A stretch of DNA of 64,000 bases, from assembly GCA_009780575.1 (NCBI GenBank), contig WQZU01000002.1, positions 1-64,000 on the forward strand, written 5' to 3'. The position numbers were made by a program, and so were the translations under genes. The notes below the pieces were generated by a model. That model was not told where the DNA came from, did no database searches, and saw nothing but the letters and a program-made list of their open reading frames with translations. The DNA is from Candidatus Methanomicula labiotermitis. GTDB lineage: Archaea > Thermoplasmatota > Thermoplasmata > Methanomassiliicoccales > Methanomethylophilaceae. Below are positions 1 through 64,000 of this stretch, one piece after another (within the stretch, counting starts at the first letter, position 1; each line of letters begins with the position of its first letter).

Positions 1-1
1 C

Positions 2-106
2 GGGACGTACAAACACGTGACACCGGCGATGGCGATCGGGCTGACGGACCATGTCTGGAGCATGCGTGAACTGATGTTATTTCCCCATAGACAAAATGTC
101 AACTGA
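2..106 (+). mobile_element. C-terminal tail of a transposase-like protein, cut by window edge
   Basis: An open frame enters from the left edge and ends at TGA 104-106 after 34 residues. Its sequence contains TPAMAIGLTDHVWSMREL, which resembles the C-terminal end of DDE-type insertion-sequence transposases as I remember them. The catalytic part lies outside the window, so family and integrity cannot be judged. The same frame continues after the stop with a 23-codon stretch beginning ATG at 125 that looks protein-like but has no recognised identity. The call rests on one short motif. Confidence 0.5.
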
Positions 107-655
107 ATTCGACAACGTGACCAGATGGACTTAAGTCTCTACAAACTGCGCGGTGTTGACCCTGCGGAGTTAATAAAAAAGTATGCAAGGGGATAAGCAC
201 GGACTTTCCAATATGCGTGTAACATTGCAGGTTATATTCTGAGTGACTTAATACATAGGCGGCTTGATTACCGTTAGTCCAATGAAAAATATTGTCAGAG
301 GGAAACTATTTCGAATAGCCCTCACCTGACTTTTAAAAATCCTTTGGATGTTTATATTGGAATCGTTGGAATGGTAACATTCGGAACTGAATTACCAGTT
401 GAGTTTCCTATGATCCCGGCTACAGCAAATTAAGAATCTGATCTCAATGTGTTATCTCGTGAGCGCTCGGAGAAGACGGACATGTACGGCAGAGGTTTGT
501 GAGGTGTCCTCATATCGTTTCCATACAAATCAGGGAAGAACCTTCCGATTTATTTTATGTCTTCATTTTTCAAATCCATTGAATTCTCGAAAGAACCTTC
601 CGAGAAGAATCCTATAATAAGAACCTTGATATACTTTTGTCATGGTTGGCCCCTC
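107..655. other. gene-poor region with promoter for the next gene
   Basis: About 550 bases without a convincing gene, apart from the 23-codon remnant at 125-196. The sequence is AT-rich and looks like decayed or non-coding accessory DNA. A TATA-like GATATACT at 628-635 lies 21-28 bases before the ATG at 656, the spacing expected for a leaderless transcript. I see no tRNA, hairpin terminator or long repeat here. Confidence 0.5.
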
Positions 656-1648
656 ATGACGACTAGTAAACAAATTATGGCCGTATTGACAGTTTCGTTG
701 TTGATGTCCGCATTTGCTTTCGGAACCGTGTTTACCGGATCTTCTGACAATCAATTCGATAATGGTAATGTCAGAACAATTTACACGGATTCCACAACGT
801 ACGACGTCAATAGTTTGATCGATAAATACAACGGAACTATGGATCGCATTGATGATGTAATTACATTCAGTGGATCTATGACTGTTTACACAGGAACAGA
901 ATTCGAGAATTCATACGGGTCCACAACCATAGCAAGCGAATTACATATGAATATAGAGTATGACCTCGACTCTCGTGAGGTTACAACTTGGTATTGGATT
1001 ATAAGCGAACACGAAGAGTTGGAGAAATATTGGATTACGGGGAAGGCGTTTTTCACAGAGGGCGGAGAGTTTGTAGACATACTCTTTGATATTCATGGGC
1101 AATCCATACTCTATTCGGATATCGCAAGGTTAGAAGGCGTGGAGAATTGTTTCGCTTTCCTTGGCATCCCTGTAGCAATTTGGGCAGTAGGTGTTATCGC
1201 TGGCACCTCTGCTGCAGTTGTCGTTCTTTCTCCGGTCAAGGTAACAGTAGTGAACCTTGGACTCTTAAAGGGAGAGATAAGCTACGAATACGATAGGCTT
1301 AGCAAGAAATTGAATAATATCAAAATAGGCTATACCAAATGCACTCCGGCGGAGTTAACAGAGAATGAAGTACGCAAGTTGTCAAAAACCTCATATTACT
1401 TTGTGCTCATGTATGAAGGTAAGCTATATTTCGCCAATAAGGCTATAACTGAAGCGGAAGCAAAGAAGGTTATAAATCTAGACAATATGAACTACAATAC
1501 CTGGACGCTGTACCCCCACATGGCCGAAAAAATATGTGGTCCGAATCCTTGGTTCGATCCCGCTCATAAAAAGGGATACTTTGATCACTATCATAAAGCC
1601 GGACATAAGCCTGCGCATTCGTTCTTTGGGCTCCCTTCCCTGTTCTGA
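656..1648 (+). CDS. secreted/membrane protein with toxin-like C-terminal motif
   Basis: A 330-residue protein whose family I do not recognise. The ATG at 656 gives a classical signal peptide or anchor (about residues 6-24, hydrophobic, after MTTSK) and fits a leaderless start from the TATA at 628; an upstream ATG at 557 would place 33 unrelated residues before the signal. Residues about 166-193 form a second hydrophobic segment. The C-terminus carries YFDHYHKAGHKPAHSFFG (308-325), a His-rich motif that recalls C-terminal modules of Gram-positive secreted toxin-like proteins; this resemblance is from memory. The last five residues (LPSLF) are encoded by a dispersed repeat that also occurs at 48066, so the original C-terminus may have been altered. 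It heads a three-gene unit with the acidic protein at 1661 and the protease at 2145. Confidence 0.6.
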   Translation: MTTSKQIMAVLTVSLLMSAFAFGTVFTGSSDNQFDNGNVRTIYTDSTTYDVNSLIDKYNGTMDRIDDVITFSGSMTVYTGTEFENSYGSTTIASELHMNIEYDLDSREVTTWYWIISEHEELEKYWITGKAFFTEGGEFVDILFDIHGQSILYSDIARLEGVENCFAFLGIPVAIWAVGVIAGTSAAVVVLSPVKVTVVNLGLLKGEISYEYDRLSKKLNNIKIGYTKCTPAELTENEVRKLSKTSYYFVLMYEGKLYFANKAITEAEAKKVINLDNMNYNTWTLYPHMAEKICGPNPWFDPAHKKGYFDHYHKAGHKPAHSFFGLPSLF

Positions 1649-1743
1649 TGGTGATAGATCGTGTCCAGAGTATCTTTCGTAGCAACTCCAAGACCAATCA
1701 TATGCGGTATGATGATCTCAGCCCCTGGTATCTTAGGATGCAG
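1631..1743 (-). repeat. dispersed ~110-bp repeat, copy 1 (protein-like on minus strand)
   Basis: This segment is clearly related to 48066-48167: both begin with CTCCCTTCCCTGTTCTGATGG and stay similar for about 100 bases. Read on the minus strand both copies stay open in one frame and share PGAE and TKDTLDT-x-Y-x-HQNREGS, with copy 2 lacking a net nine bases. This looks like two diverged fragments of one protein-coding sequence. Here the fragment overlaps the 3' end of the surface-protein gene and the 5' part of the next gene. The parent gene is not in the window and I could not identify it. Confidence 0.65.
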
Positions 1744-2140
1744 GGAGTTTTATTATGATGCATACGATGAGTTAGGTAGCATAAAGGGTCGCGATGAATT
1801 TGATGAAGTACATCTAGACGCCTTGTCCGATCTGGATAAAATAATGGGCGGATACGTGTATACTTTTTATGCAACGATGAGTTACTACGCAGAGATAAAA
1901 AACGTATCCGAGAAACATTACGAGGAGAGGGTGAACTCTGTTGTGATGTTCATGGAGTTCCTTAAAAAACACGTCGAGATCATGGGAGAGATATATTACA
2001 CGGAACAGTGGATGGGAGTCCCGGAAGAGGCCGAAACCGTGGAAGTGAGGGATGTACATATCGAGGACATGAAATATGGCCCTGGAACGGATGATTTCGA
2101 GTTTGAACTGGGGATAATATATCGTTTCACTAGAAAGTGA
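1661..2140 (+). CDS. hypothetical small acidic protein
   Basis: An open frame of 159 codons, with the confident coding part from about residue 30 onward (from roughly 1750). It is rich in Asp, Glu and aromatic residues and has no signal peptide or membrane segment. The first 25 or so codons lie inside the dispersed repeat, so the GTG at 1661 is probably not the ancestral start; the ATGs at 1709 and 1712 are alternatives, and the gene may be N-terminally truncated. It ends 4 bases before the protease gene, which suggests co-transcription. Position directly behind a gene with a toxin-like C-terminus would suit an immunity-type protein, but this is conjecture and the sequence matches no family I know. 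Confidence 0.5.
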   Translation: MSRVSFVATPRPIICGMMISAPGILGCREFYYDAYDELGSIKGRDEFDEVHLDALSDLDKIMGGYVYTFYATMSYYAEIKNVSEKHYEERVNSVVMFMEFLKKHVEIMGEIYYTEQWMGVPEEAETVEVRDVHIEDMKYGPGTDDFEFELGIIYRFTRK

Positions 2141-2144
2141 GTCA

Positions 2145-2858
2145 ATGAACAATCGTAAGGTCGCTGCTCTGCTCATTTCGTCAGTAATTATTTCATCTGC
2201 CATTACTGCAGTCCTGTTTGAATATATGCATAAGGACAGGATAAAAGACTGGAGAGGAAATGCGTTCCTCGGAACGATTGAGATAGTATGTTCCGTTTCA
2301 GGTAATTCGACATACGGAACCGGATTTATTATAGATTTCGGAGGTCCATGGGTCGTGACCAATGCACATGGAGTTCTGTACAATGATGGGACGGAAATGA
2401 CAGTCTTTCCGAGTATACAAGGCAGATTCTATGATTCCGATGTAATGTATGATTTAACATGCCGTTTCTATGATTCCGAGGAGGACATAGCATTGCTGAG
2501 CTTCGATAATCTGGACAGATTGTGGAAACCACTCTCCCTCGGTGATTCGAGTAAGTTGAGATACGGGGACAAAGTATTCACGATAGGTAACTCCAGAGGA
2601 AATGGACTCGCCTTCTCATCGGGCGTCGTGTCAATACCTTTGATAAATGTAATTATATTTGACAATATACGCCCGTCCGTGCAAACAAACATACCGATAA
2701 ACGAAGGTAACAGCGGAGGTCCGGTTTTCGATGAATGCGGAGAGGTTGTAGGAATGATGTCTTTCAGAATGAGGGATCAGCATGGAGAGGTGGTGCAAGG
2801 TACCAGTTTTGCTATACCCTCAAATCTAATCAAAGAATACATCCAAAAAAGTCTATGA
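2145..2858 (+). CDS. membrane-anchored trypsin-like serine protease
   Basis: A 237-residue S1-type protease of the HtrA/DegP-like group without a PDZ domain. Residues about 5-27 form an uncleaved or signal-type hydrophobic helix, so the protease acts outside the membrane. The catalytic triad is visible: His75 in VVTNAHGVL, Asp114 in EEDIALLSF and Ser190 in NEGNSGGPVF. The ATG at 2145 follows the preceding stop by 4 bases and lies close behind AGAAAGTGAG. Canonical DegP proteins are longer because of PDZ domains, which are absent here. In context it could mature or degrade surface proteins made by its neighbours, which is inference. Confidence 0.85.
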   Translation: MNNRKVAALLISSVIISSAITAVLFEYMHKDRIKDWRGNAFLGTIEIVCSVSGNSTYGTGFIIDFGGPWVVTNAHGVLYNDGTEMTVFPSIQGRFYDSDVMYDLTCRFYDSEEDIALLSFDNLDRLWKPLSLGDSSKLRYGDKVFTIGNSRGNGLAFSSGVVSIPLINVIIFDNIRPSVQTNIPINEGNSGGPVFDECGEVVGMMSFRMRDQHGEVVQGTSFAIPSNLIKEYIQKSL

Positions 2859-3304
2859 ACTGTAATTCCGGATGTTTCGATAAGGTTATTCTTACAGCAG
2901 AAGGGAAAGAAGTTGAGAAATCTGCCTAAAATCAAATTGCGGCCTGTGGGATAGGGTAGCAATCTACTATATGTTTAGGCAGATTTCACAGGTGCGATCG
3001 GCGTGGATACCTTGACTATCCTCGGTTGACCCGATCCGTACGAGCGCCCCGGTCAGCGTGAACTGTCTTTGTCACGCCTTCATTTGCCAAGGGTGTTGAA
3101 GACGAGAATACGGCTTTTTCTTCAAATGTGTTTCATAACTCCGGTTCTGTCCCTTCTATGTTTCCAGCGGAGCCGTTTTTCGTTTTTGGCAGTCTCGAAA
3201 ACCCCGTTTCTTTCGATTTTCTGAGATTTTATCGGTACGTGTCTCAACGTTTCAATCCAAAATGTCGGTTCTTAAGGAGTTATGAGACACAGTTTTTTCT
3301 TCGG
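2859..3304. other. gene-free stretch with nested inverted repeats
   Basis: No convincing gene. It contains a 14-bp perfect inverted repeat, GAAATCTGCCTAAA at 2917-2930 and its complement at 2974-2987, separated by 43 bases. A second pair, CCTGTG 2943-2948 and CACAGG 2987-2992, overlaps it, so two mutually exclusive foldings are possible. Part of the loop looks superficially like a tRNA D-arm but there is no T-arm or acceptor. From 3100 the sequence is pyrimidine-rich with no features I can name. Confidence 0.45.
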
Positions 3305-3487
3305 AAAGCTTTTAAATAAAAAGAGTATCAGCGGTTTCAGCGTAAACCTAAATACTCGCGTACGCGAGTGGCTTGATGACAGCGTCTGCAGCCGTTCCTT
3401 CTCTCAAAACGGCTAGTTTTGGTGCAGGTGTTCAAAATGCTTCATCAGTGGAGCGGTTACGCAGTACTCTACAACGGAGGATAATAA
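3305..3487 (+). promoter_or_regulatory. promoter and leader of the uS13 operon
   Basis: A TATA element TTTTAAATAA lies at about 3309-3318, predicting transcription from about 3340 and a leader near 150 nt. The leader contains a perfect 16-bp palindrome ACTCGCGTACGCGAGT at 3354-3369, which in RNA would fold as a 6-bp stem with a GTAC loop just after the predicted start. GGAGG at 3476-3480 is the ribosome-binding site for the ATG at 3488. A long structured leader is unusual beside the short or absent leaders elsewhere in this window and may be a site of control. Confidence 0.55.
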
Positions 3488-3964
3488 ATGCCAAAAGAGA
3501 AAGCTGCACCAAAGCAGACAGAGGACGAGAACTTCAATTTCATAGTCCGTATAGCGAACAGTGACATCGATGGACAGAAAAGAACTGTCATCGGCATCCA
3601 GAGCATAAAGGGAGTCGGAAAGAGAGTTTCACAGATAATCATAAGGAAGGCGAACATCGACCCGACGATAAAGATCGGTAATCTGCCGGATGAGAAGGTA
3701 AAGGAACTGGAAAAACTTGTGATGACATATGTGGAGTATGTTCCCCCATGGGTCATCAACAGGCAGCTGGATTACGAGTCCGGAGCGGACATGCACCTTT
3801 TCGGTAACGACCTTGAGATGGTCCAGAAGGATGACGTCAACAGGATGAGGATGATCCGCTGCTACCGCGGGATCAGGCACGAGACAAGACACAAGGTCAG
3901 AGGCCAGAGAACACGCTCGAACGGAAGGAAAGGGCTGACCATGGGAGTCAGCAGGAAGAAATGA
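3488..3964 (+). CDS. rpsM: 30S ribosomal protein uS13
   Basis: A 158-residue archaeal uS13, close to the usual archaeal length with an N-terminal extension of about 15 residues. It has the helix-hairpin-helix region (IQSIKGVGKRVSQII) and the basic C-terminal tail RGQRTRSNGRKG, which contact 16S rRNA and the tRNA-binding head of the small subunit. It is the first gene of the operon with uS4, uS11 and RpoD, the standard archaeal order; uS4 follows after 10 bases. Start chosen from the GGAGG at 3476. Confidence 0.97.
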   Translation: MPKEKAAPKQTEDENFNFIVRIANSDIDGQKRTVIGIQSIKGVGKRVSQIIIRKANIDPTIKIGNLPDEKVKELEKLVMTYVEYVPPWVINRQLDYESGADMHLFGNDLEMVQKDDVNRMRMIRCYRGIRHETRHKVRGQRTRSNGRKGLTMGVSRKK

Positions 3965-3974
3965 GGTGGTATGA

Positions 3975-4730
3975 ATGGGAGATCCTAAATTTCCTCGCAG
4001 ATTGTACGACACTCCTTCCCACCCCTGGCAGGGAGAGAGAATAAAGGCGGAGCAAGAGATAGTCAGGCAGTACGGTCTGAAGAACAAGACCGAGGTCTGG
4101 AAGGCGCAAACGATACTCAGGAATTTCAGAACGCAATCAAGAGTGCTGCAAGCACGCGTCAGGTCGGGAGAGGCTCAGGCCAAGATAGAGGCTGATAATC
4201 TGCTTACCAAATGCGCAAGGATAGGCGTGCTTCCGGTTGAGGGTGCAACGCTCAACGACATTCTCACGCTTACCGATCTTAAGATATTGGAGCGCAGGCT
4301 TCAGACTATCGTCTACAGGAAAGGATTGACGAACTCGATGAAGCAGGCGAGGCAGATGATCGTCCACGGTCACATATACATGAACGGTCACCGTGTTACC
4401 ATTCCGGGTTACATAGTGACGAGAGCGGAAGAATCATCGATCGAGTACAACCCGTCGTCTCCGTTCACTGACGATATGCACCCGATGAGGCAATCAAGGC
4501 CGTCGCAGAAGAAGCCGTACGTTCCCGTGGATATGAGGCAGCGCGATAGGCGCGCACCCAGAAGGGAGGACGCGAAAGCGCATGTCGCCGCGCCCGTTGA
4601 CGTACCCGTTGACGTACCCGTTGACGTACCCGTTGACGTACCCGTTGACGTACCCGTTGACGTACCCGTTGACGTACCCGTTGACGTACCCGTCGGCGAA
4701 GAAACATCCGAGACATCAACGGAGGAGTGA
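3975..4730 (+). CDS. rpsD: 30S ribosomal protein uS4 with repeat-bearing C-terminal extension
   Basis: A 251-residue uS4, longer than the roughly 180-200 residues usual in archaea. Residues about 1-175 are the normal protein, including the S4 RNA-binding domain ([20 protein letters not shown]). The extra C-terminus is low-complexity and ends with eight tandem Pro-Val-Asp-Val units and an acidic tail (ETSETSTEE). The extension is continuous with the reading frame and its stop overlaps the Shine-Dalgarno of rpsK, so it is translated if the gene is intact. A disordered acidic tail on uS4 has no function I know. Confidence 0.95.
4593..4688 (+). repeat. eight identical 12-bp tandem units inside rpsD
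   Basis: The unit CCCGTTGACGTA occurs eight times in perfect tandem, coding for eight Pro-Val-Asp-Val repeats. The perfect identity of the units, including synonymous positions, points to recent slippage expansion. Because the unit is a multiple of three, copy-number change keeps the frame. It is followed by a degenerate ninth unit (CCCGTCGGCGAA). Confidence 0.97.
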
Positions 4731-4732
4731 AG

Positions 4733-5119
4733 ATGGCAGCAAAATGGGGCATAGCGAACATATTCGCAAGTTACAACAACGTTATGATCACGCTCACCGA
4801 CATAACCGGTGCGGAAACGATCGGAAAAGTAACGGGAGGCATGGTCGTCAAACAGGCAAAAGACCAATCTTCGCCGTACGCAGCCCAAAGGGCGGCGGAA
4901 AGGATCGCGGACGTTGCAAAGGAGAGAGAAATAACAGGCATACACGTCAAGGTGCGTGCACCCGGCGGGAACAAATCAACTTCCCCGGGTCCGGGAGCCC
5001 AGGCGGCCATACGTGCGCTGGCGCGTGCCGGCCTTAAGATCGGACGCATTGAAGATGTCACGCCCATACCTCACGATGGTACCAAGAAGAAAGGCGGACG
5101 CAGAGGGCGCAGGGTCTGA
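4733..5119 (+). CDS. rpsK: 30S ribosomal protein uS11
   Basis: A 128-residue uS11 of normal archaeal length, starting [16 protein letters not shown] and ending in the basic GGRRGRRV. It lies on the small-subunit platform and contacts 16S rRNA near the mRNA exit. The ATG at 4733 is preferred over the GTG at 4727 because GGAGGAG at 4721-4727 is correctly placed for it; the Shine-Dalgarno overlaps the stop of rpsD, so translation is likely coupled. rpoD follows after 12 bases. Confidence 0.97.
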
Positions 5120-5131
5120 GGAGGCCGTGAC

Positions 5132-5959
5132 ATGGACATCGAGATAATCGAAATGGCCGAGAGGAAAGTCTCATTCGTATTGAAGAACTCAACGCCTGCC
5201 ATGGCAAACGCCCTTAGGAGAACGATCCTAACGGACATATCCAAGATGGCGATCGACAAAGTGGAGTTCCACCTTGGGCCGATAATGGTAGACGGAAAGG
5301 AATATGAGAGCATAACGCCCCTGTTCGACGAGATAGTGGCGCACAGGCTCGGCATGGTTCCGGTGCCTACGGATCTTCAGCTGTTCGTTCCTCAGGACGA
5401 CTGCGTATGCGGAGGAGAAGGCTGCCCGAGCTGTACCATAATGTACAGTCTGAACAAGATCGGTCCGTGCACCGTTCTTTCCGGCGATCTCATACCTCTC
5501 GGAAGCCCGGACCTCAAGGTGAAGGATGAGTTCATCCCCATCGTTGAGCTGGCGGACGACCAGGCGGCTCTGATATACACGATCGCAACAATGGGAACCG
5601 CAAAGACGCATGTGAAATGGCAGGTCGCCAACGGCGTCGGTTACAAATACGAACCGATCGTGAAAATAGACTCGGGAAAATGCAAACGCTGTGAAAAATG
5701 TTTGAGCGAATGTCCGAAAAAGGTATTCTCCGGCGATGATAAGAAGATCACCGTCGCGAATCCGCTGAATTGTTCACTGTGTGAATCCTGCCACGCGTTC
5801 TGTCCGCACAAAGCGATATCCGTTGAAGCGGATGAGAAGAATTTTGTCTTCAAGTTCGAAACGGATGGTTCGTTGTCCGCGGAGGACGTACTGAAGAAGG
5901 CGGTCTCACTGCTCAGCGAACAGGCAAAGACGCTTGGTAAGCTGGTTGAATCCATTTAA
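5132..5959 (+). CDS. rpoD: DNA-directed RNA polymerase subunit D with ferredoxin-like domain
   Basis: A 275-residue Rpo3/subunit D, homologous to bacterial alpha and eukaryotic Rpb3, which heterodimerises with subunit L to start RNA polymerase assembly. The dimerisation motif NSTPAMANALRRTILTDIS is at residues 19-38. The inserted domain has two complete four-Cys sets: Cys184, 187, 190, 194 and Cys214, 217, 220, 224, as for two [4Fe-4S] clusters. A further Cys group (91, 93, 98, 101) could bind zinc. Subunit D proteins vary between zero, one and two cluster motifs among archaea. It is the last gene of this operon, followed directly by a terminator. Confidence 0.96.
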   Translation: MDIEIIEMAERKVSFVLKNSTPAMANALRRTILTDISKMAIDKVEFHLGPIMVDGKEYESITPLFDEIVAHRLGMVPVPTDLQLFVPQDDCVCGGEGCPSCTIMYSLNKIGPCTVLSGDLIPLGSPDLKVKDEFIPIVELADDQAALIYTIATMGTAKTHVKWQVANGVGYKYEPIVKIDSGKCKRCEKCLSECPKKVFSGDDKKITVANPLNCSLCESCHAFCPHKAISVEADEKNFVFKFETDGSLSAEDVLKKAVSLLSEQAKTLGKLVESI

Positions 5960-5969
5960 ATCGTTTCAA

Positions 5970-5997
5970 CGGGCGGGCACACCCGCCCGGTTTTTTT
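5970..5997 (+). terminator. hairpin terminator after rpoD
   Basis: An inverted repeat CGGGCGGGCACACCCGCCCG (5970-5989) is followed by seven Ts (5991-5997), ten bases after the rpoD stop. The T run is on the plus side only, so it serves the ribosomal operon rather than the convergent polymerase gene. Confidence 0.85.
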
Positions 5998-5999
5998 GA

Positions 6000-8900
6000 T
6001 CAAAAGAAATCAGACAGTTTGCATTTCTTCACTTTATCGTTGTTGAAAAGCGAATCCATGCTCATCTCAAGGACGGCTATCCTCTGTCTGGTGTATTCCG
6101 AAAGCCCGTATTTCTCGCCCACGGCTTTCGACACCTCAAGATATTTCTTCACGCTTGCTTCATGAACTGTAAGAATAAGACCGTAACCGCATTTGCATTT
6201 TCCGGACAACGGTATCCGTCTGTATTTTTCATTGCATTTGGCGCATCTGATACTCTGCGCCGAGAAGCTTCTCAGGTTTCCGGCCATATCCGGCAGGAAG
6301 TGCTTGTCGATAACGCGTGTTGCCACATCCCTTTCGTCGACAGCTCGTATTTTCTTACCGAGGTTAAGCTGCGCTTCCATCTTGTCCATCATTGTCTCCA
6401 GCGTCGTGTACACTGAATGCTGCGGCCCCTCGGATATGTCGTCGGTGTCGTGAGTGAACCCCAGACCTTCATACTGTCTCTCGGTGCCTATCCTTCCCGA
6501 GACGAGGTCCATGATGCCTTCCACCTCCTTCGGATCCTTCACATCCATGGCCGCTTTGTAAAACTCAAGCGGATATTCGAACGAGCAGTCGATGTTGTGC
6601 GCTTCCTTGTCTATCTCATTCGGATCCAATCGCGTGGTCAGAACAAGCGGCGCATCCATCAGCCCTCCTCTTCTGTCCGGCAGGAAATCGCGGGAGAAAT
6701 TTATCAGCCCGTCCAGCATAAGTATTATGCTGTCTTCGTCACCGTCACAGTTCCTTCTCTTCGCGGCGTGGAAGAAAGGATGGGCGTAACCTCCGCATGC
6801 TTTCGTGTAACCGATGATGCGGCACAATATGCCTCCGGACGTATGTGGCGCAAGCCCTATTGCCAGATGTCCGAGCAGATCGCCTCTTTTACCGGCATTG
6901 TAGAATCTCTCAAGTCCGTAATGCTTCTCAAGCATATCATCAATGAATTTTGAAACTTTGACCATATAGTCGCCGCAGGCGTCCGCCGGAACGATGTCCT
7001 GAACTTTCAGTTCGCATATTTGGCGATCGTTTATCAAAGGGTTACCGTGCATGTCGTGCGTGTATCCCAGATCAATTGCCTTTTCAACGCTCAGTTCTAT
7101 CTCGCGCGGCCTGAAATGTGTTATCGGAACGTCGGTCATATCAAACCGTATGGTTCCGTCCTTGAACACAAAAACATCGTTGGCTGCTCTCAGTATGCCC
7201 TTCTCAAGCGCTTCCGGAACCTTTGTTTTTGAAGACAGACCTTCAACACATTTGAGTTCCGGCAGTGATCTTACACCCAGACGTTCGAGTGCGCGGTTGT
7301 ATATGACCTCAATGTCAACGAGGTTTTCGTTATCGGTCATCCTTTCGTATCTTTCAAATTTGGCGTAACTTCCGCATTTGTCACAGCTCGACATGACCGA
7401 TATATGATTACATGAAGTGCATCTTCTTGTACCGACGTCAATCTGAACTCCTTTTCGCTTTTCACTTCCTCTGCTTATGCTTCCCGTCGTTGTCTTGCTT
7501 ACGGATATTGCGGAATTCATCTCTCTCCTTGATCCCGGTTCCTTTCCGACGGGGAACAAAGCGTGCACTGGAGGGTTCATTCTTCTTTCCTTGGCCTTCT
7601 CGGGGCGCGCCATTCTGCTGCCGATACGCGTTACCGCTCTTGCGCGGACCTCTATTCCCATTGCTCTGCTTACGGCGTCAAGCGAACATTCGCCGTCGAA
7701 AGGAGTTTTCTCCGTGATCGTCTCACCGTCGGCCCGAAGGCCGAGGCCGTCCATGAGCGGTAATGGATCTTTTATGACGATCCTTTCTGAAACAACGGTG
7801 TGCAATGCGCCGAGATCCTCAAGCACACTCTTCTCATGAGCGTTCATCATCACAAGCGAACCGTCAATGAATCTTCCGTTCTTTAAGATGAATTCTCTAA
7901 GCTCTTTGAGCTTTTCAAGCGGCACATCCGACCAGAAGAGATTGAACGCCGGATGTAACGGAACGCCGAGATCGGCGGACATTTTCTTTGCATTTTCGTA
8001 TGTAGGCGAAAACCAGTCGTTCGGAAGATCTCCTTTTGCTTTAAGTTCCTGTTTATGCCATTCCGTTGTGTAGCCGCACGGCACGAGCTTATGATTATTC
8101 TCGGAGAATTCTCCGAACGGTATCAATATCTCTCCGATGTCGACTATCTCCGATATCCGGTCTCTTATCTCAAGCACCTCTTCTTTGGTGCTGCATTGCA
8201 CAAGATCACCGTTCTTTAAAAGTAATATTGGACCCTCGATAGAATCACACGGCGTCACAGCACCCGCCTTCCCCGGCCGTTCTATTTTCACCTGTGTTCC
8301 AAGCGCAGGGAATTCATCCAATGCGTACATGCTCGCCGGACTCAATGCGATAGCTGCCAGACCGCATGTCCGCCCTCTGCCGTACCTAAGTCTGAAACCT
8401 CCGACACGGGAAGGATGTCCGAATATGGGACGACCGGCTACAATGTCCTTCAGATATTTGTCTGCGGGTTTGATAACTTTCGGATCGGGATCACGGTCGT
8501 CGTCGCTCTTCTTCTGCGAAATGAACTCGCCGATGAAATCCCATCCGTCGATTCCGAGCGAGTCAACATGCTTCTTGACCTTCGCCGCTTTCTGGCAGAG
8601 ACCTTCGGCGATCACAAGGCACGCTCCTCCTCTTACCTTGTTCGTCTCTATTCTGGGAAGATCCCTGTATCCCGATATCTCGGCGTCTTCCGTACCTTCG
8701 CCGTCTATGCACACCGGACAGTTGTTCACTATAAGTTCGATCTCATTCGCGGACGGCAGATACTGAAGATGCTGACATTGTTTGTATAACGGTATTTCCT
8801 CATGGAAGCGCTGAACCTCCTCCCTTAACGGAATATAACGGCCTATGTTCAGTTCCCTTCTGACAACATCCGCTATCAGGACGCTCATCGCCTGCCCCGT

Positions 8901-9365
8901 TCCTCCTGCGGCGCGTATCGGTCCCGCGAATATCAGATCCAGGTAATCGGTGCCGTCGCTGTTCTTCTTTATCTTCGTGTCCGCCAATCCTTCGAGCGGC
9001 GCCACAAGTATGCCTTCCGTAAGCACCGCCAATCCGACGCGTATCGCTCTGTCTATCGCCTTCTCTTTGCTCTCGGCCGGTTTTTTTGCGATCTCCTTTG
9101 CAATGAGCAATGATACGACCTCTCTGTTCCCGTGCTCTTCGGTCAATCTTCTTATACTGTCGGAGACGCCTTCCACGTTCCAATCCGATAAAAGCTTCTC
9201 AACGCGCGATGCAAGGTCCTCCGCCTGAGGTATCTCCACTTTCAGCTGAGGATCGAGACCTCTTCTCCGTGCCTTCTTTGCAACGGCGTAACATTCCTCG
9301 TTCTTTTTACTGAGCTCATCAAAATAAGTTTGCATCCTGTCGCTGCAGACAACCTTTCCGCTCAT
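6000..9365 (-). CDS. polC: DNA polymerase II (PolD) large subunit DP2
   Basis: A 1121-residue catalytic subunit of the D-family replicative polymerase of Euryarchaeota. The catalytic motif NCDGDEDS lies at about residues 871-878 and is intact; this is a known intein site but no intein is present. A zinc-binding motif CTSCNHISVMSSCDKC lies at about 648-663 and another Cys pair set (CAKCNEKYRR ... CKCG) near 1040. The C-terminus KVKKCKLSDFF resembles a PCNA-interacting peptide. The start ATG overlaps the stop of the NOG1-like gene by 4 bases (ATGA), so the two are translationally coupled. The small subunit DP1 is not in the window. Confidence 0.97.
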   Translation of the reverse strand: MSGKVVCSDRMQTYFDELSKKNEECYAVAKKARRRGLDPQLKVEIPQAEDLASRVEKLLSDWNVEGVSDSIRRLTEEHGNREVVSLLIAKEIAKKPAESKEKAIDRAIRVGLAVLTEGILVAPLEGLADTKIKKNSDGTDYLDLIFAGPIRAAGGTGQAMSVLIADVVRRELNIGRYIPLREEVQRFHEEIPLYKQCQHLQYLPSANEIELIVNNCPVCIDGEGTEDAEISGYRDLPRIETNKVRGGACLVIAEGLCQKAAKVKKHVDSLGIDGWDFIGEFISQKKSDDDRDPDPKVIKPADKYLKDIVAGRPIFGHPSRVGGFRLRYGRGRTCGLAAIALSPASMYALDEFPALGTQVKIERPGKAGAVTPCDSIEGPILLLKNGDLVQCSTKEEVLEIRDRISEIVDIGEILIPFGEFSENNHKLVPCGYTTEWHKQELKAKGDLPNDWFSPTYENAKKMSADLGVPLHPAFNLFWSDVPLEKLKELREFILKNGRFIDGSLVMMNAHEKSVLEDLGALHTVVSERIVIKDPLPLMDGLGLRADGETITEKTPFDGECSLDAVSRAMGIEVRARAVTRIGSRMARPEKAKERRMNPPVHALFPVGKEPGSRREMNSAISVSKTTTGSISRGSEKRKGVQIDVGTRRCTSCNHISVMSSCDKCGSYAKFERYERMTDNENLVDIEVIYNRALERLGVRSLPELKCVEGLSSKTKVPEALEKGILRAANDVFVFKDGTIRFDMTDVPITHFRPREIELSVEKAIDLGYTHDMHGNPLINDRQICELKVQDIVPADACGDYMVKVSKFIDDMLEKHYGLERFYNAGKRGDLLGHLAIGLAPHTSGGILCRIIGYTKACGGYAHPFFHAAKRRNCDGDEDSIILMLDGLINFSRDFLPDRRGGLMDAPLVLTTRLDPNEIDKEAHNIDCSFEYPLEFYKAAMDVKDPKEVEGIMDLVSGRIGTERQYEGLGFTHDTDDISEGPQHSVYTTLETMMDKMEAQLNLGKKIRAVDERDVATRVIDKHFLPDMAGNLRSFSAQSIRCAKCNEKYRRIPLSGKCKCGYGLILTVHEASVKKYLEVSKAVGEKYGLSEYTRQRIAVLEMSMDSLFNNDKVKKCKLSDFF

Positions 9366-10333
9366 TCCGATTCCTCGAACTGCACTCTTTTCAATCTGCT
9401 CACTATGTTCTGAGTCAGCTCATCCATGTTCTCTCCCGTTTCCGCGGAGAATTTGAACCTGTCGCTGCTGCTTTTGAACATGTCCGACTTGCTTTCCGCT
9501 ATTATTATCGGTACACCGGGAAAACCCTTCTCCACGGAATCCAGAAGGGCAAGCTGTTTATCCATGGAATATCCGCATGATTCGGACGGATCAAGTATGA
9601 AGACGAGCACATGCGTCAGGTATTTCAGCGCAAGTATGGCTTGTCTCTCTATATCATTCCTGTCGTCAAGGTCCCGGTCCAAAAGTCCGGGGGTATCGAT
9701 GATCTGATACTTTCTCCAGCCGTCCTGTATGTGCCCTATGATTATTCCCTTCGTTGTGAACGGATACGGCGCTATTTCAGGCGCCGCTGTGCTCAGGACC
9801 GACACCAGCTTGCTTTTTCCCACGTTCGGGAATCCGGCTATAACGGCCGTTGCAACGTTCGGATCGATGAAAGGCATGGTCCTGAACTTGTTCTTGGCGT
9901 TCTGAAGGAACATAAGGTCCTTGGATATCTGCCTCAGTATGGATGACAGTCTGCCGTAGAATCCGCTTCTTATGCTTTCCACGTATGCCGGATCCTTTGT
10001 ACGCCTGAGATTCCTGAGGCTCTCGTTCTTCAGTTTCTCGGCCCTGTTGGCAGCCCAGTTCATCGCCCCGAGCGATCGCTTGTATTGGTCGATGCCGATG
10101 ACGATGTCCACCAGTTCGGGAAAGAAATCATTTTCCTTTTCCATTCTGGGGAAACGGTCAACGTATTCTCTCAATGTCGTTACAATGATGTCTCCCGATG
10201 CCGTGACCTTTGCCAACGCCGTCTTCTTCTTCTGGTCGAAGACGGTCGCACCGCTCTTTTGGATCTTTGACGCTCTGTGGAACGCCTTGTCCATAAGCTC
10301 GTCCGATGTCAGAACGGTGGGTATCGAGGCCAT
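9362..10333 (-). CDS. NOG1-like GTPase
   Basis: A 323-residue Obg/NOG1-type GTPase, a family linked to large-subunit ribosome assembly. The N-terminal helical domain (about 1-150) precedes the G domain: G1 FPNVGKSK at 168-175, G3 DTPG at 213-216, and SKSD at 281-284 in the place of the usual NKxD. The open frame extends 93 codons upstream into the neighbouring gene, but a TATA element at 10355-10364 predicts transcription starting at the ATG at 10333, giving a leaderless mRNA; ATG 10351 is an alternative. It is followed, with a 4-base overlap, by the DP2 gene. Confidence 0.88.
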   Translation of the reverse strand: MASIPTVLTSDELMDKAFHRASKIQKSGATVFDQKKKTALAKVTASGDIIVTTLREYVDRFPRMEKENDFFPELVDIVIGIDQYKRSLGAMNWAANRAEKLKNESLRNLRRTKDPAYVESIRSGFYGRLSSILRQISKDLMFLQNAKNKFRTMPFIDPNVATAVIAGFPNVGKSKLVSVLSTAAPEIAPYPFTTKGIIIGHIQDGWRKYQIIDTPGLLDRDLDDRNDIERQAILALKYLTHVLVFILDPSESCGYSMDKQLALLDSVEKGFPGVPIIIAESKSDMFKSSSDRFKFSAETGENMDELTQNIVSRLKRVQFEESE

Positions 10334-10354
10334 GTCATGTGATATGGTCATACG

Positions 10355-10364
10355 TTTAAATATT
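10355..10364 (-). promoter_or_regulatory. TATA box of the NOG1-polC unit
   Basis: On the minus strand the sequence reads AATATTTAAA, centred about 26 bases before the ATG at 10333. This spacing supports a leaderless start and argues against the longer open frame. Confidence 0.55.
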
Positions 10365-10481
10365 ATCGGAAACCGCCTGTAACGCGTACGCACACGCCGA
10401 ACAAATTGTAAAAAACAACGCTCCGGATAACGCGGATTCCGGAGTTCGGTGTTTTCTGTTGCATGCGTCGCTGATATCGCG

Positions 10482-13400
10482 TCAGGCGGCCTCCCGTTTT
10501 GCCTTTTCAAATGTGATCCTGAACAACCAGATATCCGTTTTTTTATCTGAGTCCGCTTTGAACATGGGCGGCACAAGATGGCTCGGAAATTCTTCAAGGA
10601 CCAATCCTGCATGCACTTTCCATGTGTTCCCTCCTTCCTTTCCGAACAGGTTCTTCAGAGCGGTGATGTTGCATTCTATCGAAACGCCTGCGGTTATTCC
10701 GTCTATGTTTCCCATACTTCCGAGTATCTTCGGCGTGGTGATCTGAGCGAAGACCATGGTCCGGAAATAGACGTCATCGTGGATTATCTGCCTCGGCGTC
10801 ATTCCCGTGGGATTGTCGATGTTGTTCATCATCGAAGTTATCTGACCTATTATCCATTTCAGTCCGTCCCTCACGAATTCTTTACCGATGGCGATCGAGA
10901 ACCGTATGCCTGCGTGCGCGGAACCGCTCATATCGGATACCACGATCTCAATGAACACCGATGCGCTCACCACACATTCGGCTATCATATTGATCGCGTT
11001 CTCAATGGTCACTTCAACAACTCTCTTCAGAAAGAGCGCCACGCCGTCCGGTCCGACGATCTTCATACCCATTTCCGCGAACACTTTGCCGGCAGCGTCG
11101 ATCACACAATTGGCTATCGCCGCCCGCATGGGGTTGCCGCCGGTGTACTTGTTTCCGTTGTCCGCATTCTTCGTCTGCTTCTTGAAGACCCATTTAGCGG
11201 ACGCATCGGTCTCCCGCTGCCATGTCGTATCATCATTCTTGCTGTCAGACTTTATCGGCGTTACGTCAACAACCCGGCCGTCAGCATCATACAGCGTCAC
11301 GGATTCCTTGTTATTGTTCAGGAACTGTCCTGGGAATGTTATCACCGTTCTCTCGCCGGGACCGAGGACCACGTTCTTTATTTCATATGATTTCCCGCTC
11401 GACGAAGTAACGAGAGTATAACCTTCAAGATCGACCTTTGAGACCGTGGAGTTATACAGTTCGACCCATTCGTTATCATTGTCCGGACCGGGCGGATTGA
11501 GTTCGAATTCGTTTATCACAACTCCGTAAACATACGGAACGTTATACTTCAGTTCAAAACCGGCATCCAGGCTTCCTTTCGCACCGGGTATCGGCAGCGG
11601 GATGTTGGACAATATGCTCTTGAGGGAGGGTATATCGGTCAATCGGAATTCCAGTTCATCGTATTGGACGATCTGAGGCATCACCGCATGCAGGTCGGTG
11701 TCGCGGAATGTTCCGTTTATCTCCACTATATGTTTTCTGACTTTCATGAACGGATCGATGACCACATCCAGATACCATGATTCCGCCGTTGCGGATATCC
11801 CTCCGCAGAAGGCGAACTTCGACTCCTTGTCCTTCTTTATGTCCAGTGATACGCAGAGCAGCACTCCGAACACAGGCAGCGTTAGTTTCAGCTTGACGGT
11901 ACTGGAACGATTCTTTATCTCTCCGACTATGTCGGTTATGACCTCCAGTTTCAGTCCGTATATGTTAACGCCAAACGTTTGTTTTCCAAGCGTGATTATG
12001 AGGTCGGTGACCATGTTGCCGAAGAATTCTCCCATAAGGTCGCCTATCAGATTTCCCAGCTTTTCGAGCGGACCCATGATGATGTCATAGAGTTTCATCA
12101 GAAGATCTCCGACGAACTCAACGATGCGCATCACCGCATTCGTAATGGTATTGAGGATGCTCTTGGCCAGCCTGATCAGTTCGAAAAGAGGTCCGAGAAG
12201 AGGCTCTATAATCTTCATAGCCAGTGCTATGAGGTCACCGATCACTGTTGTGCTTGGTTCATAATAAACGCCTGCCAATGCCCAGCCGCTCATGACAGGT
12301 ACCGCAATATCGAATTCGGAATACGAAACTCCGCTGACGGCGGCGTCATATGTTCCGAGCATCATCATAAGCGAGGACGCAGATTCCGCGCGATAGTTCA
12401 CGGCGGCGGTCACATGTATCCTGAACATTGACGAGTAAGATGCTTCCCGATCTTCGAAGAAACCGACGTAGTGCACATTCTCTTTGTTCTCGCTTGGTGA
12501 TTCTATCTTCACGTTAAGGTCAATGTTACAGTCCAGCGAAACATATTCTTTCACGACCGATCCTTTGCCGTCATCCAATATGAATGAATCCGCGAAGGGA
12601 AGTTCATACACTCCCATTACATTAAGAGAAGCGTATGCGGCCATCTCTTCGACGAGCATGATCATCTTCTTTTCAAGCAGCGGAAAAAGACCGAGCCGGT
12701 CGATGCCGTATCTGATAAGCATCACGGTCACATCCTTGAACAGCGAATTGCCGTTTTTCTCAACCGAGTTCAATATGCTTTCGAACATATCCATCCGTTC
12801 ATCCGCGAGGCACTGATATTCTTCAATGGCGTCGACAACATCGTGCGAGAGCATCATACGGTCAACGATGGAATCCAAAACGGAAGGGTCCAAGGGCATT
12901 CCGTACTCCTTTTTCACATGGTCGGTTACAGTTGCCGCTATCGCGGATCTTATATTGTTCTTCATTGCGGATATGCCGAACAGACTGTCGGCGCCCGATT
13001 CCATTTGTTTATACAGGGACACATAGAAAGGATCGACGATCCTGTCCAGCCTGACCGTTTCCTCCATCCGGTCTTCGACGGCGGATCTCTGCGCCGAGAT
13101 CGCTGTGCGTATAGCGTTGGTGACAGTGTCCGAGAAACCTTCCGTGTCATACGGATCGCATGATATCCTTATCGTCCCGAGTCCGTAGGATCCGGCCAGA
13201 CCGATGGCTATCATGTTCACGGTCATGGTAAGCATATCCCTGATCTCGTTGCGTTCCGAGCGATATTTATTCATGAAACCGTTCCATCCGCTCCAGTTCA
13301 GAACGTCAACGTTCGGGTAATTGAATGATACGCTGAATTCCGGTATTGTTATTACCGTATCGCCAACGCCGGTCATCTCAAACTCCGCGGAAGGGAGATC

Positions 13401-14525
13401 GAGCGTACCTTTGGATCCGTTGAGAAGGTAACGGTATTCCGATTCCGGTATCCCGTTGTCGGACATCGCCGACATAAGAGAATTCCGCACGGTCTCGACC
13501 TCATTACCGGTGACCGCTTTGTACATCCAATCCCATGCCTTCCTGAGGGAGTCCATCACAGTGTCAACTATATCCAATATCTTCGTGAGCATGAAATAGT
13601 CCATCCATCCCAGTATCAGGTCGTCGGCGATACCGACGAGCGTCTGTGCGAACACGGCACCGAGGTCCATTTCCACGTATCCGTTGCCGAACGCGATGAG
13701 TTCCGCGGCGTCCACGTATTCTCTGCAGGTGAGATCGAACTCATCATCCGATACTGTGCGGAGATACGTCGTCTCAGCGATGGACAGCGCTATGCGGTAC
13801 GCCAGTTTCACATCGTTATCGGTGATTATCGCATTCGTTCCTCTCTCTCCGTACTCGGACACCGCGCCGTATCCTGACATCACGCGATGCTGTGCCAGCG
13901 ATGTTAATTGATATGTCATCAGTTCTGTTATCAGCGACCACGGACCGGTGATGGATTGTTCGAACAGCGAAGCATTCCGCAGAAGCATCGGGAGCGCCGA
14001 CATACTATCGGCGCTTACGTCCATATGTTTGACCGTGTTTCCGGCTGAGGTGGTAATTTTCAGATCGATGTCACCGTCCGCACGGAAACACGACGGACTG
14101 ACGCCGCTTGACGAGAACGCGTCATCGGACGCGACCTTCATCGATCCGACGCTCAGTTCGATGTCATATGAGATGACACTGACAACAGTTCCGGCAGCTC
14201 TCATCGGAAATTGAAAATCGATCCATTTTTTCAGGCGTGCGTCGAACGTATCAAATCTTTCCTCAAGACCTCCGGTCGATGTTTCACGGCTCATGTCAAG
14301 GATCATCTCGCCCATTCCTCTCTCAACGACCTCCTTCACGACATCCATCGCATCGCTCACGGAGTTCATCTCGTCCCGCATGCTGTCCATGTTGTCCTGC
14401 GTCTTCTCTATCGATGCGGCGACAACGCCGTAAAATCCGGCGAGTATCAGCAGCGTGACGGCTATCATCGCAAACGGCATATTCCCTTTCCGGGATGTTC
14501 TGCGATCCATCGGTCTTCGGTACAT
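10482..14525 (-). CDS. giant membrane-anchored extracellular protein with lamin-tail domain
   Basis: A 1347-residue protein of no family I recognise as a whole. Residues about 17-38 form a single N-terminal membrane helix after a short basic segment, followed by a heptad-like stretch (about 40-75); the rest is probably extracellular. Several amphipathic helical stretches (near 790-850, with repeated LGNLIGDLMGEF-like text) suggest coiled-coil or membrane-associated structure. Residues about 1000-1115 match the lamin-tail domain pattern: VVINEFELNPPGP, NEWVELYN, LEGYTL, LGPGERTVIT and a VTLYDADGRVVD-like strand. Such domains occur in secreted archaeal and bacterial proteins. It is a single-gene unit, divergent from the lipid operon at 14649. 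Confidence 0.75.
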   Translation of the reverse strand: MYRRPMDRRTSRKGNMPFAMIAVTLLILAGFYGVVAASIEKTQDNMDSMRDEMNSVSDAMDVVKEVVERGMGEMILDMSRETSTGGLEERFDTFDARLKKWIDFQFPMRAAGTVVSVISYDIELSVGSMKVASDDAFSSSGVSPSCFRADGDIDLKITTSAGNTVKHMDVSADSMSALPMLLRNASLFEQSITGPWSLITELMTYQLTSLAQHRVMSGYGAVSEYGERGTNAIITDNDVKLAYRIALSIAETTYLRTVSDDEFDLTCREYVDAAELIAFGNGYVEMDLGAVFAQTLVGIADDLILGWMDYFMLTKILDIVDTVMDSLRKAWDWMYKAVTGNEVETVRNSLMSAMSDNGIPESEYRYLLNGSKGTLDLPSAEFEMTGVGDTVITIPEFSVSFNYPNVDVLNWSGWNGFMNKYRSERNEIRDMLTMTVNMIAIGLAGSYGLGTIRISCDPYDTEGFSDTVTNAIRTAISAQRSAVEDRMEETVRLDRIVDPFYVSLYKQMESGADSLFGISAMKNNIRSAIAATVTDHVKKEYGMPLDPSVLDSIVDRMMLSHDVVDAIEEYQCLADERMDMFESILNSVEKNGNSLFKDVTVMLIRYGIDRLGLFPLLEKKMIMLVEEMAAYASLNVMGVYELPFADSFILDDGKGSVVKEYVSLDCNIDLNVKIESPSENKENVHYVGFFEDREASYSSMFRIHVTAAVNYRAESASSLMMMLGTYDAAVSGVSYSEFDIAVPVMSGWALAGVYYEPSTTVIGDLIALAMKIIEPLLGPLFELIRLAKSILNTITNAVMRIVEFVGDLLMKLYDIIMGPLEKLGNLIGDLMGEFFGNMVTDLIITLGKQTFGVNIYGLKLEVITDIVGEIKNRSSTVKLKLTLPVFGVLLCVSLDIKKDKESKFAFCGGISATAESWYLDVVIDPFMKVRKHIVEINGTFRDTDLHAVMPQIVQYDELEFRLTDIPSLKSILSNIPLPIPGAKGSLDAGFELKYNVPYVYGVVINEFELNPPGPDNDNEWVELYNSTVSKVDLEGYTLVTSSSGKSYEIKNVVLGPGERTVITFPGQFLNNNKESVTLYDADGRVVDVTPIKSDSKNDDTTWQRETDASAKWVFKKQTKNADNGNKYTGGNPMRAAIANCVIDAAGKVFAEMGMKIVGPDGVALFLKRVVEVTIENAINMIAECVVSASVFIEIVVSDMSGSAHAGIRFSIAIGKEFVRDGLKWIIGQITSMMNNIDNPTGMTPRQIIHDDVYFRTMVFAQITTPKILGSMGNIDGITAGVSIECNITALKNLFGKEGGNTWKVHAGLVLEEFPSHLVPPMFKADSDKKTDIWLFRITFEKAKREAA

Positions 14526-14605
14526 ACTTCATGACTCTATGCCAACGATTATTAGAGGTCACATTACAGTTAGCTTAACTTCCGCGGTGCGCGCGCACAT
14601 GAGCA

Positions 14606-14618
14606 ATCATTATATGCA
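14606..14618 (+). promoter_or_regulatory. TATA box of the tetraether lipid operon
   Basis: ATCATTATATGCA at 14606-14618 is the best TATA match in the divergent 123-base gap and predicts transcription from about 14638, leaving a leader near 11 nt before the ATG at 14649. Confidence 0.5.
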
Positions 14619-14648
14619 TTCAGGCCAATCACAGCAGACAGGGTAATC

Positions 14649-16208
14649 ATGACCGCTAAAGACTATGGGGTCCAGAAGGGCCTTCCCAAACAAACGATGT
14701 CCATCTGTCCGGAGTGCAAAAAATTACTGACGGCAACGCTCTCGGAGAAAGACGGAAAGGTCTGTATAGAAAAGGTGTGCCCCGAGCACGGTTCGTTCAG
14801 TGATATATACTGGTCGGACGCGGAACTGTTCCTGAAGGCGGAAAGGTTCGCTTATGACGGCATAGGCCTCAAAAACCCGACGGACAAGAGTATTTCCAGT
14901 AAGAACGTTTCCGTCAACATCGGCGGTAAAGAATTTGATCTGCTCACTTGCACGGCACTCGCCAACATCGATCTTACGAACAGATGCAACATGAACTGCC
15001 CGATATGCTTTGCGAACGCCAATCAGGCCGGTTATGTTTACGAACCGGATTATGATACGATAGTTGAGATGCTGAAGATGCTCAGGTCCGAGCGTCCCAT
15101 AAAATGCACCGCGGTCCAATTCTCCGGAGGAGAACCGACGATACACCCGAGATTCACGGACCTGATCAAAAAAGCCAAGGAGTTGGGATTCGCACAGGTT
15201 CAGGCGGCAACCAACGGGATCAAATTCGCAAAGGATTTCGAACTTCTCAAAGCGTCACAGGAAGCCGGTCTGAACACGATATACCTTTCATTTGACGGCG
15301 TATCCGATGAAATATATATTCAGGCAAGGGACAGGAAGATGCTCGACATCAAACTGAAGGTGCTTGAAAATTTAAGAAAACTTGAAAAACCTCCGTCCGT
15401 CGTTCTTGTGCCGACGATCGTCCGCGGAGTGAATGACAAACAGATAGGCGACATAATCAATTTCGCACTTGAGAACTCGGACATCATACGCGCGGTCAAT
15501 TTCCAGCCGGTTGCGTTCACCGGACGTATAACGAAGGAGGAACTGTCGAAAGGAAGGTTCACTCTTCCCGATCTGATATATGAAGAAGGCAAACAGACCG
15601 GATACACGACGAAGGACGACTGGTTCCCGGTACCGGTGGTCGCACCGATCTCAAAGCTGGCGTCACTGATGCTCGGAGTGAATAAAGTAACGTTCACAAC
15701 ACATCCGCACTGCGGCATAGCCACATATCTTTTCCGCGACGATAAAGGCAATATAACGCCAATGACAAGATTCATCGACGCGGAGAAGCTGTCAAAAGGA
15801 TTCTACGCAGTGGCGGAGGTTGCGGAAAGGGCCAAATTCAAAAAGCTGCTTGTATACAGGATCCTGAAAATGGTCAGAGGATGCATACACGAAGACAAGA
15901 TGCCGGAAGGGATGACCATGAAGAAGTTCATGAAATTCATGAGACTCATTGTGAGTGACAAAAGCAAAGAGACGCTCGCCGAATTCTCATGGGGAATGAT
16001 AATGATCGGAGGTATGCACTTCCAGGACAGTTACAACTACGACGTGGAAAGGGTAAGGAGATGCGGCGTCCACTATGCGACGCCCGATCTCAGAGTGATA
16101 CCGTTCTGCGCATACAACGGCGGCCCGGAATACCGCGCTGAAATTGAAAGTAAATTCTCCGTTCCGCTGGACGAATGGAAAGCAAGACACGGGGACGAAA
16201 ATTGCTGA
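14649..16208 (+). CDS. tes: radical SAM tetraether lipid synthase-like protein
   Basis: A 519-residue radical SAM enzyme of the MJ0619/Tes family, which joins the phytanyl chains of two archaeol lipids to make tetraethers (GDGT). The radical SAM cluster motif is Cys113-x3-Cys117-x2-Cys120 (RCNMNCPICF), followed by SGGEP at 159-163. The N-terminal Cys20, Cys23, Cys39 and Cys44, and further cysteines near the C-terminus, fit the extra metal sites known in Tes. Members were formerly annotated as pterin dimethyltransferases. The directly following ferredoxin (start 8 bases after the stop) and the geranylgeranyl reductase make the lipid role more likely than the pterin role. Confidence 0.82.
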   Translation: MTAKDYGVQKGLPKQTMSICPECKKLLTATLSEKDGKVCIEKVCPEHGSFSDIYWSDAELFLKAERFAYDGIGLKNPTDKSISSKNVSVNIGGKEFDLLTCTALANIDLTNRCNMNCPICFANANQAGYVYEPDYDTIVEMLKMLRSERPIKCTAVQFSGGEPTIHPRFTDLIKKAKELGFAQVQAATNGIKFAKDFELLKASQEAGLNTIYLSFDGVSDEIYIQARDRKMLDIKLKVLENLRKLEKPPSVVLVPTIVRGVNDKQIGDIINFALENSDIIRAVNFQPVAFTGRITKEELSKGRFTLPDLIYEEGKQTGYTTKDDWFPVPVVAPISKLASLMLGVNKVTFTTHPHCGIATYLFRDDKGNITPMTRFIDAEKLSKGFYAVAEVAERAKFKKLLVYRILKMVRGCIHEDKMPEGMTMKKFMKFMRLIVSDKSKETLAEFSWGMIMIGGMHFQDSYNYDVERVRRCGVHYATPDLRVIPFCAYNGGPEYRAEIESKFSVPLDEWKARHGDENC

Positions 16209-16215
16209 GGTGATC

Positions 16216-16389
16216 ATGATGAAGATATCATACGACAAGTGTCTGCATTGCGGGTGTTGCGTTGGTTCATGCCCTAAGAACGCGATATATCTGAACGACT
16301 ATGTGCTGGAATTCAACAAAGACTGCAACAATTGCGGGCGCTGTGTCAAACTCTGCCCTGTCGGCGCATTGGAAACGGAGCGTGCCTGA
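16216..16389 (+). CDS. 2[4Fe-4S] ferredoxin
   Basis: A 57-residue bacterial-type ferredoxin with two CxxCxxCxxxCP motifs, at Cys9-19 and Cys37-47. A start is available at ATG 16216 or 16219 behind GAGGTGAT; the first was taken. It ends directly at the start of the geranylgeranyl reductase (stop 16387-16389, ATG 16390). Reduction of archaeal isoprenoid chains and the Tes reaction both need low-potential electrons, so this protein is the likely donor for one or both neighbours, which is inference from context. Confidence 0.93.
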   Translation: MMKISYDKCLHCGCCVGSCPKNAIYLNDYVLEFNKDCNNCGRCVKLCPVGALETERA

Positions 16390-17580
16390 ATGAAGAAACT
16401 CAAATGCGACATTGTAGTGGTCGGCGGAGGCCCCGGAGGGAGCATGGCGGCCAAATATGCGGCGCTCGGCGGCCTTGATGTGATCATGATCGAGAAAAAG
16501 GCGGAGATCGGGTCGCCGCTGAGATGCGCGGAAGGCGTCTCGAAGAAATGGCTGTCCGAGATCGGTGTGGAACCGGATCCGAAATGGATATGCGCGGACA
16601 TGGCAGGTGCAACGATAAGATCGCCGAGCGGTTTCACGTTCCAGCTTGACGAGAGCAAGGCCGGCGCGGAGGTCGGTTACGTTTTGGAAAGGCACAAGTT
16701 CGATAAAGCCTTGGCAGAACAGGCGGCGGTCGCCGGCGCAAAGATCATGATGCGGACCGGGTGCACCGGCGTGATCAAAAAGGACGGGAAACTGATCGGG
16801 ATAAAAGCAAGGAGCATGGGCGAGGAGATCGAAATACACGCGAAATGCATAGTCGCCGCAGACGGCTTCGAATCGCAGGTCGCAAGATGGGCGGGTATTG
16901 ACACATCCCTTGATGCGAAGGACATCGACACATGCATACAATACAGGATGGCGAACATCGACATCGATCCTAAGTACTGCGAATTTGTTATAGGTTCGGC
17001 TGCACCGGGAGGATACATCTGGATATTCCCCAAGGGAGAGCGTATCGCCAACGTCGGAATAGGCGTGCAGGTTGCAAAATGCAAACACGGATCGGATCCC
17101 AAATATTATCTGGACAAATTCATCGAGAAAGACAAACGCCTGAAGAACGGTCAGATACTGGAGATCGTCGGAGGCGGCGTATCCACATGCCCCGGTCTTG
17201 AGGAATCAACGGCAGACAACCTTGTTCTGGTAGGTGATGCGGCAAGGATCATAGACCCTATAACCGGGGGCGGAATAGCGCACGCCTGCAGAACCGGTAT
17301 GTACGCCGGCAAAGTGTTAACGGATTGCGCGAAGAATGGCGATTTCTCCAAGAGCGCGTTGAAGCCGTACGAGAAGATGTGGCGCGACAGGATGGAAGAC
17401 AAACTGTACCGCAACTGGATGGCAAAGGAAAGGTTCGCGTCACTGTCCGACGATGTTCTAGACGATCTGGTAAAGATGATGGGCGAGTCCGACATAGGAG
17501 AGGTCAACGTACACAATCTTCTGAAAGCGATAAAGGAGAAATATCCGGAGATCGTCGAAGGTTTCGAAGATCTGATATGA
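16390..17580 (+). CDS. geranylgeranyl reductase family FAD-dependent protein
   Basis: A 396-residue flavoprotein of the digeranylgeranylglycerophospholipid reductase family, which saturates the isoprenoid chains of archaeal membrane lipids. The FAD-binding GGGPGG motif is at residues 12-17 in IVVVGGGPGGSMAAKYAA; the second FAD motif LVGDAARIIDPITGGGIAHA is at about 278-297; the substrate-site segment near CAEGVSKKW (47-55) is also typical. It is the last gene of the tes-ferredoxin-reductase unit and converges on mevalonate kinase with an 8-base gap. Confidence 0.92.
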   Translation: MKKLKCDIVVVGGGPGGSMAAKYAALGGLDVIMIEKKAEIGSPLRCAEGVSKKWLSEIGVEPDPKWICADMAGATIRSPSGFTFQLDESKAGAEVGYVLERHKFDKALAEQAAVAGAKIMMRTGCTGVIKKDGKLIGIKARSMGEEIEIHAKCIVAADGFESQVARWAGIDTSLDAKDIDTCIQYRMANIDIDPKYCEFVIGSAAPGGYIWIFPKGERIANVGIGVQVAKCKHGSDPKYYLDKFIEKDKRLKNGQILEIVGGGVSTCPGLEESTADNLVLVGDAARIIDPITGGGIAHACRTGMYAGKVLTDCAKNGDFSKSALKPYEKMWRDRMEDKLYRNWMAKERFASLSDDVLDDLVKMMGESDIGEVNVHNLLKAIKEKYPEIVEGFEDLI

Positions 17581-17588
17581 TCCGGAAC

Positions 17589-18518
17589 TCATTCAACCCG
17601 GGCCCCGGGTTCGCCGGTCTTTACGATAAAGGGTGTTCCGCCGCGTAAGCTTATGGCCTCGCAGACCTTTTCCGGTTCGTCGGTAAGCGCGATCATGCTC
17701 CCTCCTCCTCCGGCGCCGGTGAGTTTGGCGCCGTATGAATGCCTGAGGGAAGCATTGACAAGCTTATTCAGCTCATTGCATGAGACTCCGAGGATCGACA
17801 GAAGTTTATGATCCTTCGTCATCAGATCACCGAGCTCAGCGATGTCGCCTTTTCTGAGAGCATCCATTCCTTCCAATGTAGTCTGACCTATCTCATCCAC
17901 GATATCGGATGCGAATTTACATTTGTCCTTGTATCTTCGGACCTTTTCAACAAGCGGACCCGTGGCCGCATGCAATCCCGTGTAACCGATGACCATGGTC
18001 ATCTTCGGTATCTTCACGTTTCTGACAGACCATGTGTTCTCATTCATCGTTATATCCCACAGATGCTCTCCGGATTCTTCCGGGCCGTTGAGTGATACGC
18101 CGTTACCGTGGGTGCTTGCCGATGTGTCCAACGGGCTCGCTCTGCCCTGCACATTGTATTCCGTAAGGAAAGCATCCGTTGCGAGTTTCTTGTTATCTAT
18201 GTGTACACCGTTCATGACGCTGACAGCTTTCAGGAACGACGAAGAGAGCGCCGCCGATGAACCCAATCCTGAACCTGAAGGTATGTCGCTTTCTGTTTCG
18301 ATCCTGAGGGGAGAGTTGCTGTATCTCATCATATGATCAAAGTAAGGATGCTTGTTCGCATCGAACGCCCTTCCGTTGATGACGGTCTCGGAAGACAAGC
18401 TGACGGTGCACGTTATCCTGCGGTCGATTGCCAGGGCAACGGCGGGTTTTCCATACACCACTGCGTGCTCTCCGAGTATGATGAGCTTACCGGGCGCAGA
18501 TGTCCTCACTGTTCTCAT
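17589..18518 (-). CDS. mvk: mevalonate kinase
   Basis: A 309-residue GHMP kinase that phosphorylates mevalonate in isoprenoid synthesis. Visible motifs are APGKLIILGEHAVVYG (8-23), the ATP-binding PSGSGLGSSAA (80-90) and the C-terminal GAKLTGAGGGGSMIAL. The open frame extends upstream into the preceding gene, but the ATG at 18518 overlaps the preceding stop as ATGA and gives the family's normal N-terminus. It lies back to back at its 3' end with the lipid operon, so lipid precursor supply and modification genes are adjacent. Confidence 0.95.
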   Translation of the reverse strand: MRTVRTSAPGKLIILGEHAVVYGKPAVALAIDRRITCTVSLSSETVINGRAFDANKHPYFDHMMRYSNSPLRIETESDIPSGSGLGSSAALSSSFLKAVSVMNGVHIDNKKLATDAFLTEYNVQGRASPLDTSASTHGNGVSLNGPEESGEHLWDITMNENTWSVRNVKIPKMTMVIGYTGLHAATGPLVEKVRRYKDKCKFASDIVDEIGQTTLEGMDALRKGDIAELGDLMTKDHKLLSILGVSCNELNKLVNASLRHSYGAKLTGAGGGGSMIALTDEPEKVCEAISLRGGTPFIVKTGEPGARVE

Positions 18519-19027
18519 CTGTTCAGTCCGTACCTGCTCAGCGCTTCCGCGATAACATCGTTGGGACTTCTGCCGCCAAGCTGCTGCTTGCCGACGGTCC
18601 ACCATTTCTCTTCCTTTTCCATGACGGCCTCTTCGAATTCCTCATCGGTGTCATAATCTTCGCGATATACTTTCGCAACAATCTCATAACTCGTCTCAAG
18701 CAGATCAACGCCGTATCTCTGGTTGGCGGCGGTGAGCCCGAGCATATGATCCAGAAAATATGAGAAACTGACCGCCCGATCTTCGGGAAGCGATTCCATC
18801 ACTATGTCGAGAACGGAGTTCACGGCCATCATGAAAAGAAGTTCGCGCTTCGCCTCTTCCGGCATCTCATTTTCCTCATCGACCTGCTCGTTCATCTGGT
18901 TAAACCAGATGTCTCTGATAAGATGCGTTCTTTTGGGATTCTTTTCCCATAACTGTAACTCAGGAGGCACATCCTGATTTTCTGCAAAAAGATCGTTTAT
19001 TGTTTCCTCGTTTTCATTTTTTGTCAT
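18515..19027 (-). CDS. hypothetical acidic protein in the mevalonate kinase operon
   Basis: A 170-residue soluble, Glu/Asp-rich protein with no family I recognise. It is predicted mostly helical, with no signal peptide, Cys motif or membrane helix. The ATG at 19027 has AGAGGTGA six bases upstream; a GTG at 19036 overlapping the previous stop is less likely. It sits between an aminotransferase and mevalonate kinase, overlapping the latter by ATGA, so the three are co-transcribed, but this does not reveal a function. Confidence 0.8.
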   Translation of the reverse strand: MTKNENEETINDLFAENQDVPPELQLWEKNPKRTHLIRDIWFNQMNEQVDEENEMPEEAKRELLFMMAVNSVLDIVMESLPEDRAVSFSYFLDHMLGLTAANQRYGVDLLETSYEIVAKVYREDYDTDEEFEEAVMEKEEKWWTVGKQQLGGRSPNDVIAEALSRYGLNR

Positions 19028-19032
19028 AGTTA

Positions 19033-20157
19033 TCACCTCTTAATACTGTTTGCGACCTTTTCAAGAATGTCCATACCTGTACTTATCTTCTGCTCATCGG
19101 CCGCATATGAGAACCTCAGATGTTTCTCTCCGTATGAACCGAAAGCGGAACCCGGAACGCATATCAATCCGTTCTCAACGAGTTTCATCGCAAACTCATC
19201 GGACGTGATATCGAATGAGAACCCCGGGAAGGCGTAGAATGCACCTTTAGGAACATTCAGACTCATACCGTCAATACCGTTTATGCGCGAAGCAATGAGA
19301 TCCCTTCTTTTCCTGTACACGGTGCGAACCTCATCCAGATATCTGTCAACAGAAGGCATGGCATTCAATATCCCGTACTGCGCCGGCATACCGGGGCATG
19401 CGCACATATGATACGACATCTTCGTAAGATCGGGTATAACATCTTTATTGGCAACAATGAAACCCATTCTCCATCCGGGGACCGACATCATCTTCGAAAA
19501 GCCGTTCACGATCACCGAATTGTCAAGTTCCGATATGAACGATACATGTCTGTCATCATACACGAACGGTTCGTACACTTCATCGGATATCACGGTTATA
19601 CTGTGTTCGGAGGTGATGTCGCGTATGGCCTTGAAAGACGCTTCGCTGAGAACGCTTCCGGTGGGGTTCGACGGATAGTTGAGAAAGATGACCTTCGTTT
19701 TCTTTGTTATTTTATTCTGTATGTCATCGATGTCCGGCTGAAAGTCATTCTCCGTAAGTTTATATTCAACCGCTTTTCCGGAAGACAGTGCCGTATGCGG
19801 TCCGTACACAACGAATCCGGGACTGGGTATAAGGGCTTCATCTCCGGCATCAACGAGCGACTGTGTTATGGCCATGAGCGCAGAGGTGCCGCTCGGTGTG
19901 ATCATTACGTTCTCAGCCCTTATTCCGTATTCACGGTAACGTGACGCAACCGCTTCTCTGAGCGGCATTATACCGGGCGTAGGACCGTATCCGTTCATGC
20001 CTTTCGAAGAGGCTTCGCTCATGCCGATCAGCGCTTCACCCGGAGGAGGGACATCAGGTTCGCCCAAACCGAGGTTTATCGAACCGGAGCCGGCGAGGTC
20101 GAACATCTTCCTTATCCCGGAGACCGGCACTCTCCGGAGCCTTTCGGATATTTTCAT
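19033..20157 (-). CDS. class I/II PLP-dependent aminotransferase
   Basis: A 374-residue fold-type I aminotransferase of the aspartate/aromatic aminotransferase group. The PLP lysine is Lys222 in NGFSKMMSVPGWRMG; Asn164 in NYPSNPTG, Asp192 and Tyr195 in SDEVYEP, and the C-terminal RFSYA complete the site. Length is normal. Substrate specificity (aspartate, aromatic amino acids or N-acetyl-diaminopimelate type) cannot be assigned from sequence alone. First gene of a three-gene operon with the acidic protein and mevalonate kinase. Confidence 0.93.
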   Translation of the reverse strand: MKISERLRRVPVSGIRKMFDLAGSGSINLGLGEPDVPPPGEALIGMSEASSKGMNGYGPTPGIMPLREAVASRYREYGIRAENVMITPSGTSALMAITQSLVDAGDEALIPSPGFVVYGPHTALSSGKAVEYKLTENDFQPDIDDIQNKITKKTKVIFLNYPSNPTGSVLSEASFKAIRDITSEHSITVISDEVYEPFVYDDRHVSFISELDNSVIVNGFSKMMSVPGWRMGFIVANKDVIPDLTKMSYHMCACPGMPAQYGILNAMPSVDRYLDEVRTVYRKRRDLIASRINGIDGMSLNVPKGAFYAFPGFSFDITSDEFAMKLVENGLICVPGSAFGSYGEKHLRFSYAADEQKISTGMDILEKVANSIKR

Positions 20158-20524
20158 GGTGCCGATGATTCATTATCTGCATATTATGTTTTACTGTTCC
20201 GCAAACGCATTTTCCGCAGACGTCTGAAAGTTAACGCTGTGAACTACACGCACGCTGAAACGGTCCGGCGCAAACGTTCCCGACCGTATACAGAACGATC
20301 GGCAAAACAATGAACGCGGAGATCAATGACAAAGAAAACGGAGAAGCAGCGTTAACAAAATTACTGTGCCATACATTCATTCATAACATTGTTTTTATAA
20401 AACCGGTCTTAAATGACGCATTATTTCAAGAAACATTATAAATGCATAGTCTGATGCCCATTATGCAACCGTATAATGAAATCGGGCACAAATCGCGGCC
20501 TGAAAACATTCGAGAGGTGATACA
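20158..20524 (+). promoter_or_regulatory. divergent intergenic region with TATA for the small basic protein
   Basis: No gene in 367 bases. A TATA element TTATAAAT at 20436-20443 predicts transcription from about 20466 and a leader near 60 nt. GAGAGGTGAT at 20512-20521 is the ribosome-binding site for the ATG at 20525. Confidence 0.55.
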
Positions 20525-20812
20525 ATGGGTTTCCTGGACAAGTTATTCAAAAGATGCAAAAAGAAGAAGAGCGCTGAGGTTGAAAAGGCCGCTGTGAAGA
20601 AATCACAATACGGCAACACACAGCTCGGAAAAGCTATGACCAAAGCGGTCGACACCATAAACGAAAGAGAGAAAGCAGGCAAGATGAGCGCAGTGAATGC
20701 GGCCGCTTACAAAGGAAGGGTCGACGGCCTCAAGGGCATGATAGGTAAGGAAGAGGACACCGGTCTTCTTCAGGTGGCGCAGATAATAGGCGCGGTCAAC
20801 AGGTCTGTATAA
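20525..20812 (+). CDS. hypothetical small lysine-rich protein
   Basis: A 95-residue protein starting MGFLDKLFKRCKKKK, an amphipathic basic N-terminus that resembles a membrane-targeting helix. The remainder (about 30-95) is soluble, helical and Lys-rich. It has a clear promoter and a strong ribosome-binding site, so it is probably expressed, but I recognise no family. A small hairpin separates it from the HD-domain gene downstream. Confidence 0.75.
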   Translation: MGFLDKLFKRCKKKKSAEVEKAAVKKSQYGNTQLGKAMTKAVDTINEREKAGKMSAVNAAAYKGRVDGLKGMIGKEEDTGLLQVAQIIGAVNRSV

Positions 20813-20824
20813 AATCCTTTTTCG

Positions 20825-20838
20825 GGGGCGTAAGCCCC
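20825..20838 (+). terminator. short GC hairpin between two genes
   Basis: GGGGC at 20825-20829 pairs with GCCCC at 20834-20838 around a GTAA loop, 12 bases after the preceding stop. The following sequence has no strong T run, so it may attenuate rather than end transcription before the HD-domain gene at 20860. Confidence 0.4.
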
Positions 20839-20859
20839 TGTACTTTCGGTTGAGTTGAT

Positions 20860-21984
20860 ATGGGCAAAGCAATGGATATGGACCTGATATACTGTTTCTT
20901 TGACGCTGCGAACATGCGGAGATGGAACGACCACCTGAGACCGGCGGAACTTACCGAACTGGACAAACAGGCGCACAAGATGGTGATAGCGTGGGTTCTC
21001 GCAAAATTCGAGGAATCCGAGAAAAATGAGAGCATTGACTGGCGGCGGCTTATAGAGAATGCGATGTTCTCCTTTCTCCAGAGAATTGCGCTGACCGATC
21101 TCAAACCGCAGTTATTCCACCGAATGGTAAGGGAAAAGGGAGACGAGGTTAACGATTTCATAATCAAGGATTTCGATGAACGCGTTCCGCACGCGGAGCC
21201 GGGATTCAGGCGGCGTTTCGCGGAATACCTGAAAAAGGAGACGACGTCCAAAGAGGACAGGATAATCAAAGCGGCACATTATCTCGCAACGTCATGGGAA
21301 TTCAAACTCGTATACAATGCCAATCAGACGATGTACGGCATTGAGAAGACAAAAGGAGACATAGAACGGCAGATCAAGGAATATGCGGATATCTCGGGCG
21401 TCATAAACGTATTCTTCGGAAAAGACGCATTTGACTTTATCGACCTGTGCGGGCAGCTTAGATTTCAGCAGAGATGGGCAAGAGCTCCGAGGATACCGCA
21501 GACAACTGTGCTCGGTCATATGCTGATGGTTGCGAATATGATATATCTTCACGATCTCGACACAGGGGCGGATGATGACAAGATCTACAAAGATTATTTC
21601 ACCGCATTGTTCCACGATCTTCCGGAGGTTCTGACGAAGGATGTCGTTTCGCCGGTGAAGAAGAACATCGGCGGTTTGGAAGAACTGCTTGCGGAATACG
21701 AGAAGGAGAAGATATCCGACACTCTGATGCCGCTGCTTCCGAAAGCATGGCATGATGATTTCCTTGAACTGATAAACGACCCGTTCGGCAGCGCCGATAA
21801 CAAACCGATCAAAACATGCGACCTTTTGGCGGCGTACATAGAAGCGCATGTGTCCGGATGCTACGGAATATCATCCCGGGCGTTATCCGAAGGCAAAGAG
21901 ATGCTGAGAAAGAAGCTTTTGTCATCAGATACGGACATTGATGTGAAAGGTCTCATAAAGAGATTGGATGAGATGAAGATCTGA
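20860..21984 (+). CDS. HD-domain hydrolase
   Basis: A 374-residue protein of the HD superfamily, in the YfbR-like/COG1896-like branch. Metal ligands are visible: His220 in TTVLGHMLMV, His252-Asp253 in ALFHDLPEV, and Asp261 in TKDVVSP. These enzymes are usually metal-dependent nucleotidases or phosphohydrolases; the substrate here is unknown. The N-terminal about 180 residues have no assignment. It starts behind TTGAGTTGAT and stands alone or in read-through with the small protein at 20525. Confidence 0.85.
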   Translation: MGKAMDMDLIYCFFDAANMRRWNDHLRPAELTELDKQAHKMVIAWVLAKFEESEKNESIDWRRLIENAMFSFLQRIALTDLKPQLFHRMVREKGDEVNDFIIKDFDERVPHAEPGFRRRFAEYLKKETTSKEDRIIKAAHYLATSWEFKLVYNANQTMYGIEKTKGDIERQIKEYADISGVINVFFGKDAFDFIDLCGQLRFQQRWARAPRIPQTTVLGHMLMVANMIYLHDLDTGADDDKIYKDYFTALFHDLPEVLTKDVVSPVKKNIGGLEELLAEYEKEKISDTLMPLLPKAWHDDFLELINDPFGSADNKPIKTCDLLAAYIEAHVSGCYGISSRALSEGKEMLRKKLLSSDTDIDVKGLIKRLDEMKI

Positions 21985-22562
21985 TGCTCATACGAACGAG
22001 ATCAAAACACTTTCCGATAGGATGCCGATGATATCGATGCCGCTGCAGTATACGTCTACGGCAAACGATCTTGAAAAGAAAAGCGCACGGAAGCATTGTT
22101 CTGTTGCTCTCTTCTTATATTATATATTCTCAATAGGGAAACGCCCGCATAAAACGCGATCCGAAAGTGTATGAAAACCCTTCTTTTCTTTCAATCTCTT
22201 CACCGGGAACCGCGGTCAGATCCGCGCCGAACTCCGTGATATTCCGCAGATATGAAAAAACACTTGAAAATGACGTCAATACGCAGAAATCCAAGGTTTA
22301 CGATATCCCGGTGCAGATTTAAAAAACAGATCCGAAGGTTACCGCCTTTTCATAAAGAATAAGACATCCGGATGCCTGCCAGTACGTCTAACAAGCTTTT
22401 TAGTACGTGAAAAATCATCTCAAAAATCAAAAAAAACGTTAGTTTCACGGTCTATTTTCAGGCATGATATTATTTGTATACCAACATCATAATTGATACT
22501 TTTTACTTTATCTATGACAACTAATATTCGTCAGATGGTTAAAAACGGATGGGGTTTTTAAT
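21985..22562. other. gene-free AT-rich stretch before a surface-protein gene
   Basis: About 580 bases with no gene I can support. The last 200 bases are AT-rich with A and T runs and hold the promoter of the InlB-repeat gene; a TATA-like TTACTTTATC at about 22502-22511 is the best candidate. I see no tRNA, palindrome or repeat of note. Confidence 0.45.
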
Positions 22563-24320
22563 ATGCACGACAAAAAGAAGTTACACTATGTAATAGGTTC
22601 AGTAGTTGTAGCTGTTGCGCTGATCGCCACGGTATTCGTGGTTATGAACAACAGCTCGAATGACAACGGAAACGGAGCTTTGTATGGCGGAGATGATACG
22701 ATGTTCTACGATATAACCTTCGATTCCAATGGCGGTTCTTATGTTGAGTCACAAGAGGTAGAGCACGGAGAAACAGTTGCGAAACCCATCGATGACCCGA
22801 CAAAAGTAGGACACACGTTCAAAGGTTGGTACTTAGACGGTTATCCGTTTGATTTCAACACCCAGATAGACAGCGACATAACACTTGTTGCAAAATGGCA
22901 GATCATAACATACACGGTCACATTCGTTGACTATAAGGATTATGTTATAGACACGCAGACCGTGGACCACGGCTCAGCAGCGGTTGCGCCTGAGGTTCCG
23001 CCCAGAGTGGGATACAACTTCACTGCATGGGACACGGATTTCGCTAACATCACATCCGATCTGACGGTAACAGCAGAGTATGAGAGAATAGTATACACGG
23101 TAACGTTCGATTCCAACGGCGGCGTTGCAGCGGTGCAATATGAACTCGTAAAGCACGGAGACATGGTTAATGAGCCCAAGGCATCCAAAGAAGGATACAC
23201 CCTTGTCGGCTGGTTCCACAACAATTCCATGTTTGACTTCGACACTCCGATAGTCAGCGAAAAAACATTGATTGCACACTGGGAAATCATAAGATACACG
23301 GTAACATTCGTTGACCGCGATGACACAGTGACGCAGACCGTGGACCACGGCTCAGCAGCGGTCGAACCTGAGAAACCGGAAAAGGTAGGACACACGTTCC
23401 TCGGCTGGTTCCTTCACGGTAACGATACTGCGTTCGTCTTCAGCACTCTGATATTCGAGGACAAAACACTGATTGCAGAATGGCAGATCATAACATACAC
23501 GGTGACGTTCAACTCTCTCGGCGGTTCTGATGTACCGGATGCGCTTGTAGACCATGGAAACACGGTTGCAAGGCCTGCGGAAGACCCGACCAAAGAAGGA
23601 TACAACTTCACCGGTTGGTTCCTTGCCGGCAATGTGTTTGAATTCGACACACCGATCGTCAGCAACGTGACAATTACCGCAGGCTGGTCCATAAAGACAT
23701 ACACGGTGACATTCGTTGACTGGAATGATGAGGTTCTGAGCGTACAGACCGTGAACCACGGTTCAGCGGCAACTGCACCCGAAAAACCGCCCAGAGAAGG
23801 ATTCAACCCCGCCGGTTGGGATGTAAGATTCGACAACATCACATCCGATCTGACGGTAACGGCGCAGTATGCGGTCATAACGTTCACGATAACCGGACAG
23901 GTCTTCCAGGTCCTCGGATCGATAGACGGTGTGACGCAGACGGAGGTCCTCATGAACATCGAGTACATCTGGTACACGATCGTAGATGTAAGGAACAGCA
24001 ACGTATACGTGAACGAGAACGGTGAATTCATCATCGAGGGAGTACCGATCGGTTCCACTGTCAAGATACTCGGTGTCTTCGGCGACGGAAACTTCGAACT
24101 GTTCGACGACCTGAACCGCCTTCCCCACTTCGCGGGAGAGTTCTTGGTCAACGGCCCGATGACGGATGCTAATGTGTATGTGCTGTGCACGGAGACTGCG
24201 ATATACTGGCACGGACTGGACTCTGACGACGGCTCAGGATTGCTGATATTGGTCCTGGTGGCGGCAGTAGTGGCGGCTCTGGCAGTGGGAGTATTCATAT
24301 TCCACCGCATGAGAGCATAA
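22563..24320 (+). CDS. InlB-type beta-repeat surface protein, membrane anchored
   Basis: A 585-residue protein with an N-terminal hydrophobic segment (about 9-28), at least six Listeria-Bacteroides/InlB-type beta repeats of about 65 residues (about 55-430, each ending TLIAHW- or TVTAEY-like and containing GHTFKGWYL or YNFTGWFL), a C-terminal globular module (about 440-545, from FTITGQVFQVLGSIDG) and a C-terminal membrane helix (LLILVLVAAVVAALAVGVFIF). The repeats would project from the cell surface and may mediate adhesion. The C-terminal module and helix are shared with the giant protein at 32228, as is the 3' hairpin, so the two are paralogues. Single-gene unit. Confidence 0.88.
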   Translation: MHDKKKLHYVIGSVVVAVALIATVFVVMNNSSNDNGNGALYGGDDTMFYDITFDSNGGSYVESQEVEHGETVAKPIDDPTKVGHTFKGWYLDGYPFDFNTQIDSDITLVAKWQIITYTVTFVDYKDYVIDTQTVDHGSAAVAPEVPPRVGYNFTAWDTDFANITSDLTVTAEYERIVYTVTFDSNGGVAAVQYELVKHGDMVNEPKASKEGYTLVGWFHNNSMFDFDTPIVSEKTLIAHWEIIRYTVTFVDRDDTVTQTVDHGSAAVEPEKPEKVGHTFLGWFLHGNDTAFVFSTLIFEDKTLIAEWQIITYTVTFNSLGGSDVPDALVDHGNTVARPAEDPTKEGYNFTGWFLAGNVFEFDTPIVSNVTITAGWSIKTYTVTFVDWNDEVLSVQTVNHGSAATAPEKPPREGFNPAGWDVRFDNITSDLTVTAQYAVITFTITGQVFQVLGSIDGVTQTEVLMNIEYIWYTIVDVRNSNVYVNENGEFIIEGVPIGSTVKILGVFGDGNFELFDDLNRLPHFAGEFLVNGPMTDANVYVLCTETAIYWHGLDSDDGSGLLILVLVAAVVAALAVGVFIFHRMRA

Positions 24321-24345
24321 GCAAGCCGAAAAACCTTTAAAACGG

Positions 24346-24383
24346 GAAGAAGAGGAAAACCTTCCTCTTCTTCCTAAATTTTA
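24346..24383 (+). terminator. hairpin terminator of the first InlB-repeat gene
   Basis: GGAAGAAGAGGAA at 24346-24358 pairs perfectly with 24363-24375 around a four-base loop and is followed by TAAATTTTAATTTT. An almost identical hairpin follows the paralogous gene at 36275, with the same preceding AAAAACCTTTAAAA. Confidence 0.8.
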
Positions 24384-24429
24384 ATTTTACATTAACGGTT
24401 ATCACAATGAAGTGAACACTTCTGTATAT

Positions 24430-25695
24430 TCATCGGCCGATTATCTCTCGGCCGCGCATATAAGGTCTCAATGCTTCCGGTATGGTTACCGTACCGTCCT
24501 TGTTCTGACAGTTCTCCAGTATGGCGGCCATGGTCCTCGGTAATGCAAGACCCGATCCGTTCAGAGTATGGACGAACTCACTCTTCAGGTGAGGTTCCGG
24601 ACGGAATTTTATTCCTGCTCTTCGTGCTTGGAAATCAGAGACGCATGAGCAAGAGGAAGCTTCAAGCCATCCTTTCTTTCCGGGTGCATAAAGTTCGAGG
24701 TCATAGCATTTGGCCGCCGCGAATCCCATGTCTCCGGTGCATAACAGAATTACGCGGTAAGGAAGGCCCAGTCCTCTGATGACCTCTTCCGCATTTTCTC
24801 TGAGTTCCTCAAGAACATCGAACGAACCGTCCGGATGAACGAACTTGACCATCTCCACCTTGTTGAATTCATGAACTCTGATTATCCCTTTGGTGTCCGA
24901 ATGCTTTCCCGCCTCACGTCTGAATGAAGGTAAATAAGCGGTATAAGATATCGGCAATTCGTTCCTGTCGAATATCTCGTTCCTGTGCATGTTTGTAACG
25001 GGCACCTCGGCAGTCGGGTTGAGCCACAGATCATCACGTTCTATCCAGTACATATCATCCTTCATGTTCGGATATTGTCCCGTACCTATGACCGCGTCCC
25101 TGTTGACGATGACAGGCGTGAACACCTCTTTGTAACCCTGATCGTCGTGCATATCCAGCATATAATTTATCAGTGCTCGTTCCAGCTTCGCACCATCTCC
25201 CTTCAGAACGTAGAAGCCGCTGCCGGCGACCTTGACACCGCGTTCGAAATCAATGATGTCCAATGATTCCGCGATCTCGTAATGCTCTTTCGGTTCGAAG
25301 TCGAATTTTCGTAAAACTCCGTGCTGTCCGACGATCACGTTATCATTCGAATCCTTTCCCAAGGGAACCGTATGATGGGGAATGTTAGGAATATTAAGGA
25401 CAAACTCTTCCCTGATGCCGTCAAGTTCGGCGAGCCTTGAATCAATTTCCCTTATCTTATCGGACACAAGGCGCATCTCATCTATCTTCTTTGTTTTCTT
25501 ATCTCCTTTCAGTTCAGGGATAAGCTTGGAAACATCATTTCTTTCCTTTCTCAATGCGTTCCCTTTATCTGTGAGCAGTCTCCATTCCTCATCGGCCTCA
25601 AGGAATCCGTTCAATGCGTCGTAAGGATAATTCCTGTTCTTCAGCATATCCCTGATCTTTTCCGGATCCTGTCTTATGATGTTGACGTCTATCAT
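24430..25695 (-). CDS. serS: seryl-tRNA synthetase (common type)
   Basis: A 421-residue class II synthetase that charges tRNA-Ser. Residues about 1-105 form the antiparallel coiled-coil arm that grips the tRNA long variable arm; the catalytic domain follows with motif 2 (SFRREAGKHSDTKGIIRVHEF) and motif 3 (GSGLALPRTMAAILE). This is the widespread type, not the rare SerRS of several methanogen orders. First gene on this strand after the YhbY-type gene, 9 bases downstream of it, so likely in one operon with rnp4. Confidence 0.97.
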   Translation of the reverse strand: MIDVNIIRQDPEKIRDMLKNRNYPYDALNGFLEADEEWRLLTDKGNALRKERNDVSKLIPELKGDKKTKKIDEMRLVSDKIREIDSRLAELDGIREEFVLNIPNIPHHTVPLGKDSNDNVIVGQHGVLRKFDFEPKEHYEIAESLDIIDFERGVKVAGSGFYVLKGDGAKLERALINYMLDMHDDQGYKEVFTPVIVNRDAVIGTGQYPNMKDDMYWIERDDLWLNPTAEVPVTNMHRNEIFDRNELPISYTAYLPSFRREAGKHSDTKGIIRVHEFNKVEMVKFVHPDGSFDVLEELRENAEEVIRGLGLPYRVILLCTGDMGFAAAKCYDLELYAPGKKGWLEASSCSCVSDFQARRAGIKFRPEPHLKSEFVHTLNGSGLALPRTMAAILENCQNKDGTVTIPEALRPYMRGREIIGR

Positions 25696-25704
25696 ACGAT
25701 CAGC

Positions 25705-25998
25705 TCAGAATTTCTTCTGTGAAAGGGAGGTCCATGTTCTTTTGTCGGTAAGGATAAGAACATTTCCGCGCACATCGACGATCACGGAATCCGTGGCCTC
25801 CGACAGAGCGTCGGCAATATCCGCAGTCTCGGATTCGGAACTCGGAAGAACTTTAACTTTGACTATCCTGTTCGACTTGATCTGCGCCTTAAGCTCTTCA
25901 AAGATGCTTTCTTTCAATCCGTCCTTTCCGACATGCAGCGTTGCCGCCATGTCGGCGGCTCTGCGCATTATCTCCTTTTTAGCTTCCTTTTCTGTCAT
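25705..25998 (-). CDS. YhbY/CRM-domain RNA-binding protein
   Basis: A 97-residue single CRM domain related to bacterial YhbY, which associates with pre-50S particles; archaeal members are thought to act in rRNA processing. The GxxG-like loop VGKDGLKESI and the C-terminal strand DVRGNVLILTDKR are visible. The ATG at 25998 overlaps the stop of the RNase P gene (ATGA), so upstream codons in this frame are not used. Neighbours on both sides act in RNA maturation or tRNA charging. Confidence 0.9.
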   Translation of the reverse strand: MTEKEAKKEIMRRAADMAATLHVGKDGLKESIFEELKAQIKSNRIVKVKVLPSSESETADIADALSEATDSVIVDVRGNVLILTDKRTWTSLSQKKF

Positions 25999-26315
25999 TC
26001 TCTCTGCTCCCTCAGATACGGGATCCTTTTCAGACCGCCGCATTCCAGACATCTCATTGTCACCTTATGGTTTCTCAGCCTTATACGTGATGTGCCCGGA
26101 ACCATCGGCGTCAAGCACATTTTGCAGTATATGTGCTCTTTAGGTATTTTCGTCTTCGTTCTCATACTTATGCGTCTTGCCAGATCAACATATCTCCTTG
26201 CAAGTGCAAGATCACCGGAGGATGCCCGTTCTTTGGACATCGCCATCAGTTTATTGATCCGGATTTCTGCTATTCCCGAGATCTCGGCGCGCTGCATTCT
26301 GCGGGACATGGTCAT
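25995..26315 (-). CDS. rnp4: ribonuclease P protein component 4 (Rpp21)
   Basis: A 106-residue Rpp21/Rpr2-family subunit of archaeal RNase P, which removes 5' leaders from pre-tRNA. The zinc ribbon consists of CKMC and, 23 residues later, CLECG; the N-terminal helices carry ALARRYVDLARRISMR, typical of the family. The start could be ATG 26315 or 26309. Overlaps the next gene by ATGA. Confidence 0.93.
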   Translation of the reverse strand: MTMSRRMQRAEISGIAEIRINKLMAMSKERASSGDLALARRYVDLARRISMRTKTKIPKEHIYCKMCLTPMVPGTSRIRLRNHKVTMRCLECGGLKRIPYLREQRE

Positions 26316-26343
26316 CGCCGTTCATTGCGTACTTGTATGTAAA

Positions 26344-27342
26344 TCATTCCGTTTTGTTCACCATTGAGGACAGAAGTTCCTTCACTTCGATCTCCTCTTC
26401 CGACAGTTCGTTATTCTCTTTCGTTGAATAGTTTTCCCAAAGGAATACGAAATAATCATGGAATCCCGCAACCGCAACATCCCAATCCTGATCGGACGAG
26501 GTCATCCCGAGATCGGGATAACTGAGTTTCCAGGTTCTGTTCCCCGCATCGTAAGAAACGTTTGCTTCCAGCGGTTTTGAGAGAAGTATGTCACGTTCCG
26601 CGGATATGATGCGGGTGAACGGTCTTTTGTCAAACGGTTCCAGTGAAACGATGTCCGAGATCTCCGACAACCTTCCGTTTTCTGCGTATCTGAGCGTCCC
26701 TTTCACCAGAACGGCGCGGTTCACATATTTTGCGGCGTGATCTTCAATCTCTTTTGAATTCAGTGATATTTTGACCCTTTCCTCGCCCACGAGGAATCCG
26801 TACATCGGAACGTTCCTTTTCGTTTGAACACTGTTCAATATGCCGACAACGTTCCCGTGCGATGTTCCGCTCCTCTCGAGGAACGCCTGTGCTTTGTTCA
26901 TGTCAATAGGCGCGAACGTTCCTTTCTTTTCGTTGTGCTCGAACTGCAGTGTGTATCCTTCGTCAGCGGACAGACATCTTGAAAGCTGCATAAGATCGTA
27001 AAGTATCACGGACCTGTAGACCGGATCACTGAACGCGTCTTCCATCCAGTATGTTCCGGCGCCGGTGTTCTCCAGAACCGCTGTGAGTAAAGAAGCGGTC
27101 TTGTTCACAAGCTCGCTCCTTTCCTTCTCAGCGCCGAAAGATATGCCGCCGTCGGGATCTATGTACAGTGTGAACCTTTTCACGAAAGCGCTGGACGGCC
27201 GGCCGTATGATCCGAATTCTTCGGATATGAAGGATTCGCCTATATGTGTCAGCAGCAACTGAATGCTTCTCATTACATCGGACGCAACGGTCACGGGAAT
27301 CCGTTCATCCTCTCCTTCCGATCTTACGGTTATGCTGAGCAT
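26344..27342 (-). CDS. hypothetical protein upstream of rnp4
   Basis: A 332-residue soluble protein that I do not recognise. It has no signal peptide, membrane helix, Cys motif or nucleotide-binding motif. A central part (about 165-230, GNVVGILNSVQTKRNVPMYG ... RAVLVKGTLRYAENGRLSEI) looks like small beta-barrel or OB-like strands. It ends 28 bases before rnp4 and could head that RNA-processing operon, which is the only hint at a role. Confidence 0.8.
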   Translation of the reverse strand: MLSITVRSEGEDERIPVTVASDVMRSIQLLLTHIGESFISEEFGSYGRPSSAFVKRFTLYIDPDGGISFGAEKERSELVNKTASLLTAVLENTGAGTYWMEDAFSDPVYRSVILYDLMQLSRCLSADEGYTLQFEHNEKKGTFAPIDMNKAQAFLERSGTSHGNVVGILNSVQTKRNVPMYGFLVGEERVKISLNSKEIEDHAAKYVNRAVLVKGTLRYAENGRLSEISDIVSLEPFDKRPFTRIISAERDILLSKPLEANVSYDAGNRTWKLSYPDLGMTSSDQDWDVAVAGFHDYFVFLWENYSTKENNELSEEEIEVKELLSSMVNKTE

Positions 27343-27499
27343 TTCATATCACTTTATTCCGATTCTATAACGCGAACGTAATATTTTAAACTCCTCAGTC
27401 TGTTATGCAATGTTCGCATAATGATGTACGAAGAATGAGATATTTTCTCCGTTGTCTCAATGATCCGCGGGTCTTTCGGGAGCGGTGAAGCAAGAGTCC

Positions 27500-27507
27500 T
27501 TATATAT
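27500..27507 (+). promoter_or_regulatory. TATA box of the uL16 operon
   Basis: TTATATAT at 27500-27507 in a 212-base divergent gap predicts transcription near 27530 and a leader of about 25 nt; GGTGATA at 27544-27550 is the ribosome-binding site for the ATG at 27555. Confidence 0.6.
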
Positions 27508-27554
27508 GTCTTTAGGATTGTCTGCTTTCATCAGACTATCATCGGTGATAATAT

Positions 27555-28073
27555 ATGGCAAGGAAGCCCGCAGTGATGTACAGACAGGTCAAAGGTCAGG
27601 CATTTACCCGCAGAAAGTATATGGGTGGTGTTCCGAACAACAGGATCTCACAATATGATATGGGAAGCTCATCTTTGGAATTCCCGATGACTATCACGCT
27701 CAAAGTGGAGAACCGCGTACAGGTCCGGCACACGGCATTGGAAGCGGGCCGCGTTGCCGCCAACAAGATAATGAGCAAGAAAGCAGGCGTTGCGAACTAT
27801 CACCTGAGAGTAAGAGCATATCCTCACATAGTTTTGAGAGAGAACAAACTGGCGACCGGAGCGGGTGCGGACCGTGTATCATCGGGCATGAGAGGCGCTT
27901 TCGGTAAGAACGTCGGCACGGCGGCAAGGATGGAGCACGGTCAGCCGATAATGACGATAAGATGCGGACCGGCTCATTTCGCTCTTGCCAAAGAAGCGTT
28001 ATGGAAAGCGTCCATGAAATACCCGACCCCGTGTTACATAGACATTGAACAGGGCAAAGAACTGATAGCGTAA
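27555..28073 (+). CDS. rpl10e: 50S ribosomal protein uL16 (archaeal L10e)
   Basis: A 172-residue archaeal uL16/L10e of normal length, placed near the peptidyl-transferase centre of the large subunit. It begins MARKPAVMYRQVKGQAFTRR and contains the family segments LRVRAYPHIVLRENK and GMRGAFGKNVGTAAR. dph2 follows 2 bases after the stop, so the two genes are co-transcribed. Confidence 0.97.
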   Translation: MARKPAVMYRQVKGQAFTRRKYMGGVPNNRISQYDMGSSSLEFPMTITLKVENRVQVRHTALEAGRVAANKIMSKKAGVANYHLRVRAYPHIVLRENKLATGAGADRVSSGMRGAFGKNVGTAARMEHGQPIMTIRCGPAHFALAKEALWKASMKYPTPCYIDIEQGKELIA

Positions 28074-28075
28074 GC

Positions 28076-29077
28076 ATGTTCGATCTGCGCCTTGATCATG
28101 TGACGGAATGGATACGCGAAAAGAAACTTTCATCGGTAGCGGTCCAGCTTCCGGAAGGATTGAAGATAAGGGCAACGGAGATCGCCGATCACATTGTTTC
28201 TAATGGCGCAAACGTCACCATAATCGGAGATCCCTGCTACGGCGCTTGCGATATTTACGCTGATCACGGAAAGATATCCGACGGCCTTATACACTTCGGA
28301 CATTCACCGATCCCGGAGATGCCGGTGAACGGGAACGTACTTTTCATCGAAGTCTTTGCAGACCTCAGAGACAGCGGAAACATCACGGAAGGAATAAGGA
28401 AGATCGCACATTCGCTCCCTGAAAATATAGGATTACTGGCAACCGTTCAGTACATAGACGCCATCGACATAATAAAGAATGTTCTGGAAAGCCTCGGGAA
28501 AAAGGTTCTCATCGGAAAAGGAGATAAGCGCATCAAATACGATGGACAGGTGATCGGCTGTAACTGCAGCGCCGCGGAATCCGTGATGAATGAAGCGGAT
28601 TGTTTCCTCTACATAGGCGAAGGTGACTTCCATCCGCTGGCGGCGGCCTTCGGCGTTGGAAAGGAGATCAAGGTTTTCAACCCGCTGAACTGTGAATTAC
28701 GATCGGTGGACGATGTACGCGACCGCATACTAAGAAAAAGATTCGCGGCAACGGAGAAAGCAAAGGATGCCGATTCATTTCTTGTTATAGTTTCTTCGAA
28801 AACAGGACAGAGAAGGGACGCTATTGCCAATGACATTATGCAAAAGATCACATCGGCCGGTAAAAAAGCTTACAAAGTGATAATGAATGAGATAACGCCC
28901 GACTCTCTGCTTCCGTACAGGGTAGATGCGTACGTGAACACTGCATGCCCGAGACTGGCCATGGATGATTCCGCAAGATACGGTAAACCGATACTTACGC
29001 CTCAGGAAGCAGAGATCGCGATCGGCCTCCGCAACTGGAATGATTACGAATTCGATGTTATACGCAGCGAATTATGA
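28076..29077 (+). CDS. dph2: diphthamide biosynthesis enzyme Dph2
   Basis: A 333-residue archaeal Dph2, the [4Fe-4S] enzyme that uses SAM to transfer 3-amino-3-carboxypropyl to a histidine of elongation factor 2. Cluster ligand candidates are one Cys in each domain: Cys58 in GDPCYGACD, Cys162 or 164 in GCNCSAAES, and Cys291 in NTACPRLAMDD. It is directly behind the uL16 gene, so two translation-related genes share an operon. Confidence 0.95.
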   Translation: MFDLRLDHVTEWIREKKLSSVAVQLPEGLKIRATEIADHIVSNGANVTIIGDPCYGACDIYADHGKISDGLIHFGHSPIPEMPVNGNVLFIEVFADLRDSGNITEGIRKIAHSLPENIGLLATVQYIDAIDIIKNVLESLGKKVLIGKGDKRIKYDGQVIGCNCSAAESVMNEADCFLYIGEGDFHPLAAAFGVGKEIKVFNPLNCELRSVDDVRDRILRKRFAATEKAKDADSFLVIVSSKTGQRRDAIANDIMQKITSAGKKAYKVIMNEITPDSLLPYRVDAYVNTACPRLAMDDSARYGKPILTPQEAEIAIGLRNWNDYEFDVIRSEL

Positions 29078-29146
29078 TGCAACTTATCTGATGATGTAAC
29101 ATCATTTGAACTAAAGTTAAAAGCAACAGCGGCATACGGTTCTTCC

Positions 29147-29881
29147 ATGTTCACTTACGACAGCCTTTTGAAGGATATACCAAAAGGCGTCACCGTCGGA
29201 ATAGGAAAGGGCTCGAACCACGGATACGTGGAGAAGAGCGCATCCGCCTTCGGGAACGTGTCGATATACGACGATCCCGTTGATTTGATCAGCGATCTGA
29301 AGAACGGCGCCATAGACGCGGCCGTACGCGGCGATATGCCGTCATCCGTACTTTTGCCGCTTATGAAAGAGACATTCGAATTATCGGAAATTCAGCGGAC
29401 GGTTCTCCTTGAACCGGTCGGGAGGAAAATGATATTCGTTGCGCCGGCGGGTATCGATGAAGGCCGGACCGTACATCAGAAATACATGCTGGCAATAAAG
29501 AATATTGAACTGATGAAACGCATCGGAATGGGAGAAAGGATAGCGGTAATGTCCGGCGGAAGGGAAGATGACAGAGGAAGGGATCAGACTGTTGACAGGA
29601 CAATGGATGACGCCGCCGAGCTTACCGAATTACTGAGATCGAAGGGATATGACGCCTACGACGCCGGTATACTGATAGAATCGGCCGCGGATTATGCCGA
29701 CCTGATCATCGCACCGGACGGCATATCCGGGAACATAATATTCAGGACATTGCATTTTTTAGGCAACGCAAAAGCATTGGGTGCGCCTGTGATAAATATG
29801 AATAAGGTGTTCGTAGACACGTCAAGGGTAAAAACAGATTATCGGGATTCGATAGCTCTTGCGATGAAACTCACAAGGTGA
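29147..29881 (+). CDS. mtxX: MtxX / methanogenesis marker protein 4
   Basis: A 244-residue protein resembling MtxX (methanogenesis marker 4), a family found in methanogens and related to phosphate acetyl/butyryltransferases; its biochemical role is unknown. Typical segments are GKGSNHGYVEKSA at the N-terminus and APDGISGNIIFRTLHFLG near the C-terminus. An AT-rich AGTTAAAA element at about 29115-29122 gives the spacing of a leaderless start at 29147. The queD start lies 6 bases after its stop. Its presence is the main sequence hint that the host is a methanogen. Confidence 0.8.
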   Translation: MFTYDSLLKDIPKGVTVGIGKGSNHGYVEKSASAFGNVSIYDDPVDLISDLKNGAIDAAVRGDMPSSVLLPLMKETFELSEIQRTVLLEPVGRKMIFVAPAGIDEGRTVHQKYMLAIKNIELMKRIGMGERIAVMSGGREDDRGRDQTVDRTMDDAAELTELLRSKGYDAYDAGILIESAADYADLIIAPDGISGNIIFRTLHFLGNAKALGAPVINMNKVFVDTSRVKTDYRDSIALAMKLTR

Positions 29882-29886
29882 AACAA

Positions 29887-30360
29887 ATGATCATAGAGAT
29901 CGACGGCGCACATTCGGGCATACGGTTTTCGGCTTGCCATTTCATTCCGGGTCATGAGAAATGCTCAAGGCTGCACGGTCATTCGTACATAGTCCGCGCA
30001 CGCCTCGAAGGAGAGATCGGCGCAACGGGAATGGTAATGGATTTCGTTGACATAAAAAAAGCGCTGAAGGCCGCGGCGGAGGAGATGGACCATAAGACGC
30101 TGCTGCCGAGAAACACTGAAAACGTTAGCGTGACCGAGTCAGCTAAAGAGGTTGAAGTAATGACGTGCGGCAAACGCTACGTTTTTCCTAAAGAGGATGT
30201 TCTGATATTGGACATCGATATAACGACGGCGGAAGAGATGAGCAAACTGATCGCGAAGAAATTATTGTCAGCGGTGGTCTTCCCTAAGAACGTGAAAAAA
30301 CTGTGGATAGGTCTGGACGAGGAGAGAGGACAGACCGCCTGGTATTCGGAATCACTGTGA
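29887..30360 (+). CDS. queD: 6-pyruvoyl-tetrahydropterin synthase family (QueD-like)
   Basis: A 157-residue T-fold enzyme making 6-carboxy-tetrahydropterin in the 7-deazaguanine pathway. Zinc ligands His18, His30 and His32 (ACHF and LHGHSY) and the nucleophile candidate Cys26 in HEKCSRLHGH are present. The ATG at 29887 follows AAGGTGA, preferred over the GTG overlapping the mtxX stop. It is the first of a queD-queC-queE set whose product preQ0 leads to archaeosine in tRNA. Confidence 0.92.
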   Translation: MIIEIDGAHSGIRFSACHFIPGHEKCSRLHGHSYIVRARLEGEIGATGMVMDFVDIKKALKAAAEEMDHKTLLPRNTENVSVTESAKEVEVMTCGKRYVFPKEDVLILDIDITTAEEMSKLIAKKLLSAVVFPKNVKKLWIGLDEERGQTAWYSESL

Positions 30361-30376
30361 TACGGAGCGTCCGAAG

Positions 30377-31042
30377 ATGCCGAAAGCCGTTGTTCTTTTA
30401 TCCGGAGGGTTAGATTCAACAGTGACGCTGGCTCATTCATTGAACGACGGAAATGAAACGGTTGCGCTGACTTTCGAATACGGTCAAAGACACTCGCGTG
30501 AACTGGATTCGGCGAAGGCGGCGGCCGAGTATTACAATTTAAAACATATAATAGTGAATATGGACATGTCATCGTTCCGCTCTTCTCTTATAGGTGATTC
30601 GAACAACATCGAAAAGGACAGGAAGAACATAGGCAATGACATTCCGGACACATATGTTCCTGCAAGGAACATCATAATGATGAGCATTGCCGCAGGCATC
30701 TGCGAATCGATCGACGCGGACATGATATACATAGGCGCCAACACGGTCGATTACTCTGGTTATCCGGACTGCAGGAAAGAGTTCTTCACCGCTTTCGAAG
30801 AAATGCTCTCGAAAGGAACAAAAGCCGGCGCTGAAGGACATCCGATAAGAATAGTGACACCTATCCTCAATTTATCGAAGGCGGAGATAATCAGATCCGG
30901 AAAGACGTTGGGCGCGCCGCTGCATCTCACATGGTCCTGCTACTCCGGCGGAAAGAAAGCGTGCGGTCATTGTGATTCTTGTCTGATAAGATCAAAAGGA
31001 TTTGAGGACGCCGGATACGAAGATGAGGTCGAATACCGATGA
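30377..31042 (+). CDS. queC: 7-cyano-7-deazaguanine (preQ0) synthase
   Basis: A 221-residue QueC, which converts 7-carboxy-7-deazaguanine to preQ0 with ATP and ammonia. The PP-loop SGGLDST is at residues 9-15, and the C-terminal zinc site is visible as CYSGGKKACGHCDSC. The 3' end overlaps the queE start by 4 bases (ATGA), so translation of the two is coupled. Confidence 0.96.
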   Translation: MPKAVVLLSGGLDSTVTLAHSLNDGNETVALTFEYGQRHSRELDSAKAAAEYYNLKHIIVNMDMSSFRSSLIGDSNNIEKDRKNIGNDIPDTYVPARNIIMMSIAAGICESIDADMIYIGANTVDYSGYPDCRKEFFTAFEEMLSKGTKAGAEGHPIRIVTPILNLSKAEIIRSGKTLGAPLHLTWSCYSGGKKACGHCDSCLIRSKGFEDAGYEDEVEYR

Positions 31043-31662
31043 AAATATGCGAGATGTTCCGTTCCGTTCAGGGAGAAGGGATAACAATGGGTTCCGTGAC
31101 GTTCTTCATACGAACGGCCGGATGCAATCTCTCGTGTTCGTGGTGTGACACGAAATATTCTCACAAAGGCGGCGAGGAGCTTTCCGTCCGCGAGATCACG
31201 GAAAGAACGAAAGATGATAGGAACATATGCATCACCGGCGGCGAACCGCTGCTTCAGGACGACGTATACGATCTTATGGATGCATTGCTCAAAGAAGGGA
31301 AGAAGATCGTTCTGGAAACGAACGGTTCCGTTGACATATCCGGAGTTCCGGCGAGTAAGGACCTAATAATAAGCATGGACATCAAATGCCCGTCGTCCGG
31401 TATGGACGGTAAGATGCTGAAATCGAACATCAGATACATGAAAAGCACGGATCAGCTGAAGTTCGTGATCGCCGACCGCTCGGACATGGAATATGCGGGA
31501 TCATTCATCTCATCGCATGAAACCGAATGCAATATCATCCTCAGTCCGGTCGGCGGCACGGACATAAGATCGCTTGCGGAAGAAGCCGTCGAGAGAAAAA
31601 TGAATGTCAGAGTTCTTCCGCAGCTGCATAAAATGATCTGGGGAAATAAGAGGGCGGTCTGA
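31039..31662 (+). CDS. queE: 7-carboxy-7-deazaguanine synthase (radical SAM)
   Basis: A 207-residue QueE, which rearranges 6-carboxy-tetrahydropterin to 7-carboxy-7-deazaguanine. The radical SAM motif Cys29-x3-Cys33-x2-Cys36 (GCNLSCSWCD) and the glycine motif TGGEPLL are present, and the N-terminus MKICEMFRSVQGEG is typical. Together with queC and queD it completes the preQ0 branch; the tRNA-guanine transglycosylase is not in the window. Confidence 0.95.
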   Translation: MKICEMFRSVQGEGITMGSVTFFIRTAGCNLSCSWCDTKYSHKGGEELSVREITERTKDDRNICITGGEPLLQDDVYDLMDALLKEGKKIVLETNGSVDISGVPASKDLIISMDIKCPSSGMDGKMLKSNIRYMKSTDQLKFVIADRSDMEYAGSFISSHETECNIILSPVGGTDIRSLAEEAVERKMNVRVLPQLHKMIWGNKRAV

Positions 31663-32227
31663 CGCAGACTCCGAGCGTCCGTCGTCCGTATTCAGCACTA
31701 TGTAAGATTGGACCTACCAAAAAATAGGTTTGAATACAAAATGAAATTTGCCGCAAGACGGGTTTCAGTGCAAAATGAGGCCGTTCGGAAGATGAGTTCA
31801 CATACGGGATGAGGCTGGATGTAAGATATGACCGGGCAAATATGAAGCCGGATGCAATATAAAATCCGATAAAATATGGAGTCGGAGACAATTCGAGACC
31901 GAACGCAGAATACAGTCTGGATATTGTAAAACAGACAGTTATTTGGGATTTGATCTGCCGCCGGGTTTTTTTCAGCGCATTTACGGCATATATTTATATA
32001 TCTTCAACCATAAATCTGTGTAATCTTCTGTTGTTACGGACCGTCGGCCGCGAATAATGTCCGTTGATCTTCGTCGCTCTTTATTGAACCTAATATCTTA
32101 AATATATTGAATATACTATTTTATTTAAATATATTTTTACAATGCTGGTTTCAAAAATTCACTTCTACCTTTATTTACGTTATTTTGTATCCCGTGAAAG
32201 GAGTTTGAATTAATACAGGTGTTTAAG
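31663..32227. other. gene-free stretch with degenerate ~18-nt periodic repeat and promoter
   Basis: Between 31768 and 31925 about nine short segments of 14-20 bases follow a common pattern (ATGA, then G, then CCGGATGCAAT-like), for example ATGAGGCTGGATGTAAGAT, ATGAAGCCGGATGCAATA and ATGGAGTCGGAGACAAT. The units are too diverged to call a CRISPR or exact tandem repeat. From 32090 the sequence is very AT-rich with several TATA-like runs (TTTAAATATATTT at 32124-32136). AGGTG six bases before ATG 32228 is the ribosome-binding site of the giant surface protein. Confidence 0.45.
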
Positions 32228-35200
32228 ATGCAAAGTAAAGCATGGAAACTAAAAGTATGTTCAACAATGATATTCGCGGCGATGCTGGTTTCAGCAGCGT
32301 TTGTCGTATCATTCGCGGACAGAGCAGAATATGAGACGGAATCTGATTTTGAAAACAGTGACAGTATCTATTCTCTTATGCAGAGCCTAACTCAACAGCT
32401 ACAAAACAGTGGTGAACATAGCATAATATGGCTCGCTCACCCCGGATCATGGCCCGGATCCGCAATGGAGGCTTTTGAAGGTGTACCTTTAAATGCTACG
32501 GGCGCGGATCTGTTCCCTGCTGTTGATCCTGTTCTACCAGGATATGAACTCGTCGGATGGCAGCTCGCGTGGTTTACCGATGAAGGTACAATACTCGGCG
32601 CGGAAGTACTTCCGACAGATGTTTTCAGTGATCTTCTGGCAGGAGAAAGCATATTAGTTCATATGCAGGCCATGTGGAAAGCACATGAGTACACAGTGTA
32701 CTGGGACAACGGACACGCAGACGCGGCTTGGCCCACAGGACAGGCAACGAGCGCAACGGTGACGTGGAATGAGACGGTTCTGCCCGACCAGAACCCGACA
32801 CGTGCAGGATATGCACTCGTCGCATGGGAGCTTTCTTACATTGACAATCAGGCAGTCCCGGCCGTAACGGTAGCGGCAACTACTACCTTCGGCACTTTGG
32901 CACAGGATGACAGCGTAACGTCGATCTCACTGACCGCTATCTGGTTGCCGCAGTATACGGTGACATTTGACTCCGCAGGAGGATCTCCTGTAGCTTCACA
33001 GACGATCACCAGCGGACAGACGGCGACAGAGCCGCCGGTCCCGGTGCTGTTAGGCAGCACGTTCATGGGATGGACCTACCTCGGTGCTCCCTTTAGCTTC
33101 ACGACCCCGATAACCGGTGACATGACACTCGTTGCGACATGGGCTGCGAACATATACACCGTGCACTGGGAGACCGGACACGCAGACGCGGTCTGGCCCA
33201 CAGGACAGGCACCGAACGCAACAGTGGCGTGGAATGACACGGTGCTGCCCGCTCAGGACCCGGTCCGCACAGGCTGGACGCTCACATGGCTACTCACCAA
33301 TGACGGCGCTCAGACCGTTACCGGACCGGCCGTAACGGCAACCGCCGTATTCAGCGGACTGGCGGCGAGCGATGCTGTGCCGTCGATCACTCTGACCGCA
33401 CAGTGGGTCGCGAACACATACACCGTGAACTGGGAACTCGGAGCGACCGGAGCGGCATGGACGGCCGGTTTCAACCCGATCAAAGAAAACGTGGTGTGGA
33501 ATGACGCAAACCTGTTGCCCGGTGTGGCACCGACCTACACAGGACACTTACTCTCAGGATGGATACTTGTCCATGACGGCGTTCAGACCGTTTCCGGACC
33601 GGCCGTAACGGCAACCACCTTATTCAGCGAACTGGCGGCGAACGACGGCGTGGCCGGCATAACGCTGGAGGCCGTATGGGTGGCAGAGCGCATAGTCAGC
33701 TTCTACTCTGACGGTGTACTGCATGATACACAGAGAGTACCGCACGGTTCTACTGTAAACGCTCCGACAACTCTCCCTGTCAAGACAGGATACCAGTTCG
33801 TTGCGTGGACGTATCAGGGTGCAGCGTTTGACTTCAGCACTCCGATCCTCGCCGACAAGACGCTCTATGCTGACTGGGCGAAATTGTATACCGTCCAATG
33901 GAACATACCCGGCGCGTCATGGCCTGCAGGACAGGCTGCGTCCGCCTTGGTACTGTGGAATGACGCGGTTCTGCCTGCTCAGGACCCGGTCCGCACAGGC
34001 TGGACACTCACCGGATGGATACTTGTCCATGACGGCGTTCAGACCGTTTCCGGACCGGCCGTAACGGCAACCACCTTATTCAGCGAACTGGCGGCGAACG
34101 ATACTGTGGATTCGATCATTCTGACCGCACAGTGGGTCGCGAACACATACACCGTGAACTGGAACACCGGACACGCAGACGCGGTCTGGCCCACGGGACA
34201 GGCAGCGAACGCAACGGTGACGTGGGCTGACACGGTATTGCCCGCTGAGAACCCGACCCGCACAGGCTGGACGCTCACCGGATGGAACGTGACGTTCAAC
34301 GGTGTAGCAGTGGTCAACATACCGATGACCTCAGGACAGACATTCGGACAGCTGGCGGCGAACGACGGCGTACCGCTGATCGAGCTGACCGCACAGTGGG
34401 CTGAGGTCACATACACCGTGAACTGGAACACCGGACACGCAGACGCGGTCTGGCCCACGGGACAGTCTTCAAGCGACACGGTGACATGGGTCGACACAGT
34501 GTTACCGACTCAGAACCCGACCCGCACAGGCTGGACGCTCACCGGATGGAACGTGACGTTCGATGGTGTAACCGCAGTCAACATACCGGTGACCGCAGGA
34601 CAGACATTCGGCGACCTGGCAGCGAACGATGGTGTAACGTTGATCACTCTGACCGCACAGTGGGTCGCGAACATATACACCGTGAACTGGAACGCCGGGC
34701 ACGCAGACGCGGTCTGGCCCGCAGGACAGTCTTCAAGCGAGACGGTGACGTGGGCTGACACGGTATTGCCTGCTGAGAACCCGACCCGCACAGGCTGGAC
34801 GCTCACCGGATGGAACCTGACGTTCGATGGTGTAACCGCAGTCAACATACCAGTGACCGCAGTACAGACATTCGGCCAGCTGGCGGCGAACGATGCAGTG
34901 GTGTCGATCACTCTGACCGCACAGTGGGAGATCAACGTGTATGAGGTCAGATTCTACTCTGACTCCGTATTGCACGCAACACAATCCGTAGAGCACGGCG
35001 ACCTCGCAACGGTTCCGACGGCTCCGGTCAAGACCGGATACGCATTCACAGGCTGGTTCCTCGGTACTGTGCCGTTCGTATTCACCACTCCGATAACTGA
35101 GGACAAAATACTCAATGCCGGATGGGATGCGATTGCGTACACAGTGTACTGGGACAGCGGACATGCGGATGCAGTGTGGCCCGCAGGACAGGCAACGAGC

Positions 35201-36247
35201 GCAACAGTGTTCTGGAATGACACGGTGTTGCCCGCTGAGAACCCGGTCCGTGCCGGCTGGACGATCGAGTGGAGATTGGGAACCACGGTCGTAACGGCGA
35301 CCGACACATACGGCAGTCTGGCAGCGAACGACACCGTGATGTCGATCACGCTGGTAGCGCACTGGACACTCACCCCGTTCACGGCGACCTTCATCAACGG
35401 TCAGGATGTGACCGTGTTTACCGGTAACATCCTAATGCCCGTAGATGAACTGGAACTGACCAAACTGGGTTACGTCCTCTTGTGGAAGTTCGACAACGGA
35501 GACACGGCTGTGTTCCCGCACACTCTGACGGAGGATGTGATATTCGAAGCATGGTGGGCTCTCCTGGTGTTCGAGGTAACATTCGTGAACGACGGAAATG
35601 TCGTTGACGTGATCGACACCGATGTGATCACTCCGATCGCTGCACCGGACGTAGTCAGGTACGGATACACGGTCTCGTGGCGTGACGCGAGCGGCAACAC
35701 GGTCACCTTCCCGTTCACGGTAAAGGGCGACGGTAATGTGACGCTCACGGCACACTGGACTCCGGTATCTCAGGTCACGACGCACACAATATCCGGACAG
35801 GTCTTCCTGATCCAGGGATCAATAGACGCTGTGACACAGGTGGAACTCCTTAGACAAGCCGAAGTAACATACAGAATAAACGGCGGCTCTGAAAGGTCCG
35901 CGTTCGTCACGAACGGTACATTCGCCATAACGGAAGTACCGAACGGTGCGACCATTCTGATATACGCGGTGGTGTCTCCTGACATCGATGATCTTGACCT
36001 GTTCACGGAAACGGATCGCCTTCCCCAGCCCCTCTCGGGACCCCATGCATTCACGGGTTCGTTCGTGATAACGAGCTCCATGACAAATGCCAACATCTAT
36101 GTTGTGTGCATGGACACCGATCTTGAATGGTTGGGAATGGCTGAAGAAGACGACGACGACCCGTTCCCGTGGTGGATCCTGGTAGTAGTGGCGGTCGTGA
36201 TCATTGCGGCGATAGGAGCATTCCTCCTCCTCCGCAAGAAGTCGTGA
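32228..36247 (+). CDS. giant InlB-type repeat surface protein
   Basis: A 1339-residue protein with a signal peptide (about 8-31), about eight long repeats of roughly 75-88 residues marked by GHADAVWPTGQ and TGWTLTGW, interspersed classic InlB-type repeats of about 65 residues (for example near 243-305, 485-545 and 902-962), a C-terminal module (about 1180-1300, from HTISGQVFLIQGSIDAV) and a membrane helix followed by LLLRKKS. It is probably tethered in the membrane by the C-terminus with the repeats outside. ATG 32228 is preferred over GTG 32219 because of AGGTG. Three repeats near the middle are exact 264-bp tandem units. Paralogue of the protein at 22563. Confidence 0.88.
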   Translation: MQSKAWKLKVCSTMIFAAMLVSAAFVVSFADRAEYETESDFENSDSIYSLMQSLTQQLQNSGEHSIIWLAHPGSWPGSAMEAFEGVPLNATGADLFPAVDPVLPGYELVGWQLAWFTDEGTILGAEVLPTDVFSDLLAGESILVHMQAMWKAHEYTVYWDNGHADAAWPTGQATSATVTWNETVLPDQNPTRAGYALVAWELSYIDNQAVPAVTVAATTTFGTLAQDDSVTSISLTAIWLPQYTVTFDSAGGSPVASQTITSGQTATEPPVPVLLGSTFMGWTYLGAPFSFTTPITGDMTLVATWAANIYTVHWETGHADAVWPTGQAPNATVAWNDTVLPAQDPVRTGWTLTWLLTNDGAQTVTGPAVTATAVFSGLAASDAVPSITLTAQWVANTYTVNWELGATGAAWTAGFNPIKENVVWNDANLLPGVAPTYTGHLLSGWILVHDGVQTVSGPAVTATTLFSELAANDGVAGITLEAVWVAERIVSFYSDGVLHDTQRVPHGSTVNAPTTLPVKTGYQFVAWTYQGAAFDFSTPILADKTLYADWAKLYTVQWNIPGASWPAGQAASALVLWNDAVLPAQDPVRTGWTLTGWILVHDGVQTVSGPAVTATTLFSELAANDTVDSIILTAQWVANTYTVNWNTGHADAVWPTGQAANATVTWADTVLPAENPTRTGWTLTGWNVTFNGVAVVNIPMTSGQTFGQLAANDGVPLIELTAQWAEVTYTVNWNTGHADAVWPTGQSSSDTVTWVDTVLPTQNPTRTGWTLTGWNVTFDGVTAVNIPVTAGQTFGDLAANDGVTLITLTAQWVANIYTVNWNAGHADAVWPAGQSSSETVTWADTVLPAENPTRTGWTLTGWNLTFDGVTAVNIPVTAVQTFGQLAANDAVVSITLTAQWEINVYEVRFYSDSVLHATQSVEHGDLATVPTAPVKTGYAFTGWFLGTVPFVFTTPITEDKILNAGWDAIAYTVYWDSGHADAVWPAGQATSATVFWNDTVLPAENPVRAGWTIEWRLGTTVVTATDTYGSLAANDTVMSITLVAHWTLTPFTATFINGQDVTVFTGNILMPVDELELTKLGYVLLWKFDNGDTAVFPHTLTEDVIFEAWWALLVFEVTFVNDGNVVDVIDTDVITPIAAPDVVRYGYTVSWRDASGNTVTFPFTVKGDGNVTLTAHWTPVSQVTTHTISGQVFLIQGSIDAVTQVELLRQAEVTYRINGGSERSAFVTNGTFAITEVPNGATILIYAVVSPDIDDLDLFTETDRLPQPLSGPHAFTGSFVITSSMTNANIYVVCMDTDLEWLGMAEEDDDDPFPWWILVVVAVVIIAAIGAFLLLRKKS
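34148..34939 (+). repeat. three tandem 264-bp (88-codon) units in the surface-protein gene
   Basis: Units begin at 34148, 34412 and 34676, each with TACACCGTGAACTGG, and the spacing is exactly 264 bases twice. They are nearly identical at the DNA level, including synonymous sites, so they arose or were homogenised recently. Shorter near-identical blocks also link 33560-33650 and 34015-34105. Confidence 0.9.
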
Positions 36248-36274
36248 TCGGCGTGCGGAAAAACCTTTAAAAAC

Positions 36275-36312
36275 GGAAGGAGAGGAGGTTCCTCCTCTTC
36301 TTCCTAAATTTT
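36275..36312 (+). terminator. hairpin terminator of the giant surface-protein gene
   Basis: GGAAGGAGAGGAGG at 36275-36288 pairs with 36291-36304 (one G-U pair) and is followed by TAAATTTTTAT. It is homologous to the hairpin at 24346 behind the paralogous gene. Confidence 0.8.
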
Positions 36313-36398
36313 TATCCCTTCTTATAGGTCAACGCATTTCAAAACCGCATTTCAAATATGATACATTATCATCAAAAAGGATTTCGGGAACAGATGTT

Positions 36399-36734
36399 CT
36401 ATTCGAACTTCTTCATGTGTTCCAATCGTCTTTTCACATTCTTTATGCATTCTTCTGCCGTACCTTCTTCGTCAAAGGATACGGTGATGCGGGCGGCCGT
36501 CAGTTTATTGTATCCGTGAGGTCCGATGCCGCCGGTTATCACAAGATCCGCATTAAAACCGATCACGGCGTCGGCGACCTTCATACCGGCGCCTTCGGTG
36601 TTCACGAACTCATTCTTCACAGCCTCATATTCCATTGTATCCGCGTTAACGATCAAAAAATACGGTGCGTGTCCGAAATCATCCGCCACGTAGGATGAAA
36701 GCGAATCTCCTTCCGCTAAGACGCATATCTTCAA
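36399..36734 (-). CDS. dinitrogenase iron-molybdenum cofactor (NifX/NafY) family protein
   Basis: A 111-residue protein of the NifX/NafY-like family (PF02579), small alpha/beta proteins that bind metal cofactors. Typical features are the N-terminus MKICVLAEGDSLSSYVADDFGHAPYF-like strand-loop and GADLVITGGIG-like FNADLVITGGIGPHGY. No nif genes are present, so a general metal-cluster role with the upstream Mrp protein is more likely. It starts 4 bases after the Mrp stop. It is the only gene here that ends with TAG; an in-frame TGA follows after eight more sense codons. Confidence 0.85.
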   Translation of the reverse strand: MKICVLAEGDSLSSYVADDFGHAPYFLIVNADTMEYEAVKNEFVNTEGAGMKVADAVIGFNADLVITGGIGPHGYNKLTAARITVSFDEEGTAEECIKNVKRRLEHMKKFE

Positions 36735-36738
36735 ATGC

Positions 36739-37557
36739 TCACCTTACTGCTTCGATTATCCTTTCTGTTATATCCGTGAAAGCAACCGCCGATCCGGAAT
36801 CCGGTGATGATATGACAACCGGTACTCCGGTGTCACCGCTTACAACGATGCCCGGTTCTATCGGTATTCGGCCCAGGAACGGTATTCCCATGTCAGTCGC
36901 GGTCCTTTCGCCGCCGCCCGCTTTGAAGATGTCGGAACATTCTTTACAATGCGGGCATATGAATCCGCTCATGTTCTCGATCATTCCGATGATCGGTATC
37001 TTCGTCTGTGCTCCGAACACCACGGACTTTCTGCTGTCAAGCAATGCAACGTCCTGCGGTGTTGTGACGACGACCATACCGTCTGCCTTCGGTATCAGCT
37101 GGACCACGGAGATGGCCTCATCGCCTGTTCCGGGAGGCATATCGATCACCAGATAATCCAATTCTCCCCAGGCGACGTCTTTTAAGAACTGTCTTATGAG
37201 CCCTGTTTTCACAGGACCCCTCCATGCGACCGGAGCATCCTTTTCCGGGAGGAGGAACGCCATTGACATGATCTTCAGACCATGCGCGGCCGAGACCGGC
37301 ACCAATTTTCCGTTTTCTATGAATACCTGATCTTCTTCAACGGCGAACATCTTAGGTATGTTCGGCCCGTGTATGTCGATGTCCATTATTCCGGTCCTGT
37401 GGCCTTTCATCGCCAGTGACATGGCTAGGTTGGACGAGACCGTACTTTTTCCCACGCCTCCTTTGCCGCTTATCACTATTATAACATGCTTGATGTTCTT
37501 TAGAGATTCATTCAGTTCGAGATCTCTCTCGCTTATCATCGGCCTGCCCTTCGCCAT
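36739..37557 (-). CDS. Mrp/NBP35-type Fe-S cluster carrier ATPase
   Basis: A 272-residue deviant Walker-A ATPase (SGKGGVGKST, residues 30-39) of the ApbC/Mrp/NBP35 family that carries [4Fe-4S] clusters to target proteins. The C-terminal CPHCKEC supplies the CxxC that bridges a cluster in the dimer. MDIDIHGPNIPKMF and IDMPPGTGDE are family signatures. It heads a two-gene unit with the NifX-like protein and lies next to sufC-sufB on the same strand, forming an Fe-S biogenesis block. Confidence 0.94.
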   Translation of the reverse strand: MAKGRPMISERDLELNESLKNIKHVIIVISGKGGVGKSTVSSNLAMSLAMKGHRTGIMDIDIHGPNIPKMFAVEEDQVFIENGKLVPVSAAHGLKIMSMAFLLPEKDAPVAWRGPVKTGLIRQFLKDVAWGELDYLVIDMPPGTGDEAISVVQLIPKADGMVVVTTPQDVALLDSRKSVVFGAQTKIPIIGMIENMSGFICPHCKECSDIFKAGGGERTATDMGIPFLGRIPIEPGIVVSGDTGVPVVISSPDSGSAVAFTDITERIIEAVR

Positions 37558-37630
37558 ATTCTCGTACGGTTCAATGAATGATACGGAATAAAACTATCGG
37601 AACGTTTTACATGAGCGAACATTGAATACA

Positions 37631-38836
37631 TCACGATCCGAGGTTCGCCTTTTCGACGGCTGCGTCTATCTCCCTTTTCAGATGATCGGGCAAACCGCTT
37701 ATGCCTCCTTCAAGGAATCCTCTTACTATCATTCCGACCGCCTCGTCTTCCGTAAGGCCGCGCATCATGAGATATTCCACCTGATCCCTGGCTATCTTTC
37801 CCACGGCGGCCTCATGCGTCATCTCGACGTCCGCAACGTTTGATTCCAGCTCCGGAACGGCCGATGTGAGGCCGTTATCGTTCAGAACAAGACTTCTGCA
37901 TTCAAGATGGGCCTTCGCACCGGCGGCGTTGCCTACAAGTTTCCCGCGCGCCATCATGCGCCCGCCCAATGTTATGCTCCGCGATATTATCTCGGCGCTT
38001 GTTCCAGGTGCGTTCAGAATGACCATTGATCCAACGTCTATGTCGGAACCTTCGTGTGCCAGACATATGCTGTTGAACTTCGCCGATGCGCCTTCTCCGT
38101 TAAGATATGTAACAGGATAACTCTGCATGGACCCTACGGGATTCAGCAGAACGTAATTGTTCACGAAACGTGAATTCCTTTCCATGATTATACCGCTTCT
38201 CGGGCGCACATGCATTTTGTCGCCCCAGTTGTGTATCATCGTGAACGACAGACTTCCGCCGTCTTTTATGAAAGTTTCGGAAACCCCGACGTGAAGCGAT
38301 TCTGTTGCGTGTTTACTTGTTGTGCATCCGGTGATGACCTCAAGCGACGCGTTCTCTTCAACGATTATGATATTGTGAACGTTCTGCATCTGTTTGTTGC
38401 GGTTAATGAGCATGCACGTCTGTATCGGCGTTTTCACATGTTTACCGGCTCTAACGCGTATGAAATATCCGTCAGCCTCTTCAAGATAGCTTTTGGCGGT
38501 GTATTTGTCCTTATCCGGAGATACGGCCTTCCACAGATATTCCGAAAGATCGTATCGTTTGGCCGCATCCCTCAGGGACATGAGTTCAATGTCGTCGTTA
38601 CACGATGATATATGCGACGGTCCGTTGTCAACGAACAGCATCGTACCCGAACGGCCGCTTTTGCACGGAGTTACGCCAACATTCACCATACGGTCTTTCA
38701 TGTCCGTGTCCGTCTCTTCGATGTTGTCTATCTTATCGGGAGTGTATGTACCGGTCTTGAATGCATTTATGTCAACATCGGGGCCGTAAGCAGCCTTCTT
38801 ATCAAGCGCATTCTTTACATTTTTATCATTCTGCAT
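37631..38836 (-). CDS. sufB: SufB/SufD family Fe-S scaffold protein
   Basis: A 401-residue SufBD-family protein, the scaffold on which archaeal SUF systems build Fe-S clusters with the SufC ATPase. The C-terminal beta-helix core and the segment VEMTHEAAVGKIARDQVEYLM are typical. Translation from ATG 38836 fits GGGGAG eight bases upstream; GTG 38845 is an alternative. It overlaps the 3' end of sufC by 22 bases in another frame. Only one SufBD-type gene is present, as in many archaea. Confidence 0.92.
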   Translation of the reverse strand: MQNDKNVKNALDKKAAYGPDVDINAFKTGTYTPDKIDNIEETDTDMKDRMVNVGVTPCKSGRSGTMLFVDNGPSHISSCNDDIELMSLRDAAKRYDLSEYLWKAVSPDKDKYTAKSYLEEADGYFIRVRAGKHVKTPIQTCMLINRNKQMQNVHNIIIVEENASLEVITGCTTSKHATESLHVGVSETFIKDGGSLSFTMIHNWGDKMHVRPRSGIIMERNSRFVNNYVLLNPVGSMQSYPVTYLNGEGASAKFNSICLAHEGSDIDVGSMVILNAPGTSAEIISRSITLGGRMMARGKLVGNAAGAKAHLECRSLVLNDNGLTSAVPELESNVADVEMTHEAAVGKIARDQVEYLMMRGLTEDEAVGMIVRGFLEGGISGLPDHLKREIDAAVEKANLGS

Positions 38837-39555
38837 TTCACGCACTCCCCGTATCCTTTCATTCTTATGTCCTTCAGAAGGTCGGTCGGTCTTCCCGAGC
38901 AGGCGATCATCCCGTCCTTGAGCACGTAGGCACGGTCCGCACCTATGTAATCCAGTATCTGTCCGGTGTGCGTGATCACAAGCGCGGAAACCCCGTCCTC
39001 ACGTTTATTGCACGCATTACCGTAAAGGAGTCCGCGCACTTTATTCCCGACCAGATCTATATTTTCCAGATCCACGCCGGATTCGGGTTCATCGAGAAGT
39101 ATGAACTGCGGGCATTGCGACGCAAGCTGAAGAAGTTCCGAACGTTTTATCTCCCCTCCGGAAAAACCGACGTTCACATCCCTCTCTAAAAATTTGTCCA
39201 TTTTGAACTCGTTCGACATATCCATGGCAGTTTTACTGTCACCTGATATAATGGTAACAAGATCCTTCAATTTGACGCCGACGATGTTCGGCGGCCTCTG
39301 CATCATCATTCCTATACCAAGCCTGGCTCTTTCATCGATCGGCATGTTGGTGATGTCTATGTCAAAGAATGTTATACGGCCTTTCGTCACTTTGCAGTGA
39401 CCAAGCCCCATCACCGCCGCCAGGAGCGTTGATTTTCCGGAACCGTTAGGACCGAACAATACTGTGGTCTGTCCCGTTCCGATCTCAAGGTCGATACCTC
39501 TGAGTATCTCCTTTCCGGCTATCTCAACGTGCAGATCCTCGATCTTCAGCACCAT
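38815..39555 (-). CDS. sufC: SufC ABC-type ATPase
   Basis: A 246-residue ABC ATPase of the SUF system. Walker A GPNGSGKST is at residues 35-43, the signature SGGEIKRSE near 134-142 and Walker B FILLDEPESGVD near 153-164. The final residues overlap the sufB start by 22 bases, so the two subunits are translationally linked. First gene of the sufCB operon. Confidence 0.95.
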   Translation of the reverse strand: MVLKIEDLHVEIAGKEILRGIDLEIGTGQTTVLFGPNGSGKSTLLAAVMGLGHCKVTKGRITFFDIDITNMPIDERARLGIGMMMQRPPNIVGVKLKDLVTIISGDSKTAMDMSNEFKMDKFLERDVNVGFSGGEIKRSELLQLASQCPQFILLDEPESGVDLENIDLVGNKVRGLLYGNACNKREDGVSALVITHTGQILDYIGADRAYVLKDGMIACSGRPTDLLKDIRMKGYGECVKCRMIKM

Positions 39556-39672
39556 TTCATTTTCTCCTCATTCAACAATTATACATTGTATATTAATAAT
39601 ACTGTTCAACCCCGTTAACAGAAGTGCATATTCACCGTCATATTAATATTCGTTGTTCATTACACAGACATT

Positions 39673-40254
39673 ATGAGGATCGTTGCGCTGAACGGAAGTC
39701 CGAGGCTCATCGGCAACACATCCGCCGCGGTAACGCTTATTCTGGATGAGTTGGAGAAGGAAGGGTTTGAAACCGAACACGTTCAGATATACGGAAGCAT
39801 CATGACGCCGTGCAACGACTGCGGTTCCTGCAAGATAAGAGGTGACGGCAGGTGCATAAACGAAGACGACGACATGAACATGTATCTTACGAAACTCATC
39901 GAAGCGGACGGCATAATATTGGCTGCACCGTCATACTACGGCAGCATACCCGGCCAGATGAGGATACTGCTTGAACGCATAGGGTTGTCGGCGGCAACAT
40001 GCGCTCTCGGGAATGCGCTTGCACGCAAAGTTGGCGCCGCGATAGCGATACAAGGCCGCGACGGCGGTTTATCCGCATACACCGAAATGGTGAATTTCAT
40101 GCTCCGTAACAAGATGATCGTCTGCGGATCTTCGCCGCTTACCGTTCTGACGGGAGAGAAACCGTCGGAGGTTCTCAATGACAGGACGGGAACATCGGCG
40201 GTCAGGGAACTTGCGAAAGAGATGCTCTGGATACTTTCCAAAACGAAAGGATGA
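39673..40254 (+). CDS. NADPH-dependent FMN reductase / flavodoxin-like protein
   Basis: A 193-residue iron-sulfur flavoprotein-like or FMN-reductase-like protein. The FMN phosphate loop is NGSPRLIGNT (residues 7-16), and a Cys cluster PCNDCGSCKIRGDGRC (43-58) fits the cluster-binding motif of archaeal iron-sulfur flavoproteins. CATATTAATATT at 39638-39649 gives leaderless spacing to ATG 39673. Single-gene unit, divergent from sufC. Its electron partner is unknown. Confidence 0.88.
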   Translation: MRIVALNGSPRLIGNTSAAVTLILDELEKEGFETEHVQIYGSIMTPCNDCGSCKIRGDGRCINEDDDMNMYLTKLIEADGIILAAPSYYGSIPGQMRILLERIGLSAATCALGNALARKVGAAIAIQGRDGGLSAYTEMVNFMLRNKMIVCGSSPLTVLTGEKPSEVLNDRTGTSAVRELAKEMLWILSKTKG

Positions 40255-40362
40255 TCTCACACTGAACATCCGTTGCCGCATAGACGCGGCGGCGTCATCG
40301 CTTCGCATACCGGTTATGCGGTTTGAAATATTGCGATTATCGTGATTCATGGTCAATAAAAG

Positions 40363-40376
40363 CAGTATTTATACTG
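40363..40376 (+). promoter_or_regulatory. TATA box inside an inverted repeat
   Basis: CAGTATTTATACTG at 40363-40376 consists of CAGTA and TACTG around TTTA, so the TATA box itself is embedded in a small palindrome. It lies about 27 bases before the ATG at 40398, consistent with a leaderless start, and could double as a repressor site. Confidence 0.5.
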
Positions 40377-40397
40377 TCAATCCATATCCTTCACGAG

Positions 40398-42251
40398 ATG
40401 TATTGGAGGGATGATTACGAGAAAAAAGTGTCAACGCCCAAGAAGGCGCTGACCTTTATCAAACCCGGAAGGACGATATTCATCAGCGGAGGCTGCGCCA
40501 GGCCGATATACATTCTCGAGAATCTTTTGAAAAAGGAGACGTCCTACGATAACAAGATACTCACGTCATTCAATTTTTTCCCCAGTCCCTTCTCCGATGA
40601 GAATGTGCAGAAGAACTTCCGCGTGAACTCATTCTTCATGGACCGGGAAGTGGAAGAAGGCGTTTCGAAAGGAAGAATGGATTACACGCCTGTGCACACG
40701 TCCGAGCTTCCGTATATGCTGGAATCGGGAAGGATACCGGTGGACATAGCGATAATACAGGTGTCCGCGCCGGATATGCACGGTTACTGCTCACTGGGAA
40801 CTTCCGTTGACATATCCAAATCCGCAGTGAAAGCGGCAAAGACGGTGATCGCGGAAGTGAACCGTCAGATGCCGAGGACGCTTGGCGATTCATTCGTGCA
40901 CATATCTGAAATAGATCATATCATCGAGGTGGATTATCCGGTGGAACATGACATGGACCCCGAGGATGTTGATGATGAGATACTCGATGCCATAGGGCGG
41001 AACATATCGATACTTATACCCGACGGCGCCACACTGCAGATAGGCATCGGTAAGGTGCCCAATGCAATTCTTAAACACATGCACGGCAAGAAACACCTGG
41101 GCATTCACACGGAAATGTTCTCCGACGGCGTCATCGATCTTGTGGAAGCCGGCGTCATAACCGGAGAAAGGAAATCAATACATCCGAACAAGATCGTCAC
41201 GTCGTTCGTCATCGGATCGCAGAGGCTCATGGAATTCGTGGACAACAATCCGACGATAGAGTTCCATCCGTCCGATTATACGAACAATCCCATTGTCATA
41301 GGGAAGAACAGCAGCATGATCGCGATAAACACCGCATCGTCAGTTGACCTTACGGGACAGGTCCTTTCCGACAGGACCGGATTGAAAGATGTGATCAACC
41401 CGGGTTCGCAGGCGGAGTTCGCAAGGGGCGCCTCATATTCGAAAGGAAGATCGATAATAGTCATACCTTCAACGGAAGGAAACGCATCAAAGATCGTTGC
41501 GGCCATCCCGCAGGGTGCCGGCGTGTCAATGTCAAGAGAGGATGTGCACTACATAATCACAGAATACGGGATCGCTCATCTCAGAGGGAGAACACTGGCA
41601 AACCGTGCGCTTGAACTGATATCGGTCGCGCATCCGGACCACCGTTCGAAGCTTCTCGACGAAGCGGTTCTTTTAGGCTATTTGCCGAAGGACCAGAGCA
41701 GACGTCCGTATACCGGGAAACCGTATCCGCGCGAATGGGAACTGCGCGAAAAGTTCGACGGCAAGGATCTTTTAATACGTCCCGTGAAGCCGACGGACGA
41801 GGATATGATGAAAGATCTTTTCTACTCTTTTTCAGAAAAGACCATTCAGCAGAGATTCATGTCCACGCGTATCATTCAGCCAAGGTTCGAGCGCATGAGC
41901 CAAGCGAACATAGATTACGACACAACAATGGGATTCGGTATTTTCCATACATTGAAGGAAAGCATGGAGATGGTGGCGATGTGCAGCTACGAATACGATG
42001 TCAAAACGGGGAATGCGGAAGTGTCGTTCGCAGTGAGGGATAAATGGCAGGGAAAAGGTTTGGGGACGTATATGCTGAACCTTCTGATAAGGGTGGGCAG
42101 ATCAAAGAACATCAAGTCATTCTCAGCCGAGGTCCTTTCCACGAACGTCGGGATGCTCAATCTGTTCTACCGAACCGGACTGGACGTGGAAGCGAAGCTC
42201 GAGGACAACGTCTATACGATATCCTTCAATCTGGTAAAGCATACCAACTGA
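40398..42251 (+). CDS. CoA-transferase/acetyl-CoA hydrolase fused to GNAT acetyltransferase
   Basis: A 617-residue two-domain protein. Residues about 1-440 form an acetyl-CoA hydrolase/4-hydroxybutyrate CoA-transferase-type domain with the catalytic motif GIHTEMFSDG (Glu239 as the likely CoA-thioester-forming residue). Residues about 453-617 form a GNAT N-acetyltransferase domain (LLIRPVKPTDEDMMKDLF ... VRDKWQGKGLGTYMLNLLI). Fusions of this type are known from other prokaryotes. ATG 40398 fits the TATA at 40363; earlier codons are not used. It converges on the acyl-CoA ligase with a 2-base gap. The fused acetyltransferase may act on a protein lysine, perhaps of the adjacent ligase, but this is conjecture. 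Confidence 0.9.
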   Translation: MYWRDDYEKKVSTPKKALTFIKPGRTIFISGGCARPIYILENLLKKETSYDNKILTSFNFFPSPFSDENVQKNFRVNSFFMDREVEEGVSKGRMDYTPVHTSELPYMLESGRIPVDIAIIQVSAPDMHGYCSLGTSVDISKSAVKAAKTVIAEVNRQMPRTLGDSFVHISEIDHIIEVDYPVEHDMDPEDVDDEILDAIGRNISILIPDGATLQIGIGKVPNAILKHMHGKKHLGIHTEMFSDGVIDLVEAGVITGERKSIHPNKIVTSFVIGSQRLMEFVDNNPTIEFHPSDYTNNPIVIGKNSSMIAINTASSVDLTGQVLSDRTGLKDVINPGSQAEFARGASYSKGRSIIVIPSTEGNASKIVAAIPQGAGVSMSREDVHYIITEYGIAHLRGRTLANRALELISVAHPDHRSKLLDEAVLLGYLPKDQSRRPYTGKPYPREWELREKFDGKDLLIRPVKPTDEDMMKDLFYSFSEKTIQQRFMSTRIIQPRFERMSQANIDYDTTMGFGIFHTLKESMEMVAMCSYEYDVKTGNAEVSFAVRDKWQGKGLGTYMLNLLIRVGRSKNIKSFSAEVLSTNVGMLNLFYRTGLDVEAKLEDNVYTISFNLVKHTN

Positions 42252-42253
42252 CA

Positions 42254-43894
42254 TCAGCCGTCGCGGTCCCGTATCTCCACTCTTCTTATCTTTCCGCTGA
42301 TAGTCTTAGGCAGCATACCGACAAATTCAACGACCCTCGGGTACTTGTACGGAGCCGTCTCCCTTTTTACGAATTCCTGGATGTCCTTCTTCAGAGCATC
42401 GGACGGTTCATGTCCTTCCCTTAATACGATGGTTGCCTTCACGAGCTGACCGCGCACATCGTCCGGAACGCCGGTGACCGCGCATTCTTTAACGGCCGGA
42501 TGATGGGCCAGTACGCTCTCTATCTCGAACGGACCTATCCTGTAACCGGACGATTTTATTATGTCGTCGTTTCTGCCCACATACCAAATATATCCGTCCT
42601 CATCCCTCCACGCCATGTCGCCCGTATGATGCCATCCGTCGTATACCGTTGCCGCGGTTTTTTCCGGGTCTCGATAATAACCGATCATCATTCCCGCGAC
42701 CGGAGGATCCGTTCTTACAACGATCTCGCCGGTAACGCCGGCCGGGCAGCTTTTACCGTCATGATCTATTATGTCGACAACATATTGCGGCGACGGCTTT
42801 CCCATGGATCCGGGACGAGGTTCCATGCCGCGGATATTGCACACTGTCACGGTTGTCTCCGTCTGTCCGAAACCTTCCATAAGTTTCAGGCCTGTGGCGT
42901 CATACCATTTGGCGAACACATCGGGATTGAGGGCCTCGCCGGCTATTGTGGTGTTCTTGAGACATGAAAGTTCATGGCTTTTCACGTTGCCGTCGTTAAG
43001 GAACATCCTGAACATCGTGGGCGGACAGCAAAGCGTCGTCACTTTGTATTTTGATACGATACGCAAAACGTCGTCCGGTATGAATTTATCAAAATCATAC
43101 ACAAAGACGCCGGCTTCCATGAACCACTGTCCGTAAAGCTTACCCCACGCGGCCTTCGCCCATCCCGTATCGGCGACCGTGAAGTGCAGACCGTCGGGAT
43201 CAACCTGATGCCAGTGTTTCGCCGTCAGTATGTGGCCGATCGTGTATGAATGGTCATGCATGACCATCTTCGGATATCCGGTGGTACCCGATGAAAAATA
43301 AATGAGCAGCGGGTCGGTGATCTTCGTTTCCGCCCGTGCAAGTTTATCTGATGCCTTTTCCACACCTTTGTCAAGGTCGTCCCATCCGTCACGCGTACCT
43401 CCGACTATCATCTTGCACTCAAGCGTCGGAATGTTCTCGGCGGAATCCACTTCCTCTATGATCCCGTCGGTCGATATGGAAACGACCGCCTTTATCGATG
43501 CGGCGTTGATGCGGTATTCGATGTCATGCTTCTTCAGCATGAACGTTGCCGGTATGCCGATCGCACCGATCTTATGCAGCGCAACGAGCACATACCAGAA
43601 ATGAGGATTGTTCTTCAGTATGAGCAGAACGGAGTCTCCTTTGCCGATCCCTTTTGAAAGGAAGTAATTCGAAGTCTTATCAGAATACCTTTTCATGTCG
43701 CCGAACGTCATCGTCTTTTCGTTGCCGTGAGCGTCGCACCAGACAAGCGCCCTTCTGTTCGGATCGTTGATCGCGATGTCGTCAACAACATCGTATGCGA
43801 AATTGAAATCCTCCGGACAGGTCATCTTGAAATCTGTCAATATACCGTTCTTATCGTATTTCTCGCTGACATAGCGTAAATGAATGTTCCTCAT
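42254..43894 (-). CDS. AMP-forming acyl-CoA synthetase
   Basis: A 546-residue adenylate-forming enzyme (ANL superfamily) of the medium-chain/acetyl-CoA ligase type. The P-loop YFSSGTTGYPKM is at about residues 196-208, the motif EGFGQTETT and the hinge DDIIKSSGYRIGPFEIE follow, and the catalytic lysine is in PKTISGKIRR near the C-terminus. The acid substrate is not predictable. The ATG overlaps the stop of the XRE-cupin regulator gene (ATGA), so the regulator probably controls this enzyme and senses its substrate or product. Confidence 0.93.
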   Translation of the reverse strand: MRNIHLRYVSEKYDKNGILTDFKMTCPEDFNFAYDVVDDIAINDPNRRALVWCDAHGNEKTMTFGDMKRYSDKTSNYFLSKGIGKGDSVLLILKNNPHFWYVLVALHKIGAIGIPATFMLKKHDIEYRINAASIKAVVSISTDGIIEEVDSAENIPTLECKMIVGGTRDGWDDLDKGVEKASDKLARAETKITDPLLIYFSSGTTGYPKMVMHDHSYTIGHILTAKHWHQVDPDGLHFTVADTGWAKAAWGKLYGQWFMEAGVFVYDFDKFIPDDVLRIVSKYKVTTLCCPPTMFRMFLNDGNVKSHELSCLKNTTIAGEALNPDVFAKWYDATGLKLMEGFGQTETTVTVCNIRGMEPRPGSMGKPSPQYVVDIIDHDGKSCPAGVTGEIVVRTDPPVAGMMIGYYRDPEKTAATVYDGWHHTGDMAWRDEDGYIWYVGRNDDIIKSSGYRIGPFEIESVLAHHPAVKECAVTGVPDDVRGQLVKATIVLREGHEPSDALKKDIQEFVKRETAPYKYPRVVEFVGMLPKTISGKIRRVEIRDRDG

Positions 43895-44463
43895 CGGCGG
43901 TCCCTCCTCAGTACGACGGCAAGGAAGGTGCAGCCTTCTTTGCTCAGTGCGGTCATACCGTGTTTCCTTGAAGAATCATAATAAACCGAGTCTCCTTCCT
44001 CAAGGTCCTCCGTGTGATCCTCGTAAGCAAATCTCATCTTTCCTTTCAGAACGTAATTGAATTCCTGCCCGTCATGGGATGACATGGGCACAGACGTTAA
44101 TTCATCGGAGCGGAACGGTGCGGTAACAATGAACGGCTCCGCCGTCTTGTTCTTGAAATTGGACGCCAGATGCCCGTACTCAAACCCTTCGCGTCTTTTC
44201 ATCGGAAGACCTCTGCCCTTCTTCACGACCGTGTAACCGGAAAGATGGGGATTTTCGCCGGTAAGCAGTTCGACTATGTCAACGCCGAATTTATCGGCGC
44301 ATTTGTAAAGGAACATAAATGTGAGATCCTTCTTTCCGTTCTCAAGGTCGCTGTATTCCTTTTCCGTGACACCGGCGGCCGCGGCCATGTCGCCCGTTGT
44401 GTATCCGGTAGCGTCACGCAGCGCACGTATGCGCTCTGCTATCTCGCTTATTTTAGCATCCAT
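43891..44463 (-). CDS. XRE-family regulator with cupin domain
   Basis: A 190-residue regulator: helix-turn-helix of the XRE/Cro type at about 5-62 (IRALRDATGYTTGDMAAAAG) and a cupin ligand-binding domain at about 110-188 (PMSSHDGQEFNYVLKGKMRF). Such proteins sense small molecules and control neighbouring metabolic genes. The ATG at 44463 is preferred over TTG 44469. The stop overlaps the acyl-CoA ligase start, so the two genes form one operon and are likely regulated by their own product. Confidence 0.9.
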   Translation of the reverse strand: MDAKISEIAERIRALRDATGYTTGDMAAAAGVTEKEYSDLENGKKDLTFMFLYKCADKFGVDIVELLTGENPHLSGYTVVKKGRGLPMKRREGFEYGHLASNFKNKTAEPFIVTAPFRSDELTSVPMSSHDGQEFNYVLKGKMRFAYEDHTEDLEEGDSVYYDSSRKHGMTALSKEGCTFLAVVLRRDRR

Positions 44464-44815
44464 TTGCAATCAAACACGGTAAAACCATTTGAGATAAAAA
44501 ACTAGCTAAACATGTAAAGTGTTTTATCGAAACATTCGTAAGTTTTCTGCTGCAAAATTGATCTTCCGCAACGTATATCCGCATCCACGTATACTTTATG
44601 TTTTCGAGACGCCCGGCATCGATCGATCCGTCAAAAACCGGAATCGATGTTCAGCGATAGATCAAAATGCCGTGATTTTCGCTTATTCCGTACTTTTCAG
44701 GCACATCAGTGTTTACGTTGCCGTATACGTTCATACATTCATCGTTCGTTCGAACGTTCCTTTATTAATTATGTATGATGCCAACAGTTATACATGCGCA
44801 CGTATACGCCGTCAC
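44464..44815. other. divergent intergenic region
   Basis: A 352-base gap between the regulator (minus) and the P-loop gene (plus). The P-loop frame stays open through it for about 98 codons, but the translation lacks family features. A TATA-like TTATACAT at 44788-44795 gives leaderless spacing to GTG 44816, and TTTATTAATT at 44761-44770 is a second candidate. Nothing else is apparent. Confidence 0.45.
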
Positions 44816-45505
44816 GTGAACGGATCCGGAAGATTCACCATCATATGCGGTCATTACGGCGCGGGAAAGACGAATTTTGCCATTAATCACGCGATCGATG
44901 CGGTGAAGAACGGAAAGGATGTGACGCTTGTCGATCTGGACATAATAAATCCGTATTTCACGTCATCGATATATGCGGACGTTCTCAGGAAGAACGGTGT
45001 GAACGTGATATCTCCCGTTTTCGCTAACACGAACATGGAGGTCACGGCGCTGCCCGCATCCGTCCATTCGGTGTTCGATACGGACGATGATGTCATATTG
45101 GACGTCGGCGGCGACAACGCCGGTGCCACGGTGCTCGGAAGATTCTCATCGAGGATCGCGGAAAGGGAGTATGAGATGCTGTACGTGACAAACATGTACC
45201 GTCCTATGACCGCTAGCCCCGAGGACTCCGTGAATATGCTGAGAGACATAGAGAACGCATGCGGACTGAAAGCAACGGCGGTTGTGAACAATTCCCATCT
45301 TAAGGAATTGACCGCAGTTTCGGTAATAACGGATTCATTGGAATATGCGAAGGAGGTCGCGCATCTTGCGCGGATACCTTTGCTTTTTACCACGGTGCCC
45401 CGGTCATACGTTGGCGGAGGCTTGCCCGAGGACGAATATTTTTATCCGGCGGATGTTTACGTCCGGTCTATCTGGGAAATGGGGAACGAACATGTTGAAA
45501 GTTAA
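44816..45505 (+). CDS. P-loop ATPase of the ParA/CobB type preceding 2-oxoacid oxidoreductase genes
   Basis: A 229-residue nucleotide-binding protein with Walker A GHYGAGKT at residues 12-19 and DVGGDNAG near 100-107; the fold is of the MinD/ParA/CobQ group. Its role is unknown. The GTG at 44816 fits the TATA at 44788, ATG 44771 is an alternative. Its last 14 bases overlap the start of the ferredoxin subunit gene, so it belongs to the oxidoreductase operon and may help its assembly or regulation, which is inference from context. Confidence 0.8.
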   Translation: MNGSGRFTIICGHYGAGKTNFAINHAIDAVKNGKDVTLVDLDIINPYFTSSIYADVLRKNGVNVISPVFANTNMEVTALPASVHSVFDTDDDVILDVGGDNAGATVLGRFSSRIAEREYEMLYVTNMYRPMTASPEDSVNMLRDIENACGLKATAVVNNSHLKELTAVSVITDSLEYAKEVAHLARIPLLFTTVPRSYVGGGLPEDEYFYPADVYVRSIWEMGNEHVES

Positions 45506-45698
45506 GATCAACGAGAGCCGATGCAAAGGGTGCGAGATGTGTGTCATCTCATGCCCTAAGAAGATAGTGGAACTGAACAAGGCAAAGATAAACAGCATGG
45601 GGTATCATCCGGTGCACATCACCGATATGGACAAATGCACGGAATGCGCGTTCTGCGCCATCATGTGCCCCGATGTTGTCATAACACTGGAGGGCTGA
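45492..45698 (+). CDS. 2-oxoacid:ferredoxin oxidoreductase delta (ferredoxin) subunit
   Basis: A 68-residue 2[4Fe-4S] ferredoxin-type subunit with clusters ligated by Cys11-21 (CKGCEMCVISC) and Cys49-59 (CTECAFCAIMC). It accepts electrons from the thiamine-diphosphate site. The ATG at 45492 lies inside the preceding gene; the alpha subunit follows after 2 bases. First of four contiguous subunit genes. Confidence 0.94.
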   Translation: MLKVKINESRCKGCEMCVISCPKKIVELNKAKINSMGYHPVHITDMDKCTECAFCAIMCPDVVITLEG

Positions 45699-45700
45699 GC

Positions 45701-46762
45701 ATGCCCGAGAAGGTTTTGATGAAAGGCAACGAAGCTGCGGCCGAGGCTGCGATATTGGCGGGCTGCAGGCATTTCTTCGGATATCCGATAACGCCGCAGA
45801 CGGAGATCGCGGCGCACATGTCCAACCGTATGCCAAAGATAGGCGGGATATACCTTCAGGCGGAATCCGAGATAGGAGCGATAAACATGGTCCTCGGAGC
45901 ATCGGCGGCGGGAGTAAGGACGATGACGTCATCCAGTTCCCCCGGGATAAGCCTGAAGGCCGAAAGTCTGTCATACCTTGCGGGTTCGGATCTTCCCGCA
46001 GTTCTGGTGAACATTCAGCGCGCCGGTCCCGGCCTGGGAGGCATACAGCCGTCGCAGGCCGACTACTGGCAGGCCACGAGGTCATCCGGACACGGTGATT
46101 ACAAGATGCTCGTGTTCGCACCGTCCACGGTGCAGGAGATGGTCGACCTTGTTGTTGATGCGTTCTACCTCAGCGACAAGTACAGGATGCCCGCCATGAT
46201 ATTGTCCGACGGTCTGCTCGGACAGATGATGGAACCCGTTGTATTCGATGAGAGCAAAGTGAAGAAAGCTCCGGAGAAACCGTGGGCCACATGCGGACAC
46301 GGAGACAAGAGGGAGCACAACATAATCACCTCGCTGTTCATAGACCCGTACGACCTTGACGCAGTGGTCAAAGCGAGATACGAGAGATACGAGCACATAA
46401 AGGAAAATGAGCAGCGTTACGAAGAGTACTGCACAAAGGATGCGGACATCATCGTCGTATCGTACGGAGCGTCGGCGCGTATAGTGCGCAGCGCAGTGGA
46501 TGCGGCCAGGAAGGAAGGTATAAAGGCAGGAATGATAAGACCGATATCTGTGTGGCCGTTCCCGGACAAACCGATATTGTCAAAGATCAATGATGTAAAG
46601 GCGTTCCTGTGCGTTGAGATGTCAATGGGCCAGATGGTGGATGACGTACGCCTCGCGGTCAACGGAAAGAAAGATGTGAAGTTCTTCGGACACACCGGAG
46701 GAGTGGTGCCCACGCCCTCTGAGGTTCTTGAAGAGATTAAAAAGATAAACAGAGGTGCTTGA
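45701..46762 (+). CDS. 2-oxoacid:ferredoxin oxidoreductase alpha subunit (VorB/KorA family)
   Basis: A 353-residue pyrimidine-binding alpha subunit. MKGNEAAAEAAILAGCRHFF and the loop GYPITPQTEI are close to VorB of 2-oxoisovalerate oxidoreductase as I remember it, so the substrate is a branched-chain 2-oxoacid or 2-oxoglutarate rather than pyruvate. The start ATG 45701 follows GAGGGCTGAGC. Downstream beta and gamma genes are 1 base away and 4-base overlapping, respectively. In an organism that activates acetate or branched-chain acids it could run in the carboxylating direction to make amino-acid precursors. Confidence 0.9.
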   Translation: MPEKVLMKGNEAAAEAAILAGCRHFFGYPITPQTEIAAHMSNRMPKIGGIYLQAESEIGAINMVLGASAAGVRTMTSSSSPGISLKAESLSYLAGSDLPAVLVNIQRAGPGLGGIQPSQADYWQATRSSGHGDYKMLVFAPSTVQEMVDLVVDAFYLSDKYRMPAMILSDGLLGQMMEPVVFDESKVKKAPEKPWATCGHGDKREHNIITSLFIDPYDLDAVVKARYERYEHIKENEQRYEEYCTKDADIIVVSYGASARIVRSAVDAARKEGIKAGMIRPISVWPFPDKPILSKINDVKAFLCVEMSMGQMVDDVRLAVNGKKDVKFFGHTGGVVPTPSEVLEEIKKINRGA

Positions 46763-46763
46763 T

Positions 46764-47528
46764 ATGAAGTTCGAAAAACCCAAGGCACTTACGGATATGC
46801 CGTTCCACTACTGCCCGGGATGCAGTCACGGTATAGTCCACAGGCTTATCGCAGAGGTTATCGATGAGCTCGGGATCGAAGGAAGGACGGTGGGCGTAGC
46901 CCCGGTCGGCTGTGCGGTGTTCGCATACAATTACTTCAGCTGCGACATGGTGCAGTCGCCTCACGGCAGAGCGCAGGCGGTCGCAACCGGAATAAAACGC
47001 GCAAATCCCGAGAACATGGTGTTCACATACCAAGGCGACGGAGACCTTGCGGCAATAGGAACAGCGGAAACGATCCACGCTGCGGCGCGCGGCGAGAACA
47101 TGACCGTGATATTCATCAACAACGCGATATACGGTATGACGGGAGGACAGATGGCCCCGACAACGCTCATCGGACAGGTGACGCAGACGTCGCCCTACGG
47201 ACGCGACCCCAAGACCGCCGGTTATCCGATGAAAGTGTGCGAGTTGCTGTCAACACTGGACGGTGTTGCGCTGGCGCAGCGTGTTTCCGTTGATACGGTG
47301 AAGAATGTGAAGGAAGCGAAGAAAGCGATAAAGAAAGCGTTCGAATACCAGATGGAAGGGAAAGGATACACTATAGTGGAGATCCTCTGCGTATGCCCGA
47401 CGAACTGGGGCCTTTCAATGAAGGACTCGCTTAAATGGCTCAGGGGAACCCTTATGCCCAACTATCCGGTCGGCGTTGTCAAAGACACCGGTGCAAAATG
47501 CAAATCGAAAGTCAAAGAGGTGAAATGA
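46764..47528 (+). CDS. 2-oxoacid:ferredoxin oxidoreductase beta (TPP-binding) subunit
   Basis: A 254-residue beta subunit binding thiamine diphosphate: CPGCSHGIVHR at 17-27, the GDGDLAAIG motif at about 95-103 with INNAIYGMTGGQMAPT following. This is the normal size and organisation. It begins 1 base after the alpha stop with GAGGTG as ribosome-binding site, and its stop overlaps the gamma start (ATGATG). Confidence 0.95.
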   Translation: MKFEKPKALTDMPFHYCPGCSHGIVHRLIAEVIDELGIEGRTVGVAPVGCAVFAYNYFSCDMVQSPHGRAQAVATGIKRANPENMVFTYQGDGDLAAIGTAETIHAAARGENMTVIFINNAIYGMTGGQMAPTTLIGQVTQTSPYGRDPKTAGYPMKVCELLSTLDGVALAQRVSVDTVKNVKEAKKAIKKAFEYQMEGKGYTIVEILCVCPTNWGLSMKDSLKWLRGTLMPNYPVGVVKDTGAKCKSKVKEVK

Positions 47529-48064
47529 TGAACACGAATCTTCTGCTGGCAGGATTCGGAGGACAAGGTATCTTGTTCACCGGAAAGGTGGCGGCGTATG
47601 CAGGTATGCTTGACGGCAAGGAAGTCTCATGGCTTCCGTCCTACGGACCGGAGATGAGAGGAGGGACCGCCAACTGCAGCGTATGCGTAAGCGAATCTCC
47701 GATAGGATCGCCGCTGGTGACCGCTCCGGACGTACTCGTGGCAATGAACCATCCTTCCCTGGAAAAGTTCGAGAAGACCGTTGTTCCCAACGGGCTGATA
47801 ATCCTTGACAGTTCCATCGTAAAAGATGAAGTGAAAAGGAAGGACGTGAGGGTCGTGTACCTTCAGGCGACGAGGCTTGCGTCTGACAACGGACTGATGG
47901 GATTGGCAAGCATGGTCATGATCGGGCGCCTTTACAAGGAGACCGGTTTTTGTTCGGAGGCTTCATTGTTCGAAGGGATAAAGAGAAGTGTCCCCGTCAG
48001 GAAACAGAGCCTGATGGATAAGAACATAGAGGCCGCCAAAATAGGGATCAAAAGCGGAGAATAA
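47525..48064 (+). CDS. 2-oxoacid:ferredoxin oxidoreductase gamma subunit
   Basis: A 179-residue gamma subunit with the signatures AGFGGQGILFTGKV (residues 9-22) and SYGPEMRGGTANC (about 45-57). ATG 47525 overlaps the beta stop; 47528 is an alternative. It closes the delta-alpha-beta-gamma operon. The second copy of the dispersed repeat begins immediately after its stop codon. Confidence 0.94.
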   Translation: MMNTNLLLAGFGGQGILFTGKVAAYAGMLDGKEVSWLPSYGPEMRGGTANCSVCVSESPIGSPLVTAPDVLVAMNHPSLEKFEKTVVPNGLIILDSSIVKDEVKRKDVRVVYLQATRLASDNGLMGLASMVMIGRLYKETGFCSEASLFEGIKRSVPVRKQSLMDKNIEAAKIGIKSGE

Positions 48065-48065
48065 A

Positions 48066-48167
48066 CTCCCTTCCCTGTTCTGATGGCGATAGACCGTGTC
48101 CAGAGTATCTTTCGTAGCACTCCAAGGCCAATCATACGCAGTCTCGGCCCCCGGCATCTCAGTGTAC
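48066..48167 (-). repeat. dispersed ~100-bp repeat, copy 2 (protein-like on minus strand)
   Basis: Related to 1631-1743 and beginning two bases after the gamma-subunit stop. On the minus strand it reads through PGAE, then TKDTLDTVYRHQNREGS in one frame; relative to copy 1 it has two deletions totalling nine bases, so the frame is kept. It is probably a gene fragment captured at this site. Confidence 0.65.
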
Positions 48168-48230
48168 AATTCATACAAGGCCTGGTGTCACGCATGATTT
48201 GTTCAACACATTCTATATGCTCAATAAATT

Positions 48231-48271
48231 TTTATAATCTAATCGCGATTAGATAAATCGTGATTAGATAA
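48231..48271 (+). promoter_or_regulatory. promoter and palindromic operator of the DUF234 ATPase gene
   Basis: A TATA element TTTATAAT (48231-48238) abuts a perfect 18-bp palindrome ATCTAATCGCGATTAGAT (48237-48254). The half ATCGCGATTAGATAA (48242-48256) is repeated once more as ATCGTGATTAGATAA (48257-48271), covering the expected transcription start near 48260. This layout is typical of a repressor site that blocks polymerase. GATCAGGTGA precedes ATG 48290. Confidence 0.7.
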
Positions 48272-48289
48272 ATCTGATCAGGTGACCAC

Positions 48290-49705
48290 ATGGCAACGTT
48301 CCTTGACAGCGGCAGAATATTTGAACTGAGATCGCTTGAAAAATTATACAACCGCGATGAGTTCACCTTCGCTGTCGTATACGGCCGCCGCCGCGTTGGA
48401 AAAACAAGCCTGATCAGTGAATTCATAAACCGTGATAATAAAAAGGCAATACGGTTCACCGCTACGGAGAACACAAGCACCGTTAATCTGGAGAACTTCT
48501 CGCAAAGCGTTTTCTCAGTTTTCCCGAAATTTTCCTCATTGGGACGGTTCCCGTCGTGGGAAAGTGCGTTTGACTATATAGTGGAGCAATCGGAAGGAAG
48601 GAAATTGATAGTCTTCATCGATGAATATCCGTATCTCGCAAAAGCGCAGCCTTCCATATCTTCAGAGATACAGAGATACATAGATCTCGTTCTTCAGGAC
48701 ACGAATATCATGCTGATACTCTGCGGTTCATCCATGTCGTTCATGGAAAATCAGGTTCTCGGATATCAAAGTCCGCTTTACGGCAGACGAACCGCGCAGT
48801 ACAAGATCAAACCTCTCGATTATTACGACAGCGCCGAATTCTTCATGAACGCGAGCATTGAGGACAAACTGCTCGGATATGCTGTCACCGGTGGCATACC
48901 GCAATATCTTAACACAATATCCAAGTCACCGACGGTCGAAGAAGGAATAAAGGACGCGTTCTTCTCAAAGGACGGGTTTCTTTACGAAGAGCCGCAGAAC
49001 CTGCTGAAGCAGGAGTTACGCGAACCGGCAATGTATAACGCCATAATAACGGCGATAGCGAACGGTGCAACGAAAATGAACGAGATCGCTTTGAAGGTGA
49101 ACGAAAAGGACAATAAAGTCGCGACATATATCAAAAATCTCATCGATCTCGGGATACTTGAAAAGAATGTTCCGATGCTTTCGAAAGGCGGCAGAAGCGG
49201 CATTTACAGGATAAAAGATAACATGTACCGTTTCTGGTATCGTTTCGTTCCGGGTGCTTTCACGCTGATCGACAACAGATATGAACACACATACGAAGAA
49301 AAAGTACGGCCGTTCGTCAATGATTTCATGGGGCATGTTTTTGAGGACGTATGCATGCAGTATCTCACACGATTAAATGTCAAAGACCGGTTACCGTTTC
49401 TGTTCACCGATATAGGAAAATGGTGGGGCGGAAACCCGATCACCAAGAAAGAAACCGAAATAGACATAATCGCCTCGTCCGGAGATAAACTGATACTAGG
49501 AGAATGTAAATGGAGGAACAAGAAGTTCGGTCCGGATACGTATAAAGGTCTGAAAGAAAGAGCGGCTATGTTCATTGATAAAGATATACATTTTTTCATT
49601 TTCTCAAGATCGGGATTCACCGTAAGCCTGACGGAAGAAGCGGAAAAGGATGACAGGCTGACACTTGTAGGACTGAATGATCTTTTCAATATTAGTTTTC
49701 CATGA
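48290..49705 (+). CDS. archaeal ATPase with C-terminal DUF234 nuclease-like domain
   Basis: A 471-residue protein: STAND/AAA-type ATPase domain (about 10-250) with Walker A GRRRVGKTS (32-40) and Walker B LIVFIDEYPY (106-115), a winged-helix region (about 260-330) and a C-terminal DUF234 domain. The latter shows the PD-(D/E)xK-like pattern Asp392 in EIDIIAS and Glu405-x-Lys407 in LGECKW. The family is abundant in archaea, often in variable loci, and its function is unknown; defence or mobile-element roles have been suggested. It is a single-gene unit with its own palindromic operator, so autoregulation through the winged helix is plausible. Confidence 0.9.
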   Translation: MATFLDSGRIFELRSLEKLYNRDEFTFAVVYGRRRVGKTSLISEFINRDNKKAIRFTATENTSTVNLENFSQSVFSVFPKFSSLGRFPSWESAFDYIVEQSEGRKLIVFIDEYPYLAKAQPSISSEIQRYIDLVLQDTNIMLILCGSSMSFMENQVLGYQSPLYGRRTAQYKIKPLDYYDSAEFFMNASIEDKLLGYAVTGGIPQYLNTISKSPTVEEGIKDAFFSKDGFLYEEPQNLLKQELREPAMYNAIITAIANGATKMNEIALKVNEKDNKVATYIKNLIDLGILEKNVPMLSKGGRSGIYRIKDNMYRFWYRFVPGAFTLIDNRYEHTYEEKVRPFVNDFMGHVFEDVCMQYLTRLNVKDRLPFLFTDIGKWWGGNPITKKETEIDIIASSGDKLILGECKWRNKKFGPDTYKGLKERAAMFIDKDIHFFIFSRSGFTVSLTEEAEKDDRLTLVGLNDLFNISFP

Positions 49706-49738
49706 TCTCTCCGCCGAAAATATAAAAAGTTAAAGAGA

Positions 49739-49759
49739 GGGGGCCGCAGCCCCCGTTTT
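49739..49759 (+). terminator. GC hairpin terminator between convergent genes
   Basis: GGGGGC at 49739-49744 pairs with GCCCCC at 49749-49754 around CGCA, followed by GTTTT. It lies between the DUF234 gene and the 3' end of acs. Confidence 0.7.
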
Positions 49760-49762
49760 CAT

Positions 49763-51712
49763 TCAGACCCTGCCTTTGATCAGCACATCTATGACTCCGG
49801 GGTCTATCAGTGTCGTCGTGTCCCCGAGTTCATCCTTCTTGCTTCCTCCTGCTATTTTCCTCAGGAGGCGGCGCATGATCTTCCCGCTGCGTGTTTTCGG
49901 CAGTCCGTTTGCGATCTGCACGGTCTTCGGCGTTGCGATCGGACCGACGATATTACGCACCTGATCGATCAGCTGTTTCTTCAGGTCCTCGGACTCCTCG
50001 AAACCGTCCTTCAGTGTTACGAAGGTGTATATCGCCTCTCCTTTGATCTCATCAGGTATCGGAACGACCGCAGCCTCGGCAACGGCCGGGTGCGATATAA
50101 GCGCAGCCTCCACCTCAGCCGCTCCTATTCTGTGGCCTGCAACGCTTATAACGTCATCCACACGGCCAAGCAGCCAATAGTCGCCGTCCTCATCGACCCT
50201 CGCGCCGTCGCCGGTCAGATAATGGCCGGGGAACGCGGTCCAATACGTCTCCACAAATTTCTCGTGGTCGTTCCATATTGTCCTCGCGAGCGACGGGAAC
50301 GGTTTCTTGATGTAAAGATTACCGCTTTCACCGGCTGCACATTCGGTCTTGTCTTCCTTGTATATCACCGGTTCAATTCCGGGCAGCGGTTTCATGGCTG
50401 ACGCCGGCTTAAGGTTGAACGCTCCGGTCATCGGAGATATCAGTATGCTTCCCGTCTCCGTCTGCCACCATGTGTCCGCTATCGGACAGCGTCCTCCGCC
50501 GACGGTCTTGTGATACCATTTCCAGACATCCGCGTCGATCGGTTCGCCGACGCTTCCGAGCATCTTGATCGATGAAAGATCATGTCTCGTTATCCATTCG
50601 TCGCCGGTCTTCCTGATCATCCTTATCGCGGTCGGGGCGGTGTAGAATATATCTACCTTCCATTTTTCGGCGACCTGCCAGAATCTGTCGTTCTCCGGGT
50701 AATTCGGAACGCCTTCGAACATAAGCGTTGTTGCGCCCAGGGAGAGCGGACCGTACAGTATGTACGTATGTCCGGTGATCCATCCTATGTCGGCGGTGCA
50801 CCAGTACACCTGTCCCGGGGCGTAGTTGAACACGTTCCTGAACGAAGTGCACGCTCCTACGAGATATCCTCCGCTGGTGTGCATCAGTCCTTTCGGCTTA
50901 CCGGTCGTTCCGGATGTGTAAAGCAGGAACAGCGGATCCTCGGCGTCCATTACCTCGGGCTCGCATCTGATCGGAGCCTTTGCCATCTCCTCGTGCCACC
51001 ATACGTCTCTTCCTTCTTCCATGACGATGTCCGAACCGGTGCGCTTGACAACGACGACCGTTGTGACGCTCGTATCCTTTTCCAGGATCTCGTTGACCTT
51101 TCCTTTCATGTCGATCTTCTTGCCGCCGCGGTAACTTCCGTCAGACGTCACCATCACTTTGGGTGTACAATCAACAACACGGTTGTAAACGGAATCCGAA
51201 CTGAAACCGGCGAACACGACGCTGTGGACGGCACCGATCCTGGCGCACGCGAGCAAAGTTATAGGCAACTCAGGGACCATCGGCAGGTATACGGCAACAC
51301 GGTCGCCTTTCTTCACGCCTTTGCTTTTCAATACATTGGAGAATTTCTCAACCTCATGCAGAAGCTGTCCGTATGTGTACACTTTGACATCATCATCCTC
51401 TTCTCCCTGAAATATGATGGCGGCGGTGTTCTTCAGACCGTTCTTGACGTGTCTGTCAAGACAGTTGTATGTAACATTCATCTTACCGCCTTTGAACCAC
51501 GTGAACTTATTTTCCTTCTTGTCCCAGGTGAAGGCCTCTTTCCAATCCTTTGAGAACCAATCGATACAGTCGGTCTGTTTCACCCAGTACGCCACCGGGT
51601 CTTTTATGGACTCATCATATATCCGATAGTATTCTTCTTCACTTTTTATGAATGCATATTTGCGGTATTCATCTGACGGTGGATACTGCCCTTTCGAATT
51701 CTCTGGCGTCAT
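49763..51712 (-). CDS. acs: acetyl-CoA synthetase (AMP-forming)
   Basis: A 649-residue enzyme of normal length that activates acetate with ATP and CoA. The P-loop YTSGTTGKPKG is at about 257-267, WWQTETGS and YLTGDGARVDEDG are present, and the catalytic lysine, a known target of regulatory acetylation, is in PKTRSGKIMRR near the C-terminus. GAGGTAAAATAA precedes the ATG. The CoA-transferase/GNAT fusion at 40398 carries an acetyltransferase domain that could in principle act on this lysine. An organism lacking CO dehydrogenase/acetyl-CoA synthase would need it for acetate assimilation. Confidence 0.96.
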   Translation of the reverse strand: MTPENSKGQYPPSDEYRKYAFIKSEEEYYRIYDESIKDPVAYWVKQTDCIDWFSKDWKEAFTWDKKENKFTWFKGGKMNVTYNCLDRHVKNGLKNTAAIIFQGEEDDDVKVYTYGQLLHEVEKFSNVLKSKGVKKGDRVAVYLPMVPELPITLLACARIGAVHSVVFAGFSSDSVYNRVVDCTPKVMVTSDGSYRGGKKIDMKGKVNEILEKDTSVTTVVVVKRTGSDIVMEEGRDVWWHEEMAKAPIRCEPEVMDAEDPLFLLYTSGTTGKPKGLMHTSGGYLVGACTSFRNVFNYAPGQVYWCTADIGWITGHTYILYGPLSLGATTLMFEGVPNYPENDRFWQVAEKWKVDIFYTAPTAIRMIRKTGDEWITRHDLSSIKMLGSVGEPIDADVWKWYHKTVGGGRCPIADTWWQTETGSILISPMTGAFNLKPASAMKPLPGIEPVIYKEDKTECAAGESGNLYIKKPFPSLARTIWNDHEKFVETYWTAFPGHYLTGDGARVDEDGDYWLLGRVDDVISVAGHRIGAAEVEAALISHPAVAEAAVVPIPDEIKGEAIYTFVTLKDGFEESEDLKKQLIDQVRNIVGPIATPKTVQIANGLPKTRSGKIMRRLLRKIAGGSKKDELGDTTTLIDPGVIDVLIKGRV

Positions 51713-51965
51713 TTATTTTACCTCATTCAAGTTAAAGGAACACCAACGGATGTTCCGAACAAAAGAGAGAATCGTTCCCAATATATTAACCATATGCATT
51801 AAACAGACTCTTTTTTTCGAATTTCGTAATTATATTTGTTTTTTTGAATACTATTCGTAGAAATGTAGACGTTATTCATCATAAAATATCGTAATACGTA
51901 ACCCGTACCGTTCTCAACCGGAACGTCGCGAACCTCAACGGAAGCGGTAATTCTGAGGATATCCG

Positions 51966-52694
51966 TCAAAAGAACCAGAATCTGCACCCTTCTACGGCGG
52001 ATATCTTCGCAACGGCGTCCAAACGGTCAACCGCGCCGCTGTATCTTCTGACAGCAAGCTTGCCCTCCTTTTCCAAAGCGTTACGCAGCACACTGACCTC
52101 TTTTGAAAGCTTCAGTGCATCGTCTTTCGTGTATGCGCGGTTCGATCTCACGCCTTCGGGTATGGATGCCGTAACCGTGCATCCGTATTTTTCCGCTATC
52201 GCGGGAAGCGCACTGTTGTCCGGTCCGAAGGATCCGACGCATCCTTTCCCTTTGTCCCATGAGAGTTTGCACATTGCGCACATGTCGCCCATCTCGTCGA
52301 ACGACAGCATATCCCATTCGGTCTGTCTGTTCTCGGGCGGTGAACCCGTGATCAGTTTCTTCGCGTCATCGGCGTTCAGCTTCGACAGATCCACCCAGCC
52401 GGTGTAACTTCGCCGCATGATCTTCTCAAGCGCGGCGCGGTCAGAGGGATCCTTCAGATGGTTGAGATATATGTCGCATACATTCTCATTCACTTTGTTC
52501 CTTTCCGCAAAACCTTCCCAATCGGGAAACACCTTCTCAACGTCATCCTTTGCCATGAATATCTCATATTCGGCCGCGTCCCCATACTTTTCCGCATCTT
52601 TTACCAGCACCATCAGGACATTCTCCTTCAAAGGTCTGCACAATGCGTTTTCACATTCTGTTTCACATATTGCAATACTTATACCCACGATCAT
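51966..52694 (-). CDS. hypothetical cysteine-containing protein
   Basis: A 242-residue soluble protein I do not recognise. It has several cysteines, including an N-terminal pair (CETECENALC) and MCAMCKLSWDKGKGC in the middle, which could bind a metal or cluster. The C-terminal third is helical with a heptad-like part. The start ATG 52694 overlaps the stop of the membrane-protein gene, so it is the third gene of a three-gene operon. Possibly a cytosolic partner of the membrane proteins. Confidence 0.75.
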   Translation of the reverse strand: MIVGISIAICETECENALCRPLKENVLMVLVKDAEKYGDAAEYEIFMAKDDVEKVFPDWEGFAERNKVNENVCDIYLNHLKDPSDRAALEKIMRRSYTGWVDLSKLNADDAKKLITGSPPENRQTEWDMLSFDEMGDMCAMCKLSWDKGKGCVGSFGPDNSALPAIAEKYGCTVTASIPEGVRSNRAYTKDDALKLSKEVSVLRNALEKEGKLAVRRYSGAVDRLDAVAKISAVEGCRFWFF

Positions 52695-53263
52695 CACCTG
52701 TTACCGGAAACCCTTCTTACTTTTCTTTTTGACATGGTGTCCTTCTTCTTTTCCAACGCTTTGAGATACTTCTCACGGCTGCCTCCGAACTCGGCAAACG
52801 CCAGGAACATCATGGCCAGACATATTATCATGACGATGAACACAATGTATCTTACGTCCAGGTTAAGCGTCATCGACGATATGCCGTCCGCCACGCTTCC
52901 CATCTCCACGGTGAAGATGCCGCCCTGGGACGCTATCCATATCCATGCTCCGAGATAGAAAGTGAAGAGGATCCTGAACGGTATCTTCGCGTAGCTGCCG
53001 GATCTGTAGAACCCGACGGGTATCGAGAGAAGGATCAAAGGTACGGCATATTTCATAAGATCTGATACGGTATCCCACATTCCGTACTCCATTGCTCCGG
53101 CATTGCCGATGGCGATCTGCTCAAGGCCGCCGGATGCGTATAAGGCGACAGTGTACGGTAAAACGATGAACATGCTTATTGCGATGATAAGCGACAGCAT
53201 CGCACCGAGGAGTGTTCCGTTCTCAAGCGAGAAATCTGTTCGTATGTCCCTGAGAAGCGTCAT
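52694..53263 (-). CDS. hypothetical integral membrane protein
   Basis: A 189-residue protein with four predicted membrane helices (about 18-40, 66-85, 94-113 and 132-155) and a basic C-terminus (KKKDTMSKRKVRR). No family recognised. ATG 53263 overlaps the preceding stop as ATGA, with GAGGTGG five bases upstream; GTG 53272 is rejected. Second gene of the operon. Confidence 0.8.
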   Translation of the reverse strand: MTLLRDIRTDFSLENGTLLGAMLSLIIAISMFIVLPYTVALYASGGLEQIAIGNAGAMEYGMWDTVSDLMKYAVPLILLSIPVGFYRSGSYAKIPFRILFTFYLGAWIWIASQGGIFTVEMGSVADGISSMTLNLDVRYIVFIVMIICLAMMFLAFAEFGGSREKYLKALEKKKDTMSKRKVRRVSGNR

Positions 53264-54087
53264 TGAGGCCACCTCTCATAGAGCATACCGAGCACACCTG
53301 TTATCAGGTCCGTCTGTTCCGCAGTCAGCATGATGTTGCCGCCGCCGTAATTCACGTTGATGCCGCCAAGCTCATTCCGAGGAGCATCTTTGACAGCATA
53401 CATGAGAGAAGCGGCCGCCGAGATGCTCAGATCAACATGATACGCTTCGTTCTCTGATTTTATGGTCAGATCGAAATCCGCGTTGCCGATGCTGCCGGAT
53501 AAGGCGGCAGAGGGCATAGATTCGAGAAGAGTGTCGATCATACCGTTCTTAGGAAGAATGAATTCCGCTGTCAACCTGTTCTCGCTGATCTCCTTATCGT
53601 TTATCACTATCGGAGATCCGCCGTCAACGATCGGAATATTGACGCTTGCGGCAACGGATATCATTCCGCCGAGCGTTGAAGCGTAAATGTTGACGGTAAT
53701 GACGCTGTTACCGTGATCCAAAGAACCGAGCATCATCATCATGACCGTTGTAAGCGGTATCTCCGCATAGAAGGTGTATTCGGCGCTTGATTTCTTCGGT
53801 ATCGTCATTATATCGCTTTCATAGACGATGAACGTATTTCCGCCGGAGGTCATCCATATATCCGCTCGAAACCCGGTTATGTCAAAAGTCAGGTCCGCGT
53901 CGATGTTCACGCTCATCCGCATCGTGAACGTGTGCGTGTCTTCGTCATATTCCATGCTCGTTGAGTCATCAACATCAATGCTGAGGCCTCCCGTTGCCAT
54001 CGGTAACACGGTAAGCAGAAGCAATGCGACCAATGCGATCTGCATCGCTGCCACCACTGTTTTAGGGATAGCGGACAAGGAACTCAT
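53260..54087 (-). CDS. hypothetical secreted or anchored beta-rich protein
   Basis: A 275-residue protein with an N-terminal hydrophobic segment (about 10-33, signal peptide or anchor) followed by a beta-rich extracellular part with alternating hydrophobic residues. A hydrophobic stretch ATVMMMMLGSLDHG-like near 120 may be a second helix. No family recognised. It is the first gene of an operon with the membrane protein and the Cys-containing protein, each linked by ATGA-type overlap; the three may form a membrane complex, which is inference from organisation only. Confidence 0.75.
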   Translation of the reverse strand: MSSLSAIPKTVVAAMQIALVALLLLTVLPMATGGLSIDVDDSTSMEYDEDTHTFTMRMSVNIDADLTFDITGFRADIWMTSGGNTFIVYESDIMTIPKKSSAEYTFYAEIPLTTVMMMMLGSLDHGNSVITVNIYASTLGGMISVAASVNIPIVDGGSPIVINDKEISENRLTAEFILPKNGMIDTLLESMPSAALSGSIGNADFDLTIKSENEAYHVDLSISAAASLMYAVKDAPRNELGGINVNYGGGNIMLTAEQTDLITGVLGMLYERWPQ

Positions 54088-54266
54088 GGTGTTTCGGAAG
54101 ATTATGCGTTATATAACACTTACCGAATGCGCGCTTCTCATCACCGTTCGGTAAGAATCGGGGAATAATACATTGAACGCGAATATTCGACGCGGTCATG
54201 AGACATATTCTTTAAAAACAGATCAAAGTGCAAAGTTTGTATACTGATACGTTAATCGCATGACGA

Positions 54267-54761
54267 ATGGCAGACATAATGATACGCAAAAGGAAACGTC
54301 TGAGGTCAAAAGAGGTCAAAGCGTATCATGAGGATATCGAAAGAACGCTGGGCGTAGCGCCGTTCACGGCGGACGATGCGGTCGACCTCGCCGAAAGCAG
54401 CGAATTCAACGTGATATACGTGAACGGCGAGATTCTGGCAATGATATACGAAGGAAAGGCATTCCTGACCGTCCGCGGTCTTCTGAAATACAGACCGCAA
54501 AAGAAATTCGTGACCGTGGACATGGGCGCCGTTCCTTACGTGACCAACGGTGCGGACATAATGGCACCCGGGATCGTTGATGCGGACCCGGACATCTTGA
54601 CAGGCGATATGGTATGGATACGCGATGTGAAGAACCTGGTTCCGCTGGCGGTCGGAGTCTCATCCGTTTCGGGGGAAGCCCTGAAAAAAGGCGGAAAAGG
54701 TAAAGTGATCAGGACGGTGCACAATTTCGGGGACAAGCTCTGGAAATCGGACGAACGGTGA
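54267..54761 (+). CDS. PUA-domain RNA-binding protein (MCTS1-like)
   Basis: A 164-residue archaeal protein with an N-terminal pre-PUA domain (about 1-80) and a C-terminal PUA domain (about 80-155, including VPYVTNGADIMAPGIVDAD). It resembles eukaryotic MCT-1/Tma20, which act in translation re-initiation and recycling. TTGTATACT at 54237-54245 gives leaderless spacing to ATG 54267. sepF follows 4 bases after the stop. Confidence 0.9.
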   Translation: MADIMIRKRKRLRSKEVKAYHEDIERTLGVAPFTADDAVDLAESSEFNVIYVNGEILAMIYEGKAFLTVRGLLKYRPQKKFVTVDMGAVPYVTNGADIMAPGIVDADPDILTGDMVWIRDVKNLVPLAVGVSSVSGEALKKGGKGKVIRTVHNFGDKLWKSDER

Positions 54762-54765
54762 AGAG

Positions 54766-55131
54766 ATGGGATTAAGGAAAAGAAAAGGTAAGGGTTCCGT
54801 TGTGGAGCCGAAAGGATTCATCGATCTTACGGAAATGCCGCTCATCGTTCCGGCCGAGACGGATGCAAGAGTGAAAATAATCGAAGTTCGTACATTTGAA
54901 GATCTGTCCGTACCGGCGGAACTTGCATACAAGGGGAACATCCTTTTCATACGCTGTACTCTTCCCGAGGAGAACAGGAAGGGCGCAATGGAGACCATAA
55001 CCGCCGAACTGAAGAGGATAGCGAAGGACTGCGGAGGCGATATGGTGATAATCGGCGACAGTTCCGTTCTCCTGACAACGAACGGCGTGAAGATAGACAA
55101 CATGATATCGAAGAGGAAGAAAAAGGCATGA
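54766..55131 (+). CDS. sepF: archaeal SepF cell-division protein
   Basis: A 121-residue SepF-family protein, the membrane anchor of FtsZ in archaea with FtsZ-based division. The core contains FIDLTEMPLIVPAETDARVK, EVRTFEDLSVPAELAYKGNI and the GGDMVIIGDSSVLLTTNGV end. The N-terminus (MGLRKRKGKGSVV) is short and basic; a strong amphipathic membrane helix is less evident than in described archaeal SepF. ftsZ is not in the window. It overlaps the HD phosphohydrolase by ATGA. Confidence 0.9.
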   Translation: MGLRKRKGKGSVVEPKGFIDLTEMPLIVPAETDARVKIIEVRTFEDLSVPAELAYKGNILFIRCTLPEENRKGAMETITAELKRIAKDCGGDMVIIGDSSVLLTTNGVKIDNMISKRKKKA

Positions 55132-56438
55132 CCTCCGAAAAAGTGATACACGACCCGCTGCACGGGAGCATTGCGGTCAGCGGTATTTTTCATAAGATAT
55201 TGTCAAGGCATGAGATGCAGAGGCTGCACAACGTCAAACAGCTGGGAATGGCAAACACTGTGTTCCCCGGCGCTAACCACACAAGACTGGAACACAGTCT
55301 GGGAACATATCATCTTGCAGGAAGGATGGGCAAGGCGATCGGGCTGAGCGATGATGACATAAGGCACGTATGTACGGCCGCAATGCTCCACGACATCTGC
55401 CATCTGCCGTTCTCGCACAATCTCTCGGAACTGTTCGAGAATCGCACAGGATCCGATCACATGGAGTTGGCGAGATCTCTGATAAAAGGAACGATATCGA
55501 CATATCCGGAACGCGACGAGGACCTTCTCGGAGGAACCGGCACCATAGCGGAGATGCTTGAGGCCGAAGGCATATCATCGGACCTCGTCTGCGATCTGAT
55601 AGCCAACCCGAGGTCCGCCGTAGGAAGTTTGGATGCGTTCATGCAGGACGGCGAGAAACGGTCGTTCTTTCCTTCAAAGGATTATCTGCATCAGATAATC
55701 CACGGACCGGTGGATGCGGACCAGATGGATTATCTGCTGCGTGATTCGCACTACACGGGCGTGGCGCATGGTTCAATAGACACGGAAAGGCTGCTTACTC
55801 AGATGAAAGTTCACAACAACACCATCGTACTGGAAAGAGGAGGAGTGGCCGCGGCGGAAGGACTGATGGTGTCGCGCGCGCTGATGTATTCTTCCGTCTA
55901 TCTGAATAAAACGGTCCGCATAGCGGAGATAATGCTCTCAAAGGCAACGGAATTATCGGACGTTGACATGGAAACGTTGCATCTGATGGACGATTCGGAC
56001 CTCAGAAACGAACTCATGAGACAAAAAGGCAGATCATCGGAGATAATGAGGTCACTTATCCTCAGAAGGCTTTACAAAAAGGCGTTCTCCGCATATTCGA
56101 TCGATCTCGATGAGGATCAAATACGCAAGATCGTCAAATATTCCAAATACGGGGACAAAAAAAGATTGGAAGGCGAAATAGCGGAGGAATCAGGAATAGA
56201 TTATTCAGAGGTTATCGTTGACATACCCTCGAGATCGTCGCTCCTGTCCAACGTCAAAATAGGGAAGACGGACGTATCGATACTCTACGACGGCAGAGTG
56301 CGGCCGATAACCCGGATCTCGCCGGTTGCCAAGGCGCTTCAGAGCCGCGACACATTCGACCGGGCGATCACGGTCTCATCGCCGGAAAGGTACAGGGAAC
56401 GTGTAAGAAAGACAACGGAATCGATACTCAGCCTTTGA
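55128..56438 (+). CDS. HD-domain phosphohydrolase (dNTPase-like)
   Basis: A 436-residue protein of the COG1078/SAMHD1-like group of metal-dependent phosphohydrolases. Ligands are visible: His56 in NHTRLEHSLG, His88-Asp89 in AAMLHDICHLPFSH, and a later Asp in DADQMDYLLRDSHYTG. Members hydrolyse dNTPs or related nucleotides. It starts inside the 3' end of sepF and its last 11 bases overlap rtcB in convergent orientation, an unusual 3' overlap of coding regions. Confidence 0.93.
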   Translation: MTSEKVIHDPLHGSIAVSGIFHKILSRHEMQRLHNVKQLGMANTVFPGANHTRLEHSLGTYHLAGRMGKAIGLSDDDIRHVCTAAMLHDICHLPFSHNLSELFENRTGSDHMELARSLIKGTISTYPERDEDLLGGTGTIAEMLEAEGISSDLVCDLIANPRSAVGSLDAFMQDGEKRSFFPSKDYLHQIIHGPVDADQMDYLLRDSHYTGVAHGSIDTERLLTQMKVHNNTIVLERGGVAAAEGLMVSRALMYSSVYLNKTVRIAEIMLSKATELSDVDMETLHLMDDSDLRNELMRQKGRSSEIMRSLILRRLYKKAFSAYSIDLDEDQIRKIVKYSKYGDKKRLEGEIAEESGIDYSEVIVDIPSRSSLLSNVKIGKTDVSILYDGRVRPITRISPVAKALQSRDTFDRAITVSSPERYRERVRKTTESILSL

Positions 56439-57879
56439 CAACACCCAGCGGCCTGAGCTTCGCAACCTTTCCGGTAAGGCCGGCGTTGCATACCACCGAA
56501 ACAACCCGGTCAACGTCCTTATACGCTTCCGGAGCCTCGTCAAGCACACTCTGGTCAGTTCCGCTTTTCAGATATATGTTACGATCTTTCATCGATCTCC
56601 GGAGATCGTCAACGCTCAGGCGGTCGAATGCGGCCTTCCTTGACATCTTCCTCCCGGCGCCGTGACATGATGATCCGAAGCTTTCCGACATCGCGCCCGG
56701 AAGTCCGACAAGCACATATGTTCCTGCAGACATATCTCCCGGAACTATGACCGGCTGACCTACGTTACGGTACATCTGCGGAACATCGGCGTGGCCTGCG
56801 GGGAATGCGCGCGTTGCTCCTTTCCGGTGCACAAGGACATCCGTTCTCTTTCCGTCAACGTCATGCGTTTCCTTTTTCGCTATGTTGTGCGCAACATCGT
56901 AAACAACATTCATTCCCATATTCTCCGCACTGTCTTTCATAACGGACTCAAACGATCCGCGTATCCAGTGCGTTATCATCTGCCGGTTGGCCCACGCATA
57001 GTTTGCGCCGCATGACATCGCCTTGTAATACGAACTCCCTTCCGCAGACGAAAGAGGAGCACATGCCAGCTGCCGGTCCGGAAGTTCTATCCTGTTCTTC
57101 CTGACGTATTGTTCCATGATCTGCAGATGGTCGGTCGCTATCTGATGTCCGCATCCGCGCGACCCGCAGTGCACCGTTATTGTTATCTGACCTTCCTCAA
57201 GGCCGAACGCATTTGCGGCGCTCTCGTCGTAAATCTTCTCAACGACGTCTATCTCAATGAAATGATTCCCGGAACCGAGCGAACCCACCTGTCCGAATCC
57301 CCTTTTCACCGCTTTGTCGCTGACGGACCCGGGGTCGGCATCGATCATCTGTCCTCTCTCTTCGGTCACGTCAAGGTCCGATTCCCATCCGTAACCGTTC
57401 TCAACGGCCCATTTCGAACCGCTGATCAATATCTCTTCGATCGATCTTGCGTTTATCTTCTCAACGCCTTTGGATCCCAGCCCGGACGGTATGTTCTTGT
57501 AAAGTTCATCGGTAAGTTCGTTTATCTTACCGCTGACGTCATCGGTCCGTAAATCTGTCCTTACAAGCCTGACGCCGCAATTGATGTCAAAACCTATCCC
57601 TCCCGGAGATATGCATCCGTCATTGGCGTCAACGGCGGCAACGCCGCCTATCGGGAAGCCGTAACCCCAATGCACATCCGGCATAGCCAGTGAACTTCCC
57701 GCGATCCCGGGAAGGCAAGCGACATTCGCCGCCTGCTGCGGAGCGTTGTCCGCCATGATCTGCGGGATCATGGATTCATCGGCAAAGATCACGGCGTTTG
57801 TTCTCATACCCTTTACGTGACCTTTCGGGATCTCCCAGCGGTTATCATCCAATTTGTTAAGGGAACCTTTCCATGTCAT
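56428..57879 (-). CDS. rtcB: RNA-splicing ligase RtcB
   Basis: A 483-residue RtcB that joins tRNA halves after intron removal, using GTP and Mn2+. Active-site segments are present: FDINCGVRLVRTD, GSLGSGNHFIEID, VHCGSRGCGH and the SCHGAGRKMSR segment containing the guanylylated histidine. No intein is inserted, although RtcB is a common intein host. Convergent 11-base overlap with the HD gene. Confidence 0.97.
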   Translation of the reverse strand: MTWKGSLNKLDDNRWEIPKGHVKGMRTNAVIFADESMIPQIMADNAPQQAANVACLPGIAGSSLAMPDVHWGYGFPIGGVAAVDANDGCISPGGIGFDINCGVRLVRTDLRTDDVSGKINELTDELYKNIPSGLGSKGVEKINARSIEEILISGSKWAVENGYGWESDLDVTEERGQMIDADPGSVSDKAVKRGFGQVGSLGSGNHFIEIDVVEKIYDESAANAFGLEEGQITITVHCGSRGCGHQIATDHLQIMEQYVRKNRIELPDRQLACAPLSSAEGSSYYKAMSCGANYAWANRQMITHWIRGSFESVMKDSAENMGMNVVYDVAHNIAKKETHDVDGKRTDVLVHRKGATRAFPAGHADVPQMYRNVGQPVIVPGDMSAGTYVLVGLPGAMSESFGSSCHGAGRKMSRKAAFDRLSVDDLRRSMKDRNIYLKSGTDQSVLDEAPEAYKDVDRVVSVVCNAGLTGKVAKLRPLGVVKG

Positions 57880-57931
57880 CTCTCATCAAAGTATAATATC
57901 ACAACGGATATAATAAAACAGGACACGGAAG

Positions 57932-58006
57932 GGCCGGGACCGAGATTTGAACCCGAGTCAAGGGATCCACAGTCCCCTAGGATAACCAAGCTACCCCATC
58001 CCGGCC
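57932..58006 (-). tRNA. tRNA-His (GTG)
   Basis: The minus strand folds as a complete cloverleaf: acceptor GCCGGGA/TCCCGGC, D-arm with GGGGTAGCTTGGTTATCC, anticodon stem GGGGA/TCCCT with loop containing GTG, and T-arm CTCGGGTTCAAATCTCGG-like. The base at 58006 encodes the extra G-1 typical of tRNA-His, opposite discriminator C at 57932. No intron is present and CCA is not encoded. Confidence 0.95.
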
Positions 58007-58131
58007 ATGTGTGCCCGCTCCATCGCATAGATGTAGATAAAAGTTTTCCATCGAAATTCAGCGGAGTTTTACGCCGTTCGCTTCATTTTTGAAGGAAATG
58101 ATTATTATATGATATCGATTCTGATAGTATC

Positions 58132-59046
58132 ATGAAGAAAAGGGATCTGATATCGGTCCTTGACATGAAGGACGATATGCCGGAACTGATAGACCTCGCC
58201 ATCAAACTGAAAAGCGAGCGCGGCCGGCACGGAGCGCCGCTTGAAGGCAAAACGTTGGCGATGATATTCGAGAAGCCGAGCACACGTACAAGAATCTCAT
58301 TCGGGGTCGCGATAAGCGAACTCGGCGGTAATCCTCTGTACATATCGTCATCGGAGCTGCAGATGGGCCGCGGCGAGACGGTCGAGGACACCGCGAAGGT
58401 CATGAGCAGCCTGGTGCACGGCATAATGTACCGTGCGCTTGATTATAAGATAATGGACGAGGTCGGATTACACGCAACCGTTCCGGTGATAAGCGGTCTC
58501 GACAACCTCGAGCATCCGTGCCAAGCATTGGCCGACATGGTAACCGTCAAAGAAAAGAAAGGTAAGCTCAAAGGACTCAAGTTCGTATTCCTCGGCGACG
58601 GTAACAACGTTTGCAACTCTTTGATGTACGCATGCGCGATCCTCGGTATCGATATGGTGGTCGCGTGCCCCGCGGTGCGTATGCCGAACGCTGAGATAAT
58701 GCTGAAGGCGTCGCGCATAGCGGACGAGAACGGATGCAGTATATCGGCAAACGTTGAGCCGCTGGAAGCATGCAGGGATGCCGACGTCCTCTATACGGAC
58801 ACATGGATCTCAATGGGCGACACGATCCCGCGTGAGGACGCTCTCCGCATATTCCGGAAGTATCAGCTCAATTCAGAATTGCTTTCAGTTGCAAAGAAGG
58901 ACTGCATCGCGATGCACTGCCTTCCGGCGCACCGCGGCGAAGAGATAACAGCGGAAGTGATCGACGGGCCGCAGAGCGTTGTGTTCGACCAGGCGGAGAA
59001 CCGCCTGCATGCGCAGAAAGCGATACTTTACAAACTGCTCAAGTGA
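58132..59046 (+). CDS. argF: ornithine carbamoyltransferase
   Basis: A 304-residue anabolic enzyme of the arginine pathway that makes citrulline. Carbamoyl-phosphate motif STRTR is at 50-54, HPCQ at 128-131 and the ornithine-specific HCLPAHRGEE near the C-terminus. TTATTATATG at 58101-58110 gives leaderless spacing to ATG 58132. Its last 8 bases overlap the convergent DHH gene. It stands alone, away from other arg genes. Confidence 0.97.
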   Translation: MKKRDLISVLDMKDDMPELIDLAIKLKSERGRHGAPLEGKTLAMIFEKPSTRTRISFGVAISELGGNPLYISSSELQMGRGETVEDTAKVMSSLVHGIMYRALDYKIMDEVGLHATVPVISGLDNLEHPCQALADMVTVKEKKGKLKGLKFVFLGDGNNVCNSLMYACAILGIDMVVACPAVRMPNAEIMLKASRIADENGCSISANVEPLEACRDADVLYTDTWISMGDTIPREDALRIFRKYQLNSELLSVAKKDCIAMHCLPAHRGEEITAEVIDGPQSVVFDQAENRLHAQKAILYKLLK

Positions 59047-60463
59047 TCTGCGAAGCGATTATCCTTTCTATCATGTGAAGGAAATCATATTCCCTGCCTG
59101 CAGGTATGGTTGCGCCTGCCGCCACATTATGGCCGCCTCCGAAACCGCCTACGTGTTCCGCGGCCGTTTTCACGGCAAAGGAAAGATCCAGACCTTTTAT
59201 CACGAGGCTTTTATCAGCTCTCGCCGATACCTTAACGCCGTCATCGGCGTTCGCGAACGCTATCATCGGTTTGTCGTTTCTGACTCCGTCAAGACCGAGG
59301 ATCATCCCGGCGGCTATGCCTACGACGGTGTCCCGTATCTCGCCGTGCGCATGGAAATACTGGACCCATTCACGCTCACGGACAAGATTCTTCTGCCTGA
59401 TGAGATTCATAGCAATGGACAGCTGTTTCTTGTGCTCGCTTCTGTTCTTCGCGGCATCGCTCAGCGCATTCTTGTCACCGAGACATATCCGCATGCCCAC
59501 GGGAGCATCATCGTAACGGCCGCATGAATTGAGCAGGGTGGCAAACTCTTTCGCATCCCTCAGTTCTGATCGTTTTTTTGATCCGGTAAGCGTGCAGACC
59601 TCTCCCATAAGCCTCTCGGCGGATGAACCGGACCTTTCAAGGATCTCGATAAGCGATATCTTGACAGCGTCCTTCTCATTATCGTCAAGATCGTTCCATG
59701 CTCTCCATGTACCGTTGTCCTTCAGATCGATGTTCAGATCGGTGAAGAATTTTGAACATCCGGTCCCGTCGGAGGTCAGTCCCGGGATAACGGGATCGTT
59801 GCAGTATTGTATGAACTGCGTCAGCGGCCTCGTTTCGCGTCCGAATAACCTGAGATCATTATCAACAGTGATATCGCCGTTATCAGCGGCGTCGGACAAT
59901 ATCCTCCTGTTGTATCCGGTGAATCTCAAGTGGGCATGATCCTGGACGTCTCCGGTGGCGCCGATGATTGCCAGATATGCAAGATCCTTGTTATTCGGGT
60001 CGATCTGTTTCGATATGACGTATGTAACGCCCGCGCCGCTTATCTCTCCGGACCCGTCCATACCGCAGCAGTGAGGGTTCACGTGCACGAGACCGGAAAA
60101 ATCAAAAAGCGATGTCTGACCGGCCATCCATTTCGGATCGGGAACGTGATGGTCCGCAACAACAACGCCCTGACGGGTCAGGTATGAAAGATATCCGCTT
60201 CCGAGATCGACCATCCATACGAGTGATGCGCTGCTTTTGTTGACGTAATCCGCGGACGCCTCATCCATTTTTTTCAAAAAGGTGACGTCATGCGGTTTAC
60301 CAAGACGATCAAGCGTCCTGGACGCTATCGCCGCCGCGGATATACCGTCGGCGTCTATATGCGCAACTATCAGGACGTCGTCCGCATCCTTTATTGCGGC
60401 CGCTGCCCTGGAAGCATCCAGTTCGAACCTCGCATATCTTTCATGATCGTTTGACATTGACAT
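59039..60463 (-). CDS. DHH-family phosphoesterase (RecJ-like)
   Basis: A 474-residue archaeal DHH/DHHA1 protein of the RecJ/GAN group, single-strand exonucleases associated with replication or repair. Metal-binding residues are in AHIDADG (His35, Asp37, Asp39), Asp86 in MVDLGSG and Asp104-His105-His106 in VVADHHVPDP; the DHHA1 part ends GGFGGGHNVAAGATIP. Start at ATG 60463 is chosen over the longer open frame because TTTTTATTG near 60500 fits as TATA. Close to a second phosphoesterase gene, divergently. Confidence 0.88.
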   Translation of the reverse strand: MSMSNDHERYARFELDASRAAAAIKDADDVLIVAHIDADGISAAAIASRTLDRLGKPHDVTFLKKMDEASADYVNKSSASLVWMVDLGSGYLSYLTRQGVVVADHHVPDPKWMAGQTSLFDFSGLVHVNPHCCGMDGSGEISGAGVTYVISKQIDPNNKDLAYLAIIGATGDVQDHAHLRFTGYNRRILSDAADNGDITVDNDLRLFGRETRPLTQFIQYCNDPVIPGLTSDGTGCSKFFTDLNIDLKDNGTWRAWNDLDDNEKDAVKISLIEILERSGSSAERLMGEVCTLTGSKKRSELRDAKEFATLLNSCGRYDDAPVGMRICLGDKNALSDAAKNRSEHKKQLSIAMNLIRQKNLVREREWVQYFHAHGEIRDTVVGIAAGMILGLDGVRNDKPMIAFANADDGVKVSARADKSLVIKGLDLSFAVKTAAEHVGGFGGGHNVAAGATIPAGREYDFLHMIERIIASQIT

Positions 60464-60588
60464 ACCGCATTGATTTCTGCGAGATGCATCAATCAATAAA
60501 AAGGATTCTCATTCAACGGATTGACATGCGGTAATATGAAGCAGCGTCTTCCGTGACTGTTATATCAGTCCATATCATACAAGCAAAC

Positions 60589-61314
60589 GTGGATTCCGTA
60601 GAGATCATTCCCGGCGTAAGAGCATCTAACGACAGATGCCTCATTCTGGACGACGGACCGACGGTGGTTATAGGAGACCTGCATCTCGGATACGAGAGGG
60701 CGCTTGAAGGCGAAGGAATATATCTGCCGAGAGTGAACACGGACTCCATACGAAACTCGCTCAACCGGATCATCTGCAGATATGAGCCGAAACGTATTGT
60801 TCTCCTGGGCGACATAAAACACGATTTCACGAGAGTCCCTTACGAATGCAGACTTGAGATAACAAGGATCATAAACATGCTGTCAGCAGCCGCCGAAGTG
60901 ATGATAGTAAAAGGCAATCACGACAATTTCCTTCAGAATATAATTTCGGACACAGGCGTAAAGGTTTTGGAATTCACGGACATAGCCGGTTTCAGGCTGG
61001 AACACGGACATATTGATACGGGAAAGAGGCCGGTGATAATCGGACATGAACATCCTTCCGTCAAGATATCCGATGCGATGAGCGGAAGCATCAAGATACA
61101 ATGCTTCCTGTATTCGGAGGATGCCGGGGTATTGGTGATACCGCCTTTCAGCCCGTTCTCGTCAGGCAGCGATCTTTCATCGGAAGAGTTCATGTCCGCC
61201 GCCTGTAAGAATGCGGACATGAACAATGCGAAGATCTACGGAGTATCGGAAATAGGGATAATCAAATTGGGAACGCTCGGCGAGATCAGAGCGGCAAAAT
61301 GTGAGATTCCCTGA
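60589..61314 (+). CDS. calcineurin-like metallophosphoesterase
   Basis: A 241-residue archaeal phosphoesterase of the YfcE/SbcD-related MPE group. Metal ligands: GDLH (Asp30, His32), LGDIKH (Asp75), GNHD (Asn110, His111), LEHGH (His139, His141) and GHEH (His153, His155). GTG 60589 is preferred: GTTATATCA at about 60558-60566 is a TATA element at the right distance for a leaderless start, whereas GTG 60553 lies upstream of it. In bacteria and archaea such proteins sit next to Lhr-type helicases; none is seen here. Confidence 0.87.
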   Translation: MDSVEIIPGVRASNDRCLILDDGPTVVIGDLHLGYERALEGEGIYLPRVNTDSIRNSLNRIICRYEPKRIVLLGDIKHDFTRVPYECRLEITRIINMLSAAAEVMIVKGNHDNFLQNIISDTGVKVLEFTDIAGFRLEHGHIDTGKRPVIIGHEHPSVKISDAMSGSIKIQCFLYSEDAGVLVIPPFSPFSSGSDLSSEEFMSAACKNADMNNAKIYGVSEIGIIKLGTLGEIRAAKCEIP

Positions 61315-61561
61315 TTAATAATATAAAAAAGCTTCCATCAATATCCATTCGCCGCATAAACACAATCCCTGTTTAAAAAAGAGGTTTTACGGATACCTGG
61401 TAACTTTATACTGGACAGCTATAACGACTGTTATAAGATGAAATAAACGGAGAGTTATAATGAATTGGATAATTCATCCATCCATAAAAGCCTTTATTTA
61501 CGCTCTACCGATACGAGTGCATAACATCTAATTGTTTCAATTACAGATGGAGGAAATCATT
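61315..61561 (+). promoter_or_regulatory. promoter region of the corrinoid protein gene with inverted repeats
   Basis: A TATA-like CTTTATTTA at about 61492-61500 predicts a start near 61520 and a leader of about 45 nt with GGAGGAAAT before ATG 61562. Upstream lie two small inverted repeats: CTATAAC/GTTATAA around GACT (about 61420-61438) and TGAATTGGATAATTCA (61460-61475). They are candidates for substrate-responsive control of methyltransferase genes. Confidence 0.5.
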
Positions 61562-62191
61562 ATGAGCGCAGAAATGGACGCACTTATAGACATAGTTGTC
61601 AACGGGAAAATCAAAGAAGCAAAGGATGCAGCACAGAAGTGCCTTGATGCAGGTGTAGAACCGCAGATCATAATCTTCGAAGGGCTTTCAAAGGCAATGG
61701 CGATAGTTGGTGAAAAGTACGCGGCGAAGCAGTACTTCCTGCCGCAGGTTCTTCTGTCGGCGAACACACTTTATCAGGGTCTTAACCTCGTTCTGCCTCT
61801 CCTGAAAGGAAAGGGCGGAGCGAAAGGAACGGTCGTTCTCGCAGTGGTCGAGGGCGATGTCCACGACATCGGAAAGAACATCGTGAAAGCAATGCTCACC
61901 GGTCTCGGCCTTAACGTCATAGACATGGGCAAGGACGTACCGATAAAGGACATAATCGCAAAAGCGAAATCCGAGAAGGCGCAGATCATAGCGGAATCAA
62001 CGCTTATGACCCCGACGCTTGAGGGAATGAAAGAGACAGTGAAGATCCTCAAGGAAGAGGGCATGACCGCCAAGACGAAGCTCATGATCGGCGGCGGCGC
62101 GACATCACAGGAGTTCGCAACACAGATCGGTGCGGACGGATGGTCATACGACGCCGTTGAAGCAACGAAAGTCGCACAGAAATTCCTGTAA
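61562..62191 (+). CDS. methyltransferase corrinoid protein (MtbC/MttC/MtmC family)
   Basis: A 209-residue corrinoid protein: helical N-terminal domain (about 1-85) and Rossmann B12-binding domain (about 88-209) with the cobalt-ligand motif EGDVHDIGKNIV (His101) and GGGATSQEFA. It carries the methyl group between a substrate methyltransferase and a coenzyme M or tetrahydrofolate methyltransferase. The substrate (methylamine, methanol, methoxy compound) cannot be told without its partner, which is not directly adjacent. Start chosen from GGAGGAAAT; a longer frame from 61532 is less likely. Confidence 0.93.
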   Translation: MSAEMDALIDIVVNGKIKEAKDAAQKCLDAGVEPQIIIFEGLSKAMAIVGEKYAAKQYFLPQVLLSANTLYQGLNLVLPLLKGKGGAKGTVVLAVVEGDVHDIGKNIVKAMLTGLGLNVIDMGKDVPIKDIIAKAKSEKAQIIAESTLMTPTLEGMKETVKILKEEGMTAKTKLMIGGGATSQEFATQIGADGWSYDAVEATKVAQKFL

Positions 62192-62297
62192 ACGACAACA
62201 ACCAAACCTTTTACAATAACCCCTTTATTTTACGGATGCGGATGCTACTGTATCATTTCTTATTTTTCACCGAAACCGCGGTTCAGACGATCAAAAG

Positions 62298-62334
62298 TTA
62301 TACGGTATACTGTTTAAATAATTTATACGGTATA
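62298..62334 (+). promoter_or_regulatory. TATA box bracketed by two 12-bp repeats
   Basis: TTATACGGTATA occurs at 62298-62309 and again at 62323-62334, on either side of the TATA element TTTAAATA (62313-62320). The repeat itself is nearly palindromic (TATACGGTATA). The second copy lies between TATA and the start codon at 62343, which is itself at the predicted transcription start. A bound factor would block promoter access, so this looks like a double repressor site. Confidence 0.75.
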
Positions 62335-62342
62335 TTGGCACC

Positions 62343-64000
62343 ATGGCGCAAAGGTCCGAATTCGACGCATGGGTGCTGGAATGGATCACCGGCGAGAAAG
62401 CAAAAGGAAGAAAATGTTTCGATGTGAAGAAGTCCGGTAACTCCTATTACGTGTATTATCAGACAACGAGATACAATTCAGAGCTCAAAAAGCGGGAGAA
62501 GGTCAGCGGCTATCTGGGAAAATTGGTTCAGGGGATCGGTCTCGTGGAACCGGACCGACCGGAAGAATCGATGAAGGACGAGATATCCGTCGCCAGATAC
62601 GGACTCGGAATAGACACCGGAGGAACGTTCACGGATGCGGTTATAATAGACATCGACGACAATTCGGTAATCGCCAAAAGAAAATCGCCGACAACGCATC
62701 ATGATCTTTCGAAAGGACTGCACACATCCGTTGATTCGGTGTTCGAATCGTGTGATATAAAACCGGAGGACATCTCATTGGTGGGAATATCAACAACGCT
62801 GGCAACGAATTCGATCCTGGAAGGAGCGGGAGGAGAGGTCGGCCTCATCCTCATAGGATGGGATCCGATGGAACCGGTGAGTTTCGGCGAGAAGCACCAG
62901 GTGTTCATCAAAGGCGGATTCGACAGCAGAGGGCGCCCGGCAGAGCAGCTTGATGAGAAAGAAGTCCGCAAAGCGGTAAAGACCGTCAGTAAAGGAGTGA
63001 ACGCGATAGCGATATCGGGTCTTTTCTCAACGATGAACATATCGCAGGAAGTAAGGGTAAAAGAGATCGCCGCGGAGATGACTGGCCTTCCGACGGTTGC
63101 CGGTCATGAACTGTCGGCAACACTGGGCATAGACATCAGAACGGAGACCACGGTCCTCAATGCAAGACTGATCCCCGTGGTCAGCAAATTCTTCGACGAC
63201 GTAAGGAAAACGTTCACATCCAAAGGGATAACGGCGCCGATCATGGCGTACAAAGGCGACGGTTCGGTCATGGATCTGGACCAGGCGAAGATGTATCCGG
63301 TGGAAACGATCCTTTCGGGACCGGCCGCGAGCTCCGTCGGAGGAACAGCGCTGTCGGGGATCGAGAACTGCGCGATCATCGACATCGGCGGAACATCCAC
63401 GGACATAGCGATAATGGACGAAGGATTTCCGATGATACAGGAGGAAGGCGCAAACGTCGGCAAATGGAGGACGCGCGTGAAAGCGGTGGACATGTACACG
63501 GTCGCGCTCGGAGGGGATTCAAGGATCACGCTTCATAATTCAAAATTCACGATAGGCCCGGACCGCGTCACTCCGCTGGCGACGCTTGTGCAAAGGTATC
63601 CGCATGTTACCGAAAGAATAATGTTCAACGACCTCACCGATTACTATGTGGCATGCGATGATGAGGGCACATCCGTGATGACGGAAAGGGAGAAAAGGGT
63701 TTATGACGGGATGAAAGGAAAGGGACCGATGACGTCACTGGAGATACGCGATTCGACAAGCGGTCTCTGGACGGTGTCCGATGAACTCGCGTCCTTAACA
63801 AAAAAAGGCATCCTGGAAGCGTCGGAACTGACGCCGACGGATGTTATGATATACTTGAAAAAATTTGAACTGGGCGACCCGAAGGGCGCGGAGGCGGGAG
63901 TCCACGCGATATCGGAAAAACTTGGCATGACGACGAAGCAGGCGGCCATGATAATGTTCGAAGAGATCAAAATGAAGATCTCGGAAGCACTCATGACGAA
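62343..64000 (+). CDS. hydantoinase/oxoprolinase family protein, partial at the right edge
   Basis: The first 552 residues of a hydantoinase/oxoprolinase (HyuA-type) protein; no stop is reached. The ATPase motif GLGIDTGGTFTDAVII lies at about 88-103, and SGPAASSVGGTA and IDIGGTSTDIAI (about 340-365) follow. Residues about 1-62 form an unusual N-terminal extension (KSGNSYYVYYQTTRYNSELK ... VSGYLGKL) that resembles the N-terminal part of certain transposases as I remember them. Its position 150 bases after a corrinoid protein suggests an ATP-dependent role in corrinoid methyltransfer or activation of its substrate; this is inference. Predicted leaderless start under the double operator. Confidence 0.85.
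   Translation, partial: MAQRSEFDAWVLEWITGEKAKGRKCFDVKKSGNSYYVYYQTTRYNSELKKREKVSGYLGKLVQGIGLVEPDRPEESMKDEISVARYGLGIDTGGTFTDAVIIDIDDNSVIAKRKSPTTHHDLSKGLHTSVDSVFESCDIKPEDISLVGISTTLATNSILEGAGGEVGLILIGWDPMEPVSFGEKHQVFIKGGFDSRGRPAEQLDEKEVRKAVKTVSKGVNAIAISGLFSTMNISQEVRVKEIAAEMTGLPTVAGHELSATLGIDIRTETTVLNARLIPVVSKFFDDVRKTFTSKGITAPIMAYKGDGSVMDLDQAKMYPVETILSGPAASSVGGTALSGIENCAIIDIGGTSTDIAIMDEGFPMIQEEGANVGKWRTRVKAVDMYTVALGGDSRITLHNSKFTIGPDRVTPLATLVQRYPHVTERIMFNDLTDYYVACDDEGTSVMTEREKRVYDGMKGKGPMTSLEIRDSTSGLWTVSDELASLTKKGILEASELTPTDVMIYLKKFELGDPKGAEAGVHAISEKLGMTTKQAAMIMFEEIKMKISEALMT

Follow-up and report, generated by a model that had tools for sequence, protein, structure and literature searches.

A transposase-derived domain marks the ATPase of a corrinoid methyltransfer operon as a candidate autoregulator in Methanomassiliicoccales

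Comparison of sequences suggests that an exapted transposase DNA-binding domain makes the ATPase of a corrinoid operon a regulator of its own gene. We consider this explanation probable as a whole, that is, inclusive of a single acquisition of the N-terminal domain within one clade and of the assignment of the protein to a HyuB-independent HyuA-type ASKHA ATPase of a corrinoid:CoM methyltransfer cluster. The observed support consists of the homology of the domain, the confinement of the fusion to a single clade, the selection acting on it, the operon context, the operator pairs and the co-occurrence of these pairs with the fusion. The features discussed here (Table 1) lie in, or run on from, the analysed window, which comprises positions 1-64000 of a 70,294-base contig in a genome of 1.37 Mb.

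Table 1. Features of the corrinoid-hyuA locus; positions past 64000 are those of the contig.
Feature	Position	Strand	Basis and remarks
Palindromic box TGGAYNNNNNRTCCAWCCA, upstream of the corrinoid gene	61466..61484	+	In 24/25 such loci, fused or not
Orphan methyltransferase corrinoid protein, 209 aa	61562..62191	+	Pfam B12-binding and B12-binding_2; adjoins hyuA across the order
Candidate operator site 1, TTATACGGTA	62298..62307	+	Exact match; conserved at fused hyuA promoters
TATA-like element TTTAAATA, between the operator sites	62313..62320	+	Sequence and conservation in the genus; putative promoter role
Candidate operator site 2, TTATACGGTA	62323..62332	+	Exact match; ends 10 bp before the start codon
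HyuA-type ATPase gene, 736 aa	62343-64553 (contig numbering; leaves the window at 64000)	+	Pfam matches
IS1634-derived N-terminal domain, residues 1-84	62343..62594	+	Homology; folded part ~4-72, pI ~9.6
HyuA-type ASKHA ATPase core	62601..64000, on to contig position 64553	+	Pfam, alignment, AlphaFold model, Foldseek
Winged-helix-like insert, residues 440-497	63660..63833	+	Alignment; AF2 helices 448-457, 465-471, 479-487
MtaA-like CoM methyltransferase	64632-65687		PRK06252, 321 bits, over cut-off
RamA-type activator, full-length	65787-67415		TIGR04270, 716.9 bits, cut-off 500

The locus opens as the sequence-only reading had it, with a methyltransferase corrinoid gene followed by a HyuA-type gene and with no substrate methyltransferase adjacent. 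The corrinoid protein matched both B12-binding (E 3e-24) and B12-binding_2 (E 5e-18) and scored 179.6 bits against TIGR02370, under the cut-off of 215.3; judged by its sequence, it is a relative of the Pyl-type methyltransferase corrinoid proteins, yet separate from them. Downstream of hyuA come the MtaA-like and RamA-like genes and then the DUF169, Lrp regulator and McrA-thioamidation YcaO genes, in that order, an arrangement (corrinoid, HyuA, UroD/MtaA, RamA, often DUF169, Lrp and YcaO) that is kept across Methanomassiliicoccales. Neither hyuB nor a substrate methyltransferase gene was found among the cluster genes, the continuation of the contig past the window included. The ordinary oxoprolinase pathway that the earlier reading had entertained as an alternative to the right of hyuA is not there, and was rejected, hyuB being absent. 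The source genome encodes Pyl-type methyltransferase genes, and its known substrate methyltransferases lie at other loci, each beside its own corrinoid gene, with mono-, di- and trimethylamine and methanol as the substrates assigned from sequence.

Related arrangements were recorded both in this genome and beyond it. In other families of the order, an MtrA-MtrH pair adjoins the cluster on its RamA side (L058:1592-3262; also L059, L064, L068). On contig C29 of the same genome, a second orphan corrinoid locus (L005:6420-11898) comprises corrinoid, UroD methyltransferase, CobW GTPase and small genes together with an unfused HyuA paralogue, and similar loci are present in other genera. A third, lone HyuA paralogue is located on contig C4 (L006:8570-10546), away from any corrinoid gene.

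The N-terminal extension of the HyuA protein, previously put at about 60 residues, actually spans ~84, whereas the transposase likeness ascribed to it holds: residues 1-84 match the N-termini of DDE (IS1634) transposases from the same order (best E 3e-16, 47% identity), with W10, W14, G22, YVY36-38, K53, Y57, G59 and L61 invariant in the alignment. The fused protein yielded no DDE_Tnp_1 match, i.e., no catalytic DDE domain. The basic N-domain (pI 9.6) contrasts in charge with the acidic core (pI 5.3). The predicted model of the isolated domain was of moderate confidence (pLDDT 75), and Foldseek comparison of its fold with solved structures returned nothing at E below 0.2. An IS1634-family element resides in the same genome (contig C37, L117:6625-8212), bounded by 32-bp terminal inverted repeats that are 91% complementary; its transposase (C37:6761-8203) is an open frame placed in this family by NF033559 (169.8 bits, cut-off 100).

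Searching 147 genomes of the order with the N-domain retrieved fusions in 21 of them, distributed over five genera of one family and with open frames in 21/21, and the remaining matches were transposase-like frames. The 16 fused proteins placed in a tree grouped as a single clade, and its sister proteins are unfused but have the same operon neighbours. Fused hyuA adjoins the corrinoid gene in all fused loci examined having enough sequence, in keeping with the earlier proposals that the ATPase belongs to a corrinoid methyltransfer locus and that homologues with the extension would be met near corrinoid proteins. Genome G003 has a 4-kb insert between the corrinoid gene and hyuA, and there the operator pair stays with hyuA.

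The N-domain is under stronger purifying selection than the ATPase core. Between genera, its identity is 72% versus 59% for the core, and its dN/dS is 0.04, 0.02 and 0.04 versus 0.08, 0.09 and 0.12 in the core (genera g1, g7 and g6, respectively), ratios that are approximate because saturation of synonymous sites is nearly reached in g1 and in part in g7; in the linker, dN/dS is 0.16-0.38. These values bear on the idea that a transposon insertion left the extension behind as a neutral scar, in frame by chance, as might be imagined from its transposase source and from the persistence of such elements, one of them in the same genome. Yet the 21 intact copies, the N-domain dN/dS of 0.02-0.04 and its better conservation relative to the core make this explanation scarcely credible, and the selection test refutes it. 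The N-domain may instead have another role, in protein contact.

Exact TTATACGGTA occurs in the 64-kb window only at the two candidate operator sites, which bracket the TATA-like box upstream of an ATG start codon; the hyuA transcript is predicted to be leaderless. In the 147 genomes, inverted TTATACGGTA pairs were detected at nine places, 9/9 at fused hyuA promoters, and direct pairs at 14, nine of which are fused hyuA promoters, whereas two lie elsewhere in fused genomes and three in unfused genomes. The two off-promoter pairs in fused genomes map to the promoter of a second hyuA (G001) and between hgcAB and a peroxiredoxin gene (G003). Altogether, an exact pair in either orientation is present at 17/21 fused promoters; those of G021 and G128 combine one exact and one degenerate site, and those of G030 and G068 retain a single degenerate site, TTATACAGT. 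These last, both g2 fusions, have the most diverged N-domains (59-61% identity). Relative to the start, the pairs lie at about -45/-20 in genus g1 and at about -67/-42 in most others, with a spacing mostly of 24-25 bp. At unfused orthologue promoters, none of nine intergenic regions (0/9) contained TTATACGGTA, the genome-wide pair scans likewise placed no pair there, and single sites elsewhere in the genomes were at about background level with respect to a reversed control.

The hgcAB site is an observation in its own right: in this relative (G003:C117, L266:1794-3082), the mercury methylation genes hgcA and hgcB were identified with 458.7 and 141 bits, over the cut-offs, and an operator pair of the fused-hyuA type follows directly downstream, ahead of the peroxiredoxin-like gene. 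Inheritance of the operator from transposon ends was considered and rejected. In a matrix test on four elements, a fraction of 0.10-0.57 of random windows scored as high, and the similarity between the operator and the terminal repeats of related transposons (four elements) was not significant. Two spots in the window, at 61385 and 62228, have TTTTACGGA-like letters in common with the terminal repeats of the genome's own element.

In the mechanism that we favor, a HyuA-type ATPase of the clade ancestor would have captured the N-terminal domain of an IS1634-family transposase in one event, and the captured domain most likely kept or re-evolved sequence-specific DNA binding. This domain would recognize the TTATACGGTA pairs at the promoter of its own gene and regulate hyuA, probably by repression in genus g1, because one site there separates the TATA-like box from the start codon. 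The ATPase core probably works for the corrinoid system, either handling or reactivating the corrinoid protein in an ATP-dependent manner or sensing its state, and the fusion would couple the state of that system to hyuA expression. Against autoregulation, another clade-specific regulator could own the TTATACGGTA sites. Fusion and operator share essentially one origin because the fusion arose once, and the history of the operator amounts to roughly one gain, partly lost again in one subclade.

The corrinoid gene is itself preceded by the palindromic box TGGAYNNNNNRTCCAWCCA, which appears to be the site of a separate regulator. The backwards-read control of its pattern gave 0 matches in 15 genomes. 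The box also precedes the second corrinoid-UroD operon (L115:6190) and mtaC; mcrB, an atwA-like ATPase gene and a NifH-like gene apparently have it upstream too (loci L293-L322; names from sequence). It has the look of a regulon site for methanogenesis in this order.

Pfam matches of the HyuA protein begin at residue 88, with Hydant_A_N (E 2e-33; 115.8 bits, cut-off 25.2) and Hydantoinase_A (E 6e-31; 108.2 bits, cut-off 22.9), the latter covering only profile positions 1-146 of 291, and the ATP-binding motifs DTGGTFTD, DIGGTSTD and GVGAPA are conserved in the alignment. N-methylhydantoinase, acetone/acetophenone carboxylases and caprolactamase come closest to the AlphaFold model (pLDDT 85), with Foldseek E values of 2e-24 to 7e-32 to solved relatives (6yra, 5svb, 5l9w, 9h03). 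Both Pfam and PDB matches end ahead of an insert of ~58 residues, predicted to be a winged helix, between the motifs GGDS and TPTD; this insert is acidic (pI 4.8), and it is therefore unlikely to bind DNA. HyuA relatives are present in 57/61 genomes of the order searched, and HyuB (PF02538) was detected in 1/61 and not in the genome under study, while six control genomes matched. HyuA without HyuB is typical of Methanomassiliicoccales.

HyuA proteins phosphorylate an amide or carbonyl oxygen. Acting in this manner on a methylated substrate, HyuA would stand in for a substrate methyltransferase and feed the orphan corrinoid protein, an explanation in line with the chemistry of the closest solved relatives, which phosphorylate amide/carbonyl groups, with a cluster devoid of a substrate methyltransferase and with the related HydA of bacterial glycine betaine clusters (PMC9768040). 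We nevertheless regard it as quite improbable, given that the HyuB partner is missing from the own genome and from 60/61 relatives, that the homologue coexists with substrate methyltransferases in the bacterial clusters, and that the MtaA-like neighbor could, by analogy, perform both half-reactions, as MtsA is reported to do.

The sequence-only reading also raised the possibility that the ATPase is a new activator of the corrinoid protein. A role as the missing ATP-dependent activator was rejected as the best reading because a full-length RamA is already present in the cluster, and the domain search located RACo_C_ter and RACo middle domains and Fe-S in this neighboring protein and found them absent from HyuA. 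The ATPase might still reactivate or chaperone the corrinoid protein as a second ATP-dependent factor, either resembling GlmL or substituting for RamA; its N-domain would then only anchor it to a partner protein, and the operator would be that of another regulator. This is unlikely in our judgment: although the ASKHA fold and the co-localization of HyuA with corrinoid, MttB, DUF1638 and RamA genes in several phyla argue for it, RamA occupies the same cluster, HyuA has no Fe-S or RACo domains, the operator pairs track the fusion and some HyuA homologues are distant from corrinoid genes. The MutL/GlmL model PF13941, also in its favor, scores just above the cut-off of 27 on the ATP-binding part (29.8-30.7 bits), over ~64 of 450 profile positions, and the GlmL equivalog model gave 27.6 versus a cut-off of 475, i.e., no full-length GlmL/MutL family match. 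The ROK Pfam model scored 18.2-19.2 bits, under its cut-off of 22.9. Since RamA is encoded next door, our preferred guess is that the core of the proposed autoregulator acts as a helper, chaperone or sensor in corrinoid methyl transfer.

In a survey of 295 genomes of the phylum, at least 85% complete, strong HyuA matches (E below 1e-60) were found in 49, all within the methanogenic order, and 49/49 carry this corrinoid type, a co-occurrence confounded by shared descent. In a wider scan of one genome per species (~85,000 species), Bacillota, Chloroflexi, Desulfobacterales, Coriobacteriia, Methanosarcina and Methanolobus were found to encode HyuA relatives next to corrinoid, MttB, RamA and DUF1638 genes, and Rhizobium and Rhodobacteraceae to encode them in other gene settings. 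DUF1638 and RamA-like proteins have been implicated in B12 reactivation (PMC5764234). That the family always accompanies corrinoid genes was rejected, as a corrinoid, substrate-methyltransferase or RamA gene lies within 6 kb at 65/143 HyuA-family loci only, some homologues are far away, and one alphaproteobacterial clade has zero such genes within that distance. In an uncultured Oceanospirillaceae genome (L190:4274-12994), HyuA, a corrinoid gene, DUF1638, a pterin-binding protein and RamA share one stretch, and the HyuA-corrinoid link therefore extends to that gammaproteobacterial family.

A wider reading, which we put forward tentatively, is that the HyuB-less HyuA might be an ATP-dependent sensor or reactivator of corrinoid methyltransfer turned feedback transcription factor through the captured transposase domain, and thereby a prokaryotic host-transposase fusion whose own paired operator has on occasion been extended to further corrinoid genes (in G001, the second hyuA; in G003, the site by hgcAB). 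If autoregulation holds, this would be a clear archaeal case of a transposase DNA-binding domain becoming the autoregulatory module of a metabolic ATPase, with an operator that can be read from the genomes and an unfused sister clade to serve as control. Attention is also drawn to a widespread, unexplained HyuB-less HyuA-type ATPase that often accompanies corrinoid methyltransferases in methanogens and anaerobic bacteria. The open-access literature returned nothing linking hydantoinase with Methanomassiliicoccales, nor on such an archaeal fusion.

Among known systems, caprolactamase CapA, the ATPase subunits of acetone/acetophenone carboxylases and N-methylhydantoinase have the same ATPase fold and act with further subunits or domains, whereas the present protein is without HyuB and has in addition the winged-helix-like insert and the transposase domain. 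RamA/RACE reductive activators are likewise ASKHA-type ATPases of corrinoid methyltransferase operons; unlike HyuA, they possess RACo and Fe-S domains, and the RamA gene is here two genes downstream of hyuA. HydA (N-methylhydantoinase A/oxoprolinase) occurs in the glycine betaine methyltransferase cluster of Ca. Formimonas warabiya, Sporomusa ovata and Frackibacter, and proteomics revealed it to be more abundant with the substrate (PMC9768040). These clusters resemble the present locus, as described rather than by sequence, in housing a HyuA-type ATPase gene within a corrinoid methyltransferase cluster, but they are bacterial and include MttB-type substrate methyltransferases. Closer in taxonomy, MA4395/MA4396 of Methanosarcina acetivorans, predicted hydantoinases near mtsF/mtaCB2 (PMC11619418), are also archaeal HyuA-like genes adjoining corrinoid methyltransferase genes; a Methanosarcina HyuA homologue in a similar setting (L180) has 650 aa and no N-terminal extension.

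With respect to the fusion itself, IS1634-family transposases share homology with it over their N-terminal ~75 residues, and their catalytic DDE domain is absent from it. The human proteins SETMAR and CSB-PGBD3 are host-transposase fusions that affect gene expression (PMC6326780, PMC3459987) and, similarly, join a transposase-derived segment to a host protein; they involve other transposon families, whereas here an IS1634 N-domain is carried by the ATPase of an archaeal metabolic operon. Finally, the conserved putative operator at its own promoter (17/21 exact pairs) likens the fused protein to autoregulated DNA-binding proteins, following what would be a ROK-like logic.
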